Below are positions 1-64,000 of a stretch of DNA of 64,000 nucleotides, piece after piece. A model generated the notes under the pieces. It worked only from the letters and a program-made list of their open reading frames with translations. It was not told where the DNA came from and did no database searches. Origin of the DNA: Natranaerobius thermophilus JW/NM-WN-LF (lineage in GTDB: Bacteria > Bacillota > Natranaerobiia > Natranaerobiales > Natranaerobiaceae); contig NC_010718.1 in NCBI RefSeq assembly GCF_000020005.1, positions 1,493,001-1,557,000 of the forward strand, given 5' to 3'. Both the position numbers and the translations under genes were made by a program. Each line of letters starts with the position of its first letter. The first letter of the stretch is position 1.

Positions 1-1
1 T

Positions 2-1279
2 CAGGCCCTAAGTGAACGAAAAATCAGTCAAAATTTAGATTTTCAAGCAATACATAAATGTGTAAGTGAAGGCACACAAGGCGAATTCAGAACTATTGCC
101 ACCGGAGATCAGCCTATAGATGGAAAAGACGCAGAGATCCAACTACATTTTGAAGAAAAAGAAAGAAAACCTGTAGTTAAAGAAGACGGAAGTGTGGACT
201 ATTATAATATTGATAATGTTACTAATGTTAAAGCCGAGGACCTCTTGGCGAGCAAACATCCTCCAGAGGAGGGTAGTCCCGGTAAAGATGTATATGGAAA
301 TATAGTGTCTCCCAAACCAGGAACTGATCGGCAAATAAAAAGAGGTAAAAATACCGAGTTAAGCGAAGATGAAATGGAGTTAAGAGCATCTATAGATGGA
401 CAGGTAGTCATGAATAATGACGGGTTTATTCACGTATATCCTGTTTATGAAGTTTCTGGTGATGTGGATGTTTCAACAGGAAATATTGATTTTGTGGGTA
501 ATGTTATTGTAAAAGGACAGATAAAAAGTGGTTTAAAGGTTAAGGCTGCTGGGGATGTAGAAGTCCGTAAAAGTGTTGATAGTTGTATAATAGAAGCGGG
601 AGGCAATGTCGATATTAAAGGCGGCATTCAAGGTAGGAACAAAGGGTCTATTACTGCAGGTGGCTCGGTAACTTGCAAATTCATCGAAAATGCTCAAGTT
701 TCTGCTGAAGGAGATATTAATGTTATTGAAGGTATTCTCCATAGTCAGGTAGAAGGTAATAAAATAAATGTTTTTGAAGGAAAAAAAGGTTTACTCGTAG
801 GTGGCAAAGTAACTGCAAGAGAAGAGGTAGTAGCTAAAATGATTGGATCCAGTTTTGCCACTGCCACTCATGTAGCTGTCGGCTTAGACCCTGAATTAAG
901 GAAAAAGTCTTCAGATATAGATACAGAACTGAAAAACACCAACGAAAACCTGGAAAAAACAGATAAAGCTATTGCAATACTACAGAAGGTCAAGCAAACT
1001 AAAGGGGCGCTGCCTAAGGATAAAGAAAATATGCTTGTTAGATTGCAAAGGACTAAATCCCACTTAGACCAAACAAAACAGCAATTATGCAGCCAAAAAG
1101 AGGAAATAAAAAATATTTTAAAAGATAAAACAGATGGCAGAGTTATAGCAAAAAAGGTGGTTTATCCTGGAGTCAAAGTAACCATTGGTGAAGTCTCGTA
1201 TAATATAAAGGATGAACAAAAGAGTAGTATGTTTAGATTGTCCTCTGATGGAGAAGTTTCCAGTGAGCCTGTATCTTAA
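2..1279 (+). CDS. DUF342 (FapA-like) domain protein, 5' truncated by window edge
   Basis: The reading frame is open from base 2, so the start lies before the window; internal GTG or ATG codons are not the true start. The middle third is a run of short glycine- and valine-rich beta repeats (for example GDVDVSTGNIDFVGNV, and AGGNVDIKGGIQG), typical of the beta-helix of DUF342/FapA proteins. A lysine- and glutamate-rich coiled coil follows, then a short beta-rich tail. The biochemical role of the family is poorly known. In Clostridia it often lies between the motility sigma factor gene and rpsB, which fits this position. The family call is firm; the function is not. Confidence 0.85.
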   Translation, partial: QALSERKISQNLDFQAIHKCVSEGTQGEFRTIATGDQPIDGKDAEIQLHFEEKERKPVVKEDGSVDYYNIDNVTNVKAEDLLASKHPPEEGSPGKDVYGNIVSPKPGTDRQIKRGKNTELSEDEMELRASIDGQVVMNNDGFIHVYPVYEVSGDVDVSTGNIDFVGNVIVKGQIKSGLKVKAAGDVEVRKSVDSCIIEAGGNVDIKGGIQGRNKGSITAGGSVTCKFIENAQVSAEGDINVIEGILHSQVEGNKINVFEGKKGLLVGGKVTAREEVVAKMIGSSFATATHVAVGLDPELRKKSSDIDTELKNTNENLEKTDKAIAILQKVKQTKGALPKDKENMLVRLQRTKSHLDQTKQQLCSQKEEIKNILKDKTDGRVIAKKVVYPGVKVTIGEVSYNIKDEQKSSMFRLSSDGEVSSEPVS

Positions 1280-1294
1280 AATGGGGTGAATATT

Positions 1295-1597
1295 ATGTCA
1301 TTTACACCCGGAGAATTACATGTTCTCTATAGCAAAATGCCAGAGGTTTCCAAAATCAATTCCCAAGAACAACAAATGCCTAACTGGCATTACTATTTAA
1401 TTCATTCTGCTTTTCAAAGAGAACAGCACTGGAATACTAAGTCTGTTACTGAATCTCCTTCTTCTTCTGAAGATGAGGCAAAAACAAAAAAAGAAGATGG
1501 GGAAGATTCTCCAGCAAAACAAGAGCAAAAGGTAAACAATAAACGAAAACATCGCAAATCTAGGGATTCGGGAAGATTTGTCGATATTACCTTATGA
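1295..1597 (+). CDS. Small hypothetical protein (100 aa) with basic tail
   Basis: I chose the ATG at 1295 because GGGGTGA (1283-1289) sits five bases before it; an in-frame GTG at 1286 overlaps that site. The N-terminal half (SFTPGELHVLYSKM) looks folded. The middle is serine- and glutamate-rich and probably disordered. The C-terminus is strongly basic (NKRKHRKSRDSGR). There is no signal peptide or membrane segment. It starts 15 bases after the DUF342 gene, so it is probably co-transcribed. I do not recognise a family. Confidence 0.7.
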   Translation: MSFTPGELHVLYSKMPEVSKINSQEQQMPNWHYYLIHSAFQREQHWNTKSVTESPSSSEDEAKTKKEDGEDSPAKQEQKVNNKRKHRKSRDSGRFVDITL

Positions 1598-1639
1598 TTT
1601 TATAATTATCTCAAGTATAATGGGCAAGAGGTGAACTTT

Positions 1640-2311
1640 ATGGGACTATACATTACTGTTTTTATCATCGGTGTTATTTTAATAATTTTTTCCACCACGT
1701 TGTTGAAATCAAATAGTACATCTTCTATTACAACTCCTACCGAAAGTCGATTAACACAAAACTCCAGTTCTAAATATCACAATAATGAAAAAACATCATT
1801 TTTAGCTAGTGAAATATTGCGAGAAATGGAAGACAGTAGTGAAGAGATGTTACAAAAGCTCAGCAGCAAAGAGATGCAGTTAGAAAGTTTGATAAGCACT
1901 GCAGATTACAAAATATCCCAATTAGATGAGCTGTTGCGCCAAGATGTTTCAAAGATTGAAAAAGCTAATGAGATGAAACCTAGTTTAACACAAAAGCAGA
2001 CATCTCCGCAAAGTAATTTTAGTACTTATACACCAGGGCAATTAATTCGAAAAGAAACGAATAAAACTCATAATTCAGGATATAATAAGATATTACCCCA
2101 AGAGCAATCTCAAAATACCTCTACAAAAAGTGCAACAGTTAATTTTTTACCAAAGTATATGGAAAAACACAAAGATGTTATTGATTTATATAAACAGGGA
2201 CAGACTGTTACCGAAATAGCTCAAACTACAGAAAAAGGTAAAGGAGAAGTACAATTAATTATTAACCTATATCAACAAAGTGGTGAGAATAGCTATGAAG
2301 TTGGATCCTAA
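1640..2311 (+). CDS. Membrane-anchored protein, SwrB/YlxL-like (DUF6115 type)
   Basis: A single hydrophobic segment at about residues 3-22 anchors the N-terminus. A low-complexity, probably coiled region (about 55-110) and a Ser/Gln/Asn-rich linker follow. The C-terminal segment (DLYKQGQTVTEIAQTTEKGK) looks like a small helix-turn-helix and resembles the C-terminus of SwrB/YlxL proteins that lie before rpsB in Bacillus, where SwrB affects flagellar assembly. The ATG at 1640 is preceded by AGAGGTGA at good spacing; the in-frame GTG at 1631 lies inside that site. Position and architecture support the assignment; motility itself is not visible in this window. Confidence 0.6.
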   Translation: MGLYITVFIIGVILIIFSTTLLKSNSTSSITTPTESRLTQNSSSKYHNNEKTSFLASEILREMEDSSEEMLQKLSSKEMQLESLISTADYKISQLDELLRQDVSKIEKANEMKPSLTQKQTSPQSNFSTYTPGQLIRKETNKTHNSGYNKILPQEQSQNTSTKSATVNFLPKYMEKHKDVIDLYKQGQTVTEIAQTTEKGKGEVQLIINLYQQSGENSYEVGS

Positions 2312-2822
2312 AATATTGCTAGGCATAGGTATCGGTTTTGTATGCTCTTCTCTGTTATTTATGATTAGCCAACCTTTCGCAGAACCAAGAGAACCTTTAC
2401 AATTAGAAGACAATCAAGCAGATTCAGATGTTAAGGAGAGCTCTAATCAAGAATTAGATGAATTAGTTTCCAATACTAATGATACTGATTCTAATAATGA
2501 ACAGGTAATAGAACAAGAGAAAGAAGAGGACATCAATGGACTACAAGAAGTAGAAGAAAAAAAAGAAGGCAATTCAGGTTTAGACACTGTAGAAACCGAG
2601 GAAGTTTCTGATGATCACATTATAATCGAAATCCCTCGAGGTTTAGCAGCAGATGAAATAGCTATTGTTTTGGAAGAAAAGGATATAGTAGAAGAGGCTG
2701 AAGAATTTGTTGATTTATTAGTCAGTGAGGGAAAGGTGACGGATCTCAATTATGGGAAGTATCAGTTGCCTAAAGATGGTGATTCACAAGAGATCATTCA
2801 GCTGTTGAGTACAGGCCCTTAG
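2295..2822 (+). CDS. Membrane-anchored protein with MltG/YceG-like domain
   Basis: This 175-residue product has an N-terminal membrane segment (LLGIGIGFVCSSLLFMI), a very acidic linker of about 90 residues, and a C-terminal region (IEIPRGLAADEIAIVLEEK ... YGKYQLPKDGDSQEIIQLL) that resembles the LysM-like N-terminal part of MltG/YceG endolytic transglycosylases. The catalytic domain of MltG is absent, so a cell-wall binding or regulatory role is more likely than cleavage. It overlaps the preceding gene by 17 bases. Its TAG stop (2820-2822) lies inside the loop of the following terminator. Confidence 0.6.
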   Translation: MKLDPKILLGIGIGFVCSSLLFMISQPFAEPREPLQLEDNQADSDVKESSNQELDELVSNTNDTDSNNEQVIEQEKEEDINGLQEVEEKKEGNSGLDTVETEEVSDDHIIIEIPRGLAADEIAIVLEEKDIVEEAEEFVDLLVSEGKVTDLNYGKYQLPKDGDSQEIIQLLSTGP

Positions 2823-2842
2823 TGGCCTGATTTATTTTTTTA
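2812..2842 (+). terminator. Rho-independent terminator before rpsB
   Basis: The 6-bp stem CAGGCC/GGCCTG (2812-2817 with 2824-2829) has a six-base loop and is followed by ATTTATTTTTTTA. The stop codon of the upstream gene falls within the loop. Confidence 0.8.
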
Positions 2843-2871
2843 TTGCTAAAGTATTACAGCTATGATATACT
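2843..2871 (+). promoter_or_regulatory. Sigma-A type promoter of rpsB
   Basis: TTGCTA (2843-2848) and TATACT (2866-2871) are separated by exactly 17 bases, directly after the terminator of the preceding operon. Transcription would start near 2878 and include the structured leader. Confidence 0.7.
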
Positions 2872-2891
2872 ACCAATGGTAAAATAACACA

Positions 2892-2965
2892 CGCTTCCGG
2901 ATCTCTTTAGCGGTGCCCTGGTTGATCTATGATCAACTGGGTCCTGAAGGGATAGGAGGGAAGCG
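2892..2965 (+). promoter_or_regulatory. Structured RNA leader of rpsB
   Basis: Three nested helices can be drawn by eye: CGCTTCC (2892-2898) with GGAAGCG (2959-2965), ATCTCTT (2901-2907) with AAGGGAT (2947-2953), and GTTGATC (2921-2927) with GATCAAC (2931-2937). The element ends about 30 bases before the rpsB start and lies between a promoter and a ribosomal protein gene, as expected of an autoregulatory r-protein leader. That S2 is the ligand is inference. Confidence 0.65.
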
Positions 2966-2994
2966 GAGGCATAACCAACAGGAGGTGTATATAT

Positions 2995-3693
2995 TTGAGT
3001 GTAGTAACAATGAAACAATTACTAGAAGCAGGTGTTCATTTTGGGCATCAAACTCGACGATGGAATCCTAAAATGAAAAGGTACATTTTTACAGAGAGAA
3101 ATGGAATTTATATTGTAGACCTGCAAAAAACGGTTAAGAAACTGGATGAGGCTTACGAATTTGTCAAAGAACTAGCTGCCAATGGAGAAAAGATAATGTT
3201 TGTAGGAACCAAAAAACAGGCTCAAGATGCAGTTAAAAATGAAGCAGAACGATGTGAGATGTTTTACGTAAATCAGCGTTGGCTAGGTGGAATGCTAACC
3301 AACTTCCAAACCATTAGTAAGAGACTAAATCGTTTTTATGAGCTTGAGCAAATGGAAGAAGACGGAACTTTTGAAGTGCTTCCTAAAAAAGAAGTTCAAA
3401 GCTTAAGACGAGAGCATGCCAAATTAGATAAGTTCTTAGGTGGATTAAGGGGAATGGAAGATCTTCCTGGAGCTTTATTTGTCATTGATCCTAAAAAAGA
3501 AAAGATTGCAGTGGCTGAAGCTCGCAAACTAGGTATACCAATTGTATCAATTGTAGATACTAATTGTGATCCGGATGAAGTGGATTACGTTATTCCAGGC
3601 AATGATGATGCTATCAGAGCTGTAAAACTGATAACTGAAAAAATAGCTGATTCAGTTTTAGAAGGTAAACAAGGGGTTCAACTTGCTGAATAA
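2995..3693 (+). CDS. rpsB: 30S ribosomal protein S2
   Basis: S2 is a small-subunit protein that binds late, near the head-body junction of the 30S particle. The 232-residue product has the family's usual length and hallmarks: the N-terminal [19 protein letters not shown], the KKQAQDAV and [11 protein letters not shown] segments, and the C-terminal [13 protein letters not shown]. Translation starts at a TTG (2995) behind a strong AGGAGGTG. It has its own promoter and leader, and tsf follows after a spacer containing a long palindrome, the order seen in most bacteria. Confidence 0.97.
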
Positions 3694-3709
3694 GTGATGG
3701 GGTAGGGGC

Positions 3710-3737
3710 TCGATAAGTATAATATTATACTTATCGA
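3710..3737 (+). promoter_or_regulatory. 28-bp perfect palindrome between rpsB and tsf
   Basis: The arms TCGATAAGTATAAT and ATTATACTTATCGA form an uninterrupted inverted repeat, extended outward by GGGGTA (about 3699) and TACCCC (about 3741). No T-tract follows, so it is not a simple terminator. It could be an attenuator, an mRNA processing site between rpsB and tsf, or a protein-binding operator. Confidence 0.6.
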
Positions 3738-3798
3738 ACTTACCCCAAATTTATGGAATAAATAAACAAAATTGTGGGATGTAAGGAGGATGAAAAGT

Positions 3799-4449
3799 AT
3801 GGTCAAAGCTGCACAAGTAAAGGAGTTAAGAGAGAAATCAGGTGCTGGAATGATGGATTGTAAAAAGGCTCTCAAAGAAAGTGACGGAGACATGGATAAG
3901 GCCATGGAGTATCTTAAGGAAAAAGGCCTAGCTAGTGCTAAGAAAAAAGCAGATCGAACCACTACTGAAGGAAGAGTTGAATCATATATTCACCTAGGTG
4001 GCAAAATCGGCGTTTTAATAGAGGTTAATTGTGAAACTGACTTTGTTGCCAGTAATGATGAATTTAAGCAATTCACAAAAGATATCGCAATGCAAGTGGC
4101 TGCATCAGCCCCTCAATACATATCTAGGGATGAAGTACCACAGGAGGAAGTGGAAAAAGAAAGAGAAAGATTGAAGCAGCAAGCTATTGATGAAGGAAAG
4201 CCTGAGCATGTAGTCGATCAGATCGTTGATGGAAAGATGGACAAATATTACGAAGAAATTTGCTTATTAGACCAACCTTTTGTGAAAGATCCAGATAAAA
4301 GCGTTGATGAACTGAAAAAAGAAAAGATAGCCAAAATTGGCGAAAACATTAGTGTGAGACGATTTGTCAGATACGAATTAGGTGAAGGTAAAGAAAAGAA
4401 AGAAGAAAATTTTGCAGAAGAAGTTGAAGCAATTAAGCAAAATACTTAA
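3799..4449 (+). CDS. tsf: Translation elongation factor Ts
   Basis: EF-Ts is the guanine nucleotide exchange factor for EF-Tu. The product shows the N-terminal UBA-like segment ([19 protein letters not shown]) and the diagnostic [12 protein letters not shown] that contacts EF-Tu. At 216 residues it is the short form common in Firmicutes. The ATG at 3799 is chosen because AAGGAGG (3783-3789) lies nine bases before it; upstream in-frame TTG and ATG codons would overlap that site. A strong terminator follows directly. Confidence 0.96.
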
Positions 4450-4456
4450 GCTTGTC

Positions 4457-4483
4457 AAGGGAACACCTAGGTGTTCCCTTTTA
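4457..4483 (+). terminator. Terminator after tsf
   Basis: AAGGGAACACCT/AGGTGTTCCCTT is a perfect 24-bp palindrome (4457-4480) followed by a short T-run. It would form a long GC-containing hairpin just after the tsf stop. Confidence 0.8.
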
Positions 4484-4488
4484 TGAAA

Positions 4489-4517
4489 TTACCATTATTT
4501 AAAAGGAATTTTGTAAT
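4489..4517 (+). promoter_or_regulatory. Possible promoter of pyrH-frr
   Basis: TTACCA (4489-4494) and TGTAAT (4512-4517) are spaced by 17 bases, after the tsf terminator. Both hexamers deviate from consensus, so this is a weak candidate. Confidence 0.35.
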
Positions 4518-4557
4518 TATTGTAGAACACAGTCAAAGGATTAGGGGGTTTAGTTAA

Positions 4558-5274
4558 ATGACGACAGATCCCAAAAAACGGGTTGTACTAAAGCTGAGCG
4601 GTGAAGCACTTGCCGGTGAAGTAGGTTATGGTATAGATACTGATATAATGGATGCAATTTCTCAACAAATTGAAGAAATAGTACAGCTTGGAACTCAAGT
4701 TAGTGTTGTAGTAGGTGGCGGTAATATCTGGAGAGGAGCTGATGCCAGTAAACAAGGCATGGACAGGGCTTCTGCAGACTACATGGGGATGCTAGCTACA
4801 GTCATGAATGCACTAGCTCTTCAAGATATGCTAGAAAAATATGGAGTAGATACCAGGGTGCAAACCGCTATAGAGATGCAGCAAGTTGCCGAACCATATA
4901 TCAGAAGACGAGCTATAAGGCATTTGGAAAAAGGAAGAGTTGTAATATTTGCTGGAGGAACGGGCAATCCTTTCTTTTCTACAGATACTACCGCCGCATT
5001 AAGAGCTGCTGAAATTGAAGCATCAGTGATTTTACTAGCGAAAGGAAAAGTTGATGCAGTTTACGATTCTGACCCACTTCAAAACGAAGATGCTCTTAAA
5101 TTTTCTCATCTTAAATATTTGGATGTATTAAATAATAACTTGGGTGTAATGGATTCTACAGCAGCTAGTTTGTGCATGGATAATTCCATACCCATTATTG
5201 TGTTTGGTCTTTCCCAGAGAGGTAATATAAAAAAGGCAGTCCTGGGAGAAAAAATTGGAACATTAATTGATTAG
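4558..5274 (+). CDS. pyrH: UMP kinase
   Basis: PyrH phosphorylates UMP to UDP, the first step of pyrimidine nucleotide triphosphate synthesis, and belongs to the amino-acid kinase fold. Visible family motifs are [13 protein letters not shown] near the N-terminus, GGGNIWRG in the phosphate-binding region, and the [15 protein letters not shown] segment. The length of 238 residues is typical. The ATG at 4558 follows a rather weak GGGGG. Its TAG stop overlaps the ribosome binding site of frr, which implies coupled expression. Confidence 0.97.
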
Positions 5275-5285
5275 GAGGGGATTAT

Positions 5286-5840
5286 GTGGATTCGATTTTT
5301 AAAGATGCTGAACAAAAGATGAAAAAAGCTTTGTCTTCTCTTAAAAGTGAGTTGGCTTCCCTTCGTGCAGGAAGAGCGAATCCAAGTATTTTAGAAGGGA
5401 TTAATGTTGATTATTACGGAATGGCCACACCTTTGAATCAGCTAGCTAATATTTCGGCTCCTGAACCACGTTTGTTAGTAGTGCAACCTTATGACAAAAG
5501 TGCTATTGAAGACATTGAAAAAGCAATCCTAAAAAGTGATGTCGGCTTGACACCTAACAACGATGGTCAAGTCATTCGACTAGCTGTGCCTCAACTGACG
5601 GAAGAACGGAGAAATGAGCTAGTGAAAATAGTTAGACAAAAAGGTGAAGATACTAAAGTGGTAGTAAGGAATGTCCGTAGAGATGCCAATGACGAGCTTA
5701 AAAAATTAGAAAAAGAAAAGGAAATTTCCGAGGATGAATCTATCAGAGGACAGGATGAAATTCAAAAGATAACAGATAAGTACATCAAGAAAATTGACGA
5801 AGTAATGAACGCCAAAGAAGAGGAGATCACATCTTTCTAA
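5286..5840 (+). CDS. frr: Ribosome recycling factor
   Basis: RRF splits post-termination ribosomes together with EF-G. The 184-residue protein has the standard start ([34 protein letters not shown]) in two segments of the long three-helix bundle, and the C-terminal helix with [15 protein letters not shown]. Translation begins at GTG 5286, five bases after TAGGAGGGG; an overlapping ATG at 5284 is out of frame. The stop overlaps the start of the next gene (TAATG). Confidence 0.96.
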
Positions 5841-6121
5841 TGAGTCGAAATTTAACATTAGCTGATTTGAAGTTTGAATTGTTAGGACTGCCTTTGGAAA
5901 CAGCCAGAGAAAAATTACAGGAAATGTCTCTATCTTATGAAGTTTTAGTAATAGACAAACAAGATTTTAATAATCGTAATAAAGGGGAAGGTTTCCAAAA
6001 AATAAAGGATGCAACTGATGAAATTGAGCGCAACTTAAGAATTATTAAGGTAAATTTTGGGAACGATATGGAATCACATACCACAAAGCTTAAGTTAACA
6101 GCTGTAAACGAGAGTGATTAG
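5840..6121 (+). CDS. Hypothetical protein (93 aa) coupled to frr
   Basis: The ATG at 5840 shares its A with the TAA stop of frr, so translation is probably coupled. The N-terminal half (LKFELLGLPLETAREKLQEM) has the look of one PASTA-like or small alpha/beta domain, but I cannot assign a family with confidence. The C-terminus is predicted beta-strand (LRIIKVNFG, TKLKLTAVNES). It has no membrane segment and no cysteines. A ferredoxin gene follows. Confidence 0.65.
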   Translation: MSRNLTLADLKFELLGLPLETAREKLQEMSLSYEVLVIDKQDFNNRNKGEGFQKIKDATDEIERNLRIIKVNFGNDMESHTTKLKLTAVNESD

Positions 6122-6180
6122 GAGAACTGGTAATTATGATTTTTATTGATGTTAAGGGAGAGGAGAAAGGAGGTGGGACC

Positions 6181-6348
6181 GTGGCTTTTCGTATTACTGA
6201 AGAGTGCATTGCATGTGGCTCCTGCTTGGATGCTTGTCCAGTGGATGCCATTAAAGAAGGTGAGGAAATTTTTAGCATAACAGAAGACTGCACTGAGTGT
6301 GGTTCATGTGTAGATGAGTGCCCTACTGATGCTATTGTTGAAGAGTAA
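6181..6348 (+). CDS. 2[4Fe-4S] ferredoxin (55 aa)
   Basis: The protein carries two CxxCxxC...CP cluster motifs (CIACGSCLDACP and CTECGSCVDECP), the classic clostridial 8Fe ferredoxin, a low-potential electron carrier. I place the start at GTG 6181 because AAAGGAGGTG (6166-6175) precedes it by five bases; this gives a standard 55-residue ferredoxin. An in-frame ATG at 6136 with a weaker GGAG would add 15 residues and cannot be excluded. It is closely spaced behind frr and the 93-aa gene and is followed by a hairpin. Confidence 0.93.
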   Translation: MAFRITEECIACGSCLDACPVDAIKEGEEIFSITEDCTECGSCVDECPTDAIVEE

Positions 6349-6355
6349 AAATCAC

Positions 6356-6391
6356 TACCCCCTCACCCTCATTGAGGGGGTATTAGTTTCT
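6356..6391 (+). terminator. Hairpin terminator after ferredoxin
   Basis: The 10-bp stem TACCCCCTCA/TGAGGGGGTA (6356-6365 with 6373-6382) has a seven-base loop. The following TTAGTTTCT is only moderately T-rich, so termination may be partial and allow readthrough to uppS. Confidence 0.65.
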
Positions 6392-6420
6392 ATAGACAGA
6401 GTGGATTGAGGTGGATAACT

Positions 6421-7164
6421 TTGGAGAGCTTGCAAACTTATTTAAATAAAATAGATTATCAAAATGTACCCCGACATATAGCAATTATTATGGATGGCAA
6501 TGGAAGATGGGCTAAGTCCCGTGCTCTACCGAGGATAGCTGGTCACAGGGCTGGAGTCGAAGCCATCAAAAGAGTATCGGAAATTAGTCAAGAAATAGGA
6601 ATAGAAATTATTACTATGTTCGCCTTTTCCACAGAAAATTGGAAAAGACCTAAAAAAGAAGTAGAATTTTTAATGTCACTTCCAAAAGAATATCTCAAAA
6701 AAGAACTACAAAATTTAAAAGAAAATAATATAAAAATAACTATTATGGGCGATACTAGTGCTATTCCTGCTAAAACATTAGAGGTGATTGAACAAGGGGT
6801 TGAAGAAACTAAAAATAATACAGCTTTAAATTTGAATTTTGCGCTAAATTATGGAGGAAGAGCGGAAATAGTACAGGCAGTCAGGAAAATAGCCGCTAAA
6901 GCATCTGATCGGGAAATTGACCCTAAAACTATTTCTGAAGATATTATTTCGCAACATCTGTATAACCCTGAAATACCAGATCCAGATTTAATGATACGTT
7001 CTAGTGGTGAGCAAAGATTAAGTAATTTTTTATTATGGCAACTTGCTTATTCCGAACTCTGGTTTCCAGAAGTTTATTGGCCAGACTTTCAAAAAGAGCA
7101 TTTATTACAAGCCGTATTAGCTTATCAAAATAGAGAACGAAAATTTGGCGGAGTAAATTCCTAG
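6421..7164 (+). CDS. uppS: Isoprenyl transferase (undecaprenyl diphosphate synthase)
   Basis: UppS condenses isopentenyl diphosphate units onto farnesyl diphosphate in the cis configuration, producing the C55 lipid carrier for cell-wall synthesis. Family motifs are HIAIIMDGNGRWAK (catalytic Asp in MDGNGRW), FAFSTENWKRP, and RSSGEQRLSNFLLWQLAY with SELWF. I choose TTG 6421 because GAGGTGG (6408-6414) precedes it by six bases, giving 247 residues; an earlier TTG at 6406 lacks a site. It is followed closely by cdsA. Confidence 0.95.
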   Translation: MESLQTYLNKIDYQNVPRHIAIIMDGNGRWAKSRALPRIAGHRAGVEAIKRVSEISQEIGIEIITMFAFSTENWKRPKKEVEFLMSLPKEYLKKELQNLKENNIKITIMGDTSAIPAKTLEVIEQGVEETKNNTALNLNFALNYGGRAEIVQAVRKIAAKASDREIDPKTISEDIISQHLYNPEIPDPDLMIRSSGEQRLSNFLLWQLAYSELWFPEVYWPDFQKEHLLQAVLAYQNRERKFGGVNS

Positions 7165-7175
7165 GAGGAAGACAA

Positions 7176-7961
7176 TTGATTACGAGAATTATTACAGCTT
7201 TAATAGGAATTCCCCTGGGATTATTCATTTTATACCAGGGTGGACTAATCTTTTTAATATTAGCAACAGTCCTTTCCCTTGTGGGTTTAAATGAATTAAG
7301 TGTGATATTAGAAAATAATAATCTTCCTGTAATGAATAAATTAGCTATGTTAGGAACAGGTGGATTAATAATTGGTATATATGTTGAGAGTTTATTATTT
7401 GTATTAATAATTTTGGCATTAATGTTATTTATTACAGTTATAAAGACTATGGCAGATTATCCTTCTGCAAATTTGAATCTTTTGGCTGGTACTTTACTGG
7501 CAATGTTTTATATTAGCTGGTTATTCGGGTTTTTAATAATTATAAGAAATGACGGTAATGGTTTTAGCTTGCTGTTGTATTTATTATTGATGATTTGGGG
7601 AACTGATACTGGTGCTTATTTTAGTGGTATGTACTTAGGTCATAGAAAGCTGGCTCCAAAAATCAGTCCTAAAAAATCTATAGAAGGAGCCATCGGTGCA
7701 GTTTTACTTACTGCATTAATATCTGTTTTTGCTGCTCCATTAATTGGAGTGAATTTTATATTCTCTGTGTTAATTGGGATTTTACTATCTGTGTCCGGAC
7801 AGTTTGGTGATTTGTTTGAATCTATGCTGAAAAGAATGGCTGGTATCAAAGATTCAGGTACTATTTTGCCAGGACACGGAGGGGTTTTGGATAGATTCGA
7901 TAGTTTCTTCTTTTCTGTACCTATATATTATTTTATACTTGTGTTAGCAGATATAATTTGA
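7176..7961 (+). CDS. cdsA: Phosphatidate cytidylyltransferase
   Basis: CdsA makes CDP-diacylglycerol from phosphatidic acid and CTP, the precursor of all phospholipids (see pgsA later in the window). The 261-residue protein is mostly transmembrane and ends with the family signature SMLKRMAGIKDSGTILPGHG followed by GVLDRFD, which holds the metal-binding Asp residues. It starts at TTG 7176 behind AGGAGG. The uppS-cdsA-dxr-rseP order is the standard bacterial one. Confidence 0.96.
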   Translation: MITRIITALIGIPLGLFILYQGGLIFLILATVLSLVGLNELSVILENNNLPVMNKLAMLGTGGLIIGIYVESLLFVLIILALMLFITVIKTMADYPSANLNLLAGTLLAMFYISWLFGFLIIIRNDGNGFSLLLYLLLMIWGTDTGAYFSGMYLGHRKLAPKISPKKSIEGAIGAVLLTALISVFAAPLIGVNFIFSVLIGILLSVSGQFGDLFESMLKRMAGIKDSGTILPGHGGVLDRFDSFFFSVPIYYFILVLADII

Positions 7962-7987
7962 TTTATATTTAGTCGCTGTTATTCTAA

Positions 7988-8024
7988 TGTTGATAATGTA
8001 AAATTACAGTTATCAACATTCAAC
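7988..8024 (-). repeat. Dispersed intergenic repeat, copy a (upstream of dxr)
   Basis: On the minus strand this reads GTTGAATGTTGATAACTGTAA. It is nearly the same as copies at 53138 and 57770 on the plus strand, and 29671 on the minus strand. Here it forms a hairpin: TGTTGATAATGTAA (7988-8001) pairs with TTACAGTTATCAACA (8004-8018), with a one-base bulge. It contains TTATCAACA, one base from a consensus DnaA box. Function unknown. Confidence 0.7.
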
Positions 8025-8106
8025 TTTAATATAGCATATATCTAAACAAATATAATTAATAGTTTATGTTAACAATACGGAAAATAACTGTTATGGAGGC
8101 TTCCAA

Positions 8107-9267
8107 ATGTTTGAAAAAAATATTAGTATTTTAGGATCTACTGGCTCTATTGGAACACAAACTTTGGAAATAGTGGAGAATAATCCTGATAAATACAATG
8201 TAGTAGCTTTGACTACTAATTCTAATATTGATACTCTAATTAATCAAGCTAAAAAATTTCACCCAAATTTATTGGTAGTTAATGATAGTTCTTTGAAAGA
8301 TGAATTATGGAATAAACTTAAGGAAGAAAATTTAAACAATATAAAAATCGCTTCTGGACAGGAAGGTATGATCCAAGCTGGAGAAATGGCAGAGGCTGAA
8401 TTAGTAGTTGTTTCTGTAGTAGGTTTTAGTGGTGTAATCCCCACAATATCTGCATTGAAGGCCGATAAAGATGTTGCTTTGGCGAATAAAGAGACCCTTG
8501 TAGCTGCCGGAGAACAGGTGATGCGATTAAGCCACCAATCAAAAGGACGCTTACTTCCAATAGACAGTGAACACTCGGCTATATTTCAAGCTCTTATGGG
8601 TGAAAAAAATGATTCTGTAAATAAATTGATTTTAACAGCTTCAGGGGGACCTTTTTTCGGTAAAACAAAAGAAGAATTATATAACATTTCTCCTAAAGAC
8701 GCTTTAAAGCACCCTAATTGGGATATGGGGAACAAAATAAGTATAGACTCAGCAACTTTAATGAACAAAGGATTGGAAGTGATAGAAGCTCACTGGTTAT
8801 TTAATATACCTTTTGAACAAATAGATGTTGTGATTCACCCCCAGTCTATAGTTCATTCCTTAGTTGAGTTTGTGGACGGTGCAATGAAGGCAGAATTGGG
8901 ATTACCCGATATGAGAATTCCGATACAATTCGCTCTCGGATATCCTCAAAGGGAAGCCAATAATTTTGAACGATTAGATCTAACGGATTTTGATTTGACA
9001 TTTAAAAAACCTGATACTAAAACATTTCCCTGTTTATCACTGGCTTATCAGGCTGGAAAAATTGGAGGATCTATGCCTTGTGTTTTAAACGCAGCTAACG
9101 AGCAGGCAGTTTATCAATTTTTAGCTAAAAAGATCACTTTTTTACAAATCCCGGAATTAATTGAAAAGGTTATGGAGAAACATGAGGTAATAAAGAATCC
9201 TTCCATTGAGAACTTAATCTCAGTAGATAATTGGGCAAGAAAAGCTACTGATGAAAATATAACTTAG
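8107..9267 (+). CDS. dxr: 1-deoxy-D-xylulose 5-phosphate reductoisomerase
   Basis: Dxr converts DXP to MEP with NADPH, the first committed step of the non-mevalonate isoprenoid pathway; ispG lies two genes downstream. The N-terminal ILGSTGSIGTQTLEI is the NADPH-binding loop, LANKETLVAAGE and LPIDSEHSAIFQAL line the active site, and ASGGPFFG and the HPNWDMG region follow. Its 386 residues match the family. The ATG at 8107 has GGAGG about eight bases before it. The 145-base gap to cdsA carries repeat copy a. Confidence 0.97.
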   Translation: MFEKNISILGSTGSIGTQTLEIVENNPDKYNVVALTTNSNIDTLINQAKKFHPNLLVVNDSSLKDELWNKLKEENLNNIKIASGQEGMIQAGEMAEAELVVVSVVGFSGVIPTISALKADKDVALANKETLVAAGEQVMRLSHQSKGRLLPIDSEHSAIFQALMGEKNDSVNKLILTASGGPFFGKTKEELYNISPKDALKHPNWDMGNKISIDSATLMNKGLEVIEAHWLFNIPFEQIDVVIHPQSIVHSLVEFVDGAMKAELGLPDMRIPIQFALGYPQREANNFERLDLTDFDLTFKKPDTKTFPCLSLAYQAGKIGGSMPCVLNAANEQAVYQFLAKKITFLQIPELIEKVMEKHEVIKNPSIENLISVDNWARKATDENIT

Positions 9268-9286
9268 TTAAAAAGGGTGTATATTT

Positions 9287-10303
9287 ATGGAAACATTGAT
9301 TTATTCCATTATAATTTTTGGTTTATTGATATTCATGCATGAATTTGGTCATTTTATCATAGCAAAACTTAATAAAGTTTCAGTTTTGGAGTTTGCTATG
9401 GGATTTGGTCCCAAACTTGTTGGTTTTCAAAAGGGTGAAACTAAATATTCCCTTCGAATTATCCCCTTAGGGGGGTATTGCCGTATGAAGGGGGAAGACC
9501 CCGATGAATCCGATGAGGAAGGCAGTTTCTTGAAAGCTACTCCACTTCAAAGAATTGCTATTTTAGCTGCAGGCTCCATCATGAATTTTGTGCTAGCTAT
9601 CATACTGCTATCTACACTATATGGAACTTTGGGGGTTCCAGGAGATGATCCCAATGAGGTAGGCCATATAGTAGAAGATGGTGTAGCTGATGAAGCTGGA
9701 ATTGAGCCAGGGGATGAGATTACCAGGGTAAATGATACGGAAATAGATAGCTGGGAACAGTTAGTTACTATAATTAATGAAAATCCTGGGGAAGAACTTG
9801 AGTTGTCAATACACCGAAATGGTGATAATTTTCAGCTTACAGTTGTACCTGAAGAAGAACCGGAAACCGGGCGAGGTTTAATAGGTATAACTAATCTTCA
9901 AGAAGCTTCCTTTTTTGCTGCCATCAGACAGGGTGCTGAAGAAACTTGGTGGTTTACAACTATGATTTTTGTAGGACTATACCAAATGATCACCGGACAA
10001 ATTGAGGCTGATGTAGCAGGACCTGTCGGAATAGTTCACATGATTGGTGAAGTCGCTGAGACAGGGCTAGTGAATTTGTTACCCTTTGCTGCATTTTTAA
10101 GTATTAATTTAGGGATATTAAATTTATTGCCCATTCCAGCCTTGGATGGAAGCAGAATCATTTTCTCCTTAGTCGAGTTAATCAGAGGTCGACCTGTAGA
10201 TCCAACAAAAGAAAATTTTGTTCATTTTATTGGGTTTGCTTTTTTAATTATGCTTATGTTTGTAATTTTGTATAATGATTTGATGAGATTGGAAATATTT
10301 TAA
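9287..10303 (+). CDS. rseP: Site-2 intramembrane zinc protease RseP
   Basis: RseP-type proteases cleave membrane-embedded anti-sigma factors and leftover signal peptides within the bilayer. The zinc motif HEFGH is at residues 18-22 in the first membrane helix; a PDZ domain covers about 120-190 (DGVADEAGIEPGDEITRVND); and the third zinc ligand lies in NLLPIPALDGSRI. Total length 338. It starts 20 bases after dxr and is followed by ispG at 13 bases, so the three probably form one transcript. Confidence 0.95.
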   Translation: METLIYSIIIFGLLIFMHEFGHFIIAKLNKVSVLEFAMGFGPKLVGFQKGETKYSLRIIPLGGYCRMKGEDPDESDEEGSFLKATPLQRIAILAAGSIMNFVLAIILLSTLYGTLGVPGDDPNEVGHIVEDGVADEAGIEPGDEITRVNDTEIDSWEQLVTIINENPGEELELSIHRNGDNFQLTVVPEEEPETGRGLIGITNLQEASFFAAIRQGAEETWWFTTMIFVGLYQMITGQIEADVAGPVGIVHMIGEVAETGLVNLLPFAAFLSINLGILNLLPIPALDGSRIIFSLVELIRGRPVDPTKENFVHFIGFAFLIMLMFVILYNDLMRLEIF

Positions 10304-10316
10304 TAGGAGGTAAGTG

Positions 10317-11387
10317 ATGTCTAGACGTCATAGAACTTTTCCTGTAAAAGTTGGATCTGTCACTATTGGAGGAACTGCTCCGGTTACCATCCAATCAATG
10401 ACCAATACAGATACCAAAGATACTGAAAAAACTTTAGCCCAAATCAAGGATTTGGTTGAAGCTGGTTGCCAATTAGTTAGAGTGGCGATTCCTGATGAAG
10501 AATCTGTTAACAGTTTTAAAACTTTAACACAGTTTTCACCAGTCCCTTTGATTGCGGACATCCACTTTAGTTATCAATTAGCAATCAAAGCAATAGAGGC
10601 AGGTGCCAGCAAAATTAGAATAAACCCCGGTAATATTGGGTCACGTCAAAGAGTGGCAAAGGTTGTCGAAAAAGCCAAGACTCACAATGTGCCAATTCGA
10701 GTGGGCATTAATTCAGGATCAGTTGAAAAAAACCTCCTCCAAAAATATGGTGGACCTACTCCAAGTGCATTGGTGGAAAGCGCTGTCAATAATGTCATGA
10801 TGTTATCTGAGATGGGTTTTGGCGATGTAGTAGTATCCATTAAAGCTTCGGATGTCAATACTACAGTTAAAGCTAACCAAGAGTTTGCCACAAGATTACC
10901 TAATCCTTTGCATTTAGGCATAACAGAGGCAGGGACTATTAAACAAGGTACTATTAAGAGTTCTGTAGGAATTGGAACTTTACTATCTCATGGAATTGGA
11001 GATACACTGCGAGTTTCATTATCGGGTTCTCCTATAGAAGAAGTTTCTGTTGCGCGCGGAATATTATCTTCTTTGAATTTAGCTGAAGGGCCTCGGATTG
11101 TATCATGCCCTACTTGTGCCAGATCAAATATATCTGTCGAGGACTTGGCCAGTACCGTAGAAGACAGGCTAAAAGATCTCAACACTTCTCTCACTGTTGC
11201 TGTTATGGGTTGTGAAGTCAATGGTCCAGGTGAAGCCAAGGAAGCTGATATAGGAATTGCTGGCAGTAAAGAATATGGGGTACTGTTCAAAAAGGGAAAG
11301 ATTATAGATAGAGTACCTAAAAATCAATTACTTGAAGTCCTGTCTCGAGCCATCGATGAATATATTGATGAGATTCACAGCAAGTAA
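10317..11387 (+). CDS. ispG: 4-hydroxy-3-methylbut-2-enyl diphosphate synthase
   Basis: IspG (GcpE) performs the [4Fe-4S]-dependent reductive step from MEcPP to HMBPP in the MEP pathway and needs low-potential electrons from a ferredoxin or flavodoxin. Cluster ligands are visible as Cys264 and Cys267 (CPTCAR) and Cys299 (MGCEVNGPGEA). The N-terminal TIM-barrel starts IGGTAPVTIQSMTNTDTKDT. I pick ATG 10317, six bases after AGGAGG, over an in-frame GTG at 10314. The length of 356 is normal for the short bacterial form. Confidence 0.97.
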   Translation: MSRRHRTFPVKVGSVTIGGTAPVTIQSMTNTDTKDTEKTLAQIKDLVEAGCQLVRVAIPDEESVNSFKTLTQFSPVPLIADIHFSYQLAIKAIEAGASKIRINPGNIGSRQRVAKVVEKAKTHNVPIRVGINSGSVEKNLLQKYGGPTPSALVESAVNNVMMLSEMGFGDVVVSIKASDVNTTVKANQEFATRLPNPLHLGITEAGTIKQGTIKSSVGIGTLLSHGIGDTLRVSLSGSPIEEVSVARGILSSLNLAEGPRIVSCPTCARSNISVEDLASTVEDRLKDLNTSLTVAVMGCEVNGPGEAKEADIGIAGSKEYGVLFKKGKIIDRVPKNQLLEVLSRAIDEYIDEIHSK

Positions 11388-11434
11388 TTATAGGGAAAAC
11401 TGATCAAATAAATATGATTTCGGAGGTTTTGGCC

Positions 11435-12076
11435 GTGAATGAAACAGTAGCGATAATACCGGCATATAACGAAGAGAGTACTATCGGTAATGTATTATCA
11501 GTGCTAAATAACAGTAGAGTGATTGATCAAACCGTTGTTGTTAGTGATGGTTCTACAGATAACACAGTTCAAGTCTCTAGAGAGTTTGGGGCTAATGTCA
11601 TAGAATTAGAAGAAAATGTTGGCAAGGGTGGAGCCATGAAGGCGGGCCTTGACAATATTACTGCCGATATTATCCTCTTCTTAGATGCCGATCTGATTGG
11701 TTTGACCTCGATACATATTGAAGCACTGCTACTCCCTGTTATTAATAACGAAGCTGATATGACTGTAGGTATCTTCGAAAAAGGTCGAATTGCCACTGAT
11801 TTTGCCCAAAAGGTGGCACCTTATCTATCTGGACAAAGAGCTGTTGCCAAGAAAGTTTTGACAGACATTTCAGATATAAATATGTCTAGATTTGGAGTAG
11901 AGGTGGCCTTGAATCGTCATATTGAAGAAAATAACATTAGAGTTAAAGAAGTGATTTTGCAAGATGTCAGTCATGTTATGAAAGAGGAGAAATTTGGTGT
12001 TCTGCGAGGTTTTGCAGCCAGGATGAAAATGTACTGGGAAATTGTTAAGTATTTTGCCAAAAAAGAAGTTAAATAA
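11435..12076 (+). CDS. Family 2 glycosyltransferase (GT-A fold)
   Basis: The product begins with VAIIPAYNEESTIGNVL, then VVVSDGSTDNT and LFLDADLIG (the DXD-type metal site), all diagnostic of GT-A family 2 glycosyltransferases that use nucleotide sugars. It is short (213 residues) with no clear membrane helix, so it is probably cytoplasmic or peripheral. GTG 11435 follows CGGAGG at about eight bases; an ATG at 11414 lies before that site. It sits between ispG and polC. The substrate cannot be deduced. Confidence 0.85.
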   Translation: MNETVAIIPAYNEESTIGNVLSVLNNSRVIDQTVVVSDGSTDNTVQVSREFGANVIELEENVGKGGAMKAGLDNITADIILFLDADLIGLTSIHIEALLLPVINNEADMTVGIFEKGRIATDFAQKVAPYLSGQRAVAKKVLTDISDINMSRFGVEVALNRHIEENNIRVKEVILQDVSHVMKEEKFGVLRGFAARMKMYWEIVKYFAKKEVK

Positions 12077-12094
12077 ACTCAGGGGGAAGTTGCT

Positions 12095-15000
12095 ATGGTT
12101 GCTCAGGAACTACGGGATAATACCCTAAAGGATTTTGTAAACAAATGTTTAGTAGATCAAAATAGAAATAGATGGATACTGTTACTAGACTCTCACTGTG
12201 ACTACTCTTATCAAGAGTTTTATCAGATTTCGAATAACTTATTAAATCGAGTGACTTCATTAAAAGAAATCTGTTTTATTATACTAACCCAAAATAATGA
12301 TGTAGGGGAGTTTTTAAAGAATAACAAGGATAATATCTTATTGTATTTAAATAAACATTACCCTTCCTTGTACAATTGTATCCATGATATTCAATTGAAA
12401 GAAGACAAAATCGAATTACATTTTAAGAACAAAGCTAATCTGGAACTTGCTCGAAAAAAGGGGCTTCCTGACTTAATTCAGGAGTTTTTTTACATAGGGC
12501 TTGAAAAAACTATTCCGGTAAAGTTAACAGACTTAAATATTAATGAAGTCTCCGATATAGAGGAAGAAAATGCAAAAATGATTACAGAGTTACAAAAAGA
12601 ATACCAAGAATCTCAGAAGATGACTGCTAAGACCGGTCAAAAAAAGCAGAGTAGACAGGGGAATGGACAGGCCATTATGGGCCAAGTTATTAAAGATGAA
12701 CCAATTAGTATTGCTGAAATCGTAGAAGAGGAACGGTCGGTTGTAGTTATGGGACAAGTTTTTGATTTTGAGACCCGAGAACTGAAAAGCGGACGAACTT
12801 TGGTTATTTTCAACATCACTGATTATAGTGATTCAATTGGTGTTAAATGTTTTCTCAATGAAAATCAAGAAGTACCTGATGGCTTAGAGGATAATCGTTG
12901 GCTTATAGTTCGAGGTTCTGTAAAAACTGATAGTTTCTCACAAGAATTGACTATATTTCCGAAAGATATCTGTCCCGCATCTAATCCCTATGAACGGGAA
13001 GACACAGCAGATGAGAAAAGAATAGAACTACACGCTCACACAAGGATGAGCACTTTAGATGCAACTTGTTCTGCAACAGAATTAGTTGAAACAGCTGCAG
13101 ATTGGGGACATAAGGCAATAGCCATTACAGATCATGGGGTTGTCCAGTCTTTTCCGGAAGCCTTTGAAGCAGCTCAAGAAAAAGGAATCAAGGTACTCTA
13201 CGGAGTTGAATGTTATCTAGTCGAGGATGAGGATAATTATAAAGATACTTCTTATCATTGTATTGTCATTGCCAAAAATAAGCAGGGATTACAGGATCTT
13301 TATAGATTAATTTCTGAATCTCATTTGTATTATTTTTATAGATTTCCCAGGATACCTAAAAAACGGTTATCCGAAGTTAGGGAAAATTTATTGATAGGTT
13401 CCGCCTGTGAAAGAGGGGAAGTAATCCAAGCTCTGTTAAATGGTAAGTCATCAGCAGAACTTGAAGAAATAGCAGGCTACTATGATTATTTGGAGATACA
13501 ACCAGCTGGTAACAATGAATTTTTAATTAGAAAAGGCGTTTATGAATCACAAGAAGATTTGCATAATCTTATCAAAGAGGTTGTAAAGCTTGCTAGAAAA
13601 ATAGATAAACCTTTTTGTGCAACTTCAGATGTCCACTTTTTACATCCCTGGGATAAAAACTATCGTAAAATCTTGATGGCTGGTCAAGGATTTGATGATT
13701 TATCTCAACCCCCTCTTTACATGAAAACAACCGATGAGATGTTAACAGAATTTGACTTTCTAGGAGAAGAAGATGCATATAAAGCAGTTATTGAATGTCC
13801 TGATCAGATTCAAAATCAGGTTGACGAACTTGTGCCAGTACCACAAGACTTATATACTCCTCATATTCCAGGAGCTGAGGATCAAATAACTGAGATGGCA
13901 TATTCCAAAGCAAAGCAGTTATATGGAGAACCCTTGCCTGAAATTGTGAAAACCAGACTTGAGGAAGAACTTAAAAGTATTGTTGATCAAGGTTATGCGG
14001 TGATATACTTGATTAGTCATAAATTGGTAAAGAAATCATTGGAAGATGGCTATCTTGTTGGCTCTCGTGGGTCTGTTGGTTCTTCTCTAGTGGCTACCAT
14101 GTGCGATATTACAGAGGTGAATCCATTACCACCCCATTACATGTGCCCTAATTGTCAGCACAGTGAATTTATCCAAGATGGTTCTGTGGGTTCTGGTGTT
14201 GACTTACGAGATAAAAATTGTCCCCACTGTAATACCGATATGAATAAAGATGGCTATGATATACCTTTTGCAGTATTTATGGGCTTTCACGGAGAAAAGG
14301 TTCCTGATATAGATCTTAACTTTTCTGGTGAATACCAACCCATCGCTCATGAGTACACAGAAGAATTATTTGGAAAAGAACATGTCTTTAAAGCGGGAAC
14401 AATAGGTACAATAGCTGAAAAGACCGCCTTTGGTTTTGTAAAGGGTTATGTTAATGATAATGGAATCAACTGCCGACAATCGGAAGTTAATAGATTAGTT
14501 TCCGGTTGTACTGGTGTTAAACGAACTACTGGCCAACATCCTGGGGGATTGATGATAGTCCCAGAGGGTCATGATATACATGAATTTTGTCCAATACAGC
14601 GACCAGCTGATGATACTAAAACTGAAGTTATGACAACTCATTTTGATTATAATGCCATTAGTGATAGATTATTAAAACTAGATATTTTAGGGCATGATGT
14701 ACCGACTATCATTTATATGCTGGAGAGTATTACTGGTTTAGACCCTCTTAAAATTAGATTAGATGATCCAGATACCATTAAAATATTCTCTAGTCCTGAG
14801 CCCTTAGGGGTTGGCCCTGAAGATATTGACTGTCAAGTTGGGACATTGGGTATACCCGAGTTTGGAACCAGATTTGTAAGGCAGATGCTTGAAGACACTA
14901 AACCCCAAACCTTTTCAGAACTAATCCGGATATCAGGACTTAGTCACGGTACCGACGTTTGGCTAAATAATGCCCAGGACATTATTGCTGAAGGCATTGC

Positions 15001-15727
15001 TGAGTTGGGAGACGTAATTTCTACTCGAGACGACATTATGGTATATCTCATGTATAAAGGTGTAGATAAAAAAGATGCCTTTACCATAATGGAAAAAGTT
15101 CGTAAGGGAAAAGGCCTATCCGATGAACTTAAAAATACTATGAAGGAAGCTGGAGTACCCGATTGGTATCTTGATTCATGCTTAAAGATTAAATATCTTT
15201 TTCCAAAAGCTCATGCCGTGGCGTATACTATGATGTCATTTAGGATAGCATATTACAAAGTTTTCTATCCCGAAGCCTTTTATGCTACTTTCTTTTCAGT
15301 AAAAACTGAAGATTTTAATTCGAACATGATTGTGAAAGGCTTGGATGCAGTAGACGAACAGATTAAATACGTGGAGGAACGAGGCGTTTCAGCTACTCCA
15401 AAAGAAAAGAGTGAATTGGTTGTGTTAGAAGTTGCTAGGGAAATGTTCCAGAGAGGGGTGCAAGTTTTACCGGTTTCCATTTATGAATCCGATAGCGAAA
15501 AATTCCAAGTTACACAAGATGGCTATTTAAGACCACCACTAATTACTATTCCTGGCTTGGGTTCTTCAGTGGCAAAACAGATTGTCAAGGCTAGAGAGGA
15601 ACGTGAATTTTCTTCCAAGGAAGATTTACGCAAAAGGGGTGGTGTCTCAAAATCTGTCATAGAGCCCTTAGAAGAACATGGCTGTTTAAAAGATTTACCG
15701 GACACTGATCAATTAACCCTCTTTTAA
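12095..15727 (+). CDS. polC: DNA polymerase III PolC-type alpha subunit lacking the exonuclease insertion
   Basis: This is the Gram-positive replicative polymerase. In order: N-terminal domain; OB-fold (GQVFDFETRELKSGRT, about 210-300); PHP domain starting RIELHAHTRMSTLDATCSAT at about 309; a zinc-binding pair (CPNCQHS and CPHCNTD); the polymerase palm with GSRGSVGSSLVA (about 655) and catalytic PDIDLNFSG (about 737); and helix-hairpin-helix IPGLGSSVAKQIV near the C-terminus. At 1210 residues it is about 200 shorter than usual. The DnaQ-like exonuclease normally inserted in PHP after GVECYLV (here about residue 375) is missing: the chain goes straight to NYKDTSYHCIVIAKN. The frame is intact throughout. 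Confidence 0.95.
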   Translation: MVAQELRDNTLKDFVNKCLVDQNRNRWILLLDSHCDYSYQEFYQISNNLLNRVTSLKEICFIILTQNNDVGEFLKNNKDNILLYLNKHYPSLYNCIHDIQLKEDKIELHFKNKANLELARKKGLPDLIQEFFYIGLEKTIPVKLTDLNINEVSDIEEENAKMITELQKEYQESQKMTAKTGQKKQSRQGNGQAIMGQVIKDEPISIAEIVEEERSVVVMGQVFDFETRELKSGRTLVIFNITDYSDSIGVKCFLNENQEVPDGLEDNRWLIVRGSVKTDSFSQELTIFPKDICPASNPYEREDTADEKRIELHAHTRMSTLDATCSATELVETAADWGHKAIAITDHGVVQSFPEAFEAAQEKGIKVLYGVECYLVEDEDNYKDTSYHCIVIAKNKQGLQDLYRLISESHLYYFYRFPRIPKKRLSEVRENLLIGSACERGEVIQALLNGKSSAELEEIAGYYDYLEIQPAGNNEFLIRKGVYESQEDLHNLIKEVVKLARKIDKPFCATSDVHFLHPWDKNYRKILMAGQGFDDLSQPPLYMKTTDEMLTEFDFLGEEDAYKAVIECPDQIQNQVDELVPVPQDLYTPHIPGAEDQITEMAYSKAKQLYGEPLPEIVKTRLEEELKSIVDQGYAVIYLISHKLVKKSLEDGYLVGSRGSVGSSLVATMCDITEVNPLPPHYMCPNCQHSEFIQDGSVGSGVDLRDKNCPHCNTDMNKDGYDIPFAVFMGFHGEKVPDIDLNFSGEYQPIAHEYTEELFGKEHVFKAGTIGTIAEKTAFGFVKGYVNDNGINCRQSEVNRLVSGCTGVKRTTGQHPGGLMIVPEGHDIHEFCPIQRPADDTKTEVMTTHFDYNAISDRLLKLDILGHDVPTIIYMLESITGLDPLKIRLDDPDTIKIFSSPEPLGVGPEDIDCQVGTLGIPEFGTRFVRQMLEDTKPQTFSELIRISGLSHGTDVWLNNAQDIIAEGIAELGDVISTRDDIMVYLMYKGVDKKDAFTIMEKVRKGKGLSDELKNTMKEAGVPDWYLDSCLKIKYLFPKAHAVAYTMMSFRIAYYKVFYPEAFYATFFSVKTEDFNSNMIVKGLDAVDEQIKYVEERGVSATPKEKSELVVLEVAREMFQRGVQVLPVSIYESDSEKFQVTQDGYLRPPLITIPGLGSSVAKQIVKAREEREFSSKEDLRKRGGVSKSVIEPLEEHGCLKDLPDTDQLTLF

Positions 15728-15740
15728 AACAGCCCGTGAG

Positions 15741-15769
15741 TTGCACCCTGACTGCAAATATGATAGAAT
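15741..15769 (+). promoter_or_regulatory. Promoter of the rimP-nusA-infB operon
   Basis: TTGCAC (15741-15746) and TAGAAT (15764-15769) are 17 bases apart, just after the polC stop. Confidence 0.65.
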
Positions 15770-15798
15770 TACATTGAAATAGACGACAGGACTTTGTC

Positions 15799-15824
15799 AA
15801 GAGTGGGAGCAATCCCACTCTTTC
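15799..15824 (+). terminator. Attenuator-like hairpin before rimP
   Basis: AGAGTGGGA and TCCCACTCT form a 9-bp stem around GCAA, followed by TTCATGTT. It lies between the operon promoter and the rimP ribosome binding site, so it would act as an attenuator rather than an end-of-operon terminator. Similar hairpins precede rimP in other Firmicutes; control by NusA is inference. Confidence 0.55.
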
Positions 15825-15854
15825 ATGTTATGGACAATTTTAGGAGGGAGCATA

Positions 15855-16319
15855 ATGACACAACATGATAACATAAGTCAGATTGAAAACATAATTGAAC
15901 CTGCAGTGCGTGATTTAGGGTACGATTTAGTAGATGTGGAATTGATAATGGAAAATCAGAAATGGGTTTTACGTGTATATATAGATCACGGAAAAGGCAT
16001 TGGGCTAGATGACTGCGAGTTAGTAAGCAACAGTTTAGATCAATTATTAGACGAACATGACCCAATACCTCATAGCTATGTCCTGGAAGTCTCATCCCCA
16101 GGAGCAGAGCGACCACTAAAAAAGAAAAAAGATTTTGTGAACTTTGCAGGTAAAAAAGTTCAGATTAAGACCTATGTGAAACTTGATGGCCGTAAAAACT
16201 TTAAAGGGAAACTCCTGGGCTTAGAAGATGAACATGTTGTTCTTGAAACTTTCAATTCCGGCGAAGTTAAAATACCGCTGGATAAGATTGCGAAAGCTAA
16301 TTTATTATTAGAGCTTTAA
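15855..16319 (+). CDS. rimP: Ribosome maturation factor RimP
   Basis: RimP assists late assembly of the 30S subunit. The 154-residue protein has the two-domain form: an N-terminal alpha/beta domain (EPAVRDLGYDLVDVEL, then LRVYIDHGKGIGLDDCELVS), the EVSSPGAERPLK signature, and an SH3-like C-terminal domain. ATG 15855 is preceded by AGGAGGGAG at four bases; an upstream in-frame ATG at 15825 lies before the site. It begins the conserved rimP-nusA-rnpM-ylxQ-infB-rbfA group. Confidence 0.95.
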   Translation: MTQHDNISQIENIIEPAVRDLGYDLVDVELIMENQKWVLRVYIDHGKGIGLDDCELVSNSLDQLLDEHDPIPHSYVLEVSSPGAERPLKKKKDFVNFAGKKVQIKTYVKLDGRKNFKGKLLGLEDEHVVLETFNSGEVKIPLDKIAKANLLLEL

Positions 16320-16338
16320 ATATAGGGGGCGAGGAAAA

Positions 16339-17481
16339 TTGAATCGAGAGTTTATTGAAGCCATAGAGGAGATAGAACGGGATAAAGGCATAAACAAAGA
16401 TATTTTATTTGAAGCTATTGAAGCGGCATTGATATCAGCTTATAAGAGAAACTTTGATTCTGATAAAAACGTACGGGTGCATATGGAGAGAGAAACTGGC
16501 GATGTTAGGGTTTATCATCAAAAACAAGTGGTGGAAGAAGTAGAAAATCCTAAAGAACAAATTAGTTTAGAAGAAGCTCGCAAAATTTCACCAGGCTACG
16601 AGGTGGATGATCTCGTAGAAGAAGAAGTTACACCTAAAAATTTCGGAAGAATCGCGGCACAAACAGCTAAACAGGTAGTAATCCAGAGAATTAGGGAGGC
16701 AGAACGGGAACTTATTTATGAAGAATATGTCGACAAACAAGATGATATTATCAATGGTATCGTTCAAAGAATCGAACAAAAAAATGTAATTATAGATTTA
16801 GGCAAGGTTGAAGCAATTCTACCACCTCAAGAACAGATGGACACTGATGAGTACAATCAGGGTGATCGAATAAAAGCTTATGTAGTTGAAGTTAAGAAAA
16901 CCACTAAAGAACCCCAAATTATTCTTTCCCGAACACATCCAGGTCTTATAAAACGATTACTGGAATTAGAAGTTCCGGAAATCTATGATGGAACTGTGGA
17001 AATTAAAGGGATTGCTCGAGAGGCTGGTTATCGGTCTAAAGTAGCAGTTTATTCACGTCATGAAGAAGTCGACCCTGTTGGGAGTTGCGTAGGTAACAAG
17101 GGAAGTAGAATTCAATCAATTGTTGATGAACTTAAAGGTGAAAATATTGATGTAATTACCTGGTCATCGGATCCTGTAGTATTTATTAGTAATTCGTTGA
17201 GTCCATCTAAAGTCCTTGAAGTTAAGGTGTTAGACGAACAAGATCAAAAAGCTAGAGTAGTTGTTCCAGATCATCAATTATCTCTAGCCATTGGTAAAGA
17301 AGGGCAAAATGCCAGGTTAGCAGCAAAATTGACTAATTGGAAGATAGATATCTTGAGCGAAAGTCAGTTAGCTGAAAAAGGTGAATCAAGTGTTGAAGTA
17401 GAAGACTTTGTAGAAGAGTCCGCATCTCCAGAAGAACCAGATAATCATGGAGACGAGACAAAAGATGGCGATGAAGGATAA
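16339..17481 (+). CDS. nusA: Transcription termination/antitermination factor NusA
   Basis: NusA binds RNA polymerase and nascent RNA and modulates pausing and intrinsic termination. Its N-terminal polymerase-binding domain (residues 1 to about 125), S1 domain (about 135-200, GIVQRIEQKNVIIDLG) and two KH domains (with GNKGSRIQSIVDEL and IGKEGQNARLAAKLT) are all present. The C-terminus is a short acidic tail, without the AR repeats of E. coli NusA, as in other Firmicutes. It starts at TTG 16339 behind a GGGGGCGAGG stretch. Confidence 0.96.
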   Translation: MNREFIEAIEEIERDKGINKDILFEAIEAALISAYKRNFDSDKNVRVHMERETGDVRVYHQKQVVEEVENPKEQISLEEARKISPGYEVDDLVEEEVTPKNFGRIAAQTAKQVVIQRIREAERELIYEEYVDKQDDIINGIVQRIEQKNVIIDLGKVEAILPPQEQMDTDEYNQGDRIKAYVVEVKKTTKEPQIILSRTHPGLIKRLLELEVPEIYDGTVEIKGIAREAGYRSKVAVYSRHEEVDPVGSCVGNKGSRIQSIVDELKGENIDVITWSSDPVVFISNSLSPSKVLEVKVLDEQDQKARVVVPDHQLSLAIGKEGQNARLAAKLTNWKIDILSESQLAEKGESSVEVEDFVEESASPEEPDNHGDETKDGDEG

Positions 17482-17530
17482 ATTAGAAATTGAATATTTA
17501 TATTGAATAGACAATTTGGGGGGATTTTTT

Positions 17531-17806
17531 ATGGCCCGCAAGAAGAAAATTCCCGTGAGAACGTGTCTTGGATGCCAAGAGAAACAATCCAAACGGGAGT
17601 TAGTTCGAATAGTGCGTACACCGGAAAGCGAAATCAAATTAGATCCTACCGGTAAAGCGAATGGAAGGGGTACATATGTTTGCCCCTCCGAAGATTGCCT
17701 GGAAAAGGCTCTAAAAAAAGATAAACTTAAAAAAGCATTAAATACTGGTGTCAGTGAGGAAGAAAAAGAAAAAATCCGAACTGAATGGGATCAATTTCAA
17801 AAATGA
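17531..17806 (+). CDS. rnpM: YlxR family RNA-binding protein (RnpM)
   Basis: This 91-residue basic protein has the YlxR features: PVRTCLGCQEKQSKRELVRI at the N-terminus and GRGTYVCPSEDCLEKAL in the middle. YlxR has been reported to bind and modulate RNase P RNA, hence RnpM; earlier work knew it only as a nucleoid or RNA-binding protein. ATG 17531 is chosen because the G-rich site at 17517-17523 precedes it. It is translationally coupled to the next gene. Confidence 0.9.
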   Translation: MARKKKIPVRTCLGCQEKQSKRELVRIVRTPESEIKLDPTGKANGRGTYVCPSEDCLEKALKKDKLKKALNTGVSEEEKEKIRTEWDQFQK

Positions 17807-18117
17807 TGAAAAATGATAATAAAGTAGGTCAACTCCTAGGCATTGCAAGAAAAAGTGGCCAAATTGCACTAGGAAGTAGAGAAACTTTGACAAAAGTTAG
17901 AGAGGGGCATTGCGTCCTGGTGATTGTGGCTGAAGATGCCGGTTTTAGAACTAAAAAAATGTTGACAGACAAATGTACTCATTACTCTGTTACATTTAAA
18001 ATTTGGGGTTGTAGTAATGAACTGGCAAAATACTTGGGAAAATCTCGAGTAAGTGTTGTAGGAATCAATAATAAAGGTATGGCTAATAAACTTCTCAGTC
18101 TTCTGAACGACAATTAG
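17803..18117 (+). CDS. L7Ae/L30e-like ribosomal protein YlxQ
   Basis: The 104-residue product belongs to the L7Ae/L30e/Gadd45 kink-turn RNA-binding family (LLGIARKSGQIALGSRETL; LVIVAEDAGFRTKK). In Firmicutes it is encoded between ylxR and infB; its ribosomal role is not well defined. ATG 17803 overlaps the TGA stop of rnpM (ATGA), suggesting reinitiation; a second ATG at 17806 or an upstream one at 17785 are alternatives. Confidence 0.88.
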   Translation: MMKNDNKVGQLLGIARKSGQIALGSRETLTKVREGHCVLVIVAEDAGFRTKKMLTDKCTHYSVTFKIWGCSNELAKYLGKSRVSVVGINNKGMANKLLSLLNDN

Positions 18118-18186
18118 CTGTGGCCACCCCTTATTCTAAAACTATGACAACGCTTGAGGAGGGCATTAAAATGGAGGTGTCTTAAT

Positions 18187-20208
18187 ATGGAAAAAATAAG
18201 AGTATATCAATTAGCTAAAGAAATTGGACTAGAAAGCAAGGAACTAGTGACGACTTTACAGGAATTGGATATATCTGTAAAGAATCATATGAGTACTCTT
18301 AGTGAAGAAGAAGCTGATACAGTTAGAGAATTGTATACAGAATCATCTGCAAAAGATGAAGATAACAAAGATGAAACATCACAACAACAAGATGAAAAAC
18401 AAGAGGATAAGAAAGAACAGGGTACTACAACAGATAAACCTTTAGTAGCTCCACCTATTACAGTCGGAGAATTGGCAGAGCAAATAGGTGTAGAATCAAC
18501 GAGTATAATCACCAAATTAATTAGTAAGGGTGTAATGGCTAATATTAATCAAAATTTAGAAGAAGATTCTTTAGAGTACCTTGCACAAGAGTTCGATTTT
18601 GTAGTAACACAAGAAGAACCTGAGGAAGATGAAAAGTCTGAAGAAGATAGAATCATTGAACAAATAAGAAGTGAAGAACCAAAAGGAGAACCACTTGAAA
18701 GAGCTCCTGTTGTTACAGTTATGGGGCATGTTGATCACGGTAAGACATCAATATTGGACTCTATTAGAAAAACGAAAAGTATAGAAAAAGAAGCGGGAGG
18801 AATAACACAGCATATAGGTGCTTCTCGTGTTCTTTATAATGATAAAACCGTTGTGTTTTTGGACACTCCAGGGCACGAGGCTTTTACTGAAATGAGGGCC
18901 CGTGGTGCTCATGTTACCGATATAGCTATCTTAGTGGTAGCAGCAGATGATGGTGTTATGCCTCAAACAGTAGAAGCAATCAATCACGCCAAGTCTGCCG
19001 GAGTCCCTATCATTGTTGCGATAAATAAAACTGATAAGCCAGATGCAAATCCGGATAGAGTTAAACAAGAACTTACTGAATACAACTTGGTTACCGAAGA
19101 ATGGGGTGGTGACACTATCTGCGTTTCAGTAAGTGCTGTTCAAAATGAAGGTATAGATGAGCTCTTGGAAATGGTTCAGTTAGTAGCAGAAATGAATGAA
19201 TTGACTTCTTATCCGCAAAATACTGGTAAAGGAACGGTAATTGAAGCAAAACTGGATAAAGGTAGAGGTCCAGTAGCTACAGTATTAGTTGAGGACGGCA
19301 CCTTAAAAGTAGGGGACAGTGTTTTATGTGGTAGTACTTTCGGAAATATCAGAGCAATGGTAGATGATCGAGGTAAACGCTTAAAACAAGCTAATCCTGT
19401 AACACCTGTAGAAATTTTGGGACTAGAAAACATTCCTGAAGCTGGTGATGAATTCCAGGTTGTACCAGATGAAAAAATGGCTAGAGAGATTGCCAAGAAA
19501 AAGCAGGAAAAAGAAAGGGAAGAAAAGTTAAAACGTTCCCAGTCTGTATCGTTAGATAATTTATTTGATCAGATTAAAGAAGGTGAACAAAAGGAATTAA
19601 ATATAATTGTCAAAGGCGATGTAAGAGGGTCAGTTGAGGCTTTGAGAGAAAGTCTTTTAAAACTAAATGATAATGAACACGAAATCAAGGTGAATGTTAT
19701 TCATGCAGGTGTAGGTACTGTTTCAGAAAGTGATATTATGCTAGCAGTAGCTTCCAATGCTATTATTATAGGTTTTAATGTCAGACCTGATCCAAATGCC
19801 AGAAAAGCTGCTGAACGCGAACAAATTGACATGAGGGTTTATCGAGTGATTTACGAAGCTATAGAAGATGTGAAAGCTGCTATGGCGGGCTTGTTAGATC
19901 CAGAATATAAAGAAGTTGTTCAAGGGCAAATAGAGGTAAGGCAATTATTCAAGGTATCTAGAATAGGTACCATTGCGGGTTGTTATGTTACCGATGGTTA
20001 TATTAGAAATAATTCTTATATCAGAGTGATTCGTGATGGAAGAGTTATCCATGAAGGTAATATTAAGAATTTAAAACGATTTCAAGATGATGTCAAAGAA
20101 GTACAACAAGGTTACGAATGTGGAATACTATTAGAGAAATTTAACGATCTAAAAGAAGGAGATATTTTTGAAGCTTATACCTATGAAGAAATTTCTCCAG
20201 ACGTTTAA
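18187..20208 (+). CDS. infB: Translation initiation factor IF-2
   Basis: IF-2 is the GTPase that places initiator tRNA on the 30S subunit and promotes subunit joining. It has a short N-terminal IF2_N domain ([18 protein letters not shown]), an acidic and lysine-rich linker, a second IF2_N module ([20 protein letters not shown]), then the G domain with [17 protein letters not shown] and NKTDKPD, followed by the domains that bind fMet-tRNA. ATG 18187 follows GGAGGTG. At 673 residues the linker is short for the family. Confidence 0.97.
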
Positions 20209-20250
20209 AGCTTAGTTAGTTCACTATGAAAATAGATGGATGGTGGTATT

Positions 20251-20646
20251 ATGAGCGGAATGAGAAAAGAAAAATTGCAAGAAGAACTTAAAAAAATTAT
20301 TAGTGATATTTTACAACGAGAGGTTAAAGATCCCTCAGTTGGTTTTGTGACAGTGACTTCAGTAGATCTGTCAGGAGATCTCAGGCATGCCAAAGTTTTT
20401 GTGAGTATACTTGGCGAAAAAGAAAATCAACAGGATTCTTTGCGTGGACTGGAAAAGGCAACAGGATTTATTAGATCCGAGTTAGGAAAAAGGGTTCGCT
20501 TGCGACATGTCCCGGAAATTGTGTTTAAATTTGATGAATCCATAGAGCATGGTGATCACATCAATAAATTGCTAAAACAAATGAACCTTGGCGAGGATAA
20601 TGAGGATAATGAAGACAAGGAAAACAATGATCCTGGAGAGGAATAA
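20251..20646 (+). CDS. rbfA: Ribosome-binding factor A
   Basis: RbfA is a KH-like 30S assembly factor involved in 16S rRNA 5' end maturation. The 131-residue protein has the family features RKEKLQEELKKIISDILQRE, VKDPSVGFVTVTSVDLSGDL, HAKVFVSIL and FKFDESIEHGDHINKLL. The C-terminus is acidic. ATG 20251 is used; an in-frame ATG at 20236 would add five residues. It lies between infB and nrnA, as is usual. Confidence 0.94.
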   Translation: MSGMRKEKLQEELKKIISDILQREVKDPSVGFVTVTSVDLSGDLRHAKVFVSILGEKENQQDSLRGLEKATGFIRSELGKRVRLRHVPEIVFKFDESIEHGDHINKLLKQMNLGEDNEDNEDKENNDPGEE

Positions 20647-20649
20647 CCT

Positions 20650-21630
20650 ATGTATGAATCTATTAATCAATTAAATGAAGTTATTAAAACTAACAATAAA
20701 TTTATCATTACATGTCATGAAAACCCTGATGGGGATGCTTTAGGTGCGAGTAATGCCCTGGCTTTTATTCTACAAAGTTTAAATAAAGACACTCTTGTGA
20801 TTTACCCGGAAGACATTCCAAAACAGTATCAGTTCTTAGATAGACCGGAAAAATGGGCTATTCTGAACGAAGATTACATGGACGGGGAGCAGAAAATCAC
20901 CGGTGATGTCGTAATAACTCTTGATTCCAGTTCTGTAGATAGGGTAGAGAGAGTTGTTAACCGGGTGAATCACAATGTCCTTGTCAATATTGATCATCAT
21001 CAAACTAACACACTCTATGGTGACTTGAATTTAGTGGACTCTCAATCTAGTTCTACTTGTGAATTTTTACTGGAAATTCTTAATTTTTTTCAACAAAAAC
21101 TAAATTTGAGCATAGCAAAGAACCTATATACAGGTATTTTTACGGATACAGGTTCTTTTAACTATGAAAATGTTTCGCAAACAACTTTTGATGCTGCCAA
21201 GCAGTTGATAAGCTATGGTGTTAAACCTTATGAGATATCAAGGGAAATTCACGAGAAAATGTCCTTAAATCTATTTCACTTTATGAGAGAAGTCTTAAAT
21301 GACCTTAAATTGACCCGGGATCAAAAAATTGGTTGGATAGTTTGTAGTCGTCGTTTAATTTCTAAATATGATATTCTAGATAGTGAGCTCGAAGGGCTTA
21401 TTAATCATGTTAGAGTACTAGAGCCGGTTGAGTTTGCTGTGATTTTTAAAGAAACTAGGGAAGGTTTGACTAAAGTAGGCTTTAGATCTAAAACCAAGGA
21501 CGTTTCACGAGTAGCTTCAGAATTAGGTGGTGGAGGTCACGCCAGAGCAGCAGGATGTTTATTAGAGATGGATCCAAATAAATCAGTAGAATTAGTAATT
21601 TCTAAGCTAAAAACCGAGCTAGAGCTTTGA
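20650..21630 (+). CDS. nrnA: DHH/DHHA1 phosphoesterase NrnA
   Basis: NrnA-type enzymes degrade short oligoribonucleotides and dephosphorylate pAp. The DHH domain shows CHENPDGDALGASNAL, VVITLDSSSVDRVER and the name-giving IDHHQTNT; GIFTDTGSFNYENVS completes the metal site. The DHHA1 domain carries GGGGHARAAGC. Length 326. It starts three bases after rbfA and precedes truB, the Bacillus ytqI-like position in the infB cluster of many Clostridia. Confidence 0.93.
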   Translation: MYESINQLNEVIKTNNKFIITCHENPDGDALGASNALAFILQSLNKDTLVIYPEDIPKQYQFLDRPEKWAILNEDYMDGEQKITGDVVITLDSSSVDRVERVVNRVNHNVLVNIDHHQTNTLYGDLNLVDSQSSSTCEFLLEILNFFQQKLNLSIAKNLYTGIFTDTGSFNYENVSQTTFDAAKQLISYGVKPYEISREIHEKMSLNLFHFMREVLNDLKLTRDQKIGWIVCSRRLISKYDILDSELEGLINHVRVLEPVEFAVIFKETREGLTKVGFRSKTKDVSRVASELGGGGHARAAGCLLEMDPNKSVELVISKLKTELEL

Positions 21631-21663
21631 AAATAAAAAAAAGTGTTTAAGGGGAGATTACTT

Positions 21664-22563
21664 TTGCTAGGATTCCTTACTGTTTGTAAAACCCCGGGCT
21701 ATACTTCTCATGATGTAGTTCAATATTTAAGGAAAAATTATCAAGTAAAAAAAGTAGGGCATTTGGGTACTTTAGATCCAGGAGCTGTAGGTGTGCTACC
21801 TCTTGCCTTGGGGAAAGCTACGCGCTTTTCTCAATATATATTATCCCAGGACAAGAAGTATAGATTTGAGTTAACTTTAGGTGAAGCTACTGATACTTTG
21901 GACGCCCAAGGTAAAACAATTGAAAAAGATGAAGTCCAGAATACTCATATTGAAAATTTAAAAAACAAGTATCAAGAGCTTATCGGAAATATAAATCAGG
22001 TTCCACCAATGTATTCTGCAATTAAACAAAAAGGCAAAAAACTTTATGAACTAGCTCGAGAAGGGAAAGAGGTTGAACGAACCCCTAGACAAGTCACGAT
22101 TCACTCTTTAAACTTAGTCGATATTTATGAACACCAGGGAAAACATAGATTTCTTTTTGATGTTCATTGTTCAAAGGGAACTTACATTAGAACTTTAGCA
22201 GAAGACTTGGCTAAGCTGTCAGGAACCGTGGGGTATATGTCTTTTTTAATCAGAACAGCTACAGGCATATTTAATTTAGATGATGCCATATTTCCTCAAG
22301 AGCTCCCTGAACAAAAAACTGATCTGGGCATTCATTTATTTCCTGTGGATTATCCCTTGTCAGATATCCCCTCTCTGGTTTTAAAAGAATCTCAGCAATT
22401 GAAACGGTTTAAAAATGGAAACTTTGTTAATACTGCAGTTATAGCTGAATCAGGAGAACTTTATAGGATATATGAAGAAGATAGCTCAGGTGATAATTTA
22501 TTTTTAGGATTAGGTAAAATCACGTCCAGTAATACTTTAAAACCTGAAAAAATTATAGCTTAA
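21664..22563 (+). CDS. truB: tRNA pseudouridine(55) synthase
   Basis: TruB makes the universal pseudouridine 55 in the T-loop of tRNAs. The catalytic Asp is in VGHLGTLDPGAVGVLPLALG; the start KTPGYTSHDVVQYLR and the QVPPMYSAIKQKGKKLYELA and SKGTYIRTLAEDLA segments are family hallmarks. I choose TTG 21664 because AAGGGGAGA precedes it and the resulting N-terminus aligns with other TruB proteins; an upstream GTG at 21643 is in frame but has no site. Confidence 0.94.
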   Translation: MLGFLTVCKTPGYTSHDVVQYLRKNYQVKKVGHLGTLDPGAVGVLPLALGKATRFSQYILSQDKKYRFELTLGEATDTLDAQGKTIEKDEVQNTHIENLKNKYQELIGNINQVPPMYSAIKQKGKKLYELAREGKEVERTPRQVTIHSLNLVDIYEHQGKHRFLFDVHCSKGTYIRTLAEDLAKLSGTVGYMSFLIRTATGIFNLDDAIFPQELPEQKTDLGIHLFPVDYPLSDIPSLVLKESQQLKRFKNGNFVNTAVIAESGELYRIYEEDSSGDNLFLGLGKITSSNTLKPEKIIA

Positions 22564-22575
22564 TAGGTGATAATT

Positions 22576-23526
22576 GTGAAATTAATAAGCGACTTTAACT
22601 TAACTAAAGATAATAAAACTAAGAAATTATGGTTAAGCCTGGGTAATTTTGATGGAGTGCATATTGCACATCAAAAGATTTTACGTGATACAGTCAAAAA
22701 AGCTGAAAAATACGATTTTACCCCAGGTATATTACTTCTTGAACCTCATCCCGAGATAAAATTCCATAATAAATCTAATTTTTTATTAACAACCTTGGAA
22801 GAGAAAATAAATAAAATATCTAGTTTAGGTATTCAAGTGGGAGTTCTGAAAGAATTTGACAGGGAATTTGCCGAACTTTCTCCACGGGAATATTCTAAAT
22901 GGTTGTGCGATAAATTACGTGTTCAGGGAGTTTCTGTAGGATTTGATTATAGTTTTGGACAAAAAGGAATGGGTTCTCCTAGTGACTTACAAGATTTTGG
23001 GAAACAATTAGGTTTTGAAGTTTCTGTTATAGAACCGATAAAAATTGATGGAGCTATCATAGTGAGTAGTCAATTGTGTCGAAAATATATTAGAGAAGGA
23101 CATATTAATAAAGCTAATCAAATGTTGAGTTCGCCTTATACGATTTCTGGTACAGTAACAAAGGGTGCGGGACGAGGTGCTAATCTTGGTTTTCCTACAG
23201 CTAATATAAAAATACCTAAACATAAAATAATTCCCCGCCTGGGTGTTTATTTAGTTAGAGTTGAGGTAAACCAGAATAAATATTGGGGCGTATGTAATGT
23301 CGGTAATAAACCCACTTTTAGTGGGGAAGAATTAATGGCTGAAACTTTCCTACTGGATAACAAACAGGACTTGTATAATGAAGAACTTACTGTTTCCTTT
23401 TTAGATTTTATCAGGGATGAACGAAAGTTTTTAGATAGTAATACTTTAGTTAGTCAAGTTAATCGAGATATAAAAATGGCTCGCGATATAATTGCAAATT
23501 TAGAAAGCAAGGGCAATTATCAGTGA
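22576..23526 (+). CDS. ribF: Bifunctional riboflavin kinase/FAD synthetase
   Basis: RibF converts riboflavin to FMN and then FAD. The N-terminal nucleotidyltransferase domain begins SLGNFDGVHIAHQKIL and includes VGFDYSFGQKGMG; the C-terminal kinase domain has TKGAGRGANLGFPTANI and VCNVGNKPTF. The length of 316 is normal. GTG 22576 is five bases after AGGTGA; GTG 22567 lies within that site. ribF follows truB, as in most Firmicutes. Confidence 0.95.
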   Translation: MKLISDFNLTKDNKTKKLWLSLGNFDGVHIAHQKILRDTVKKAEKYDFTPGILLLEPHPEIKFHNKSNFLLTTLEEKINKISSLGIQVGVLKEFDREFAELSPREYSKWLCDKLRVQGVSVGFDYSFGQKGMGSPSDLQDFGKQLGFEVSVIEPIKIDGAIIVSSQLCRKYIREGHINKANQMLSSPYTISGTVTKGAGRGANLGFPTANIKIPKHKIIPRLGVYLVRVEVNQNKYWGVCNVGNKPTFSGEELMAETFLLDNKQDLYNEELTVSFLDFIRDERKFLDSNTLVSQVNRDIKMARDIIANLESKGNYQ

Positions 23527-23529
23527 TTC

Positions 23530-23558
23530 TTTACATATCCTAGGGGGTATGTTAGAAT
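23530..23558 (+). promoter_or_regulatory. Promoter of rpsO
   Basis: TTTACA (23530-23535) and TAGAAT (23553-23558) with 17-base spacing lie immediately after ribF. Confidence 0.65.
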
Positions 23559-23569
23559 CTAAAATGCAA

Positions 23570-23613
23570 CCAAAGCTCGGAATAGCGTTCCTCCGGCGTA
23601 TTCTTGGCTTTGG
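23570..23613 (+). promoter_or_regulatory. Structured leader of rpsO
   Basis: CCAAAGC (23570-23576) pairs with GCTTTGG (23607-23613), and the inner GAATA and TATTC form a second helix. It lies between the promoter and the rpsO ribosome binding site. S15 leaders with autoregulatory binding are known in several phyla; that this one is bound by S15 is inference. Confidence 0.6.
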
Positions 23614-23643
23614 GGCTAAAAAATATGAGGAGGTGAAAGATTA

Positions 23644-23913
23644 ATGCCATTAAGCAAAGAGCAAAAGCAAGAAGTTATGGAAAAGTACAAACTACACGAA
23701 CATGATACTGGTTCGCCTGAGGTACAAATTGCAATCTTGACTGAAAAAATTAAGCAATTGAATGAACACCTAAAAACTCACCAGCAGGATCATGCTTCTA
23801 GAAGAGGACTATTGAAGATGGTCGGTAAACGCAGGGGGCTTTTAAATTACTTAAAGAGCAATTCTGCTGATAGGTACTTGGAACTGATCAAAAAGTTAGG
23901 ATTAAGAAAATAA
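23644..23913 (+). CDS. rpsO: 30S ribosomal protein S15
   Basis: S15 is a primary binder of 16S rRNA helix h22 and is needed for platform assembly. The 89-residue product is standard: [17 protein letters not shown], the [19 protein letters not shown] core, and the C-terminal [20 protein letters not shown]. The ATG at 23644 follows GAGGAGGTG. It precedes pnp, the usual order. Confidence 0.97.
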
Positions 23914-23926
23914 TCTGGTTCATACT

Positions 23927-23951
23927 AAGCGGGGGAGACCCCGCTTTTATT
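23927..23951 (+). terminator. Terminator between rpsO and pnp
   Basis: AAGCGGGG, loop GAGA, CCCCGCTT, then TTATTT. A GNRA-type tetraloop closes an 8-bp stem. Confidence 0.8.
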
Positions 23952-23989
23952 TGAATTCAAAAAAAATTAAATAAAGGAGGGAAAAACAT

Positions 23990-26146
23990 ATGCCAACAAC
24001 TGTTTCAGAAGAAATAGCAGGATATCAGCTCACCCTTGAGACAGGGGAATTAGCTAAACAGGCTAATGGTGCTGTTAAAGTTCAGTACGGCAATACAGTA
24101 GTGCTGGTAACTGCTACTGCTTCAAAAGAACCAAAAGATGATTTGAATTTCTTTCCACTAACAGTGGATTACGAAGAAAGACTTTACGCTGTTGGAAAGA
24201 TACCCGGTGGTTTTATTAAACGTGAAGGTAAGCCTACGGAAAAGGCAACTCTAACTGCTAGATTAACTGACCGACCAATTCGTCCATTATTCCCTGATGG
24301 ATTTAGAAATCCTGTTCACATAGTCAGTACAGTCTTGAGTGTAGATCAAAACTGCCCCCCTGAAATTGCCAGCATAATCGGAGCTTCTGCTGCCCTGTCA
24401 ATTTCGGACATTCCCTTTGACGGACCTATAGCATCAGTCAAGGTTGGAAAAGTTAATGATGAAATTGTGGTCACACCAGATGTGGATGAACACGAAGAAA
24501 GTCAACTTGACTTGGTAGTAGCCGGAACTAAGGATGCCATTATGATGGTTGAAGCCGAAGCCAACGAGTTACCCGAAGATGAAATGTTAGAAGCAATTAT
24601 GAAAGCTCATGAAGAAATCAAAAAGATAATTACCATGCAAGAGCAGCTAGTAGAACAAGTTGGCCAGAAAAAGATGGAAGTCGAGCTAGACCTTCCTAGT
24701 GACGAACTTGTTTCCGAAGTAGAAGAACTTGCCCTGGAAGATATTGAGAAAGTTCTACAAATAAAGGATAAACTAGAACGTGAAGATGCTATGGATGAAG
24801 CAAAACAAAAAGTCGTTGATCACTTATTGGAGAAATACAACTCTGAAGAGAATGAAGACGAAGAAGAGGAACTCAAAGAAAAGCATATTAAAAGCGCTTT
24901 TGATTCGATACTGAAACGAGAAATGCGCTCACGTATCATTCATGAAAATTCAAGGCCTGATGGAAGAGGTCAAAAAGAAATTCGACCTGTAACTTGTGAT
25001 GTAGATTTACTACCTAACACTCATGGTTCTGGACTATTTACTAGAGGTCAAACTCAAGTTTTAAATGTGTGTACATTAGGAGCTTTAGGTGATGTACAAA
25101 TACTTGATGGATTGGATATTGAAGAGTCCAAACGTTATATGCATCACTACAACTTCCCACCATATAGTGTAGGAGAAGCTGGCTTTATGAAAGGTCCTGG
25201 AAGACGTGAAATTGGTCATGGTGCCTTAGCAGAACGAGCCTTAAAGCCAATGATACCTACCGAAAAAGACTTCCCTTACACTATAAGATTAGTAAGTGAA
25301 GTTTTGGAATCCAATGGGTCCACCTCCATGGGGAGTGTTTGTGCTAGTTCCTTGTCATTGATGGATGCAGGAGTACCAATAGAAAAAGCTGTTTCAGGGA
25401 TTGCCATGGGATTAATTAAAGAAGGTGACCAGTTGGCAATTCTAAGCGATATTCAGGGGATTGAAGACTTTCTAGGAGATATGGACTTTAAAGTAGCAGG
25501 TACTGAAGATGGAATTACAGCACTCCAAATGGATATCAAGATCTCTGGTACTACAAGAGAGATTTTAAAACAGGCATTGAAACAGGGTAAAGATGGATAT
25601 CTGCACATTTTAAACATAATGAAACAAACAATCAGTGAACCGAGAGAAGAATTATCTCCTCTAGCCCCCAGGGTTATTAAAAAGCAGATTGATCCAGACA
25701 AGATTAGAAATGTCATCGGTCCTGGTGGTAAAATGATCAATAAGATCATTGATGAAACAGGAGTAAAAATCGACATCGAGCCCGATGGATTAATTTACAT
25801 TTCTTCTTCAGATGCAGAACAAGCGGAACAGGCAATTAAAGCAATAGACGAATTAATTAAAGAACCTGAAGTTGGTGAAGTTTATCTCGGAAAAGTAGTT
25901 CGAACTGAAAAGTACGGTGCTTTTGTTGAGATACTACCAGGTAAAGAAGGTTTGGTGCATATTTCCGAGCTTGCTGAAGACAGGGTCGGGAAAACGGAGG
26001 ATGTAGCCAAAGTTGGAGATGAAATTCTGGTTAAAATAATTAACATCGACGAGCGAGGACGTATAAACTTGTCAAGAAAGCAAGCCCTCGGGGAAGAAGA
26101 TGGAAAAACGAATAATGATGATAAAAAATCTACTAAAAAAACATAA
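23990..26146 (+). CDS. pnp: Polyribonucleotide nucleotidyltransferase (PNPase)
   Basis: PNPase degrades RNA 3' to 5' phosphorolytically and can add 3' tails. It has the first RNase PH core (residues about 10-220), a helical linker with an acidic patch ([13 protein letters not shown]), the second, catalytic RNase PH core ([34 protein letters not shown]), a KH domain ([20 protein letters not shown]) and an S1 domain ([18 protein letters not shown]). Length 718. It begins behind GGAGGG, and the stop codon lies inside the following terminator hairpin. Confidence 0.97.
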
Positions 26147-26169
26147 ACCCCACGGGTTTATGTTTTTTA
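26135..26169 (+). terminator. Terminator of pnp
   Basis: AAAAAACATAAACCC pairs with GGGTTTATGTTTTTT around CAC and continues into a T-rich run. The pnp TAA (26144-26146) lies in the left arm. Confidence 0.8.
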
Positions 26170-26298
26170 TTTTGATCTAAAAAGAAAATCATTTTACGAC
26201 ATAAAAATAACTTAAACTCAGAATAGTGATAATAATAATACATATATATAGATTGAGCATGTTTCAAATCTCCTTTTTGAGGAGGTTTTTTACTGTAA

Positions 26299-27312
26299 AT
26301 GTTTAATAAAATTTCTTTTAAAGTTTTAAAAATGAAAAAATTTTTTGTACTTGGTCTAATAGTCCTTATAGTATTACTGGCATTATTAGTAATAGCTTAT
26401 GACGGTATTGATGTCGATTTATCTACAAAAGATGCTCAACGTGTTAACCCAGGAGTGGAGTTTTTAGGAGAAGATTTAAGTGACCTGACAAAGGAAGAGG
26501 TATTTACAATAGTATCTAAATACCAAGAAGATTTGTATCAAGAAGGTGAAGATGCCTACCTGGACCCGGTTACCAAGGGGGTTATCCCTGGATTGCCTGG
26601 AAAAGAACTAGATGTAGAGAATACTGTAGAAAACATTATGCTGGCAGACAGTGAAACAACTGTACCACCTCAATTGAGCACAATTCCTCCAGATAAAACT
26701 ATTCAAGATTATCAAGATGCTCCTATTTATCAGGGAAATCCCAAAAAAGATTATGCTGCTTTTATCTGCAATGTAGCATGGGGAACAGAATATATCGATG
26801 AGCTATTAAACTTATTAGAGGAACATCAAGTCAGGATTTCTTTTTTCTTAGAAGGACGCTGGGCTGCCAATAATCCAGATAAAGTTGAACAAATACATGA
26901 ATACGGGCATGAGATCGGTAATCACGGTTACAGTCATTATATGATGAGTGATTTAAATAGAGATAAGATTAGAGAAGAAATTGAAAAAACTAATCAGGAA
27001 ATTTCTGAAATAACTGGCACAAAAGCTGAACTATTTGGCCCACCTGCAGGTGACTTTGATGAAGATGTTTTACGCGTTGCTAGTAATTTAGATATGTATA
27101 CAATTCTTTGGTCCCTTGATACCATCGATTGGAAAGAACCTGGGGTAGATTATATGACGGATAAAATTTTAAACAATATCCATCCTGGTGCCATTATATT
27201 AATGCACCCAACTGAGGATACCGTTACAGCACTAGATGAAATTCTCACAGGATTGGAATCAAAAGAATATGAGGTGTTACCTGTATCTCAATTGATTAAA
27301 AACTATCAATAA
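26299..27312 (+). CDS. YlxY-type polysaccharide deacetylase-like membrane protein
   Basis: A membrane segment at about residues 13-34 is followed by an extracytoplasmic domain of about 90 residues and a NodB-fold domain (about 150-337). The position after pnp matches ylxY of Bacillus. NodB motif 1, normally TFDDG, reads CNVAWGTEY, so the catalytic Asp pair is missing. GNHGYSH keeps the two metal-binding histidines; FGPPAGDFDE and ILMHPT correspond to later motifs. It may be inactive or use a changed mechanism. Start is uncertain: ATG 26299 lies 13 bases after GGAGG; ATG 26332 has no site. Confidence 0.8.
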   Translation: MFNKISFKVLKMKKFFVLGLIVLIVLLALLVIAYDGIDVDLSTKDAQRVNPGVEFLGEDLSDLTKEEVFTIVSKYQEDLYQEGEDAYLDPVTKGVIPGLPGKELDVENTVENIMLADSETTVPPQLSTIPPDKTIQDYQDAPIYQGNPKKDYAAFICNVAWGTEYIDELLNLLEEHQVRISFFLEGRWAANNPDKVEQIHEYGHEIGNHGYSHYMMSDLNRDKIREEIEKTNQEISEITGTKAELFGPPAGDFDEDVLRVASNLDMYTILWSLDTIDWKEPGVDYMTDKILNNIHPGAIILMHPTEDTVTALDEILTGLESKEYEVLPVSQLIKNYQ

Positions 27313-27339
27313 TTTTGCTTGAAGGTGGCGATATCTGGG

Positions 27340-28230
27340 ATGTCTTTGAAAGGCAAACTAGGGATAATTGGAATATTAGTTTTAATTTTGATTATTATTC
27401 AAGTTCAATTTGATATAGTTGATGATATCAGGCGGTATTTTGTTGGAGTAGAAAAAGATGTATATCTTGAAGAAAAAGATATCGGAAGATGGTATAAACA
27501 TGAAGTTGAAAAATACGTTGAAGAGTTGGCAGAACAAGAATATGAGCCCTACCGAGACGCCTATTTCGATCCGGAAACCGATGAGATAGTTCCAGAAAAA
27601 TTAGGTAAAAAAGTCTTGATAAAGGAAACTGTAGAGAAAGCCATGGAAGCACCTCCCGAGTCTAAAGTAGAAGTTAAGTATTTGCCATTATATCCTTTAA
27701 TAACAAAAGAGTTCTTATCATCTATAGATGAACCCATGGCTAGCTTTGCAACTGGTCTAGGAGGCGGTGGTGGAGAAGGTAGAATTACAAATATAGAGAT
27801 ATCATCCCAAGATGTTAACAATACTTTGCTATTTCCGGGTCAAATTTTTTCTTTTAACAGAGCGACTCTACCGAGAACCTGGGAAAGAGGCTATAGATAT
27901 GCACCAATTTTGGTAAATGATACTGCTATGGGTATAGGTGGGGGAGTTTGTCAGGTATCGAGCACAATTTACAATGTAGCCTTGGAAGCAGATCTAGAAA
28001 TTGTTGAAAGGCATCCTCATGGAAGTCCCGTAGACTACGTACCACCAGGTCGAGATGCTACAGTGGCCGGAGATTATCTAGACTTAAAGTTTAAAAATGA
28101 TACTGAGCATGTCTTGCTTTTAACAGCTCATGTTAGCCAGGGATTGGTAAAAGTTGATTTATACAAATCTCAAGAACCTTTTGCGTTAACTGTAATGAGA
28201 CCTGTCCCCCTTGCTTTTAATAACAATTAA
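27340..28230 (+). CDS. VanW family membrane-anchored protein
   Basis: The N-terminus has one membrane helix (about residues 5-22). Residues about 30-120 resemble the extracytoplasmic region of the preceding protein. The C-terminal VanW domain has PGQIFSFNRATLPRTWERGY, GIGGGVCQVSSTIYNVAL and RHPHGSPVDYVPPGRDA. VanW proteins are common in Clostridia and are presumed to act at the cell wall, but their reaction is unknown. ATG 27340 lies 11 bases after AAGGTGG; the upstream TTG at 27319 is an alternative. Confidence 0.82.
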   Translation: MSLKGKLGIIGILVLILIIIQVQFDIVDDIRRYFVGVEKDVYLEEKDIGRWYKHEVEKYVEELAEQEYEPYRDAYFDPETDEIVPEKLGKKVLIKETVEKAMEAPPESKVEVKYLPLYPLITKEFLSSIDEPMASFATGLGGGGGEGRITNIEISSQDVNNTLLFPGQIFSFNRATLPRTWERGYRYAPILVNDTAMGIGGGVCQVSSTIYNVALEADLEIVERHPHGSPVDYVPPGRDATVAGDYLDLKFKNDTEHVLLLTAHVSQGLVKVDLYKSQEPFALTVMRPVPLAFNNN

Positions 28231-28291
28231 TAATAAAATTACTATATTGGGAACCAATTTAGCCTTAGTTTATAAAGCGAGGGGGATCATA

Positions 28292-29545
28292 ATGTTTGAA
28301 AAACACACTTTACCAAACGGATTAAGAATTGTAGCTGAACCCATGGAAAGTGTCAGATCAGTAACTGTAGGTATTTGGATCAAAAGTGGCAGTAGATTTG
28401 AAAATCTTTCCCAGCAAGGGATTTCTCACTTATTAGAACATATGTTATTCAAAGGTACTGACTCGAGAACCGCTCAAGATATTGCGGAGGAAATTGATAG
28501 TATTGGTGGGCATATAAATGCATTTACTAGTAAAGAGTATACCTGTATTTATATAAAAGTCATTGATAGTCACTTTGAAACTGCTCTTGCCATATTAGCC
28601 GATATGTTTTTTAATTCCAAATTTGACCAAGAAGATTTAGAAAAAGAAAAGCAGGTAATTTTTGAGGAATTAAAAATGTACGAAGATACACCGGATGAAT
28701 ATGTACATGACCTGTTAATCCAATCATGTTATGGAGAACATGAATTAGCTCACAATATTTTGGGTGATAGGGAATCAGTAAGTAATTTGAGTTCTGAAGC
28801 ATTAATTAATCATCATAAAAGATATTTTACCCCAGAAAAAACAGTTATTTCAGTTAGTGGTAATGTTTCTATGGATAATGTAGTCGAAACAGCCACTAAA
28901 TATTTTGGAAGCTTTGTAAATATAAACAATAATGACAATCACCCTCTTCGGGGACCTTCTTATTATACAGATAGCATTGTAAAAGGGAAAGATACAGAAC
29001 AAGTTCATTTTTGTCTAGCTTTTCCCGGTCTCAGTGTAGAAAATTCTCAATTATATCATTTAGGGCTGTTAAATAATATTTTGGGAGGTAGCATGAGTTC
29101 TAAATTTTTTCAAGAAATAAGGGAAAAGCGTGGCTTATGTTATTCAGTGTATTCTTATTACTTAAACTTTACCGACTCTGGGTTATTTGTAATTTATGCC
29201 GGTTTTAGTCAGGACAATTTTAACGAAACCTATGATTTAATATGGAGCATATTAGATGAAATTAAACAAGGATCTATCACCGATGAAGAGCTCAACAGAT
29301 CCAAAGAACAAGTTAAAGGTAATATATTAATGGGCTTAGAAAGTACAAGCAATAGAATGGCTCGATTAGGCCGTGATGAATTATTAAAAGGGGAAATTCT
29401 AACTTATGAGCAGATAATCGAAAAAATTGAAAATATAACAAAGGAAGATTTGTTGAAACTTGCTCAAGATCTATTTCAAAAGAATCAAATGTCTTCAGCA
29501 GTAATTGGGCCCATGAGTGAAGAAGAAGTTCATTCAATTGTATAA
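28292..29545 (+). CDS. M16 family zinc peptidase (MlpA/YmxG-like)
   Basis: This 417-residue protein is a pitrilysin-type (M16B) processing-peptidase-like enzyme. The inverted zinc motif HLLEH is in SQQGISHLLEHMLFKGT and the distal Glu ligand follows in the EKEKQVIFEELKMYEDTPDE region. The second half carries REKRGLCYSVYSY, the R/Y pair typical of M16 C-terminal domains. ATG 28292 follows GAGGGGG; the frame is open upstream to 28211 within the vanW gene, which I discount. The slot between pnp/ylxY and the dpa/dap genes is that of B. subtilis mlpA. Confidence 0.93.
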   Translation: MFEKHTLPNGLRIVAEPMESVRSVTVGIWIKSGSRFENLSQQGISHLLEHMLFKGTDSRTAQDIAEEIDSIGGHINAFTSKEYTCIYIKVIDSHFETALAILADMFFNSKFDQEDLEKEKQVIFEELKMYEDTPDEYVHDLLIQSCYGEHELAHNILGDRESVSNLSSEALINHHKRYFTPEKTVISVSGNVSMDNVVETATKYFGSFVNINNNDNHPLRGPSYYTDSIVKGKDTEQVHFCLAFPGLSVENSQLYHLGLLNNILGGSMSSKFFQEIREKRGLCYSVYSYYLNFTDSGLFVIYAGFSQDNFNETYDLIWSILDEIKQGSITDEELNRSKEQVKGNILMGLESTSNRMARLGRDELLKGEILTYEQIIEKIENITKEDLLKLAQDLFQKNQMSSAVIGPMSEEEVHSIV

Positions 29546-29570
29546 CTGAGATATTTTAAGATACTTTATC

Positions 29571-29609
29571 AGCAGTCGGTACAAATACCGGCTGCTTTTA
29601 TTATTTTTT
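29571..29609 (+). terminator. Terminator of the M16 peptidase gene
   Basis: AGCAGTCGGTA and TACCGGCTGCT (one G-T pair) around CAAA, then TTTATTATTTTTT. Confidence 0.85.
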
Positions 29610-29630
29610 GCGCTATTATACTTCGTTGGT

Positions 29631-29674
29631 CAAATAACAGGATGTTATTTGCTGATCATGTTCAGGGATGAACA
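29631..29674 (+). promoter_or_regulatory. Two inverted repeats upstream of the stress gene
   Basis: CAAATAAC (29631-29638) with GTTATTTG (29644-29651), and TGTTCA (29659-29664) with TGAACA (29669-29674). Both are perfect, and both lie between a terminator and the gene at 29784. They are candidate operators; no regulator can be named. Confidence 0.45.
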
Positions 29675-29696
29675 GTCTATCAACATACAACTTTAA
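29671..29696 (-). repeat. Dispersed intergenic repeat, copy d (upstream of stress gene)
   Basis: Read on the plus strand, ACAGTCTATCAACATACAAC followed by TTTAA matches copy a (8007-8028) with one substitution and one extra base. It partly overlaps the TGAACA arm of the second inverted repeat. Confidence 0.6.
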
Positions 29697-29783
29697 CACA
29701 GCCTTGTTTTTAGTATAAATATATAACAAGTGGATCATGCTAAGGAAGGCTAGTAAAAAAGAACCAAAAGGAGGAAAATAGAT

Positions 29784-30281
29784 ATGTCTAAAACAGTAGT
29801 TGGAGTTTTTACCACAACAGATAGTGCTGAATCTTGTATAAGTTCAATGCGAGAAAGAGGTTTTGGAGATAATGAAATTTCCCTAGTGGCAAAGGATGAG
29901 CGCCAAGGTGGAGGCGACCAAGATGAAAATGTAACGATGAGTTATGATGATCAAAGTGTTGGTGATGGCACTGCCACAGGAGGAGTTCTAGGCGGTTTGG
30001 CAGGCCTGTTAGCAGGTGTCGGAGCACTGGTGGTGCCCGGACTAGGTCCGATTATTGCAGCAGGCCCTATTGCTGGCGTTTTAACAGGTGCTGTCACCGG
30101 TGGTGTAGCAGGAGGTTTGATTGATTACGGTATTCCTGAACAGCGAGGAGAATTTTATGAATCTCGTGTAGAAGAAGGAGATGTGCTTGTTTTAATTAGT
30201 ACTGGCGATGAGAAAGCCGATGAAGCAGAAAGTATTATGAATGAATATGGTGCTGAAGAAGTAGAGTCACATTCCCAGTAA
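29784..30281 (+). CDS. General stress protein (YflT/17M-like) with glycine-rich hydrophobic core
   Basis: The N-terminus (SKTVVGVFTTTDSAESCISS, then LVAKDERQ) is the YflT-type alpha/beta domain of general stress proteins. The centre is a Gly/Ala-rich hydrophobic stretch (about 60-115; GGVLGGLAGLLAGVGALV) like a glycine-zipper region, and the C-terminus (GDVLVLISTGDEKADEAESI) repeats the alpha/beta pattern. It has a strong AAAGGAGG and a long upstream region with inverted repeats. It is not part of the usual mlpA-dpaA order, so it looks inserted. The true function is unknown. Confidence 0.75.
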   Translation: MSKTVVGVFTTTDSAESCISSMRERGFGDNEISLVAKDERQGGGDQDENVTMSYDDQSVGDGTATGGVLGGLAGLLAGVGALVVPGLGPIIAAGPIAGVLTGAVTGGVAGGLIDYGIPEQRGEFYESRVEEGDVLVLISTGDEKADEAESIMNEYGAEEVESHSQ

Positions 30282-30322
30282 GAATTAACAGAAGTAAGCA
30301 CAAAAAAAATTTCATTTCACAC

Positions 30323-30361
30323 AATACCCGGTTTGCCAAAACAAAGGCATACCGGGTATTT
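30323..30361 (+). terminator. Terminator of the stress gene; intron 1 target site
   Basis: AATACCCGGT (30323-30332) pairs with ACCGGGTATT (30351-30360), with a nested TGCC/GGCA helix inside. The group II intron begins within a few bases of the 3' side of this hairpin, the normal target of class C introns. Confidence 0.8.
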
Positions 30362-32462
30362 GTTTGCCCGGCATGCCTGCCGCGCCGATGGGTTGAAAGA
30401 AACCCTGTCACCTAACCAGCAGGAAGACAACCATAAGGCAAGGGCGTCACCGGTGACGGTGGAGTCTGAAGGAAGCTGAAGGGGGAATTTGGAACATAGT
30501 GAGAACAAACCGAGGATGGCCTTTTAGGTGGGTAACCTTGCAAATTATGGGAAAGCCCGAAAGCTGGATAACCTAAAAGGTTAGGACGGATGCGTTCAAA
30601 TTCAGGCAAGCAGACTTAACCGGGGAGATACCTGTATTGTCTTGTGACGACAAGTAAAGTTAAGACAAGTGGAAACATGAGTTTTAACTAAAGCAGTGCA
30701 GGAGGCAGATGAACCCGTAGTAGTGAAGAACTTTCGGCCAAAGAAAGCTGGTAACAGTCTGGAGGATAAAACCGAAAGGACACTACACCTGGTTGTAGTG
30801 GTGCATAATGACCGAAAGGGAATTATGTAGTGTGAAGGGGTGAAAGTAGACCAAAGAGTGTAGCAAGAACTCGAGTAGACACTTTAGGTAGGAAGAAAAC
30901 TGAAGCTGAAATGCTAAAGGGAACGGAAAGTCAGGTGGTGACGAGCTTACTTGCTTTACCGTCCGCCTAGTGGAAGTAGAGCGTACCCTGATAGGTAAGA
31001 TTGCCAAAGAGCTAGAGACACCGTTAAGCACGTTCAAAGAAACCACAACTAAAAGTGTAGAAAGAGGGAAGGCACACAGCGAAAGAAGGTGCAATTGATG
31101 AAGAAATGGTACAGTTTAATAGACAAGATTTATTCCAAAAAGAATCTAGAAGACGCCTACCGCAGGGTCAGAGCTAACAAAGGTAAACCCGGCATAGACC
31201 AGGTAACCGTGGAGGCTTATGGCTCCAACCTAGAAGAAAATCTGGAAACCCTTCATCATGACCTTAAAATTGGCGCATACAAACCACAACCTGTGAGGCG
31301 AGTTAAGATACCCAAACCAGATGGAAGTACTCGCCCATTAGGGATTCCAACCGTAAAAGACAGGGTAGTCCAACAAGCAACGTTAAATATACTTCAACCG
31401 ATTTTTGATCCAGACTTCCACCCGTCAAGCTACGGATACAGGCCTAATCGCTCATGTCACAAAGCAATAGCTAAATCAGAACAGTTCATTAATAAATACA
31501 ATCTAAGACATGTAGTAGATATGGACCTATCTAAATGCTTTGATAAATTAAACCATGAGTTGATTATCGAAGAAGTAGCCAAGAAAGTTAGTGATGGAAG
31601 TGTTCTCAAATTAATAAAGAAATTTTTGAAGTCCGGAGTAATGGAAGATGGAGCCATAGAAGACACAGAAATAGGGAGCCCTCAAGGTGGAGTGATTTCA
31701 CCACTACTAACCAACATTTACCTAGACAGATTTGATAAAGAAATGAAGAGTCGCAATATCCGAATAGTAAGATATGCCGATGATATTTTAATATTCGCCT
31801 ACACACCAAGACAAGCGAAAAGATATAAAGATATAGCTACTGAAATATTAGAAGACGAATTAAAACTAACAGTTAATAAAGAGAAAACTCACATAACAAA
31901 TGACCGCAAAGGTGTTCCCTACCTAGGAGTTATCATAAGGAGTCAAAACATATCCATCCAGCCTGAAAAGATACAGAAATTCAAAGAAAAAGTCAGAACT
32001 CTTACACCAAGAAATCATGGTAGAAATCTATCCGAAATCATAAAAGAGCTAAATCCAGTATTAAGAGGATGGGCAAATTACTTCCGAATAGCCAATTGTA
32101 AGAAACAATTTGAGAACTTAATGAAATGGATTAGAAGAAGACTTAGGATGAAGAAAATGCGAGAATGGAAAAGTTGGAAACAACTACACAAAACTCTTCG
32201 CAGAAAAGGCTACAAAGGGGAATTTGAGAAAATCTCCATGAATAAATGGAGAAACTCATCAAGTCCTCTCATAAGTTTAGCACTACCCAATAAGTGGTTT
32301 GACGAGATAGGTCTAATTAATATTAGTACCTATCAAGTTGGTATTTTGCATCACTTTAGAAAGTGATCGAGGTCTACTAGGAGCCGTGTACGTGGCCCGT
32401 AAGCACGGTTCTGTGAGAGGAACGAAGCCACAGCTAATTACTGTGGCTTCTACCTACTCGAT
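30359..32462 (+). mobile_element. Group II intron (class C type), copy 1
   Basis: This 2104-bp block recurs at 39322-41425 with constant offset 8963 and, wherever I compared, no difference. About 740 bases of structured RNA precede the reverse transcriptase gene. Near the 3' end is a domain V: GAGCCGTGT (from 32381), a small upper stem ACG/CGT, bulge AA, then GCACGGTTC. A domain VI hairpin GAAGCCACAG/CTGTGGCTTC follows. It lacks an endonuclease and sits right after a terminator, both features of group IIC introns. Exact ends are uncertain by about 10 bases because bases shared with the target blur them. Confidence 0.9.
31098..32366 (+). CDS. ltrA: Group II intron reverse transcriptase/maturase, copy 1
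   Basis: The 422-residue protein has reverse transcriptase motifs in order: YGYRPNRSCHKAI, VDMDLSKCFDKLNHE, GSPQGGVISPLLTNIYLDRF, the catalytic RYADDILIF, and PYLGV. A maturase (domain X) region follows with LNPVLRGWANYFRIANCKKQ. The chain ends with no HNH endonuclease, as in class C intron proteins. ATG 31098 is six bases after AAGGTG; GTG 31089 lies within that site. It binds and helps splice its own intron RNA and primes insertion at new sites. Confidence 0.95.
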   Translation: MKKWYSLIDKIYSKKNLEDAYRRVRANKGKPGIDQVTVEAYGSNLEENLETLHHDLKIGAYKPQPVRRVKIPKPDGSTRPLGIPTVKDRVVQQATLNILQPIFDPDFHPSSYGYRPNRSCHKAIAKSEQFINKYNLRHVVDMDLSKCFDKLNHELIIEEVAKKVSDGSVLKLIKKFLKSGVMEDGAIEDTEIGSPQGGVISPLLTNIYLDRFDKEMKSRNIRIVRYADDILIFAYTPRQAKRYKDIATEILEDELKLTVNKEKTHITNDRKGVPYLGVIIRSQNISIQPEKIQKFKEKVRTLTPRNHGRNLSEIIKELNPVLRGWANYFRIANCKKQFENLMKWIRRRLRMKKMREWKSWKQLHKTLRRKGYKGEFEKISMNKWRNSSSPLISLALPNKWFDEIGLINISTYQVGILHHFRK

Positions 32463-32545
32463 TTTATCACGACATAATATGTTTAGACATATCATATATT
32501 GAAAATCATCAAGATGTTTTAACGCCTGACTAGGGGGTATTTAAT

Positions 32546-33424
32546 ATGCATAGCATGGAAACGTCTAGGGTAGCTGTTATGGGCGGAGATGAGCGAGATA
32601 TTTACTTAATAAATTATCTACAAGCACAAGGTTTTGAGGTATATGCTATTGGATTTGACCGGATTGGCTATCAAATTGATGGTAAGCTATTATACTCCTT
32701 AGATACCGAAGATATTGATTTTAAAGCAATTATCTTACCTGTAGTTGGTTTAAATGACAATGGAGACATCCCTGCTTCATATACTACTAGAAAACTGAAC
32801 TTCTACCAAGAAACTGAATCTATTTATCCCCTGCCTTTGGTGCTAACGGGAAAAAGCAATTCTGAGTTAGATGATTACATTAAAAATAAGGATGGTAAGC
32901 TCATTGAAACAATCGATTTAGATGAAATTGCTATTTACAATTCTGTCCCTACGGCAGAGGGTGCGGTGTTAAGAGCCATTGAACTCTCAAAAGTTACCAT
33001 CCACGGAAGTAAAAGCTTGGTACTAGGACTTGGAAGATGTGGTATTAGCCTAGCAAGACTACTGATTAATATGGGTTCTGAGGTAACTGTGGCCGCGCGA
33101 AGAACAGCTCATTTAGCCAGGGCGGAGGAAATGACAGCTAAAGTTGGCCACATTAATAATTTACAAGACTATATATCTGAATTTCAAATAATTTTCAATA
33201 CTATTCCCGACCAAATTTTAACTAAAGAGATAATTGAACAGATCAACAATGAAGCAGTTGTGGTGGATATTGCTTCTGGCCAGGGAGGCACAGATTTTGA
33301 TGCCTGTCGTAAACATAATATAAAAGCAATTTTAGCACCGGGCCTCCCGGGTAAAATCGCCCCTAAAACAGCGGGAGAAATTTTAGGAAAAGTGTATACT
33401 CGTTTAATAACACCTTATTTGTGA
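32546..33424 (+). CDS. dpaA: Dipicolinate synthase subunit A
   Basis: DpaA (SpoVFA), with DpaB, converts a lysine-pathway intermediate to dipicolinic acid in the mother cell during sporulation. The 292-residue protein has an N-terminal Rossmann-like half (VAVMGGDERDIYLINYL) and a second NAD-type fold (VLGLGRCGISLARLLINMGS). It begins at ATG 32546 behind AGGGGG, about 80 bases after the end of intron 1. dpaB follows after 12 bases. Presence of dpaAB indicates an endospore former. Confidence 0.95.
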   Translation: MHSMETSRVAVMGGDERDIYLINYLQAQGFEVYAIGFDRIGYQIDGKLLYSLDTEDIDFKAIILPVVGLNDNGDIPASYTTRKLNFYQETESIYPLPLVLTGKSNSELDDYIKNKDGKLIETIDLDEIAIYNSVPTAEGAVLRAIELSKVTIHGSKSLVLGLGRCGISLARLLINMGSEVTVAARRTAHLARAEEMTAKVGHINNLQDYISEFQIIFNTIPDQILTKEIIEQINNEAVVVDIASGQGGTDFDACRKHNIKAILAPGLPGKIAPKTAGEILGKVYTRLITPYL

Positions 33425-33436
33425 GGGGGTGATTAA

Positions 33437-34027
33437 ATGAATTTAACTGGACTCAAAGTGGGGTTTGCTGTCACCAGTTCCCATTGCACTTTTGATGAAG
33501 CTTTTAAAGAAATTGAAAATATTGTTGAGGCGGGAGCAGAAGTTTATCCAATAATTACACCTGGAGTAGACAATATGAACACTAGATTCGGTGAAGCTAT
33601 AGAGTGGAAACAAAAGCTTGTTCAGATTACTGGCAAAAAACTAATTAATAGTATTGTTTCGGCAGAGCCTATTGGACCTCAGAGCTTTGTGGATATAATT
33701 GTTATAGCACCTTGTACTGGTAATACAATAGCCAAACTAGCAAATGGGATTACAGATACAGCAGTGACCATGGCAGCCAAAGCACAATTGAGAAATCAAA
33801 AGCCTGTTGTAATCGGTGTTTCTACAAATGATGCTTTAGGCTTAAATGCTAGAAATCTAGGAGTGCTGTTAAATGCAAAACATGTTTATTTTGTTCCCTT
33901 TTTCCAAGATGTTCCTTCAAAAAAGCCGAATTCTGTGATCAGTAAAATGGACTTAATTATCCCGACAATACAACATGCATTAGAAGGTGAACAATTGCAA
34001 CCCTTGTTATTGGCAGGAGAGGAGTAA
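33437..34027 (+). CDS. dpaB: Dipicolinate synthase subunit B
   Basis: DpaB (SpoVFB) is a flavoprotein of the HFCD fold. The 196-residue chain shows VGFAVTSSHCTFDEAFKEI, the IVIAPCTGNTIAKLANGITD flavin-binding segment and VIGVSTNDALGLNARNLGVL. It starts behind GAGGGGGTGA and is five bases from dapG, so it belongs to the same operon. Confidence 0.95.
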   Translation: MNLTGLKVGFAVTSSHCTFDEAFKEIENIVEAGAEVYPIITPGVDNMNTRFGEAIEWKQKLVQITGKKLINSIVSAEPIGPQSFVDIIVIAPCTGNTIAKLANGITDTAVTMAAKAQLRNQKPVVIGVSTNDALGLNARNLGVLLNAKHVYFVPFFQDVPSKKPNSVISKMDLIIPTIQHALEGEQLQPLLLAGEE

Positions 34028-34032
34028 TACTG

Positions 34033-35271
34033 ATGACTGAAGATAAAATTATTGTCCAAAAATTTGGGGGTTCTTCTTTAAGGACACCAGATTTAAGACA
34101 ACAAGCCGTTGAACACATTAAACAGCTAGTTCAGAATGATAAAAAGGTACTGGTAGTTGTAAGTGCCATTGGCAGAAGTCCTGACCCGTATGCAACCGAT
34201 ACTTTGATAAATTTAATTAAAGAAGAAAATCCAGATCCAGACTTACGAGAACTAGACTTGGCTGTAAGTTGCGGTGAAGTGCTATCTAGTGCTTTACTTG
34301 CCTCTAAATTACAGGCAGAGGGATATAAAGCGACAGCTTTGACAGGGCGACAAGCTGGTATTATAACAGATAAAAACTTTACAGATGGTTCAATTAGAGA
34401 AATCAAAACTTCAATTATTCAAAAACTGTTTAACCAGAACAAAATTATTGTCGTCGCTGGTTTTCAAGGTGTAACTCCCAATGGTGAAATTATCACACTG
34501 GGAAGAGGTGGAAGTGATACAACTGCAACGGCCTTTGCAGGGGAACTTGGCGCACAAAGGGTGGAAATATACAGTGATGTCGATGGCCTGATGACTGTTG
34601 ATCCCAAAATGGTTCCTGATGCCCGACCAATTAAAGTTATCACCTTTTATGAAGTTCTACAAATGGCAAGAGAAGGTGTCAAAGTGATTCATCCTAAAGC
34701 AGTTGAGTATGCCATGAAAAATTCAATACCAATTTTCATAAAAAATATTAATAAATATTATCAGGAAATAGGGACTAAAATAACGAGTTATATCTCAGAC
34801 AAAGAAGAAGAACAGTCGAATAAAATTATCACAGGCATTGCCCACCTTCCCAATATTACTCAAGTCTCATTAGAGCTTGCCGAAAATACTTCACAAAGCG
34901 TGAAAGTTGATATTTTTAACGCTTTAGCTGAACAGGGTATCAGCCTGGATATGATTACTATTTATTACAACAATATAACTTTTACAGTTAAGGGTGAAGA
35001 CACTGAAAAAACCATTAAGCTATTGAATGAACGTGGTTTCGGTCAAATTAATCATCTAAGTGGTTGTGCCAAAATTACACTATTTGGAACTGGGATGACA
35101 GGACTTCCTGGAGTAATGGCTAAAGCTCTAAGAATTTTAAATAAAGAAGAAATTGAAGTTCTACAAACAACTGATTCCAATATTACCATATCCTGTTTAA
35201 TCCAGGGCAAGGATATTCAAAAAGCTTTGTTAGTTTTGCACGAACAATTTGGTCTGTCTCTTAAAAATTAA
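34033..35271 (+). CDS. dapG: Aspartate kinase (DapG type)
   Basis: Aspartate kinase catalyses the first step of the lysine/diaminopimelate pathway. The 412-residue protein has VQKFGGSSL, the [16 protein letters not shown] nucleotide site and [12 protein letters not shown], then two C-terminal ACT domains for feedback control. Its place between dpaB and dapA matches B. subtilis dapG, the isozyme inhibited by meso-diaminopimelate, although the asd gene found there is absent here. Inhibition by DAP is inferred from synteny. Confidence 0.93.
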
Positions 35272-35290
35272 ACCAAAAGGGGGAGAAACA

Positions 35291-36178
35291 TTGAGAGGGT
35301 TTGGTGAGTTAATAACTGCCATGATCACACCCTTTAACAAGCAAGGTGAACTGGCAACCGAAAATTGTGTAAAATTAGCCAAAAAACTCGTGAATGAACA
35401 AAACTCAGATGCCTTAGTTTTATCTGGAACTACGGGGGAATCACCTACATTAAGTACAGAAGAAAAGTTGACTTTGTTTCAACTTATAACAGAAAAGGTA
35501 GGCGGAAACGCTAACATTATAGCAGGTACCGGAAGTTACAGTACGAAAGAAACCTTGGAGTTGACCAAAAAGGCTGAAGAAGTAGGAGTCCATGGTATAA
35601 TGCTGGTCACTCCATACTATAATAAACCTACTCAAGGAGATTTATATAAACATTTCAAGACAATAGCCCAAAAGACTTCTCTGCCGATTATGTTGTATAA
35701 TGTCCCTAAGCGTACTGGCGTAGATATGTCTCAAGATACAATCTTAAAATTAGCAGAAATAGATAATATAATTGCTTTGAAAGAAGCCAGTGGAGACTTT
35801 AATAAAATTGCCAATGTAATCAGAGAAACTAGAGGAGAGTTTGATGTTTACAGTGGTGATGATATTAGCTTAATGCCTGTTTTAAGTCTTGGAGGGACTG
35901 GTGTAGTAAGTGTTGCTTCACATCTAATAGGTAAAGAGCTAAAAGAAATAATAGATGCTTATCACGCAAATAATTCCAGAAAAGCTTTGGAATTGTTTCA
36001 AGAAATCTATCCTTTCATAACGGCATTATTAGTTAAGACAAATCCAATTCCCATAAAAGCTGCAGTCAACACTCATTTAATGCAAGTAGGAAGTGTACGT
36101 CCACCTTTATATGATCTAAGTGAAAAGGAGCTAGAACAGCTATCAGAGGTGTATAAATGGTCAGTAGGTAAATACTAA
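35291..36178 (+). CDS. dapA: 4-hydroxy-tetrahydrodipicolinate synthase
   Basis: DapA condenses pyruvate and aspartate semialdehyde, feeding both diaminopimelate and the dipicolinate made by DpaAB. The TIM-barrel shows [12 protein letters not shown], the Tyr in [13 protein letters not shown] and the Schiff-base Lys in [12 protein letters not shown] 35291 is chosen: AAGGGGGAGA precedes it and it gives a normal 295-residue protein; the open frame upstream overlaps dapG. A terminator follows. Confidence 0.96.
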
Positions 36179-36230
36179 TCTTTATTTACCTAAAAATTTA
36201 ATTATTCTTAAATCCCTTGAGATTGGTATT

Positions 36231-36257
36231 AAGAAGCCTTTATGGCTTCTTTTTCTT
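36231..36257 (+). terminator. Terminator of the dpa-dap operon
   Basis: AAGAAGCC, loop TTTAT, GGCTTCTT, then TTTCTTTCTT. Confidence 0.85.
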
Positions 36258-36259
36258 TC

Positions 36260-36288
36260 TTGCTATGAGATAACAATTAAGGTATAAT
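36260..36288 (+). promoter_or_regulatory. Promoter of the RNase J gene
   Basis: TTGCTA (36260-36265) and a perfect TATAAT (36283-36288) are 17 bases apart, just after the dapA terminator. Confidence 0.75.
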
Positions 36289-36351
36289 ATTACTTAATGG
36301 TAAGGGAACGGGTATACAGCTATACACTCAAAAAAACAGGGAGGTGTTTGA

Positions 36352-38052
36352 TTGTCAGCAAGAAAACAGAATAATAGAAATGGTAATGGCTCCAGAAATT
36401 CATTACAAGTCATTCCCTTGGGCGGGGTCGGTGAAATTGGAAAAAATATGTTTGTAATTAAGTACGGGAATGATATGATTGTCATTGACGCCGGATTAAA
36501 ATTTCCCGATGAAGATATGTTGGGAGTAGATTTCGTCATTCCTGACATGTCTTATCTGTTTGAACATAAGGACAACATTAAAGGAATTTTCTTAACCCAT
36601 GGGCATGAAGATCACATCGGGGCTTTACCGTATTTAATGAAAAAAATTGATGCACCAGTTTATGGTACTAAACTAACTTTAGGTTTGGCTGAACGTAAAT
36701 TGGGAGAACAACCTATTCAAAAGTCGATTTCTTTAAAGAAGATATTACCTGGCAAAACTATGCAATTAGGTCCATTTAAGATGGAATTTTTCTCAACTAA
36801 CCACAGTATTCCAGATTCAATTGGCATAGTTGTTCATACACCTGAAGGAACTATAGTCCATACAGGAGATTTTAAATTTGACCATACACCAGTTAGTGGT
36901 AAAGTAGCAGATTATAATAAACTTGCTGAACTGGGAAATAAGGGAGTACTATGCTTACTATCGGATAGTACCAATGCTGAAAGGCCGGGATATACTGAAA
37001 GTGATAGAACAGTGGGAGAACGACTTGATGAAATCTTTCGCCAAGCTCCCAAAAGGATTATCCTGGCAACTTTTGCCTCTAATATATACAGAATTCAGCA
37101 AGTTATTAACTCAGCCAAAAAGTATGGTAAAAAAGTCGGAGTCGTAGGTCGCAGTATGATAAATGTGATTGAAGCGGCTTCAGAGCTAGGTTATCTTGAA
37201 AATGTAGACGATGTGGTGATTGATGATATAGAAAGAGTCAATCAATTGCCTCTGGAAAAAACTGTGTTGCTAACTACGGGCAGTCAAGGAGAGCCCATGA
37301 GCGCATTAACCAGGATTGCTACTGATGACCATCGAAAAGTCGAAATTATGCCCCATGATACTGTGGTGATAGCTGCAACACCTATTCCAGGAAACGAAAA
37401 GTTAATTTCTAGAAGTATAGATAATTTGTTTAAACGAGGTGCCCATGTCATCTATCAATCTGTTTCCGGAGTCCATGTATCCGGTCATGGAAGTCAGGAA
37501 GAATTGAAAATGATGCTGAACCTTGTTAAACCTAAGTATTTAATCCCTTTCCATGGCGAGTACAGAATGCAGGTACATCATAAAAACGTAGCAGAAAAGT
37601 TAGGTATGCCATCAAAAAATGTATTTTTAGCAGAAAATGGTGAAGTAATTGAATTTAACAGAAAACGAGGCAAAGTTAATGGCAAGGTTCCTGCAGGTAA
37701 AGTTTTAGTTGATGGTTTAGGTGTAGGTGATGTAGGTAATATCGTTCTAAGAGATCGACGACTGTTAAGCCAGGATGGTATCCTGATTGTAGTGATTGGT
37801 GTAGATAAACAGAACAAAACATTAATTGCCGGCCCGGATATAGTTTCTAGAGGATTTGTATATGTCAGAGAATCAGAAGAGTTGTTAGAAGAGGCCCGTG
37901 AACATGTTGTTAAAGCTGTAAACAAGATGTCAAAAAGTAAAATGAATGAGTGGCAGGCAATTAAGAGTTCTGTCAAAGATGTTTTAGGTCAATATCTATG
38001 GGAAAAAACCCGGAGACGTCCCATGATTCTTCCAATAATTATGGAAGTTTAA
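36352..38052 (+). CDS. rnj: Ribonuclease J
   Basis: RNase J is a metallo-beta-lactamase/beta-CASP nuclease with 5' exonuclease and endonuclease activities in mRNA decay and rRNA maturation. The zinc motif is THGHEDHIGALPYL (HxHxDH), with HTGDFKFDHTP and the C-terminal GTPIPGNE-like AATPIPGNEKLIS and VSGHGSQEEL of the beta-CASP part. Length 566, typical. TTG 36352 lies behind GGAGGTG. The position between dapA and tepA is that of B. subtilis rnjB (ymfA). An N-terminal basic Asn-rich stretch of about 15 residues is unusual but short. Confidence 0.95.
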   Translation: MSARKQNNRNGNGSRNSLQVIPLGGVGEIGKNMFVIKYGNDMIVIDAGLKFPDEDMLGVDFVIPDMSYLFEHKDNIKGIFLTHGHEDHIGALPYLMKKIDAPVYGTKLTLGLAERKLGEQPIQKSISLKKILPGKTMQLGPFKMEFFSTNHSIPDSIGIVVHTPEGTIVHTGDFKFDHTPVSGKVADYNKLAELGNKGVLCLLSDSTNAERPGYTESDRTVGERLDEIFRQAPKRIILATFASNIYRIQQVINSAKKYGKKVGVVGRSMINVIEAASELGYLENVDDVVIDDIERVNQLPLEKTVLLTTGSQGEPMSALTRIATDDHRKVEIMPHDTVVIAATPIPGNEKLISRSIDNLFKRGAHVIYQSVSGVHVSGHGSQEELKMMLNLVKPKYLIPFHGEYRMQVHHKNVAEKLGMPSKNVFLAENGEVIEFNRKRGKVNGKVPAGKVLVDGLGVGDVGNIVLRDRRLLSQDGILIVVIGVDKQNKTLIAGPDIVSRGFVYVRESEELLEEAREHVVKAVNKMSKSKMNEWQAIKSSVKDVLGQYLWEKTRRRPMILPIIMEV

Positions 38053-38107
38053 TCTATTAAACCCTTACCGAATTCAAATATCTATAAGCTATAAATTTTA
38101 GTTTATT

Positions 38108-38140
38108 AACCTCCAACAAAGTTGGAGGTTTTTTTATTTT
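38108..38140 (+). terminator. Terminator of the RNase J gene
   Basis: AACCTCCAAC, loop AAA, GTTGGAGGTT, then seven Ts and TATTTT. Confidence 0.9.
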
Positions 38141-38215
38141 TTAATCAGTATATCTTAAGCAATTTAAAGAAACAATATTATTGAAACTAGCAATAATTAA
38201 AAAGAGGAGTGAGTA

Positions 38216-39058
38216 ATGTTGTTTGAAAACTTCGGTAACTCGCAGCCGTCTCAAAATAAAAATGAATCACAAAGAGGAAATGAACAGAATCAAGGTACAC
38301 AAAGTACTATTAAAGAACTTGGTGGTACCAATATCCCAAAAGCACCAAATCATATTCATTCCATGGTGATTGTGGGACAAATAGAGGGACATATGACATT
38401 ACCTCCACAAAATAAAACTACCAAGTATGAGCATGTTCTACCTCAACTAGTAGCTGCAGAACAAAATCCCCAAGTAGAAGGTATATTAGTAATTTTGAAT
38501 ACAGTTGGAGGCGACGTAGAAGCTGGTCTTGCTATTGCTGAAATGTTAGACAGTATTTCAAAACCTTCTGTTAGTCTAGTTCTGGGGGGAGGTCATAGCA
38601 TTGGAGTTCCAATTGCCGTGGCAACAGATTACTCTTATATTGCACAAACAGCTACTATGACAATCCATCCCATTAGATTGACAGGTCAACTAATTGGAGT
38701 TCCTCAAACTTATGATTATTTAGAAAAAATGCAAGATCGAGTGCTAAGTTTTGTCACTCAACATTCGGGTATTCATCCAGAACAGCTTAGACGTCTTATG
38801 TTTAACTCTGGTCAGTTAGCTAGAGATATTGGAACAGTTCTAGTTGGTGAAGATGCAGTGAGAGAAGGACTGATTAATGAAGTAGGTGGCATAGGGCAAG
38901 CCGTGAACAGATTAGAAAGCATGCTACGTCGTGGTGATCAAGGTCATTACGGAAATCCACCAGTTCCCGGTTATCGTCAAGGGCGTTACTCATTACCACC
39001 CATGCCTGGTTTTGATCAATTCCAAAATCAAAGTCCACCAGGAGAGGATGATGATTAA
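38216..39058 (+). CDS. tepA: ClpP-fold serine peptidase TepA
   Basis: TepA proteins are ClpP/SppA-like peptidases described in B. subtilis as enhancing protein translocation. The fold is seen in [20 protein letters not shown], the nucleophile region [20 protein letters not shown] and the THPI-like [11 protein letters not shown]. The first 40 residues are polar, Gln/Asn-rich and look disordered; the last 40 are Pro- and Gly-rich. Length 280. ATG 38216 follows GAGGAGTGAG. The stop overlaps the next start, so it is coupled to ylzJ. Confidence 0.93.
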
Positions 39059-39288
39059 TGCTTATTTATACACCTGTTGCTTTAGAAGAAGTTTTGCAAG
39101 GTGCAGAAAACCAAACATCAGATTCTCAGTATCATGAAATTAATTACAACGGAAAAACCTTGATAGTTGAACCACAATCACCGTTCCAAGGTAAAATTGT
39201 CAGGTTGATTAGTAGTGATTCCAATGATTATTTAAACCCCAATTTACAACCGGGTAACTTGATTAATTATGCTGCATTTCAAGAGTGA
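39058..39288 (+). CDS. ylzJ: YlzJ-like protein
   Basis: This 76-residue protein follows tepA with a TAATG overlap, the position of B. subtilis ylzJ. Family features are the N-terminal [13 protein letters not shown] and the mid segment TLIVEPQSPFQGKIVRLIS. It has no membrane helix. Function unknown. Confidence 0.85.
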   Translation: MLIYTPVALEEVLQGAENQTSDSQYHEINYNGKTLIVEPQSPFQGKIVRLISSDSNDYLNPNLQPGNLINYAAFQE

Positions 39289-39292
39289 GGAT

Positions 39293-39324
39293 AAGAGCCT
39301 TTCAGTTTGAAAGGCTCTTTTTTT
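39293..39324 (+). terminator. Terminator of tepA-ylzJ; intron 2 target site
   Basis: AAGAGCCTTTC (39293-39303) pairs with GAAAGGCTCTT (39309-39319), then TTTTT. Intron copy 2 begins in or just after the T-run. Confidence 0.85.
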
Positions 39325-41425
39325 GTTTGCCCGGCATGCCTGCCGCGCCGATGGGTTGAAAGAAACCCTGTCACCTAACCAGCAGGAAGACAACCATAAG
39401 GCAAGGGCGTCACCGGTGACGGTGGAGTCTGAAGGAAGCTGAAGGGGGAATTTGGAACATAGTGAGAACAAACCGAGGATGGCCTTTTAGGTGGGTAACC
39501 TTGCAAATTATGGGAAAGCCCGAAAGCTGGATAACCTAAAAGGTTAGGACGGATGCGTTCAAATTCAGGCAAGCAGACTTAACCGGGGAGATACCTGTAT
39601 TGTCTTGTGACGACAAGTAAAGTTAAGACAAGTGGAAACATGAGTTTTAACTAAAGCAGTGCAGGAGGCAGATGAACCCGTAGTAGTGAAGAACTTTCGG
39701 CCAAAGAAAGCTGGTAACAGTCTGGAGGATAAAACCGAAAGGACACTACACCTGGTTGTAGTGGTGCATAATGACCGAAAGGGAATTATGTAGTGTGAAG
39801 GGGTGAAAGTAGACCAAAGAGTGTAGCAAGAACTCGAGTAGACACTTTAGGTAGGAAGAAAACTGAAGCTGAAATGCTAAAGGGAACGGAAAGTCAGGTG
39901 GTGACGAGCTTACTTGCTTTACCGTCCGCCTAGTGGAAGTAGAGCGTACCCTGATAGGTAAGATTGCCAAAGAGCTAGAGACACCGTTAAGCACGTTCAA
40001 AGAAACCACAACTAAAAGTGTAGAAAGAGGGAAGGCACACAGCGAAAGAAGGTGCAATTGATGAAGAAATGGTACAGTTTAATAGACAAGATTTATTCCA
40101 AAAAGAATCTAGAAGACGCCTACCGCAGGGTCAGAGCTAACAAAGGTAAACCCGGCATAGACCAGGTAACCGTGGAGGCTTATGGCTCCAACCTAGAAGA
40201 AAATCTGGAAACCCTTCATCATGACCTTAAAATTGGCGCATACAAACCACAACCTGTGAGGCGAGTTAAGATACCCAAACCAGATGGAAGTACTCGCCCA
40301 TTAGGGATTCCAACCGTAAAAGACAGGGTAGTCCAACAAGCAACGTTAAATATACTTCAACCGATTTTTGATCCAGACTTCCACCCGTCAAGCTACGGAT
40401 ACAGGCCTAATCGCTCATGTCACAAAGCAATAGCTAAATCAGAACAGTTCATTAATAAATACAATCTAAGACATGTAGTAGATATGGACCTATCTAAATG
40501 CTTTGATAAATTAAACCATGAGTTGATTATCGAAGAAGTAGCCAAGAAAGTTAGTGATGGAAGTGTTCTCAAATTAATAAAGAAATTTTTGAAGTCCGGA
40601 GTAATGGAAGATGGAGCCATAGAAGACACAGAAATAGGGAGCCCTCAAGGTGGAGTGATTTCACCACTACTAACCAACATTTACCTAGACAGATTTGATA
40701 AAGAAATGAAGAGTCGCAATATCCGAATAGTAAGATATGCCGATGATATTTTAATATTCGCCTACACACCAAGACAAGCGAAAAGATATAAAGATATAGC
40801 TACTGAAATATTAGAAGACGAATTAAAACTAACAGTTAATAAAGAGAAAACTCACATAACAAATGACCGCAAAGGTGTTCCCTACCTAGGAGTTATCATA
40901 AGGAGTCAAAACATATCCATCCAGCCTGAAAAGATACAGAAATTCAAAGAAAAAGTCAGAACTCTTACACCAAGAAATCATGGTAGAAATCTATCCGAAA
41001 TCATAAAAGAGCTAAATCCAGTATTAAGAGGATGGGCAAATTACTTCCGAATAGCCAATTGTAAGAAACAATTTGAGAACTTAATGAAATGGATTAGAAG
41101 AAGACTTAGGATGAAGAAAATGCGAGAATGGAAAAGTTGGAAACAACTACACAAAACTCTTCGCAGAAAAGGCTACAAAGGGGAATTTGAGAAAATCTCC
41201 ATGAATAAATGGAGAAACTCATCAAGTCCTCTCATAAGTTTAGCACTACCCAATAAGTGGTTTGACGAGATAGGTCTAATTAATATTAGTACCTATCAAG
41301 TTGGTATTTTGCATCACTTTAGAAAGTGATCGAGGTCTACTAGGAGCCGTGTACGTGGCCCGTAAGCACGGTTCTGTGAGAGGAACGAAGCCACAGCTAA
41401 TTACTGTGGCTTCTACCTACTCGAT
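39322..41425 (+). mobile_element. Group II intron (class C type), copy 2
   Basis: This is the same 2104-bp block as copy 1, in the same orientation, starting at the same offset and ending with the same domain V and VI. The junction bases differ from copy 1 (T before the shared start, A after the shared end), so the two are separate insertions after different terminators. The near-perfect identity over the whole length implies recent retrotransposition or gene conversion. Confidence 0.9.
40061..41329 (+). CDS. ltrA: Group II intron reverse transcriptase/maturase, copy 2
   Basis: The product is identical in all 422 residues to the copy at 31098, including the YADD active site and domain X, so both are likely to be functional. 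The start is ATG 40061, on the same argument as copy 1. Confidence 0.95.
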   Translation: MKKWYSLIDKIYSKKNLEDAYRRVRANKGKPGIDQVTVEAYGSNLEENLETLHHDLKIGAYKPQPVRRVKIPKPDGSTRPLGIPTVKDRVVQQATLNILQPIFDPDFHPSSYGYRPNRSCHKAIAKSEQFINKYNLRHVVDMDLSKCFDKLNHELIIEEVAKKVSDGSVLKLIKKFLKSGVMEDGAIEDTEIGSPQGGVISPLLTNIYLDRFDKEMKSRNIRIVRYADDILIFAYTPRQAKRYKDIATEILEDELKLTVNKEKTHITNDRKGVPYLGVIIRSQNISIQPEKIQKFKEKVRTLTPRNHGRNLSEIIKELNPVLRGWANYFRIANCKKQFENLMKWIRRRLRMKKMREWKSWKQLHKTLRRKGYKGEFEKISMNKWRNSSSPLISLALPNKWFDEIGLINISTYQVGILHHFRK

Positions 41426-41520
41426 ATGATTAATAATTGATTTTTCAAATATAGATAGAATAGACTGTTTTAAATTATAGTCTAAGCTTGTAGCATAAAG
41501 CTTGTTAGGATGTGACCTGA

Positions 41521-42429
41521 ATGAATTGGATCTTGGCTTTGTTTGGAATTGGATTGTTTCTTATAGGAGTTAAATTACTTGCTCGATTAACACCTAATCT
41601 AATTTCAGTAACAAAAGGTGATCAAATATCTTGGAAAGATCTAATAGCCAGTTTTAGTTTAGGAATTTTTTTAACAGCATTAACCCAAAGCAGTAGTGCG
41701 GTAGGTGTAATAGTACTAGTTTTACTCGATAAACGAGTGGTCACATTCAAACAAACAGGCTTTTTCCTTGCTGGAAGCAATATTGGGACCACAATCAGTG
41801 GTCAAATCTTTACATTGCCGATAGAAAAGTTGATTATCCCTATGTTTATAATTTCTTTAGTTGGTTTTTTACTAGGGTATCGATTTTGGATAATGCAAAA
41901 AGTGTCCAAATTTCTTTTTGCCTTGTCTATCATTTTTACCGGTTTACAAATAATTAGTAGTGTAACCTTATATTACAGAGATTCTCTTGTAACTGTATTT
42001 GAATATTTTAGTTCTATTTTTCAGGCTTTTTTGATTGGAATAATTCTTACTGCCATAAGTCAATCTAGCAGTTTAATAATCGGCATTTTAATAGTTTTGA
42101 GTGGAAAACATATTATTGCACCTGCTTATGCTACCGCCGCAGTCATGGGACTTAATGTGGGAACTTCCACCACCTTGATGATTGCAAGTTTAGGACTGTC
42201 GAAGCATGGTAAGCTGGGGGCTGTATTTCAAGTAGTTTATAATAGTATCTGTGCATTGTTGGTTTTTGGCTTTTTCCCGTGCTTTTTACAAATAGTCGAA
42301 CTAATATCCCGTACTCCCCATCAATTTGTAGCAAATTCTCATACCTTTTTTAATTTGGTAGCGGGTATTCTTTTAGTATTGGGGTGGAAATACATCGAAT
42401 CAATATGTTATTGGATTGTTTACAGATAA
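41521..42429 (+). CDS. Na/Pi-cotransporter II (NptA/PNaS) family membrane protein
   Basis: The 302-residue protein is almost entirely hydrophobic, with about eight membrane helices. It carries the inverted-repeat signature of the PNaS family twice, LTALTQSSSAVGVIVLVLL (about 55-73) and LTAISQSSSLIIGILIVLS, with GSNIGTTISG and GLNVGTSTT accompanying each. Such proteins transport phosphate with sodium or have related roles. It lacks the C-terminal PhoU-like domain of longer homologues. It stands alone between intron 2 and ftsK. Confidence 0.88.
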   Translation: MNWILALFGIGLFLIGVKLLARLTPNLISVTKGDQISWKDLIASFSLGIFLTALTQSSSAVGVIVLVLLDKRVVTFKQTGFFLAGSNIGTTISGQIFTLPIEKLIIPMFIISLVGFLLGYRFWIMQKVSKFLFALSIIFTGLQIISSVTLYYRDSLVTVFEYFSSIFQAFLIGIILTAISQSSSLIIGILIVLSGKHIIAPAYATAAVMGLNVGTSTTLMIASLGLSKHGKLGAVFQVVYNSICALLVFGFFPCFLQIVELISRTPHQFVANSHTFFNLVAGILLVLGWKYIESICYWIVYR

Positions 42430-42450
42430 TACAAATAATCAGTTCTAAAT

Positions 42451-42479
42451 TTGGCAATAATGAGAGTTACTGGTATAAT
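42451..42479 (+). promoter_or_regulatory. Promoter of ftsK/spoIIIE
   Basis: TTGGCA (42451-42456) and a perfect TATAAT (42474-42479), spacing 17. Confidence 0.75.
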
Positions 42480-42497
42480 TAGGTCGAGGTGAAAATA

Positions 42498-44966
42498 GTG
42501 GTAGCTAAAAAAACTAACAAAAAGCAAAGAAAAAAATCGAACAAAGGTTTAAAAACTACACCAGAATTACAAGCTGGCTTGTTACTTTTATTTGCAATCA
42601 TTTCCCTAGCGAGCTTAGTTTTTACTGAACAAACTGGGGTTTTAGGAAATATTATCAAAGTTGTTTTCGAATACTTAGCTGGTGAACGAGCTTGGACTAT
42701 TCCTATATTTATTGCCATTTTAGGTGGTAATTTACTGTATTTGAAAAGTATTCAACTCACAAACAGGTTTTGGGGTATTAGTTTAGTTTTATTTCTTATT
42801 GTAGTTGGACATCATATTGAACTAATTTTACAGGAAAATATTATTAGTAGAGGAGAAATAGTAGCACAAGCTTTTAGTTTGCCTGCTGAAGGTGCCGGTG
42901 GCGGATTGATGGGGGCTATTTTCTCTACTGCATTTTTACTTGTCCTAGGTGAAATTGGGACTTTTATTGTTTTGATTTTTACTGGTATCATAGCCTTTAT
43001 GTTGTTGACAGACACTACTTTCAAAGAAGGACTTAGCTTGGGGACAGGAGCTGCTAAAAAAGCGTGGGAACTGGTTCTATTAGCAAATGAAAAATTGATT
43101 GAGATTTATAATCGAATTTCTAATACCAAACAAATGAAAGAGTATCAAAAGGGACAAGTTAAAAATGAAGATGATACAAATATATTAGATTTTAATGACT
43201 ATAAACAAGGTCGGCAAGAGGAGGAAGATCAAGGATCTTTGCAAGCTACTGGGGGGACTTATCAGGACGAGCCTGACTATCCTATTGTTAGCTTTGAAGA
43301 AAATGAGGCAGGACTGCAAGCCAAAATAACTGAGAGTAAGGAAGAAGCTAATAATAGCGAACCAGGCCCAGAGGACAAAAGAGAAGGTCAGAAATCAAGT
43401 CAAAAAAGTGGATCAATACAATCAAACACAAATACTGGTTCTGAAACTTTAGCTCAAGAAAGTTTTAGTGATGGGCATGGCAGTGACAATCAAGAAAAGG
43501 ACAAAGTAGTATCCTATACTTTTTATCCCAATGAGTCCCTCGGTAACTATAAACTGCCACCTTTAAACTTGTTAAAAAAATCTACAGGAGAGCAGGGAGA
43601 TAAAACAGATAAAAGGGAACTCTCCGATAGAGCCAGATTATTAGAAGAAACCCTGGCTTCCTTCGGGGTAAAAGCCCGAGTAATTAAAGTTCAAAAAGGA
43701 CCAACTATTACTCGCTTTGAATTACAACCGGAAAAGGGTGTTAAAGTGAGTAAAATAGTTAATTTGTCCGATGATTTGGCTCTAAGCTTAGCTGCTTCGG
43801 AAATTAGGATAGAAGCACCTATCCCAGGCAAAGCCGCTATAGGCATTGAAATTCCTAATAAAGTTATTTCACCAGTTTACTTAAGAGAAGTATTAGAAAG
43901 TCCTAATTTCCAAAAAAGTGAATCTCCATTATCAATTGCTATTGGTAAAGATATAGCTGGAGAACCAGTGGTAGCAGACCTGGCCAAGATGCCTCACCTT
44001 TTAATAGCAGGTGCAACTGGGTCAGGTAAAAGTGTCAGTATTAATACGTTGATTGCTAGTATCCTTTATAAAGCCAAACCTGACGAGGTTAAATTACTAT
44101 TGATCGATCCCAAGGTAGTAGAACTAAAATCCTTTGATGGACTTCCACATTTGTTGGCACCAGTAGTAACAAATCCTAAAAATGCCGCTAGTACTTTAAA
44201 AAATATCGTGAGCGAAATGGAGTACAGATATCAGTTATTTGCAGATACAGGTGTTAGAGATATAGCAAAATATAATGCAATAAATAAGGAAGAAGATTAT
44301 CCGGAGAAACTACCTTATATTGTAGTGATTATTGACGAACTGGCCGATCTCATGATGGTTGCTCCTACAGAAGTTGAAGATGGGATTTTTAGATTAGCTC
44401 AAATGTCAAGAGCAGCGGGCATTCATTTAATTTTAGCAACACAACGTCCATCTGTGGATGTAATTACAGGTGTAATCAAATCTAATATAACTTCAAGAAT
44501 TGCTTTTGCTGTAACTTCTCAAGCTGATTCTAGAACCATCTTGGATATGGGGGGAGCGGAAAAATTACTGGGACAAGGTGATATGTTATTTACTCCTATG
44601 GGTAGTAATAAACCTATTAGATTACAAGGTGCTTTTATTTCAGATAAGGAGATTGATGAGCTCGCCGAAAAAGTAAAAGAACAAGCTGAACCTCAATATC
44701 AGGAGGAATTAGTAACAACAACTCCGGAAACTGACAAAAAGCAAGAATACGATGAGTTGTTGCCCAAGGCAGTAGAATTGGTTATGGAAACTCAGCAAGC
44801 ATCAATTTCATTAATTCAAAGAAGATTAAGGGTGGGTTATACTAGGGCAGCACGTTTGATAGATGAACTAGAAGAATTTGGTGTAATTGGCGGACATGAA
44901 GGCAGCAAGCCTCGCAGAATATTAATGACAGAAGAAGATATTAAAAACATTTTAGAACAATTGTAG
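42498..44966 (+). CDS. ftsK: DNA translocase FtsK/SpoIIIE
   Basis: The protein pumps DNA across the closing septum in division or sporulation. It has four membrane helices in residues about 25-180, an acidic low-complexity linker (about 210-340), then the motor: alpha/beta domains with [17 protein letters not shown], Walker [11 protein letters not shown], Walker [14 protein letters not shown], and a C-terminal winged-helix gamma domain ([20 protein letters not shown]) that reads KOPS/SRS sequences. GTG 42498 follows GAGGTGA at five bases. Length 822. The TAG stop lies in the terminator. Its location next to the dpa-tep region matches spoIIIE of Bacillus. Confidence 0.96.
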
Positions 44967-44992
44967 CAGGCCATAATAAGGCCTGCTTTTTT
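44965..44992 (+). terminator. Terminator of ftsK/spoIIIE
   Basis: AGCAGGCC, loop ATAATAA, GGCCTGCT, then TTTTT. It starts within the stop codon. Confidence 0.85.
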
Positions 44993-45172
44993 CTGTAATA
45001 TGATGCAGGAAAACAGATATCATTTCAAGAAATACTTAATTCGAGAATTATATTATTGTAAATACTTTAAAGTCATGAATAAAAATAATAGTAAATTAGA
45101 TAACTTAGGCAGCTGTTAGGAAAACTACAAGTTAAACATTAATTGTGCAACTTGTGTGAAGGGGTGTTTTTC

Positions 45173-46096
45173 ATGAGTGAAGAATATGAAGAAGAAAAGC
45201 CAATTGAATACAGTGGTATTACTCCTGCTGATATAGGCAAGAAATTACGAAAAGCAAGAGAAGCTCAAAACTTGACAATAGAAGATTTACAAAAACAGAC
45301 TAAATTGAGAACTAAATACATCAAATCCATTGAAAAAGGCGATTTTTCTGTTTTTCCCGGGGATGTTTATGCAAAAGGTGCTATTAGAAACTATGCCGAA
45401 GTTGTTGGTTTAGACTTCATGGAGCTTTGGGAAGACTATGAAAGCGTGTATCAACAAGAATCCGAACAAGAAGATAATAGCAATGAAGAACAAAAAGATA
45501 AAGAAGTTAGCTTTTTAAACAGTTTTTCAGATAAATTTATAGCTATATTGCCGGTGTTAGTTAAATTTGTGGCTATAGTACTGGTAATCGGAATAATTGG
45601 TTATGGCGTGTATTGGGGATACGATTATCTAGCCGGTATTGAGCTAAATGGCGATGAGATTGAAGAAGAAGCGACTACTCCTGAAAAAGAAGAAACCGAA
45701 GATGAAGATCATGAAGAACAAGATGAAGAACAAGACCAAGAAGTCAAGGAAGAACCAAAATTACCATCAATAGAAAGAACATCAGATAATCCAATCACAT
45801 ATACAGTAATTGAACTGGAAGATGAATATGAAATTGAAGATGAAATTGAAGTTATCTTGGAGATTGGGGAACAAGAACAAGGTTGCTGGGTTGGAGCAAC
45901 AATAGATGGGGAATTCAATGATCTAGGGACTATGGACCGGGAAACAAGTGAAACGTTACATTTTCAAGAATCAATTGAATTCACTTTAGGTAGGCCTGTA
46001 AATGCCTCTATTACTGTATTTGATACTGAGTTGGAAATACCAGAAACAACTAGCCCAGAGGATATTATTATTGAACTTGATGAAGATGAAAATTAA
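45173..46096 (+). CDS. rodZ: RodZ-like protein: HTH, one membrane helix, DUF4115
   Basis: The N-terminal HTH_25 domain (ADIGKKLRKAREAQNLTIEDL, here split at residue 20 of the run, followed by QTKLRTKYIKSIEKGDFS) is the cytoplasmic part that in RodZ touches MreB. A membrane helix at about residues 122-145 is followed by a very acidic linker and a beta-rich DUF4115 domain outside the cell. B. subtilis ymfM occupies the same site before pgsA. A role in cell shape is inferred from the family. ATG 45173 follows GAAGGGGTG. Confidence 0.85.
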   Translation: MSEEYEEEKPIEYSGITPADIGKKLRKAREAQNLTIEDLQKQTKLRTKYIKSIEKGDFSVFPGDVYAKGAIRNYAEVVGLDFMELWEDYESVYQQESEQEDNSNEEQKDKEVSFLNSFSDKFIAILPVLVKFVAIVLVIGIIGYGVYWGYDYLAGIELNGDEIEEEATTPEKEETEDEDHEEQDEEQDQEVKEEPKLPSIERTSDNPITYTVIELEDEYEIEDEIEVILEIGEQEQGCWVGATIDGEFNDLGTMDRETSETLHFQESIEFTLGRPVNASITVFDTELEIPETTSPEDIIIELDEDEN

Positions 46097-46102
46097 CTTG
46101 TT

Positions 46103-46131
46103 TTGACAGTAATAATACTATATTATATACT
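46103..46131 (+). promoter_or_regulatory. Promoter of rimO-pgsA
   Basis: A consensus TTGACA (46103-46108) and TATACT (46126-46131) with 17-base spacing. Confidence 0.8.
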
Positions 46132-46200
46132 GAATTAGACAAATAAGTACAAAAATCGGGGTCACAAACCAAAGATTGGAAAGGTGGATAAGTATTCAAA

Positions 46201-47535
46201 ATGAAAGTAGGGATTATTTCACTAGGATGTGCAAAGAATCAAGTAGATACTGAGGTTATGCAAGGAATTTTAGAAAACAGCAATTACAAAATGACCGATG
46301 ATTATTACGATGCCGATATTATTATCGTTAATACTTGTGGTTTTATTGATGATGCCAAAGAAGAATCTGTTGACCATATTTTAGAAGTTGCTCAATTGAA
46401 AGAAACTGGTAAATTGAAAGTTTTGATTGTTGCTGGTTGCCTATCACAGCGTTATCAAGAATCCCTAAAAGAAGAAATCCCTGAAATCGACGCAATGATA
46501 GGTACAGATACCCAAGATAAAATTACAGAAGTTATTTCATCTGCATTAAAAGGAAATTATATATCATTTTATGATCGATTAAATAAGATAGACGAACAAC
46601 TTTTCTTAAGACAACCATATCAACCTGGGCCTAGCGCTTATATTAAGATTGCTGAAGGCTGTCATAATTACTGTTCTTACTGTGCTATACCCTTAATAAG
46701 AGGTGGTTATCGCAGTCGTACTATTGAGGATATTAAGATCGAAGCTAATCATTTTATTGAAAAAGGAAGTAAAGAACTCACCTTAATAGCTCAGGATACT
46801 ACAAATTACGGTAGTGATATATATGGTAAATTTAGTTTAGATACTTTATTAGATGAACTTGCCACAATACCGGGAGATTTTTGGATTAGAGTTCTTTATG
46901 CTTATCCCACGAGAATAACTGATTCCTTAATTGAAGTTATAAATAGACATGAAAAGATCTGTTCTTACTTAGATATCCCATTACAACATATTGATGACGA
47001 TATCTTAACAAGTATGAATAGGGGTGGAAATAAAGAGCAGATCTTGAATTTAATTCATAATTTAAGAAAAAACATTCCAGATATTACTCTAAGAACTTCT
47101 TTGATAGTAGGTTTTCCCGGTGAAACAGACGAAAAATATCAAAACTTAATTTCATTTATGCAAGAGATTGAATTTGACCATGCTGGTATTTTTAAGTATT
47201 CCGATGAAGAAGATACCCAAGCTTATAATTTTAAAGATAAAGTCTCGGAAGATGTTAAAGAACAACGTTATCAGGAGGCCTGGGAAGTTCAAAAAGAAAT
47301 TACAAGGAAAAAGAATGAGGGTTTGGTAGGAACTGAAATGCGAGTTCTAATTGAAGAAGCCCTAGAAGATGAACCTACTACTAAAGTCGGGCGAACTGAA
47401 GGTCATGCTCCTGAAGTGGATGGAGCTGTTATAATACCCGATTGTGAAGCTTCATCTGGAGATTTTATAAATGTTGAGATAGTTCAAGCTTTAGATTACG
47501 ATTTAATTGGAGAAATGACAAATGAATTTAGCTAA
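46201..47535 (+). CDS. rimO: Ribosomal protein S12 methylthiotransferase RimO
   Basis: RimO is a radical-SAM enzyme with two [4Fe-4S] clusters that methylthiolates an aspartate of ribosomal protein S12. The N-terminal UPF0004 domain begins VGIISLGCAKNQVDTEVM with its cluster cysteines; the radical-SAM motif is EGCHNYCSYCAIPLIRGGYR; a TRAM domain closes the chain. Length 444. The ISLGCxKN start favours RimO over MiaB. The start is slightly uncertain: ATG 46201 is 13 bases from AAAGGTGG; an in-frame GTG at 46183 would add six residues. Confidence 0.92.
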   Translation: MKVGIISLGCAKNQVDTEVMQGILENSNYKMTDDYYDADIIIVNTCGFIDDAKEESVDHILEVAQLKETGKLKVLIVAGCLSQRYQESLKEEIPEIDAMIGTDTQDKITEVISSALKGNYISFYDRLNKIDEQLFLRQPYQPGPSAYIKIAEGCHNYCSYCAIPLIRGGYRSRTIEDIKIEANHFIEKGSKELTLIAQDTTNYGSDIYGKFSLDTLLDELATIPGDFWIRVLYAYPTRITDSLIEVINRHEKICSYLDIPLQHIDDDILTSMNRGGNKEQILNLIHNLRKNIPDITLRTSLIVGFPGETDEKYQNLISFMQEIEFDHAGIFKYSDEEDTQAYNFKDKVSEDVKEQRYQEAWEVQKEITRKKNEGLVGTEMRVLIEEALEDEPTTKVGRTEGHAPEVDGAVIIPDCEASSGDFINVEIVQALDYDLIGEMTNEFS

Positions 47536-48076
47536 TAAGATAACAATAGCAAGAATCATACTGGCACCTGTTTTTATGGTGTTTTTACTGGTTACAGTTC
47601 CATATGGAGAATTAATAGCGTGGGCCATATTTATCTTGGCATCTATTACTGATGCCCTAGATGGGTATATTGCCAGAAGCAGAAAACAGATAACGAAATT
47701 CGGTAAATTTCTTGACCCTCTAGCGGATAAGCTATTAATTACGGCTGCTTTAATTACATTGGTAGGTTTAGGTAGATTACATTCGGCTGTAGCAGTAATT
47801 ATAATCAGTAGAGAGTTTGCCGTTACTGGTTTACGTGTTATTGCTGCTGGTGAAGGAATGGTTATCTCGGCTAGTAAACTTGGAAAATTAAAAACTATCA
47901 CCCAGGTGATAGCTATTTCTGCGATTATGTTACAGGCTGGATTTGAAGATTTGGTTGCTATGGATGTATCTATTGATTTTTTAGTTGACTTATCTGTTTG
48001 GGTAGCAGTAGTTGTCACTATTCTATCTGGAATTGACTATTTTAATAAAAATCGCCACTTAATTCGATTAGGGTAA
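47522..48076 (+). CDS. pgsA: CDP-diacylglycerol-glycerol-3-phosphate 3-phosphatidyltransferase
   Basis: PgsA joins CDP-diacylglycerol (from CdsA) to glycerol 3-phosphate on the way to phosphatidylglycerol. The CDP-alcohol phosphotransferase signature is complete: DALDGYIARSRKQITKFG, then KFLDPLADK. It has about five membrane helices in 184 residues. ATG 47522 lies inside the end of rimO (overlap 14 bases), with GGAG before it. Confidence 0.95.
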   Translation: MNLANKITIARIILAPVFMVFLLVTVPYGELIAWAIFILASITDALDGYIARSRKQITKFGKFLDPLADKLLITAALITLVGLGRLHSAVAVIIISREFAVTGLRVIAAGEGMVISASKLGKLKTITQVIAISAIMLQAGFEDLVAMDVSIDFLVDLSVWVAVVVTILSGIDYFNKNRHLIRLG

Positions 48077-48154
48077 ATAATTAAACATAAAATTTCTAAC
48101 TTAGATCAGTAAGGATCTGGTCAGGTTCAGCATAATTAAATTATTGGGAATTTG

Positions 48155-48183
48155 AGACAGGTATTACTTACCTGTCTTTTTTA
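48155..48183 (+). terminator. Terminator after pgsA
   Basis: AGACAGGT, loop ATTACTT, ACCTGTCT, then TTTTT. Confidence 0.85.
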
Positions 48184-48184
48184 A

Positions 48185-48213
48185 TTGTATATATCTACTG
48201 GCTGTGCTATAAT
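48185..48213 (+). promoter_or_regulatory. Promoter of the 48244-50269 gene pair
   Basis: TTGTAT (48185-48190) and a perfect TATAAT (48208-48213) at 17-base spacing, directly after the pgsA terminator. Confidence 0.75.
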
Positions 48214-48243
48214 GTTTTATGTAAACTAGAAAGGGGTTGAACT

Positions 48244-48801
48244 ATGCGAAAAAATAAAGACCGGCTGCTAATAATTTTTTTAACTTCCTTGATAGGAATT
48301 GTTATTATTACAGGAGGTTACTTTATTTGGAGGCAGCAAGAAATCATTACCCCAATTGAAAGTTATCTCAACGATCATGAGCAAATTAAAGATTATGAAA
48401 TTATTGAAAGAGATACTAGAGACTTGAAAGTAGTCTTGGAAATTGAGTATACACCCTTTGTAAATACATTTTATCAAGAAATAGATGAGGAACTTTCGGA
48501 ATTAGCCGGTGAGGACGAGCTAGAAATCGAACTAGCCGACAATAAAAGTTCTTCATTGGAAGAAATCAGCTATGAATTGAACTATTTAATCTGGCAGTAT
48601 TCCCATTCTGGTGAATATACAAAGCTCTTAGACAAGCTGGATGAACTTGAACAAGAGTATGCCTTGGATCATATTCAAGTTCACTTAAGCCAGGATGGTT
48701 TTTTTGTACAAATAAGGGATGATAACTCTTATATATGGGAAATAGTCGAGTATCCTACCGGTCTTGGAAAGGATGATTTGACTGATGATAATCGAAGTTA
48801 G
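48244..48801 (+). CDS. Unknown single-pass membrane protein coupled to the FtsH-like gene
   Basis: A short basic start (MRKNKDR) and one hydrophobic helix (about 8-28) place the remaining 155 residues probably outside the cytoplasm. That region is acidic with alternating beta and helix (LKVVLEIEYTPFVNTFYQEI; LEEISYELNYLIWQY; HIQVHLSQDGFFVQIRD). I recognise no family. It overlaps the FtsH-like gene by 17 bases and shares a promoter with it, so a functional pairing (adaptor, inhibitor or substrate) is plausible but unproven. Confidence 0.7.
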   Translation: MRKNKDRLLIIFLTSLIGIVIITGGYFIWRQQEIITPIESYLNDHEQIKDYEIIERDTRDLKVVLEIEYTPFVNTFYQEIDEELSELAGEDELEIELADNKSSSLEEISYELNYLIWQYSHSGEYTKLLDKLDELEQEYALDHIQVHLSQDGFFVQIRDDNSYIWEIVEYPTGLGKDDLTDDNRS

Positions 48802-50269
48802 CATAGGGATTTATATAGCTTTAGTAATCAGCTTTTTTTTGATTGGTATTTCTCCTCAACCTGTTTTGATTAGTGGGGGAATCTTACTAGTCTTTTATTT
48901 CTTGTATACAAGTAAAAACAATGGCAGTAACAGCTTTGGAAGCATTGCCAAAGAAAGTGAAAATGTCCCAGATATAGAATTTCAAGATATTGGCGGACAA
49001 AAGAATGCTGTAACTGAGGTCAAAGAGGCCTTAGAATTTTTGAAATCTAAGGAACAAGCCGATGAACTAGGGATTAGACCTATTAAAGGTTTATTACTTT
49101 CAGGACCGCCTGGAAATGGAAAAACTCTAATAGCCAAAGCAGCTTCTAAATACACCGATTCAGTATTTATTTCAACCTCTGGTAGTGAATTTATTGAGAT
49201 GTATGCAGGTGTAGGGGCAAAACGGGTTAGAAAATTGTTTAAAGAGGCTCGTAAAAAAGCTAGTCGTACCAATAAGAGTAGTGCGGTTATATTCATTGAC
49301 GAGTTAGATGTTTTAGGGGCAAAGCGAGGCAGTCACGGTAGTCATATGGAATATGATCAAACTTTAAACCAATTACTGGTCGAAATGGACGGTTTAGATA
49401 CTGAAACCAATGGAATTGATATATTAATTATGGGAGCAACTAATAGAGTCGACAGTTTAGATCAAGCATTACTGCGACCGGGGAGATTTGACAGAATTGT
49501 AAATGTTGAACTACCCGATAAAGATGGAAGATATGAAATTTTAAAACTTCATGCCCAAAACAAACCTCTAGATGAAAAAGTTGATTTAGAGACTGTTGCC
49601 AGTGAAAGTTTTGGGTTTTCTGGGGCTCATTTGGAAAGTTTAGTAAATGAAACCGCTATTTTAGCTTTGAGGCGCAATAAATCTAAGTTAGAGAAGATAG
49701 ATTTTTCTGATGCCATTGAGAAGATAATTCTAGGTGAAGAATTACCACGTAAACCTTCTAAACGAGAACTAGAGCGGATTGCAATCCATGAGCTAGGTCA
49801 CGGATTTGTGATGGAATTATTGGAACCAGGCTCTGTAGCTAAAATTGCTATATCTAATCGTGGAAAATCTTTGGGTTATACCAGAAGAAGCCCCAGTGGG
49901 GAGCAGTATTTGAAGACCAAATCAGGTTTAGAAAATGAACTGTGCTTTTTACTTGCCGGTAGTAAATTTGAAGAACATTTTTTATCAGATCGTAGCACGG
50001 GTAATCGAGATGACTTTAATAAGGCATTCCAAGTAGCTGATGAAATGATTAAATCTGGAATGTCGTCATTGGGGATAGTGAACTATGAAAAATTACCTCC
50101 TGATGAAATCAACAACACTATTAATCAAATAATTTCTCACAGAGAGGAACAAATTGAGAAGGTTATTGATGAATATGAGCCATTAATACGTGAAATCAAA
50201 AAATTATTAGTTGAAAGAGAATTAATAACAGGAGAAGAATTAAGGGAATTTTTAAAAGGGGCAGCTTAA
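48785..50269 (+). CDS. Small FtsH-like membrane AAA+ zinc protease
   Basis: Two membrane helices (about 5-23 and 27-43) joined by a very short loop replace the larger extracytoplasmic domain of FtsH. The AAA+ domain has Walker A GPPGNGKT (107-114), Walker B VIFIDELD, and the second region of homology with LRPGRFDRIV. The protease domain has HELGH at 335-339 and a likely third ligand in STGNRDDFNKAF. At 494 residues it is shorter than FtsH (over 600). It is probably active, since the key residues are present, but is distinct from standard FtsH. Its stop lies in the terminator stem-loop. Confidence 0.85.
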   Translation: MIIEVSIGIYIALVISFFLIGISPQPVLISGGILLVFYFLYTSKNNGSNSFGSIAKESENVPDIEFQDIGGQKNAVTEVKEALEFLKSKEQADELGIRPIKGLLLSGPPGNGKTLIAKAASKYTDSVFISTSGSEFIEMYAGVGAKRVRKLFKEARKKASRTNKSSAVIFIDELDVLGAKRGSHGSHMEYDQTLNQLLVEMDGLDTETNGIDILIMGATNRVDSLDQALLRPGRFDRIVNVELPDKDGRYEILKLHAQNKPLDEKVDLETVASESFGFSGAHLESLVNETAILALRRNKSKLEKIDFSDAIEKIILGEELPRKPSKRELERIAIHELGHGFVMELLEPGSVAKIAISNRGKSLGYTRRSPSGEQYLKTKSGLENELCFLLAGSKFEEHFLSDRSTGNRDDFNKAFQVADEMIKSGMSSLGIVNYEKLPPDEINNTINQIISHREEQIEKVIDEYEPLIREIKKLLVERELITGEELREFLKGAA

Positions 50270-50289
50270 AAAATAGCTGCTCCTTTCTT
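50258..50289 (+). terminator. Terminator of the FtsH-like gene
   Basis: GGGGCAGCT and AGCTGCTCC (one G-T pair) around an A-rich loop holding the stop codon, then TTTCTTG. Confidence 0.65.
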
Positions 50290-50367
50290 GTATTCAAAGG
50301 AATTTAGGTCTAAAATGATAATTAGAGGTAATTGCATTCAATCAAATATCAAGAGGTGGGTGATCAA

Positions 50368-51588
50368 GTGATAGGAGAAATAATATCAGTAGGCGATGAA
50401 TTATTAGAAGGCCATGTTTTAAATACAAATTCTCAATATTTATCACAGCAATTATTTCAAATAGGTATAAATGTTAAATATCAGCAGACCATAGGGGATG
50501 ATTTTGACAGTTTAGTTTCTGCTTTTAATAATTCCCTCAACCGGTCTGATGTGATTATTTTGACGGGGGGACTCGGGCCTACCAGAGATGATATTACCAA
50601 GGAGGCCGTATCTCGGTCCTTAAATTTAAACCTCCTTTTGGATGAAAATGAATATCAGAGGATTAAGAGTTTTTTTGATCATTTACAAAAAAGAATGAGT
50701 GAAAATAACAAAAAACAAGCATATATACCTGAAGGTGCTGAAGTATTAATTAATCAAATTGGCACTGCTCCTGGAATTTTTATCGAACAAGAAGATAAAA
50801 TAGTAGCTATGCTACCTGGCCCACCCAGGGAGATGAAAACTGTCTTTCTAAACGAGCTAAAACCACGATTGATAAAAAATATTACAGCAGAGGGATATTA
50901 CAAATCTAGTATTATAAAATTGATTGGAATTGGTGAATCTCAAGTAGATGAAATAATCAAAGAAATTAAAATACCTAACTGTGAGATAGTCCCCTTAGCA
51001 CTAAGGCATCAAGTACATTTGATTTTAAAATCCTATTCCCAGAACCAAATAACTGCTGAAGAACAGTTAAAACGATTAGAAAATATGTTACAACACAAAC
51101 TATCATCTTTTATCTGGGGACGAGATGATGATAAATTAGAAGAGATTGTTGTGAATACTTTAAAAGACAAAGGATTGTCTTTAGCAGTAGCCGAATCTAT
51201 GACCGGGGGATTGATCGCAGGAAAGTTAACTGATGTATCAGGCGCTAGCAATGTATTTCATGGCGGTGTTGTAGCCTATACAGAAGATGCAAAGTTGAAT
51301 TCATTGACTGTTAGCCAAAAAGTCCTTGAGAAATACTCTCACGTCAGTGAGGAAACTAGTTATGAACTGGCAAAACAAATAAGAGAAAAATTTAACACTG
51401 ATATTGGTTTGGGAATAACAGGTTATGCTGGACCTGAAGGAGAACGAGTAGGATTGTTCCATACGGTGATAGTGGGGAGTACTGGGAAGAGACATTTATC
51501 TAGAATTTTACCAGGAGGTAGAACTGATATAAAAAAGGGAGCTGTCATACAATCACTGAATGAATTGAGAAAATTTTTGTCAGACTAA
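50368..51588 (+). CDS. cinA: CinA: competence/damage-inducible protein, nicotinamide-nucleotide amidase family
   Basis: The N-terminal MoaB-like domain (GEIISVGDELLEGHVLNTN, then ILTGGLGPTRDDITKEA and AMLPGPPREM) and the C-terminal CinA amidase domain (AVAESMTGGLIAGKLTDVSG, GLGITGYAGPEG) are both intact. Family members hydrolyse ADP-ribose-type or NMN pyridine nucleotides; the link to recA is positional. GTG 50368 follows GAGGTGGGTG. Length 406, normal. Confidence 0.93.
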   Translation: MIGEIISVGDELLEGHVLNTNSQYLSQQLFQIGINVKYQQTIGDDFDSLVSAFNNSLNRSDVIILTGGLGPTRDDITKEAVSRSLNLNLLLDENEYQRIKSFFDHLQKRMSENNKKQAYIPEGAEVLINQIGTAPGIFIEQEDKIVAMLPGPPREMKTVFLNELKPRLIKNITAEGYYKSSIIKLIGIGESQVDEIIKEIKIPNCEIVPLALRHQVHLILKSYSQNQITAEEQLKRLENMLQHKLSSFIWGRDDDKLEEIVVNTLKDKGLSLAVAESMTGGLIAGKLTDVSGASNVFHGGVVAYTEDAKLNSLTVSQKVLEKYSHVSEETSYELAKQIREKFNTDIGLGITGYAGPEGERVGLFHTVIVGSTGKRHLSRILPGGRTDIKKGAVIQSLNELRKFLSD

Positions 51589-51633
51589 ATAAAGATACTT
51601 ATAATACAAAATAATTAAGCAGGTGAACGTATA

Positions 51634-53034
51634 ATGAACAATCCTACTAGAAAAAAAACTTCTATTTATCTTAAACTGTTCTTAATAACAACTTTTGTAG
51701 GTCTGCTTTTTGTGACTTTTTTAAGTCCATCAACATATAATTTAGGTCCTTTTATGGTGGAATTAAGGCTTCAACTGTTAGATCATGGTTTGACCACAGT
51801 TGATATTTCACCGGTAGGAGAAATTAGTGCTAGAACTCACCTACCTCCCGTAAAGTTATTAATTGACTTAGAAAGTATGGATTTAGACCAATTATCTGAT
51901 ATAATTGCAACAGCTCCTCAGGAAGAGTTAGTAGAAGAGATAGAGAGTCAAGTATACTCAATCATAAGATCCTTTGTGACTAAATTGCTAGTATTATCTG
52001 TCATTGGGGGATTTGTTGGTGCTATCATAGGAGGGTTCCGCACTCCAAAATATCTTTTAACAGGTGTTGGATTTGCTGTGCTGGTCACTGGAATCCTTAT
52101 GGCTATGACCTTTGGTACATACGATATCATGGCCTTTGAGAATCCTGAATTTGATGGGGCTCTACAAGCATTTCCCTGGATGATGGGAGTTGTGGAAGAT
52201 AGTTTGAGAGCTTTAGACGATGTTTCTGCCCAGTTACAAGCCTTGAGTGAAAATTTATTTACTTTTTTTCAAAGAATTGAAGAATTACAAGGTTTCGATT
52301 TTATAGAGGGAGAGTATCAAATTCTTCATATATCTGATATCCATAACAATCCAGCAAGTTACGACTTGGTAGATAGGATGGTGGCAAGTTTCGGAATTGA
52401 CATGATAATTGATACAGGTGATATTACCGATTATGGCTCACCTATTGAAGCTGAATTAGCTTCAGAAGTTTCAAGATTACCGGTTCCTTATGTGTTAATT
52501 CCAGGAAACCATGATTCTCCTCAAGTTATCCAACGACTGAGAGAGATAGATAATGTTTATGTGGTAGAAGATCAAGCCATCCTGGAAATCTTAGATTTTA
52601 AAATTGCAGGGATTGCAGACCCCGCTTCCGAATCAACAGCTATGGAAGTACCAAGTGAAGAAGTTTTAGATGATTATGCAAAAAGACTAGCTGAAACCGT
52701 GGAAGAATCTGGCGAACAACCTGATATAATTGGAGCTCACCATCCTCATATTGCTAGACAACTTGAACTCGCACCGACTATTCTAACAGGTCATACTCAT
52801 CTACCCGAGGTGGAAATAGTTGAAAATGACGATCCTATATTGGTTTCTAATGCAGGAACTACTGGAGCTGCTGGAATTAGGGGGATTGAAGCGGGTGGTG
52901 ATATTCCATATAGTTTAGTTGTCCTTCATTTCAATGCTGATAAGCAGCCTATTGCTGCAGATCTGATTAAAGTTAGACATTTAGAATCAGGTTATAGGGT
53001 TGAAAGGTTTGTAGTTGAAGAATATTTACGATAA
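51634..53034 (+). CDS. Membrane metallophosphoesterase
   Basis: Three hydrophobic segments (about 12-32, 110-133, 140-160) precede a calcineurin-like phosphoesterase domain from about 225, with HISDIHNNPASYDLV, MIIDTGDITDYGS, LIPGNHDSP, GAHHPHIA and LTGHTHLPEV providing all metal ligands. The catalytic domain probably faces outward. The substrate is unknown; cell-wall or lipid phosphates are possible. It lies between cinA and recA, where Bacillus has other genes, so this is a lineage-specific insertion. A GGAGG-like AGCAGGTGAA precedes the ATG. Confidence 0.85.
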   Translation: MNNPTRKKTSIYLKLFLITTFVGLLFVTFLSPSTYNLGPFMVELRLQLLDHGLTTVDISPVGEISARTHLPPVKLLIDLESMDLDQLSDIIATAPQEELVEEIESQVYSIIRSFVTKLLVLSVIGGFVGAIIGGFRTPKYLLTGVGFAVLVTGILMAMTFGTYDIMAFENPEFDGALQAFPWMMGVVEDSLRALDDVSAQLQALSENLFTFFQRIEELQGFDFIEGEYQILHISDIHNNPASYDLVDRMVASFGIDMIIDTGDITDYGSPIEAELASEVSRLPVPYVLIPGNHDSPQVIQRLREIDNVYVVEDQAILEILDFKIAGIADPASESTAMEVPSEEVLDDYAKRLAETVEESGEQPDIIGAHHPHIARQLELAPTILTGHTHLPEVEIVENDDPILVSNAGTTGAAGIRGIEAGGDIPYSLVVLHFNADKQPIAADLIKVRHLESGYRVERFVVEEYLR

Positions 53035-53056
53035 AATTGTGATATAAGGAGGATAT

Positions 53057-53085
53057 TTGACTATAAAGGTAGAATTTTCTATTAT
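53057..53085 (+). promoter_or_regulatory. Promoter of recA
   Basis: TTGACT (53057-53062) and TATTAT (53080-53085) with 17-base spacing. No LexA-type GAAC-N4-GTTC box is visible nearby. Confidence 0.65.
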
Positions 53086-53137
53086 TCATGTAAACTCCTT
53101 AATAATAACTATACCTTAGACTGTATTAAAATTAAGC

Positions 53138-53175
53138 TTGAATGTTGATAACTGTAAAATTTCAATTTCACAGCT
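53138..53175 (+). repeat. Dispersed intergenic repeat, copy b (recA 5' untranslated region)
   Basis: TTGAATGTTGATAACTGTAA (53138-53157) is identical over 20 bases to copy c at 57770. It lies between the recA promoter and start codon and can form an imperfect hairpin with AATTTCACAG downstream. Confidence 0.7.
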
Positions 53176-53215
53176 TTTCTGAGATAGTAATTTAATGAAA
53201 CGGGAGGGGAAGTTT

Positions 53216-54310
53216 ATGGAAAAACAAAAAGCTTTAGATATGGCTTTGTCCCAGATAGAAAAGCAGTTTGGTAAAGGTTCTATTATGAAACTGGGAGAAA
53301 GTAATGCTAAAATGAATGTGGAAGTTATTCCTACAGGAGCATTATCTTTAGATATTGCATTAGGGATTGGAGGATTACCTAGAGGTAGGGTGGTTGAAGT
53401 TTACGGCCCAGAATCCTCTGGTAAAACAACTGTGGCCCTTCATGCGGTAGCAGAAGCTCAGAAAAACGGTGGGAATGCCGCTTTTATTGATGCAGAACAC
53501 GCATTAGACCCTGCTTATGCTCGTAACTTGGGAGTTAATATTGACGAATTGTTGGTTTCACAACCAGATACAGGCGAGCAGGCCTTAGAAATAGCTGAAT
53601 CCCTAGTAAGAAGTGGGGCTATAGATGTGATTGTGGTAGATTCTGTGGCTGCTCTGGTTCCCAAGGCCGAAATTGAAGGGGAAATGGGAGATTCTCATGT
53701 AGGCTTACAAGCTAGATTAATGTCTCAGGCACTGCGAAAACTGTCAGGTTCTATTAGGAAGTCACGAACTACTGCCGTCTTTATTAATCAGATTAGGGAA
53801 AAAGTTGGAGTTATGTTTGGAAATCCTGAAACTACACCGGGGGGACGAGCTTTAAAGTTCTACTCTTCTGTCAGGATAGAGGTTAGAAGAATTGAATCTT
53901 TGAAAAAAGGTAATGACATTATTGGAAATAGAACCAGGGGCAAAGTAGTTAAAAACAAAGTAGCACCTCCATTTAAAAAAGCAGAATTTGACATAATGTA
54001 TGGTGAGGGGATTTCCAAGGAAAGTAATATCTTGGACTTAGCCAGTGAATTAAATATTGTCACTAAGAGTGGACCTTGGTATTCCTATGGAGAAGACCGC
54101 TTAGGACAGGGTAAAGAAAATGCCAGAAATTACCTAAGAGATAATCCTGATATAGCTGAGGCCATCGAACTACAGATTTTGGACAATTATAACTTAGGGA
54201 CCAACAATCAACAAGATCAAGGTCAAGAAAGTGAAGAACAAACCAAAAGTTCTAACAAAGATGCTAAAGAAACTACTGGCAAAAAAACTACCAAGTCAAA
54301 CAAGGCCTGA
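53216..54310 (+). CDS. recA: Recombinase RecA
   Basis: RecA forms filaments on single-stranded DNA, drives strand exchange and triggers SOS cleavage. The chain shows the start [19 protein letters not shown], Walker [10 protein letters not shown], Walker [20 protein letters not shown], the loop 2 region and the [16 protein letters not shown] segment. Length 364. The C-terminus is a Gln/Lys/Thr-rich tail that is longer than in many Firmicutes. ATG 53216 follows GGGAGGGG. recX follows after five bases. Confidence 0.98.
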
Positions 54311-54315
54311 TTTAA

Positions 54316-54774
54316 ATGTGTGATGAAAACAAGCACTATGAACAAGCTTTAAACCAAAGTTTTAAATATCTATCTATTCGTCCTAGATCACAGAAAGAAA
54401 TCTTTCAATACTTAATGCAAAAAAATTATCCACGAGGGACCGTAGAAGTAGTTTTAAATAGGTTAATGGAGCTTGGATATATTGATGATGAATACTTTGC
54501 TAACAGTTTTGCTGAAGAAAAAGTTATTTTATCAAACAATCCCATTGGACCGTACAAGCTCAAGTATGAGCTGGCTAAAAAGGGGATTTCTGGTGAAATA
54601 ATTGATCAAGTGATAGCGCAATACTTTGAAGATGAACAAAGCTTGGCCCAGTTGGCTTTCCAAAAAAAATATCCCCAAGAAGATTTAGAACATGATGATT
54701 TAATTAAAGCAGCCAAATACTTAGAAAGAAGAGGCTTTTCCTATGAAATCATTCGCAGTGTTGTATTTTCTTGA
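54316..54774 (+). CDS. recX: Regulatory protein RecX
   Basis: RecX limits RecA filament extension. The 152-residue product is built of three-helix repeats (ALNQSFKYLSIRPRSQKEI, then ELGYIDDEYFANSFAEEK and LKYELAKKGISGEIIDQVI), the known RecX architecture; it is at the short end of the range. Being next to recA supports the call. The TGA stop overlaps the -35 box of the rny promoter. Confidence 0.9.
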   Translation: MCDENKHYEQALNQSFKYLSIRPRSQKEIFQYLMQKNYPRGTVEVVLNRLMELGYIDDEYFANSFAEEKVILSNNPIGPYKLKYELAKKGISGEIIDQVIAQYFEDEQSLAQLAFQKKYPQEDLEHDDLIKAAKYLERRGFSYEIIRSVVFS

Positions 54775-54799
54775 CATAAGATGAAAATAGGGATACAAT
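54771..54799 (+). promoter_or_regulatory. Promoter of rny
   Basis: A consensus TTGACA (54771-54776) and TACAAT (54794-54799) at 17-base spacing; the -35 overlaps the recX stop codon. A leader of roughly 110 bases precedes the coding region. Confidence 0.8.
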
Positions 54800-54916
54800 T
54801 TAATAGATGTATACTTTGCTGGCCCTCCTGACTGCCTTAATCTCTTAATTCACATAAAGAAAACAGCTGTGTTAGTTATTAATTCAGCAATACAGCAGAA
54901 GCAGGAGGTGAGTTAA

Positions 54917-56461
54917 ATTAACGGTTTAATCAATATACTGTTACCAGTAGTAGGTGCAGGAGCAACAGGAATATTAGTCGGCTATTTAGTGAGAAAAATG
55001 ATCGCTGAAGCCAAAATAACCTCCGCTGAGGAGGCTGCCGATAAAATCATCGAAGATGCCAAAAAGCAAGGAGAGTCTATGAAAAGAGAAGCTCTTCTTG
55101 AGGCAAAAGAAGAAATCCACACTCAAAGAAATGAACTTGAAAAGGAAACTCGTGAAAGAAGAAATGAAATCCAAAGATTTGAAAGAAAGCTAGAACAAAA
55201 GGAAGAATCTCTTTCTAAACAACAGAAACAATTAGAACAAAAAGAAAAAGAGATTGCCCAAAAAGACGAAAAAATCACTAATAAGGAACAAGAATTAGAG
55301 AAAATTTATCAACAACAGGTAGAGGAACTTGAAAACTTGTCTGGACTAACTACTCAAGAAGCAAAAGACATGCTATTGAATAGAGTTAGGGAAGACATAA
55401 GCCATGAAACGGCTATGATGATTAAAGAGATGGAAAGCCGTGCCAAGGAAGAGGCTGATAAAAAGGCCAGAGAAATTATTACTACAGCAATTCAAAGATG
55501 TGCTGTTGACCATGTAGCCGAGTCTACAGTATCCGTAGTTTCATTGCCCAATGATGAAATGAAAGGTAGAATCATAGGCCGAGAAGGCCGTAATATCAGA
55601 ACATTAGAGACTTTAACTGGTATTGATTTGATCATAGATGATACACCTGAAGCCGTTATTCTATCAGGATTTGATCCCATCCGACGTGAAATTGCTAGAC
55701 TGGCACTAGAGAAATTGGTGTCTGATGGGCGTATTCATCCCGCTCGAATAGAGGAAATGGTAGAAAAAGCTCAAAAAGAAGTAGATGAGCAAATAAGAGA
55801 AGAAGGTGAACAAGCTACCTTAGATACAGGAGTACATGGATTACATTCCGAGCTAATTAAATTACTTGGAAGATTAAAATTCAGAACCAGCTATGGTCAA
55901 AATGTCCTTAATCACTCTATTGAAGTTGCTCGCCTGTGTGGCGTAATGGCTCACGAGTTGGGAACCGATGTAAATACGGCCAAAAGAGCCGGGTTACTTC
56001 ACGATATTGGTAAAGCTGTAGATCATGAATATGAAGGTCCTCATGTCACGATAGGTGCCGAATTAGGTAAAAAATACGGTGAATCATCTAATGTATTACA
56101 TGCCATTGCAACTCATCACGGTGATGAAGAACCGGAAACAATCGAAGCAGTGTTAGTACAAGCAGCTGATGCTATTTCAGCCGCTAGACCAGGTGCTAGA
56201 AGAGAAACTCTAGAATCTTATATTAAGAGACTTGAGAAATTAGAAGAGATAGCAGACTCTTATAAAAGTGTTGAAAAAGCATATGCAATTCAAGCTGGTC
56301 GGGAAGTTAGAATTATGGTTAAACCCGAACAGGCCGATGATGAAACAAGTATTAACTTAGCACGTGATATTTCTAAACAAATTGAAGCAGAACTAGACTA
56401 TCCTGGACAGATAAAAATAACCGTAATAAGAGAAACCAGAGCTGTAGAATATGCTAAATAA
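54917..56461 (+). CDS. rny: Ribonuclease Y, apparent ATT start codon
   Basis: RNase Y is the membrane-anchored endonuclease that starts mRNA decay in Firmicutes. The chain has an N-terminal membrane helix ([20 protein letters not shown]), a long coiled coil (about 30-190), a KH domain ([17 protein letters not shown]) and an HD domain ([17 protein letters not shown]). The membrane helix is encoded in frame upstream of the first GTG (54989), but the only codon near the strong AGGAGGTG (54903-54910) is ATT at 54917, six bases away; an in-frame TAA sits just before it. Starting there gives 514 residues and the N-terminus NGLIN... expected of the family. Confidence 0.9.
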
Positions 56462-56472
56462 ATCATGCATAT

Positions 56473-56497
56473 ATAAGTGTCCCTTCGGGGACACTTA
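56473..56497 (+). terminator. Hairpin between rny and ymdB
   Basis: AAGTGTCCC and GGGACACTT close a stable UUCG tetraloop (C-UUCG-G). The tail is weak (ATTGTATTT), so it may be partial termination or an mRNA-stabilising hairpin. Confidence 0.65.
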
Positions 56498-56539
56498 TTG
56501 TATTTGGATTATTTTAGGAGGATTTAGGAGGATATGAAT

Positions 56540-57331
56540 ATGAAAGATGTAAAAGTGCTAATAATAGGGGATATAGTTGGTAGACCTGGAAGATATTGCC
56601 TGAGAGATTTGTTACCTAAAATTCAGGAGAACTATGAAATTGATTTTACTATTGCTAATGGGGAGAATGCTGCAGCTGGCAAAGGAATCACTAAAAAGGC
56701 TATGAATAGCTTATTAGAAAGTGGAGTTGACCTAATAACCTCGGGTAACCATATCTGGGATAAAAAAGAAATCTTTAAATTTATTGACGAAGAGAGAAGT
56801 ATAATTAGACCTGCTAACTTTCCACCTGGTAATCCGGGAAATGGTCATCAAATTATAGAAACAAATTCAGTTAATATCGGTGTCATCAATTTATCTGGAA
56901 GAGTTTTTATGTCTTCTATAGATTGTCCCTTTCAAAAAGGAAAAGAAATTATTGACAAAATTACCCATGATTGTAATATAATAATTATAGATTTTCATGC
57001 AGAAGCAACTTCTGAAAAAATGGCCTTAGCACGTTATTTTGATGGTAAAGTATCTGCAATTATAGGTACTCATACTCATATCCAAACTGCTGATGAACAA
57101 GTACTACCAGCTGGGACTGGATATATCACCGATGTAGGAATGACTGGACCTTACGAATCTATTTTAGGTGTTGAGTCTCAGGCAGTAATTGATAATTTTA
57201 TAACGGGGATTCCTACAAAATTTGAAGTAGCCGAAGGGAAAGTACAATTTAATGGTGTGGTAGTTCACTTGGACTCTGATAACGGTATCTGTAAAAAAAT
57301 TGAGCGTATCCAGGATTTACATGAATTTTAA
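56540..57331 (+). CDS. ymdB: YmdB-type metallophosphoesterase (cyclic nucleotide phosphodiesterase family)
   Basis: YmdB of B. subtilis hydrolyses 2',3'- and 3',5'-cyclic nucleotides and affects biofilm and motility choice; it is encoded beside rny there too. Metal motifs are IIGDIVGRPGR, ANGENAAAGKG, SGNHIWDKKE, DFHAEATSEK and IGTHTHIQTADEQ. Length 263. Two AGGAGG sites lie in tandem (56517 and 56526); the second is eight bases before ATG 56540, which I use rather than ATG 56534. Confidence 0.93.
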   Translation: MKDVKVLIIGDIVGRPGRYCLRDLLPKIQENYEIDFTIANGENAAAGKGITKKAMNSLLESGVDLITSGNHIWDKKEIFKFIDEERSIIRPANFPPGNPGNGHQIIETNSVNIGVINLSGRVFMSSIDCPFQKGKEIIDKITHDCNIIIIDFHAEATSEKMALARYFDGKVSAIIGTHTHIQTADEQVLPAGTGYITDVGMTGPYESILGVESQAVIDNFITGIPTKFEVAEGKVQFNGVVVHLDSDNGICKKIERIQDLHEF

Positions 57332-57427
57332 ATTTTTTAGATAAAAAAAAGGAATTTTTAGGTTTTTGTAGAAATGAATTCAGCGTAGGAAAAAATACTA
57401 TAACATATCTTATAGGAGGTTTGATCA

Positions 57428-57688
57428 ATGGAAGTATTAAAAGTTTCAGCAAATTCAAATCCTAACTCTGTTGCAGGTGCTTTGGCTGGTGTGATTAGAG
57501 AAAGAAATAGCGCGGAAATCCAAGCCATTGGAGCCGGGGCACTCAATCAAGCTGTAAAAGCTGTTGCAATTGCGCGAGGCTTTGTTGCTCCAAGCGGTAT
57601 TGATCTAATTTCAATTCCAGCTTTTACAGACATCGAGATTGATGGAGAAGAGAGAACTGCTATTAAGCTAATAGTTCAGCCTCGCTAA
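57428..57688 (+). CDS. spoVS: Stage V sporulation protein S
   Basis: The 86-residue product is a near-invariant SpoVS: EVLKVSANSNPNSVAGALAG, the IGAGALNQAVKAVAIARGFV core and the basic C-terminus. SpoVS is an Alba-like protein needed for normal spore coat and engulfment steps. It follows ymdB as in Bacillus, with its own AGGAGGTTTGATC site. The 96-base gap upstream contains AGGAATTT (57350) and GAAAT (57371), a poor but possible sigma-H promoter. Confidence 0.96.
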   Translation: MEVLKVSANSNPNSVAGALAGVIRERNSAEIQAIGAGALNQAVKAVAIARGFVAPSGIDLISIPAFTDIEIDGEERTAIKLIVQPR

Positions 57689-57723
57689 GGTTATTGAAAT
57701 TTAATTATGTTTTTAGTCAAATT

Positions 57724-57750
57724 AAGCGCCTTTGTGGCGCTTTTTCTTTT
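57724..57750 (+). terminator. Terminator of spoVS
   Basis: AAGCGCC, loop TTTGT, GGCGCTT, then TTTCTTTT. Confidence 0.85.
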
Positions 57751-57769
57751 AATATTAGCTGTATTTAAG

Positions 57770-57812
57770 TTGAATGTTGATAACTGTAAAATTCAATTGA
57801 AAATTTTACAGT
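57770..57812 (+). repeat. Dispersed intergenic repeat, copy c (upstream of dipeptidase)
   Basis: TTGAATGTTGATAACTGTAA (57770-57789) matches copy b exactly. ACTGTAAAATT (57783-57793) pairs with AATTTTACAGT (57802-57812) in a perfect 11-bp hairpin. Confidence 0.7.
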
Positions 57813-57866
57813 CTAAATAAAACCAGTGCTTAATATTTTAAACCTTAAGGGAAGGGTGGAATACTA

Positions 57867-58853
57867 ATGGAATGGCAAGCACTTCATGACAAAACTTTTA
57901 TTGTCGATGGACATAGTGATACTATTTTAAATTATGACCGTTACGAGAATTTCGATTTTCTCTACAGTAATGACAATGTTCATATGGACTTACCTAAAAT
58001 CGATACAGGAGGGATTGATTTACAGTTTTTTGCTGTATTTATAGAGGATCAATTTCTTCCTAATGCGGGTTTTAAAAATTGTGTCCGTTTATTAGAGACA
58101 TTTCGGAACAATATTATAGATAGTCCCAACTTTTCTATGATTGAAACTAAGAAAGACTTAAGAAATGCCATTGATGATGGATCACAAAAGAAATATGGTT
58201 TACTCACCATAGAAGGTGGTGAAGTCCTAGAAGGTGATATAAACCTATTAAGAGCTCTTTATCGATTGGGGATCAGGGGAATCACTTTAACGTGGAATAG
58301 ACGAAATGAATTGGCAGATGGCTGTAGTTTAGGCAAGTATGCCGGTGGTTTAAGTGATTTTGGCTGTCAAGTAGTTCGAGAAATGAGTAGATTGGGTATG
58401 ATGGTAGATGTCAGCCATTTGTCTTTAAATAGTTTTAATCATGTGTTGGAAATTCATGACGAACCTGTAGTTGCAACTCATTCAAATGCTAGTTCAATTT
58501 TAAATCATCCAAGAAATTTAGACGATAATCAGCTTAAAAAAATTGCTGAAAGTGGTGGAGTTATAGGTCTGAATTATGCATCCCACTTCATCACCAACTC
58601 TCAGAAAAGAGCTGGCTTAGATGAATTATTTCAACATTTACAATACATGATAAATCTAGTAGGAGAGGATCATGTGGCTCTAGGCAGTGACTTTGATGGA
58701 ATATCCAATCCACCCAAAGAAATAAACACAGCCGCCGATTTACCTAAACTCACCGAATATCTTTGCAAATGTAATCTTAGTGAAACTACTATTCAGAAAG
58801 TTTTAGGGGATAATTGGCTCAGGGTATTAAACGAGGTATTACCGGAGGATTGA
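57867..58853 (+). CDS. Membrane dipeptidase family (M19) peptidase
   Basis: The 328-residue protein has the zinc-site motifs of M19 renal-type dipeptidases: DGHSDTILNYD near the N-terminus, TIEGGEVLEGD, WNRRNELADG, MMVDVSHLS, ATHSNASS and LGSDFDGISN. No signal peptide is seen, so it is likely cytoplasmic. It probably cleaves dipeptides, possibly D-amino-acid containing ones. In several Firmicutes such a gene lies between spoVS and the 2-oxoacid oxidoreductase operon. Confidence 0.92.
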   Translation: MEWQALHDKTFIVDGHSDTILNYDRYENFDFLYSNDNVHMDLPKIDTGGIDLQFFAVFIEDQFLPNAGFKNCVRLLETFRNNIIDSPNFSMIETKKDLRNAIDDGSQKKYGLLTIEGGEVLEGDINLLRALYRLGIRGITLTWNRRNELADGCSLGKYAGGLSDFGCQVVREMSRLGMMVDVSHLSLNSFNHVLEIHDEPVVATHSNASSILNHPRNLDDNQLKKIAESGGVIGLNYASHFITNSQKRAGLDELFQHLQYMINLVGEDHVALGSDFDGISNPPKEINTAADLPKLTEYLCKCNLSETTIQKVLGDNWLRVLNEVLPED

Positions 58854-58869
58854 CATTAGAGGTGATTAT

Positions 58870-59700
58870 ATGAAATGCTTTGGTGATCTACACATACATA
58901 CAACAGCTTCTGACGGAGTTCTTCATCCTCATGAAATTATTGACAGGGCAGAAGAAAAGCAAATTGATTATATAGCAATAGCGGATCATGATACGTTTTT
59001 AGGAGTTGAAAAGTTATTAGTTGATAAAAGGCTTAAAAGGAGTAAGATTACATTGATACCGGCCATAGAAATTTCTACAGATCTGGCCGATGAAGAGCTA
59101 CATATACTTGGTTACTTTAATTCTGTCAATAACAAGCAGCTGCACAATGCCTTAAATAAACTTAGAGAGTACAGAGAAGAGAGAATCACAAAGATTGTCG
59201 ATAAATTAACTAAGATGCGATGTCCTATATCATTAAAAAAAGTGTATCAACATTCCGTCGAGGGGTCCATTGGAAGGCCTCATATTGCAAGGGAAATGGT
59301 AAAACAGGGATATGTTTCATCCGTTAGTGAGGCCTTTGAAAAATATCTAGCCAAGGATAGGCCTGCTTATGTGAAAAGGGAAAAGTTGACTCCAGAAATT
59401 GCTATAAATATGATTCGTGAGGGTGGTGGAATTGCAGTTTGGGCTCATCCAGGTATTACCAAAAATCCTGAAAAGTCCTTTCAACATCTCATTGACGTAG
59501 GTATCCAAGGAATTGAACTTTATCATCCATACCACAGTTTTAGTTTTGAAATTAGTTGGCGAGATAAGATAATTAATAATAACTTAATAATCACAGGGGG
59601 ATCGGATTTTCATGATTATGAAGACCCTCCCGTTGATTTAGGAACAAAGGGGATAAATTGCAGTGAAATTACTAAAATGATTCAGATGATCAACGAATGA
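58870..59700 (+). CDS. PHP domain phosphoesterase
   Basis: The N-terminal DLHIHTTASDGVLHPHEII and IAIADHDT, the mid AHPGI segment and the C-terminal GGSDFHDYE are metal-binding motifs of free-standing PHP proteins of the YciV/RnAse AM type, which hydrolyse 3',5'-bisphosphates or short RNA. Length 276. It starts 16 bases after the dipeptidase and is probably in the same operon. The specific substrate is uncertain. Confidence 0.88.
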   Translation: MKCFGDLHIHTTASDGVLHPHEIIDRAEEKQIDYIAIADHDTFLGVEKLLVDKRLKRSKITLIPAIEISTDLADEELHILGYFNSVNNKQLHNALNKLREYREERITKIVDKLTKMRCPISLKKVYQHSVEGSIGRPHIAREMVKQGYVSSVSEAFEKYLAKDRPAYVKREKLTPEIAINMIREGGGIAVWAHPGITKNPEKSFQHLIDVGIQGIELYHPYHSFSFEISWRDKIINNNLIITGGSDFHDYEDPPVDLGTKGINCSEITKMIQMINE

Positions 59701-59720
59701 TCAAAGAGTCAAAAAAAGTT

Positions 59721-59756
59721 ATTGGACCAATGGACTGATCCATTGGTCTTTTTTAT
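59721..59756 (+). terminator. Terminator of the dipeptidase-PHP operon, with embedded operator half of pair
   Basis: GACCAATGGA (59725-59734), loop CTGA, TCCATTGGTC, then TTTTTT. Its left part includes ATTGGACCAAT (59721-59731), the reverse complement of the palindrome in front of gntR. Confidence 0.85.
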
Positions 59757-59887
59757 GAAAAATTTTAAAATTAAGGGAGGATTTCATTAATTAATAGAGA
59801 AGAAATCGAATAGAATCTAGTATTGAATGGGCAAAACTTAGTCTGTGGCCAATCGTATTTTTAATTAAATCTTGTATATCATTATAT

Positions 59888-59907
59888 AAATTGGATTGGT
59901 CCAATTT
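59888..59907 (+). promoter_or_regulatory. Palindromic operator upstream of gntR
   Basis: AAATTGGA, TTGG, TCCAATTT form an inverted repeat that contains ATTGGTCCAAT (59895-59905). It lies 30 bases before the gntR start, near where a weak -10 (TATATA, about 59883) would be. Autoregulation by the GntR protein is inferred. Confidence 0.55.
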
Positions 59908-59936
59908 TAGATATATTTTTGAAGTGGGTGAAAACA

Positions 59937-60914
59937 ATGGAATTTAAATTGGAACGAAAAAGCAGAACTCCATATTATTTGCAAATAAAAGAAAATATCA
60001 AAAAATTCGTTGAATTCGGATACTGGACTAGTGGGACGAAATTACCGACAGAACGTGAACTGGCTGAACGACTTCAAGTTAGTAGAAATACTGTTAGCAT
60101 GGCTTATAAAGAATTAGAAAGTGATGGTGTGATTGTTTGTCATCAAGGAAGAGGAACTTTCATTGCAGAGAAAGATGATAAGCTGAAACAGCAGAGTAGA
60201 AAAGAACATTTATTAAAAATAATTGATGTTTCCATTGAAGAAGCTCTACAATTAGGTTTTACTATCGATGATTTTTTGGCCATAACTCACGTTAGGGCAA
60301 GAGAGAAGCAGGACATGTTAACTAAGTTAAATATAGCCTTTGTTGAATGTAATCAAGAACAACTTCATTACTTTGTAAATGAATTGAATTTTGATAAAGG
60401 TGTTTCAATTATTCCTATTCTTGTTTCTGATTTAAAAAATTATCCTGACACCTATCGGGATAAATTGTCACAGGTAGATATAATTATCACAACTTTCTTC
60501 CATTTAGAAGAGATTAAAGAATCTTTACACGATATCGAAGCTGAGATTTTACCTATAGCTTTGGAATTACAGATGGAGACTGTTGTGAAAATCGCCAGAG
60601 TCCCCTCGAATTCAAGAGTAGGTTTGATATGCAAGTCAGAAAACTTCGCTCATAAATTTATGAACTCTTTAACAAAAGCAGGAATTGATCATGTAAAAAT
60701 AGATTTTATTATGACTGAATCAAAAGAAGAAATTATTGAATTTACGAATAATGTGGACTATGTTGTCACCAGCCCTGGGAAAAAGCATGTTGTGGCAGAT
60801 ATTATTGATGCTGATCCAGAACAAGAGATAACGGAGGTGATATTTAGACCAGATCAGGCTTCATTAAATCTCTTGAAAAGTACACTAGTTGATTTAAAAC
60901 AAAAAGTTAGTTAG
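59937..60914 (+). CDS. GntR-family transcriptional regulator
   Basis: Residues about 1-75 form a GntR winged helix (RTPYYLQIKENIKKFVEFGY; LPTERELAERLQVSRNTVSM; GVIVCHQGRGTFIAEK). The rest (about 90-325) is not an aminotransferase (MocR) or a clear UTRA domain; it reads as a periplasmic-binding-like alpha/beta ligand domain with internal similarity to sensor folds. ATG 59937 follows TGGGTGA. It precedes the 2-oxoacid oxidoreductase genes with 11 bases to spare, so it is likely their regulator. Confidence 0.85.
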   Translation: MEFKLERKSRTPYYLQIKENIKKFVEFGYWTSGTKLPTERELAERLQVSRNTVSMAYKELESDGVIVCHQGRGTFIAEKDDKLKQQSRKEHLLKIIDVSIEEALQLGFTIDDFLAITHVRAREKQDMLTKLNIAFVECNQEQLHYFVNELNFDKGVSIIPILVSDLKNYPDTYRDKLSQVDIIITTFFHLEEIKESLHDIEAEILPIALELQMETVVKIARVPSNSRVGLICKSENFAHKFMNSLTKAGIDHVKIDFIMTESKEEIIEFTNNVDYVVTSPGKKHVVADIIDADPEQEITEVIFRPDQASLNLLKSTLVDLKQKVS

Positions 60915-60925
60915 GGGTGAATGCT

Positions 60926-61147
60926 ATGTCAAAGAAGACTGCCGAGCCTGTTAAAGTCGCTCCCAAATGGTGTAAAGGCTGCGGTATATGTATTGAATTT
61001 TGTCCTAAAAAAGTTTTGGATTACGATGACAAAGGCAAGGTTAAAGTAACAAAACCAGAAGAATGTATCAAATGCGGCTTATGTGAACTTCGTTGTCCTG
61101 ATTTTGCCATAGTTGTTAAGAAGGAGGATGAGTCGGATGAAAAATAA
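60926..61147 (+). CDS. korD: 2-oxoacid:ferredoxin oxidoreductase, ferredoxin-like (delta) subunit
   Basis: The 73-residue protein carries two [4Fe-4S] motifs (CKGCGICIEFCPKKVL and CIKCGLCELRCPDFAI) and passes electrons from the catalytic subunits. ATG 60926 follows AGGGGTGA. It overlaps the alpha subunit gene by 11 bases; the order delta-alpha-beta-gamma is that of KorDABC/OorDABC operons. Confidence 0.9.
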   Translation: MSKKTAEPVKVAPKWCKGCGICIEFCPKKVLDYDDKGKVKVTKPEECIKCGLCELRCPDFAIVVKKEDESDEK

Positions 61148-62273
61148 TCAAGCAGTATTAATGCAGGGGAATGAAGCTTGTGTAAAGGGTGCTCTCAGAG
61201 CGGGAGCAACTTTTTATGCAGGATATCCTATCACTCCCTCATCAGAAGTAGCTGAGGGCTTTGCAGAAGAATTACCCAAAATTGGCGGAAAATTTATTCA
61301 AATGGAAGATGAAATTGGTAGCATGGCAGCCATTGTTGGAGCATCATTGACAGGAGCTAAAAGTGTAACTGCCACCAGTGGTCCAGGATTTTCTTTAAAA
61401 CAGGAAAATCTCGGTTACGCTTGTATGGCTGAAGTTCCCTGTGTTGTAATTAACGTGCAAAGGAGTGGTCCAAGTACTGGAGGGCCTACGGCACCTTCTC
61501 AAGGAGATGTGATGCAAGCTAAATGGGGGACTCATGGTGATCATCCCACAATTGCTTTAGCACCGTCTTCAGTACGAGAAACCTTTGACATGACAATTAA
61601 AGCTTTTAATCTAGCAGAGAAGTTTAGAACTCCAGTAATACTTTTATTGGATGAAGTTGTAGGTCATTTACGGGAAAACGTAGTTCTTCCCCCTGAAGAT
61701 GAAATTGAACTTATTAATAGAAAGAAAAGTGATAATAAAAGTGATTATATGCCCTTTGATGCTGAAAGTGATGGAATACCTCCCATGGAAAACTTCGGAG
61801 AAGGAAGTTTATATCATGTGACCGGCCTACATCATGATAAAACAGGTTTTCCCAATTTGAATACCCAGGTAGTAGATAGTCTGGTAAGGAGATTAGTTAA
61901 CAAAGTCGAACAGAATGCTGATGAAATTATAGATATAGAAATTGATGTACCGGAAAATGCCAACACTGTGCTTGTTTCATATGGTTCTGTCGCCAGATCT
62001 ACGAAGAGTGCTTGCAAAGAACTTAGAGCTAAAGGTAATCAAGTTGGTCATATTAGACTGCAAACAATTTGGCCTTTCCCTTACGATCAACTAAAAGAAC
62101 AGCTTCAAGGCGTTGAAAGAGTGATCGTACCTGAAATGAATATGGGACAAATTGTCGGTGAAGTTGAAAAATGTGTCGGTACCGATCAACAAGTAGAGGG
62201 AGTAAATCGAGTAGATACTCACTTGATTACTCCACAGGAAATAATTAGCACTGTAGAAAGGGAGGAAGGATAA
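61137..62273 (+). CDS. korA: 2-oxoacid:ferredoxin oxidoreductase alpha subunit
   Basis: The enzyme oxidatively decarboxylates a 2-oxoacid to acyl-CoA with reduced ferredoxin, or runs in reverse. Alpha has the pyrimidine-binding and core domains: AGYPITPSSEVAEGFAEELP, MEDEIGSMAAIVGASLTGA, SGPGFSLKQENLGYA. The match to KorA suggests 2-oxoglutarate, but branched-chain or other acids are possible. ATG 61137 follows AAGGAGG at nine bases. It is coupled to beta by TAATG. Confidence 0.93.
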   Translation: MKNNQAVLMQGNEACVKGALRAGATFYAGYPITPSSEVAEGFAEELPKIGGKFIQMEDEIGSMAAIVGASLTGAKSVTATSGPGFSLKQENLGYACMAEVPCVVINVQRSGPSTGGPTAPSQGDVMQAKWGTHGDHPTIALAPSSVRETFDMTIKAFNLAEKFRTPVILLLDEVVGHLRENVVLPPEDEIELINRKKSDNKSDYMPFDAESDGIPPMENFGEGSLYHVTGLHHDKTGFPNLNTQVVDSLVRRLVNKVEQNADEIIDIEIDVPENANTVLVSYGSVARSTKSACKELRAKGNQVGHIRLQTIWPFPYDQLKEQLQGVERVIVPEMNMGQIVGEVEKCVGTDQQVEGVNRVDTHLITPQEIISTVEREEG

Positions 62274-63094
62274 TGAGCACTCATCTTAGAAAATATCTGC
62301 GCCTGGATAAAATACCACATATTTGGTGTCCAGGTTGCGGGCACGGAATTATTTTAAATAGTTTAATAAGGGGCATCCACGAAGTTGGCCTAAAACAGGA
62401 AAACACGGTAATTGTTTCAGGAATCGGCTGTTCTTCCCGGGCACCAGGTTATCTGAATTTCAACACTCTTCATACTACTCACGGCAGGGCTTTAGCCTTT
62501 GCCACAGGTGTGAAACACTCCAATCCAGATTTGAATGTGATAGTTCTTACTGGTGATGGAGATAGTGCGGCCATTGGTGGAAATCATTTAATCCATGCTG
62601 CTCGGAGAAATATAAATATTACCACAATTGTCTTTAACAATAATATTTACGGAATGACTAGTGGACAGTATTCTCCAATGACTCCGACAGATGCCATAGC
62701 AACCACTTCCCCCTACGGAAATGTAGAAAAGTCTTTTGACCTCTGCAATATGGTGAAATCAGCAGGAGCCACTTTCGTAGGTCGGGGAGCCACCTTTAAT
62801 ACTAAACAATTAATACAGCTTGTTTCAGGAGCCCTCAGTCATAATGGCTTTTCCTTTGTAGAAGCTTTAAGCCAGTGTCCCACATATTACGGTAGAAGAA
62901 ATAATTTAAAATCGGCTATTGATATGTTGAAATGGCAAAAAGATAACTCTGTCAGTGTCAAGGCTTATGATAAACTTCCGGAAGAAAAGAAAGAGGGTAA
63001 AATTGTACTAGGTGAACTCTTCCGTGACGATTCCATCCCAGAATACACTGACAGGTATGCGGAAATGGTCAAAAATGTACAGAAAAGGAGTTGA
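62273..63094 (+). CDS. korB: 2-oxoacid:ferredoxin oxidoreductase beta subunit
   Basis: The beta subunit binds thiamine diphosphate. IWCPGCGHGIILNSLIRG, GIGCSSRAPGYLNFNTLHTT, TGDGDSAAIGGNHLIHAARR and NNNIYGMTSGQYSPMT are all present; the last holds the TPP and substrate pocket. Length 273. The start overlaps the alpha stop codon. Confidence 0.94.
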   Translation: MSTHLRKYLRLDKIPHIWCPGCGHGIILNSLIRGIHEVGLKQENTVIVSGIGCSSRAPGYLNFNTLHTTHGRALAFATGVKHSNPDLNVIVLTGDGDSAAIGGNHLIHAARRNINITTIVFNNNIYGMTSGQYSPMTPTDAIATTSPYGNVEKSFDLCNMVKSAGATFVGRGATFNTKQLIQLVSGALSHNGFSFVEALSQCPTYYGRRNNLKSAIDMLKWQKDNSVSVKAYDKLPEEKKEGKIVLGELFRDDSIPEYTDRYAEMVKNVQKRS

Positions 63095-63098
63095 GAGT

Positions 63099-63644
63099 AT
63101 GAGTAGATGGGAGCTAAGATTAAGTGGTTCAGGTGGCCAAGGACTAATTTTATCAGGTATCATTTTAGCTTCTGCTGCCACAAAACAAGGAAAAAACGTA
63201 ATTCAAACTCAAAGTTATGGTCCAGAAGCTAGAGGTGGTGCAAGTAAAGCGGAAGTTGTCATCAGTGACGATGAGATCGATTATCCTGAAGTTACAAGTC
63301 CTAACTTTTTACTTACTTTAACGGAAGAGGCATTTTATAAATATAAAGAAGATATATCTTCTGATTGTAAAGTGCTTGTGGATAGCCAATTAAATGTGGA
63401 TGACAGTGACCTGTCTAACCTTGATTTGTATACCTTACCTTTTCTTGAAACTGCCGAGAAGGAACTTAAAAGAAAAATTGTTGCCAATATGGTGGCTCTA
63501 GGTGCTACTGTTTATTTCACTCAAGTCGTCTCCCATGATCATATGAAAGAAGCAATTTCAAATTATGTTCCTCAGGGAACCGAGGAACTTAACTGGGAAG
63601 CCTTTCAAAAAGGCTATCAGCTAGCAAAAGAAAAGGATAACTAA
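63099..63644 (+). CDS. korC: 2-oxoacid:ferredoxin oxidoreductase gamma subunit
   Basis: The gamma subunit (CoA-binding domain) starts RLSGSGGQGLILSGIILASA and has the QTQSYGPEARGGASKAEVVI segment typical of the family. Length 181. ATG 63099 follows AAAAGGAG; the reading frame is open upstream inside korB, which I discount. It completes the four-subunit operon. Confidence 0.93.
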   Translation: MSRWELRLSGSGGQGLILSGIILASAATKQGKNVIQTQSYGPEARGGASKAEVVISDDEIDYPEVTSPNFLLTLTEEAFYKYKEDISSDCKVLVDSQLNVDDSDLSNLDLYTLPFLETAEKELKRKIVANMVALGATVYFTQVVSHDHMKEAISNYVPQGTEELNWEAFQKGYQLAKEKDN

Positions 63645-63676
63645 ATATATTTAAATATTTTAAGGAGGAGATTTAA

Positions 63677-64000
63677 ATGTCTGAAAACCTAAACATTTAT
63701 CACATTGTCCAGAGGCAAATAAAAGAAGCCGTGGAAATGTTAGGGGTTGACTTTACTGTATATGAAATCCTGAAACAGCCTCAAAATGTATTAGAAGTAT
63801 CTTTCCCCATCAAAATGGATGATGGTTCAATAAAAGTTTTCAGAGGCCTAAGATCACAGCACTGTGACGTTTTAGGACCATACAAAGGTGGTCTTAGATT
63901 TCATCCAACTGTAGAAATGGATGAGTCCAAAGCCTTATCAATGTGGATGACCTTTAAATGTGCCGTGGTAGGAGTTCCTTATGGTGGCGCCAAAGGTGGA
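63677..64000 (+). CDS. Glutamate dehydrogenase (Glu/Leu/Phe/Val family), 3' truncated
   Basis: The 108 visible codons run off the window end without a stop. VFRGLRSQHCDVLGPYKGGL and RFHPTVEMDESKALSMWMTF are the substrate-binding part, and the last residues VGVPYGGAKGG include the catalytic-lysine loop. ATG 63677 follows AAGGAGGAG. It would interconvert glutamate and 2-oxoglutarate, which fits the preceding 2-oxoacid oxidoreductase operon; leucine or other amino acids are alternatives. Confidence 0.92.
   Translation, partial: MSENLNIYHIVQRQIKEAVEMLGVDFTVYEILKQPQNVLEVSFPIKMDDGSIKVFRGLRSQHCDVLGPYKGGLRFHPTVEMDESKALSMWMTFKCAVVGVPYGGAKGG

Follow-up and report, generated by a model that had tools for sequence, protein, structure and literature searches.

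Two adjacent genes of Natranaerobius thermophilus JW/NM-WN-LF raise the question of why a YlxY-type protein and a short VanW-type protein appear to carry the same module between their membrane helix and their C-terminal domain. The genes lie in the window analyzed here, a 64-kb stretch of contig NC_010718.1 (positions 1,493,001–1,557,000, forward strand), in which all coordinates below are counted from its first letter. A sequence-only reading had proposed that the neighbors share an N-terminal external domain, recognizable by a series of motifs, which was duplicated and joined to two different enzyme modules, and it had named profile-profile alignment, structure prediction, and a search in other envelope proteins as checks. 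The locus contains the following features.

23990..26146, + strand: pnp (polynucleotide phosphorylase), upstream; name recognized from sequence
26136..26168, + strand: terminator-like hairpin after pnp
26299..27312, + strand: ylxY/swsB-type gene, 337 aa, with membrane helix, PG_binding_4-like (PG4-like) module, and NodB-fold domain; best NCBIfam model TIGR02873
26320..26400, + strand: predicted membrane helix of the YlxY-type protein, residues 8–34 (structure model)
26434..26718, + strand: shared N-terminal module, YlxY copy, residues 46–140 (profile comparisons)
26746..27300, + strand: NodB (CE4-fold) domain, about residues 150–334 (alignments, structural match, and comparison with SwsB in the available text of PMC12444981)
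26770–26772, + strand: N158 of the YlxY-type protein, at the place of the catalytic base
27205–27207, + strand: H303 of the YlxY-type protein, the kept general-acid His
27319..28230, + strand: short vanW-type gene, 303 aa as listed from TTG
27436..27717, + strand: shared N-terminal module, VanW copy, residues 40–133 (profile comparisons)
27781..28164, + strand: VanW domain, residues 155–282 (PF04294, 156.5 bits)
27949–27951 and 28018–28020, + strand: Cys211 and His234 of the VanW-type protein
28211..29545, + strand: M16-type peptidase gene (mlpA position), downstream
29571–29596: terminator-like hairpin after the M16 gene
32546..34027, + strand: dpaA and dpaB, the spore genes for dipicolinate synthase, also in this neighborhood

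By the listed starts, ylxY and vanW are separated by 6 nt on the same strand, and an ATG at 27343 (M9) is a likelier start for vanW than the listed TTG. One predicted membrane helix opens each of the two proteins in the structure models. A hairpin similar to that after pnp is legible upstream of ylxY in the genomes G001 and G002. Several other features of the region were observed. Downstream of the listed TTG of vanW, a GGTGG sequence follows (27319–27345). A second terminator-like hairpin (26266–26288) stops shortly before ylxY; the 3' arm of this hairpin contains GAGGAGG, which resembles the ribosome-binding site. G001 has a different hairpin at a similar place. A group II intron reverse transcriptase/maturase (31089–32366, 434 bits) sits between the M16 gene and dpaA, and the ORF at 40052–41329, which has the same length of 425 aa and the same start codon, may be a second copy.

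Orthologs drawn from 119 related genomes comprised 20 YlxY rows that include the N-terminal region and 15 rows of short VanW, from which N-domain profiles were built without the membrane helix. The two profiles align by hhalign over about 93 columns without a gap, with a probability of 99.9 and a score of 161.6 (162.8 for the same pair in the tool's own alignments), whereas none of 100 column-permuted controls exceeded 20.8. The profile of the 20 YlxY N-domains finds all 15 short VanW proteins at 57–80 bits (best of 900 shuffles, 11.1), and the profile of the 15 VanW N-domains finds all 20 YlxY proteins at 32–94 bits (best of 1200 shuffles, 7.3). Searches of the whole genome with the profile of one family recover the gene of the other, VanW with the YlxY-only profile (E 2.3e-23) and YlxY with the VanW-only profile (E 6.7e-16); nothing else comes near in these searches, the next matches being a long VanW (0.03) and a 298-aa frame (0.4). 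The first YlxY and VanW module sequences are 29% identical, and the nearly invariant residues of the YlxY module are V8, G56, T64, A71, and P86. In the register derived from sequence, the predicted secondary structures coincide at 82 of 89 positions, versus 62 or fewer in other registers and 44 and 49 at best elsewhere in the other protein. The YlxY structure model is confident, with a mean pLDDT of 93.1; the VanW model, built from 7 sequences, is moderate, with a mean pLDDT of 76.2, and its lack of a fold match among PDB chains at E ≤ 0.001 is uninformative about the fold.

Judged by these profiles, the segments of YlxY and VanW between the membrane helix and the C-terminal domain are homologous, and the proposed shared external domain is thus borne out by both the profile controls and the secondary-structure register. 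Most of the motifs that had been pointed out occur in the stated order (EDAYLDP/RDAYFDP, VIP/IVP, and ENTVEN/KETVEK), but of the supposed LxGK only GK is common, the rest being different (LPGK versus KLGK). The similarity is also wider than the motif region, as it starts about 40 residues before DAY. Beyond this locus, the VanW-only profile finds the module at E ≤ 0.01 in 76 of the 80 named YlxY loci, the loci without a match being L095, L107, L115, and L133. The C-terminal modules are unrelated, and the YlxY one is no ordinary second enzyme: it carries Asn for the catalytic Asp.

The module resembles PG_binding_4 (PF12229), which by its own name is a "putative" peptidoglycan-binding domain. 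PF12229 scores 14.3 and 18.2 bits on the whole window proteins, both under the cut-off of 22.1, and the matches cover only the second half of the model (positions 54–107 and 54–111 of 117). At E ≤ 1, it matches 17 of the 20 YlxY and 13 of the 15 short VanW N-domain segments; in whole-genome searches, several YlxY genes exceed the cut-off (among them G002, 32.3 bits; G094, 28.5; G026, 27.7; G056, 27.6; G064, 25.0), as does the G002 VanW (31.3 bits). Pfam nevertheless misses the module in most YlxY proteins: at E ≤ 0.1, the model is found in 17 of 46 YlxY rows, and two Bacillus-type YlxY proteins scanned singly gave no PF12229 match at E ≤ 1. Long VanW proteins contain two repeats related to the module, to which hhalign aligns YlxY with scores of 70.7–71.7 and short VanW with 68.5–80.9 (probabilities 97.9–98.6). 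The long-VanW repeats are thus more distant (68.5–80.9) from the YlxY and short-VanW modules than these two are from one another (162.8). The module is a short, divergent relative of PF12229 and is called PG_binding_4-like here rather than a PF12229 member. PG_binding_4 is already known in YkuD L,D-transpeptidases, and its presence on VanW L,D-transpeptidases is described in the available text of PMC12729407. Two other proteins with this domain were observed: a long VanW with PG_binding_4 over the cut-off (L001, G000:C2:1563079–1566402, 552 aa frame) lies in the same genome as the pair, about 43 kb downstream, and the product of L153:1240–2487 combines PG_binding_4 (82 bits) with a G5 domain and has no VanW domain.

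The C-terminal domain of the YlxY-type protein matches Polysacc_deac_1 (99.5 bits), and its best NCBIfam model is TIGR02873 (spore_ylxY), at 258.9 bits and under the cut-off of 391.5. NodB trees place the window protein together with Bacillus YlxY and separate from PdaB, in clades of 32 rows (98/97) and 41 rows (99/95). The catalytic-base position is N in 44 of 44 YlxY-type rows and D in 8 of 8 PdaB-type rows, and N158 and H303 are invariant in 46 rows. The gene keeps the place pnp–ylxY–M16, with vanW inserted. Structurally, the best match of the YlxY model is BA3943 (PDB 7bkf, 6hpa, and 6hm9; Z 35.1–36.9, rmsd 2.8–2.9, 34–35% identity), whose entries were titled CE4 family pseudoenzyme by the depositors. 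BA3943 of B. anthracis has reportedly been published with Asn in place of the catalytic Asp. Its residues 2–74 match the YlxY N-domain profile at E 1e-8 and the VanW N-domain profile at 0.007. Among the VIA-align rows for the YlxY model, it is almost exclusively those of BA3943 that cover the module, and the E. faecium L,D-transpeptidase is absent among the matches listed.

We take P50850 to be YlxY, and hence SwsB to be YlxY. P50850 is the UniProt entry of SwsB in PMC12444981, and PMC9332280, which in its available text cites CwlJ-related work for YlxY, also underlies this equation. SwsB of Bacillus subtilis converts muramic acid to muramic-delta-lactam without deacetylation; compared to PdaA, it has Asn at the catalytic position and has lost the Thr two residues before and the motif 3 Arg, while its His is needed (PMC12444981). 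The same signature (N158, I156, G247, and H303) was read by eye on alignments in the window protein. SwsB without its N-terminal domain still cyclizes, only more weakly (PMC12444981), so the module is not essential in vitro. The YlxY-type protein is, by analogy, probably a muramic-delta-lactam cyclase. The reading of the pair as two active enzymes, a deacetylase and a transpeptidase, was dropped, as Asn replaces the catalytic Asp like in SwsB and BA3943. As a separate observation, a third NodB-type gene precedes the ylxY–vanW pair in several lineages (L176, L179, and L185), with Glu for the catalytic Asp (TFEALWG, TFETVWG, and TFEVTWG), which is another altered active site.

In the VanW-type protein, the VanW domain PF04294 is clearly recognized (156.5 bits, cut-off 27), and C211 and H234, the Cys and His of L,D-transpeptidases, are invariant in 7 of 7 sequences. 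A role in glycopeptide resistance was dropped; the corresponding model, NF033128, scores 69.2 bits under a cut-off of 365. In the available text of PMC12729407, C. difficile VanW proteins that carry PG4 domains act as L,D-transpeptidases, and some VanW proteins are inactive as such. The C. difficile cortex has only 3-3 cross-links, for which three YkuD enzymes are dispensable (PMC11986978), and VanW enzymes are therefore suspected of making them. By analogy, the short VanW probably makes 3-3 (L,D) cross-links.

The two genes recur together. Among the named loci, which are mostly from Bacilli, ylxY lies in the order pnp–ylxY–M16 peptidase with both neighbors in 71 of 80 and has vanW beside it in 6 of 80; the order pnp–ylxY–vanW–M16 is found in the window, G001, and G002 (3/3). 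Short VanW proteins with the module, defined by an ORF of ≤ 355 aa and a match start at ≤ 48 (G356, whose match starts at residue 64, was left out), were sought in 398 Bacillota genomes, and the matches listed, which reach to about E 2e-36, include at least 51 genes in at least 48 genomes. Among these matches, 37 of the 51 genes have a YlxY-type gene within 500 nt on the same strand; they come from 37 of the 48 genomes and from 14 of the 18 families, with vanW after the YlxY-type gene in 21 pairs and before it in 16; the other 14 genes lack such a neighbor and 11 of the 48 genomes lack the pair. Where read, the partner YlxY-type genes have motif 1 with Asn. In seven families (f16, f39, f40, f69, f83, f92, and f134), a YlxY-type partner without the module stands beside a module-bearing vanW, and Bacilli have YlxY with the module and no linked vanW.

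All 48 short-vanW genomes among the matches listed contain spoIVA, compared to 336 of all 398 genomes (Fisher p 1.7e-4, with kinship ignored); the first 119 relatives gave a weak contrast (15/15 versus 103/119), and the 398-genome set was used instead. Long VanW genes also occur in genomes without spoIVA (e.g., G027, G030, G071, G074, and G077). A scan upstream of ylxY with what we take to be the sigma-E promoter consensus, scored against mononucleotide shuffles, found 27% of shuffles as good for the window, 4% for G001, and 8% for G002. This lends a sigma-E promoter no support and, as 15 Bacillus-type loci meant as positive controls failed too (20–100% of shuffles as good), the scan itself is weak. 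In the available text, ylxY is not induced in C. perfringens sporulation (PMC9332280), and a paper on B. anthracis sporulation genes makes no mention of ylxY (PMC12700454). The recurrence of swsB–vanW pairs across spore formers suggests that the two proteins probably work jointly on the spore wall.

The history of the module was read from a tree of 99 copies (40 long-VanW, 38 YlxY, and 21 short-VanW), from which the wrongly cut row L145_R2 had been dropped. A single branch (99/91) separates all 40 long-VanW copies from those of YlxY and short VanW. The closest companions of the window VanW copy are VanW copies from its own order, followed by a set of 12 VanW and 4 YlxY rows (95/91), and the window YlxY copy groups with 22 YlxY rows (99/87), or with 35–40 YlxY copies across the two trees. 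According to these topologies, the separation of the YlxY and VanW copies is older than the sampled Bacillota families.

Some YlxY-type proteins (L015, L031, L017, L024, L025, and L028) bear a VanW-type module, and their NodB domains lie outside the classical YlxY clade, near module-less YlxY-type genes that adjoin vanW. A SwsB-type domain of the module-less kind is fused to a VanW-type module in G026, G106, G102, G041, G082, the f56 group, and G170. The presence of a VanW-type module on YlxY-type proteins looks like an exchange between neighboring genes, as if vanW had passed its module to the gene beside it. In the N-domain test, a single clade of all YlxY gave a p-AU of 0.21 with 38 YlxY rows and 0.167 with 51 rows; in the NodB test, a single clade of all module-bearing YlxY gave 0.038 with 52 rows and 0.217 with 29 rows added. 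The "hop" group in the module-exchange test was named after the first tree had been seen. The topologies favor repeated exchange of the module between genes, but the one-clade tests do not establish it; as p is 0.17–0.22 in three of the four tests and 0.038 in one, loss of the module in short YlxY genes is possible.

The reading that we prefer, with a probability of roughly 0.55, is that these are two single-pass, membrane-anchored spore-cortex proteins in which a shared, single-copy PG_binding_4-like pedestal of about 93 residues holds both catalytic modules at the same glycan strands. Encoded by ylxY and vanW as one operon, both proteins would be anchored in the membrane facing the spore cortex, and the module between membrane and catalytic domain would bring each enzyme to the glycan strand. 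There, the SwsB/YlxY-type protein would close lactam rings where stem peptides have been removed, and the short VanW would join the remaining stems by 3-3 bonds. The module homology, its relation to PF12229, the Asn signature, the kept Cys and His, and the gene linkage are shown here, whereas we infer that the proteins have these activities, act at the cortex, are transcribed together, and bind peptidoglycan. Several observations count against this reading: the unsupportive promoter scan, the missing induction of ylxY in C. perfringens sporulation (PMC9332280), the cyclization in vitro by SwsB without its N-terminal domain (PMC12444981), the scores of the window proteins under the PF12229 and TIGR02873 cut-offs, and the 11 of 48 genomes, among the matches listed, in which the short vanW has no such neighbor. 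A broader reading, which we hold only tentatively, is that the short VanW founds a spore-specific class of L,D-transpeptidases that works with SwsB on the cortex, with the module repeatedly exchanged between genes.

The module could instead be a passive, rigid spacer that lacks affinity for peptidoglycan and has been retained because the two proteins need to reach the wall at equal height. This alternative is possible, if unlikely: in the models the module directly follows the membrane helix in both proteins, its YlxY form has few invariant residues, the SwsB cyclase is merely weakened by removal of the N-terminal domain (PMC12444981), and its counterpart in E. faecium Ldtfm is described as a predicted pedestal (PMC12729407). 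However, the cross-family similarity (29% identity, profile score 162.8) is above what a spacer would need. Less probable still is a protein–protein interface, by which YlxY and VanW would pair with each other or would each bind a third protein of sporulation. Such an interface agrees with the adjacency of ylxY-type and vanW genes in 14 families among the matches listed and with YlxY and VanW modules that are closer to each other (162.8) than the VanW module is to the long-VanW PG4 repeats (80.9), but it sits poorly with the seven families in which the partner beside vanW lacks the module and with the Bacilli, where YlxY has the module without a linked vanW.

A recent local duplication, in which the module was copied from one gene of the pair to the other in this lineage, is very improbable. 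Adjacency of the genes and the visible likeness of their motifs would speak for it, but two trees group each window copy with its own gene family, VanW with VanW and YlxY with YlxY; it was dropped, and of the "duplicated" domain in the sequence-only reading the homologous copies are retained without a recent duplication. Convergent or chance motifs without a common origin can be considered refuted with near certainty: the single-sequence Pfam matches under the cut-off would allow them, and all profile controls together with the matching secondary-structure register contradict them.

With this homology, the N-terminal domain of SwsB, described only as an extra domain in the available text of a 2025 paper (PMC12444981), gains an identity as PG_binding_4-like. 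A literature search that covered few subscription papers returned no report of the YlxY/SwsB N-terminal domain as PG4-like and none of a swsB–vanW gene pair. The gene linkage ties muramic-delta-lactam synthesis to a candidate cortex L,D-transpeptidase. The makers of the C. difficile cortex 3-3 cross-links are given as open in the available text of PMC11986978, and for such cross-linking in other spore formers the short VanW offers a specific candidate. One membrane-proximal module is common to unrelated wall enzymes, namely the VanW and NodB-fold proteins found here and the YkuD enzymes of the literature. The swsB–vanW pair recurs across spore formers, and the module is general in YlxY.

Compared to known systems, both window modules align to the PG_binding_4 model, and a long VanW of the same genome exceeds its cut-off, but the window modules themselves stay under it, match only its second half, and fall on a separate side of the tree from long VanW. 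With the VanW of van operons (NF033128), the window protein shares the VanW domain; it differs in a score under the cut-off and in its extra N-terminal module. LdtCd4 and LdtCd5 of Clostridioides difficile are similar, by their description in PMC12729407, in having a membrane helix, PG4, and a VanW domain with Cys and His, whereas the window VanW is short, has one copy of a YlxY-like module, and is linked to a swsB-type gene. BA3943 is the best structural match of the YlxY-type protein and is matched by the module profiles at its residues 2–74, although its solved chains begin within the module. SwsB shares with the window protein the membrane helix, the extra N-terminal domain, the N158/I156/G247/H303 pattern, and the place after pnp; the window protein differs in scoring under the TIGR02873 cut-off and in having vanW between ylxY and the M16 gene.
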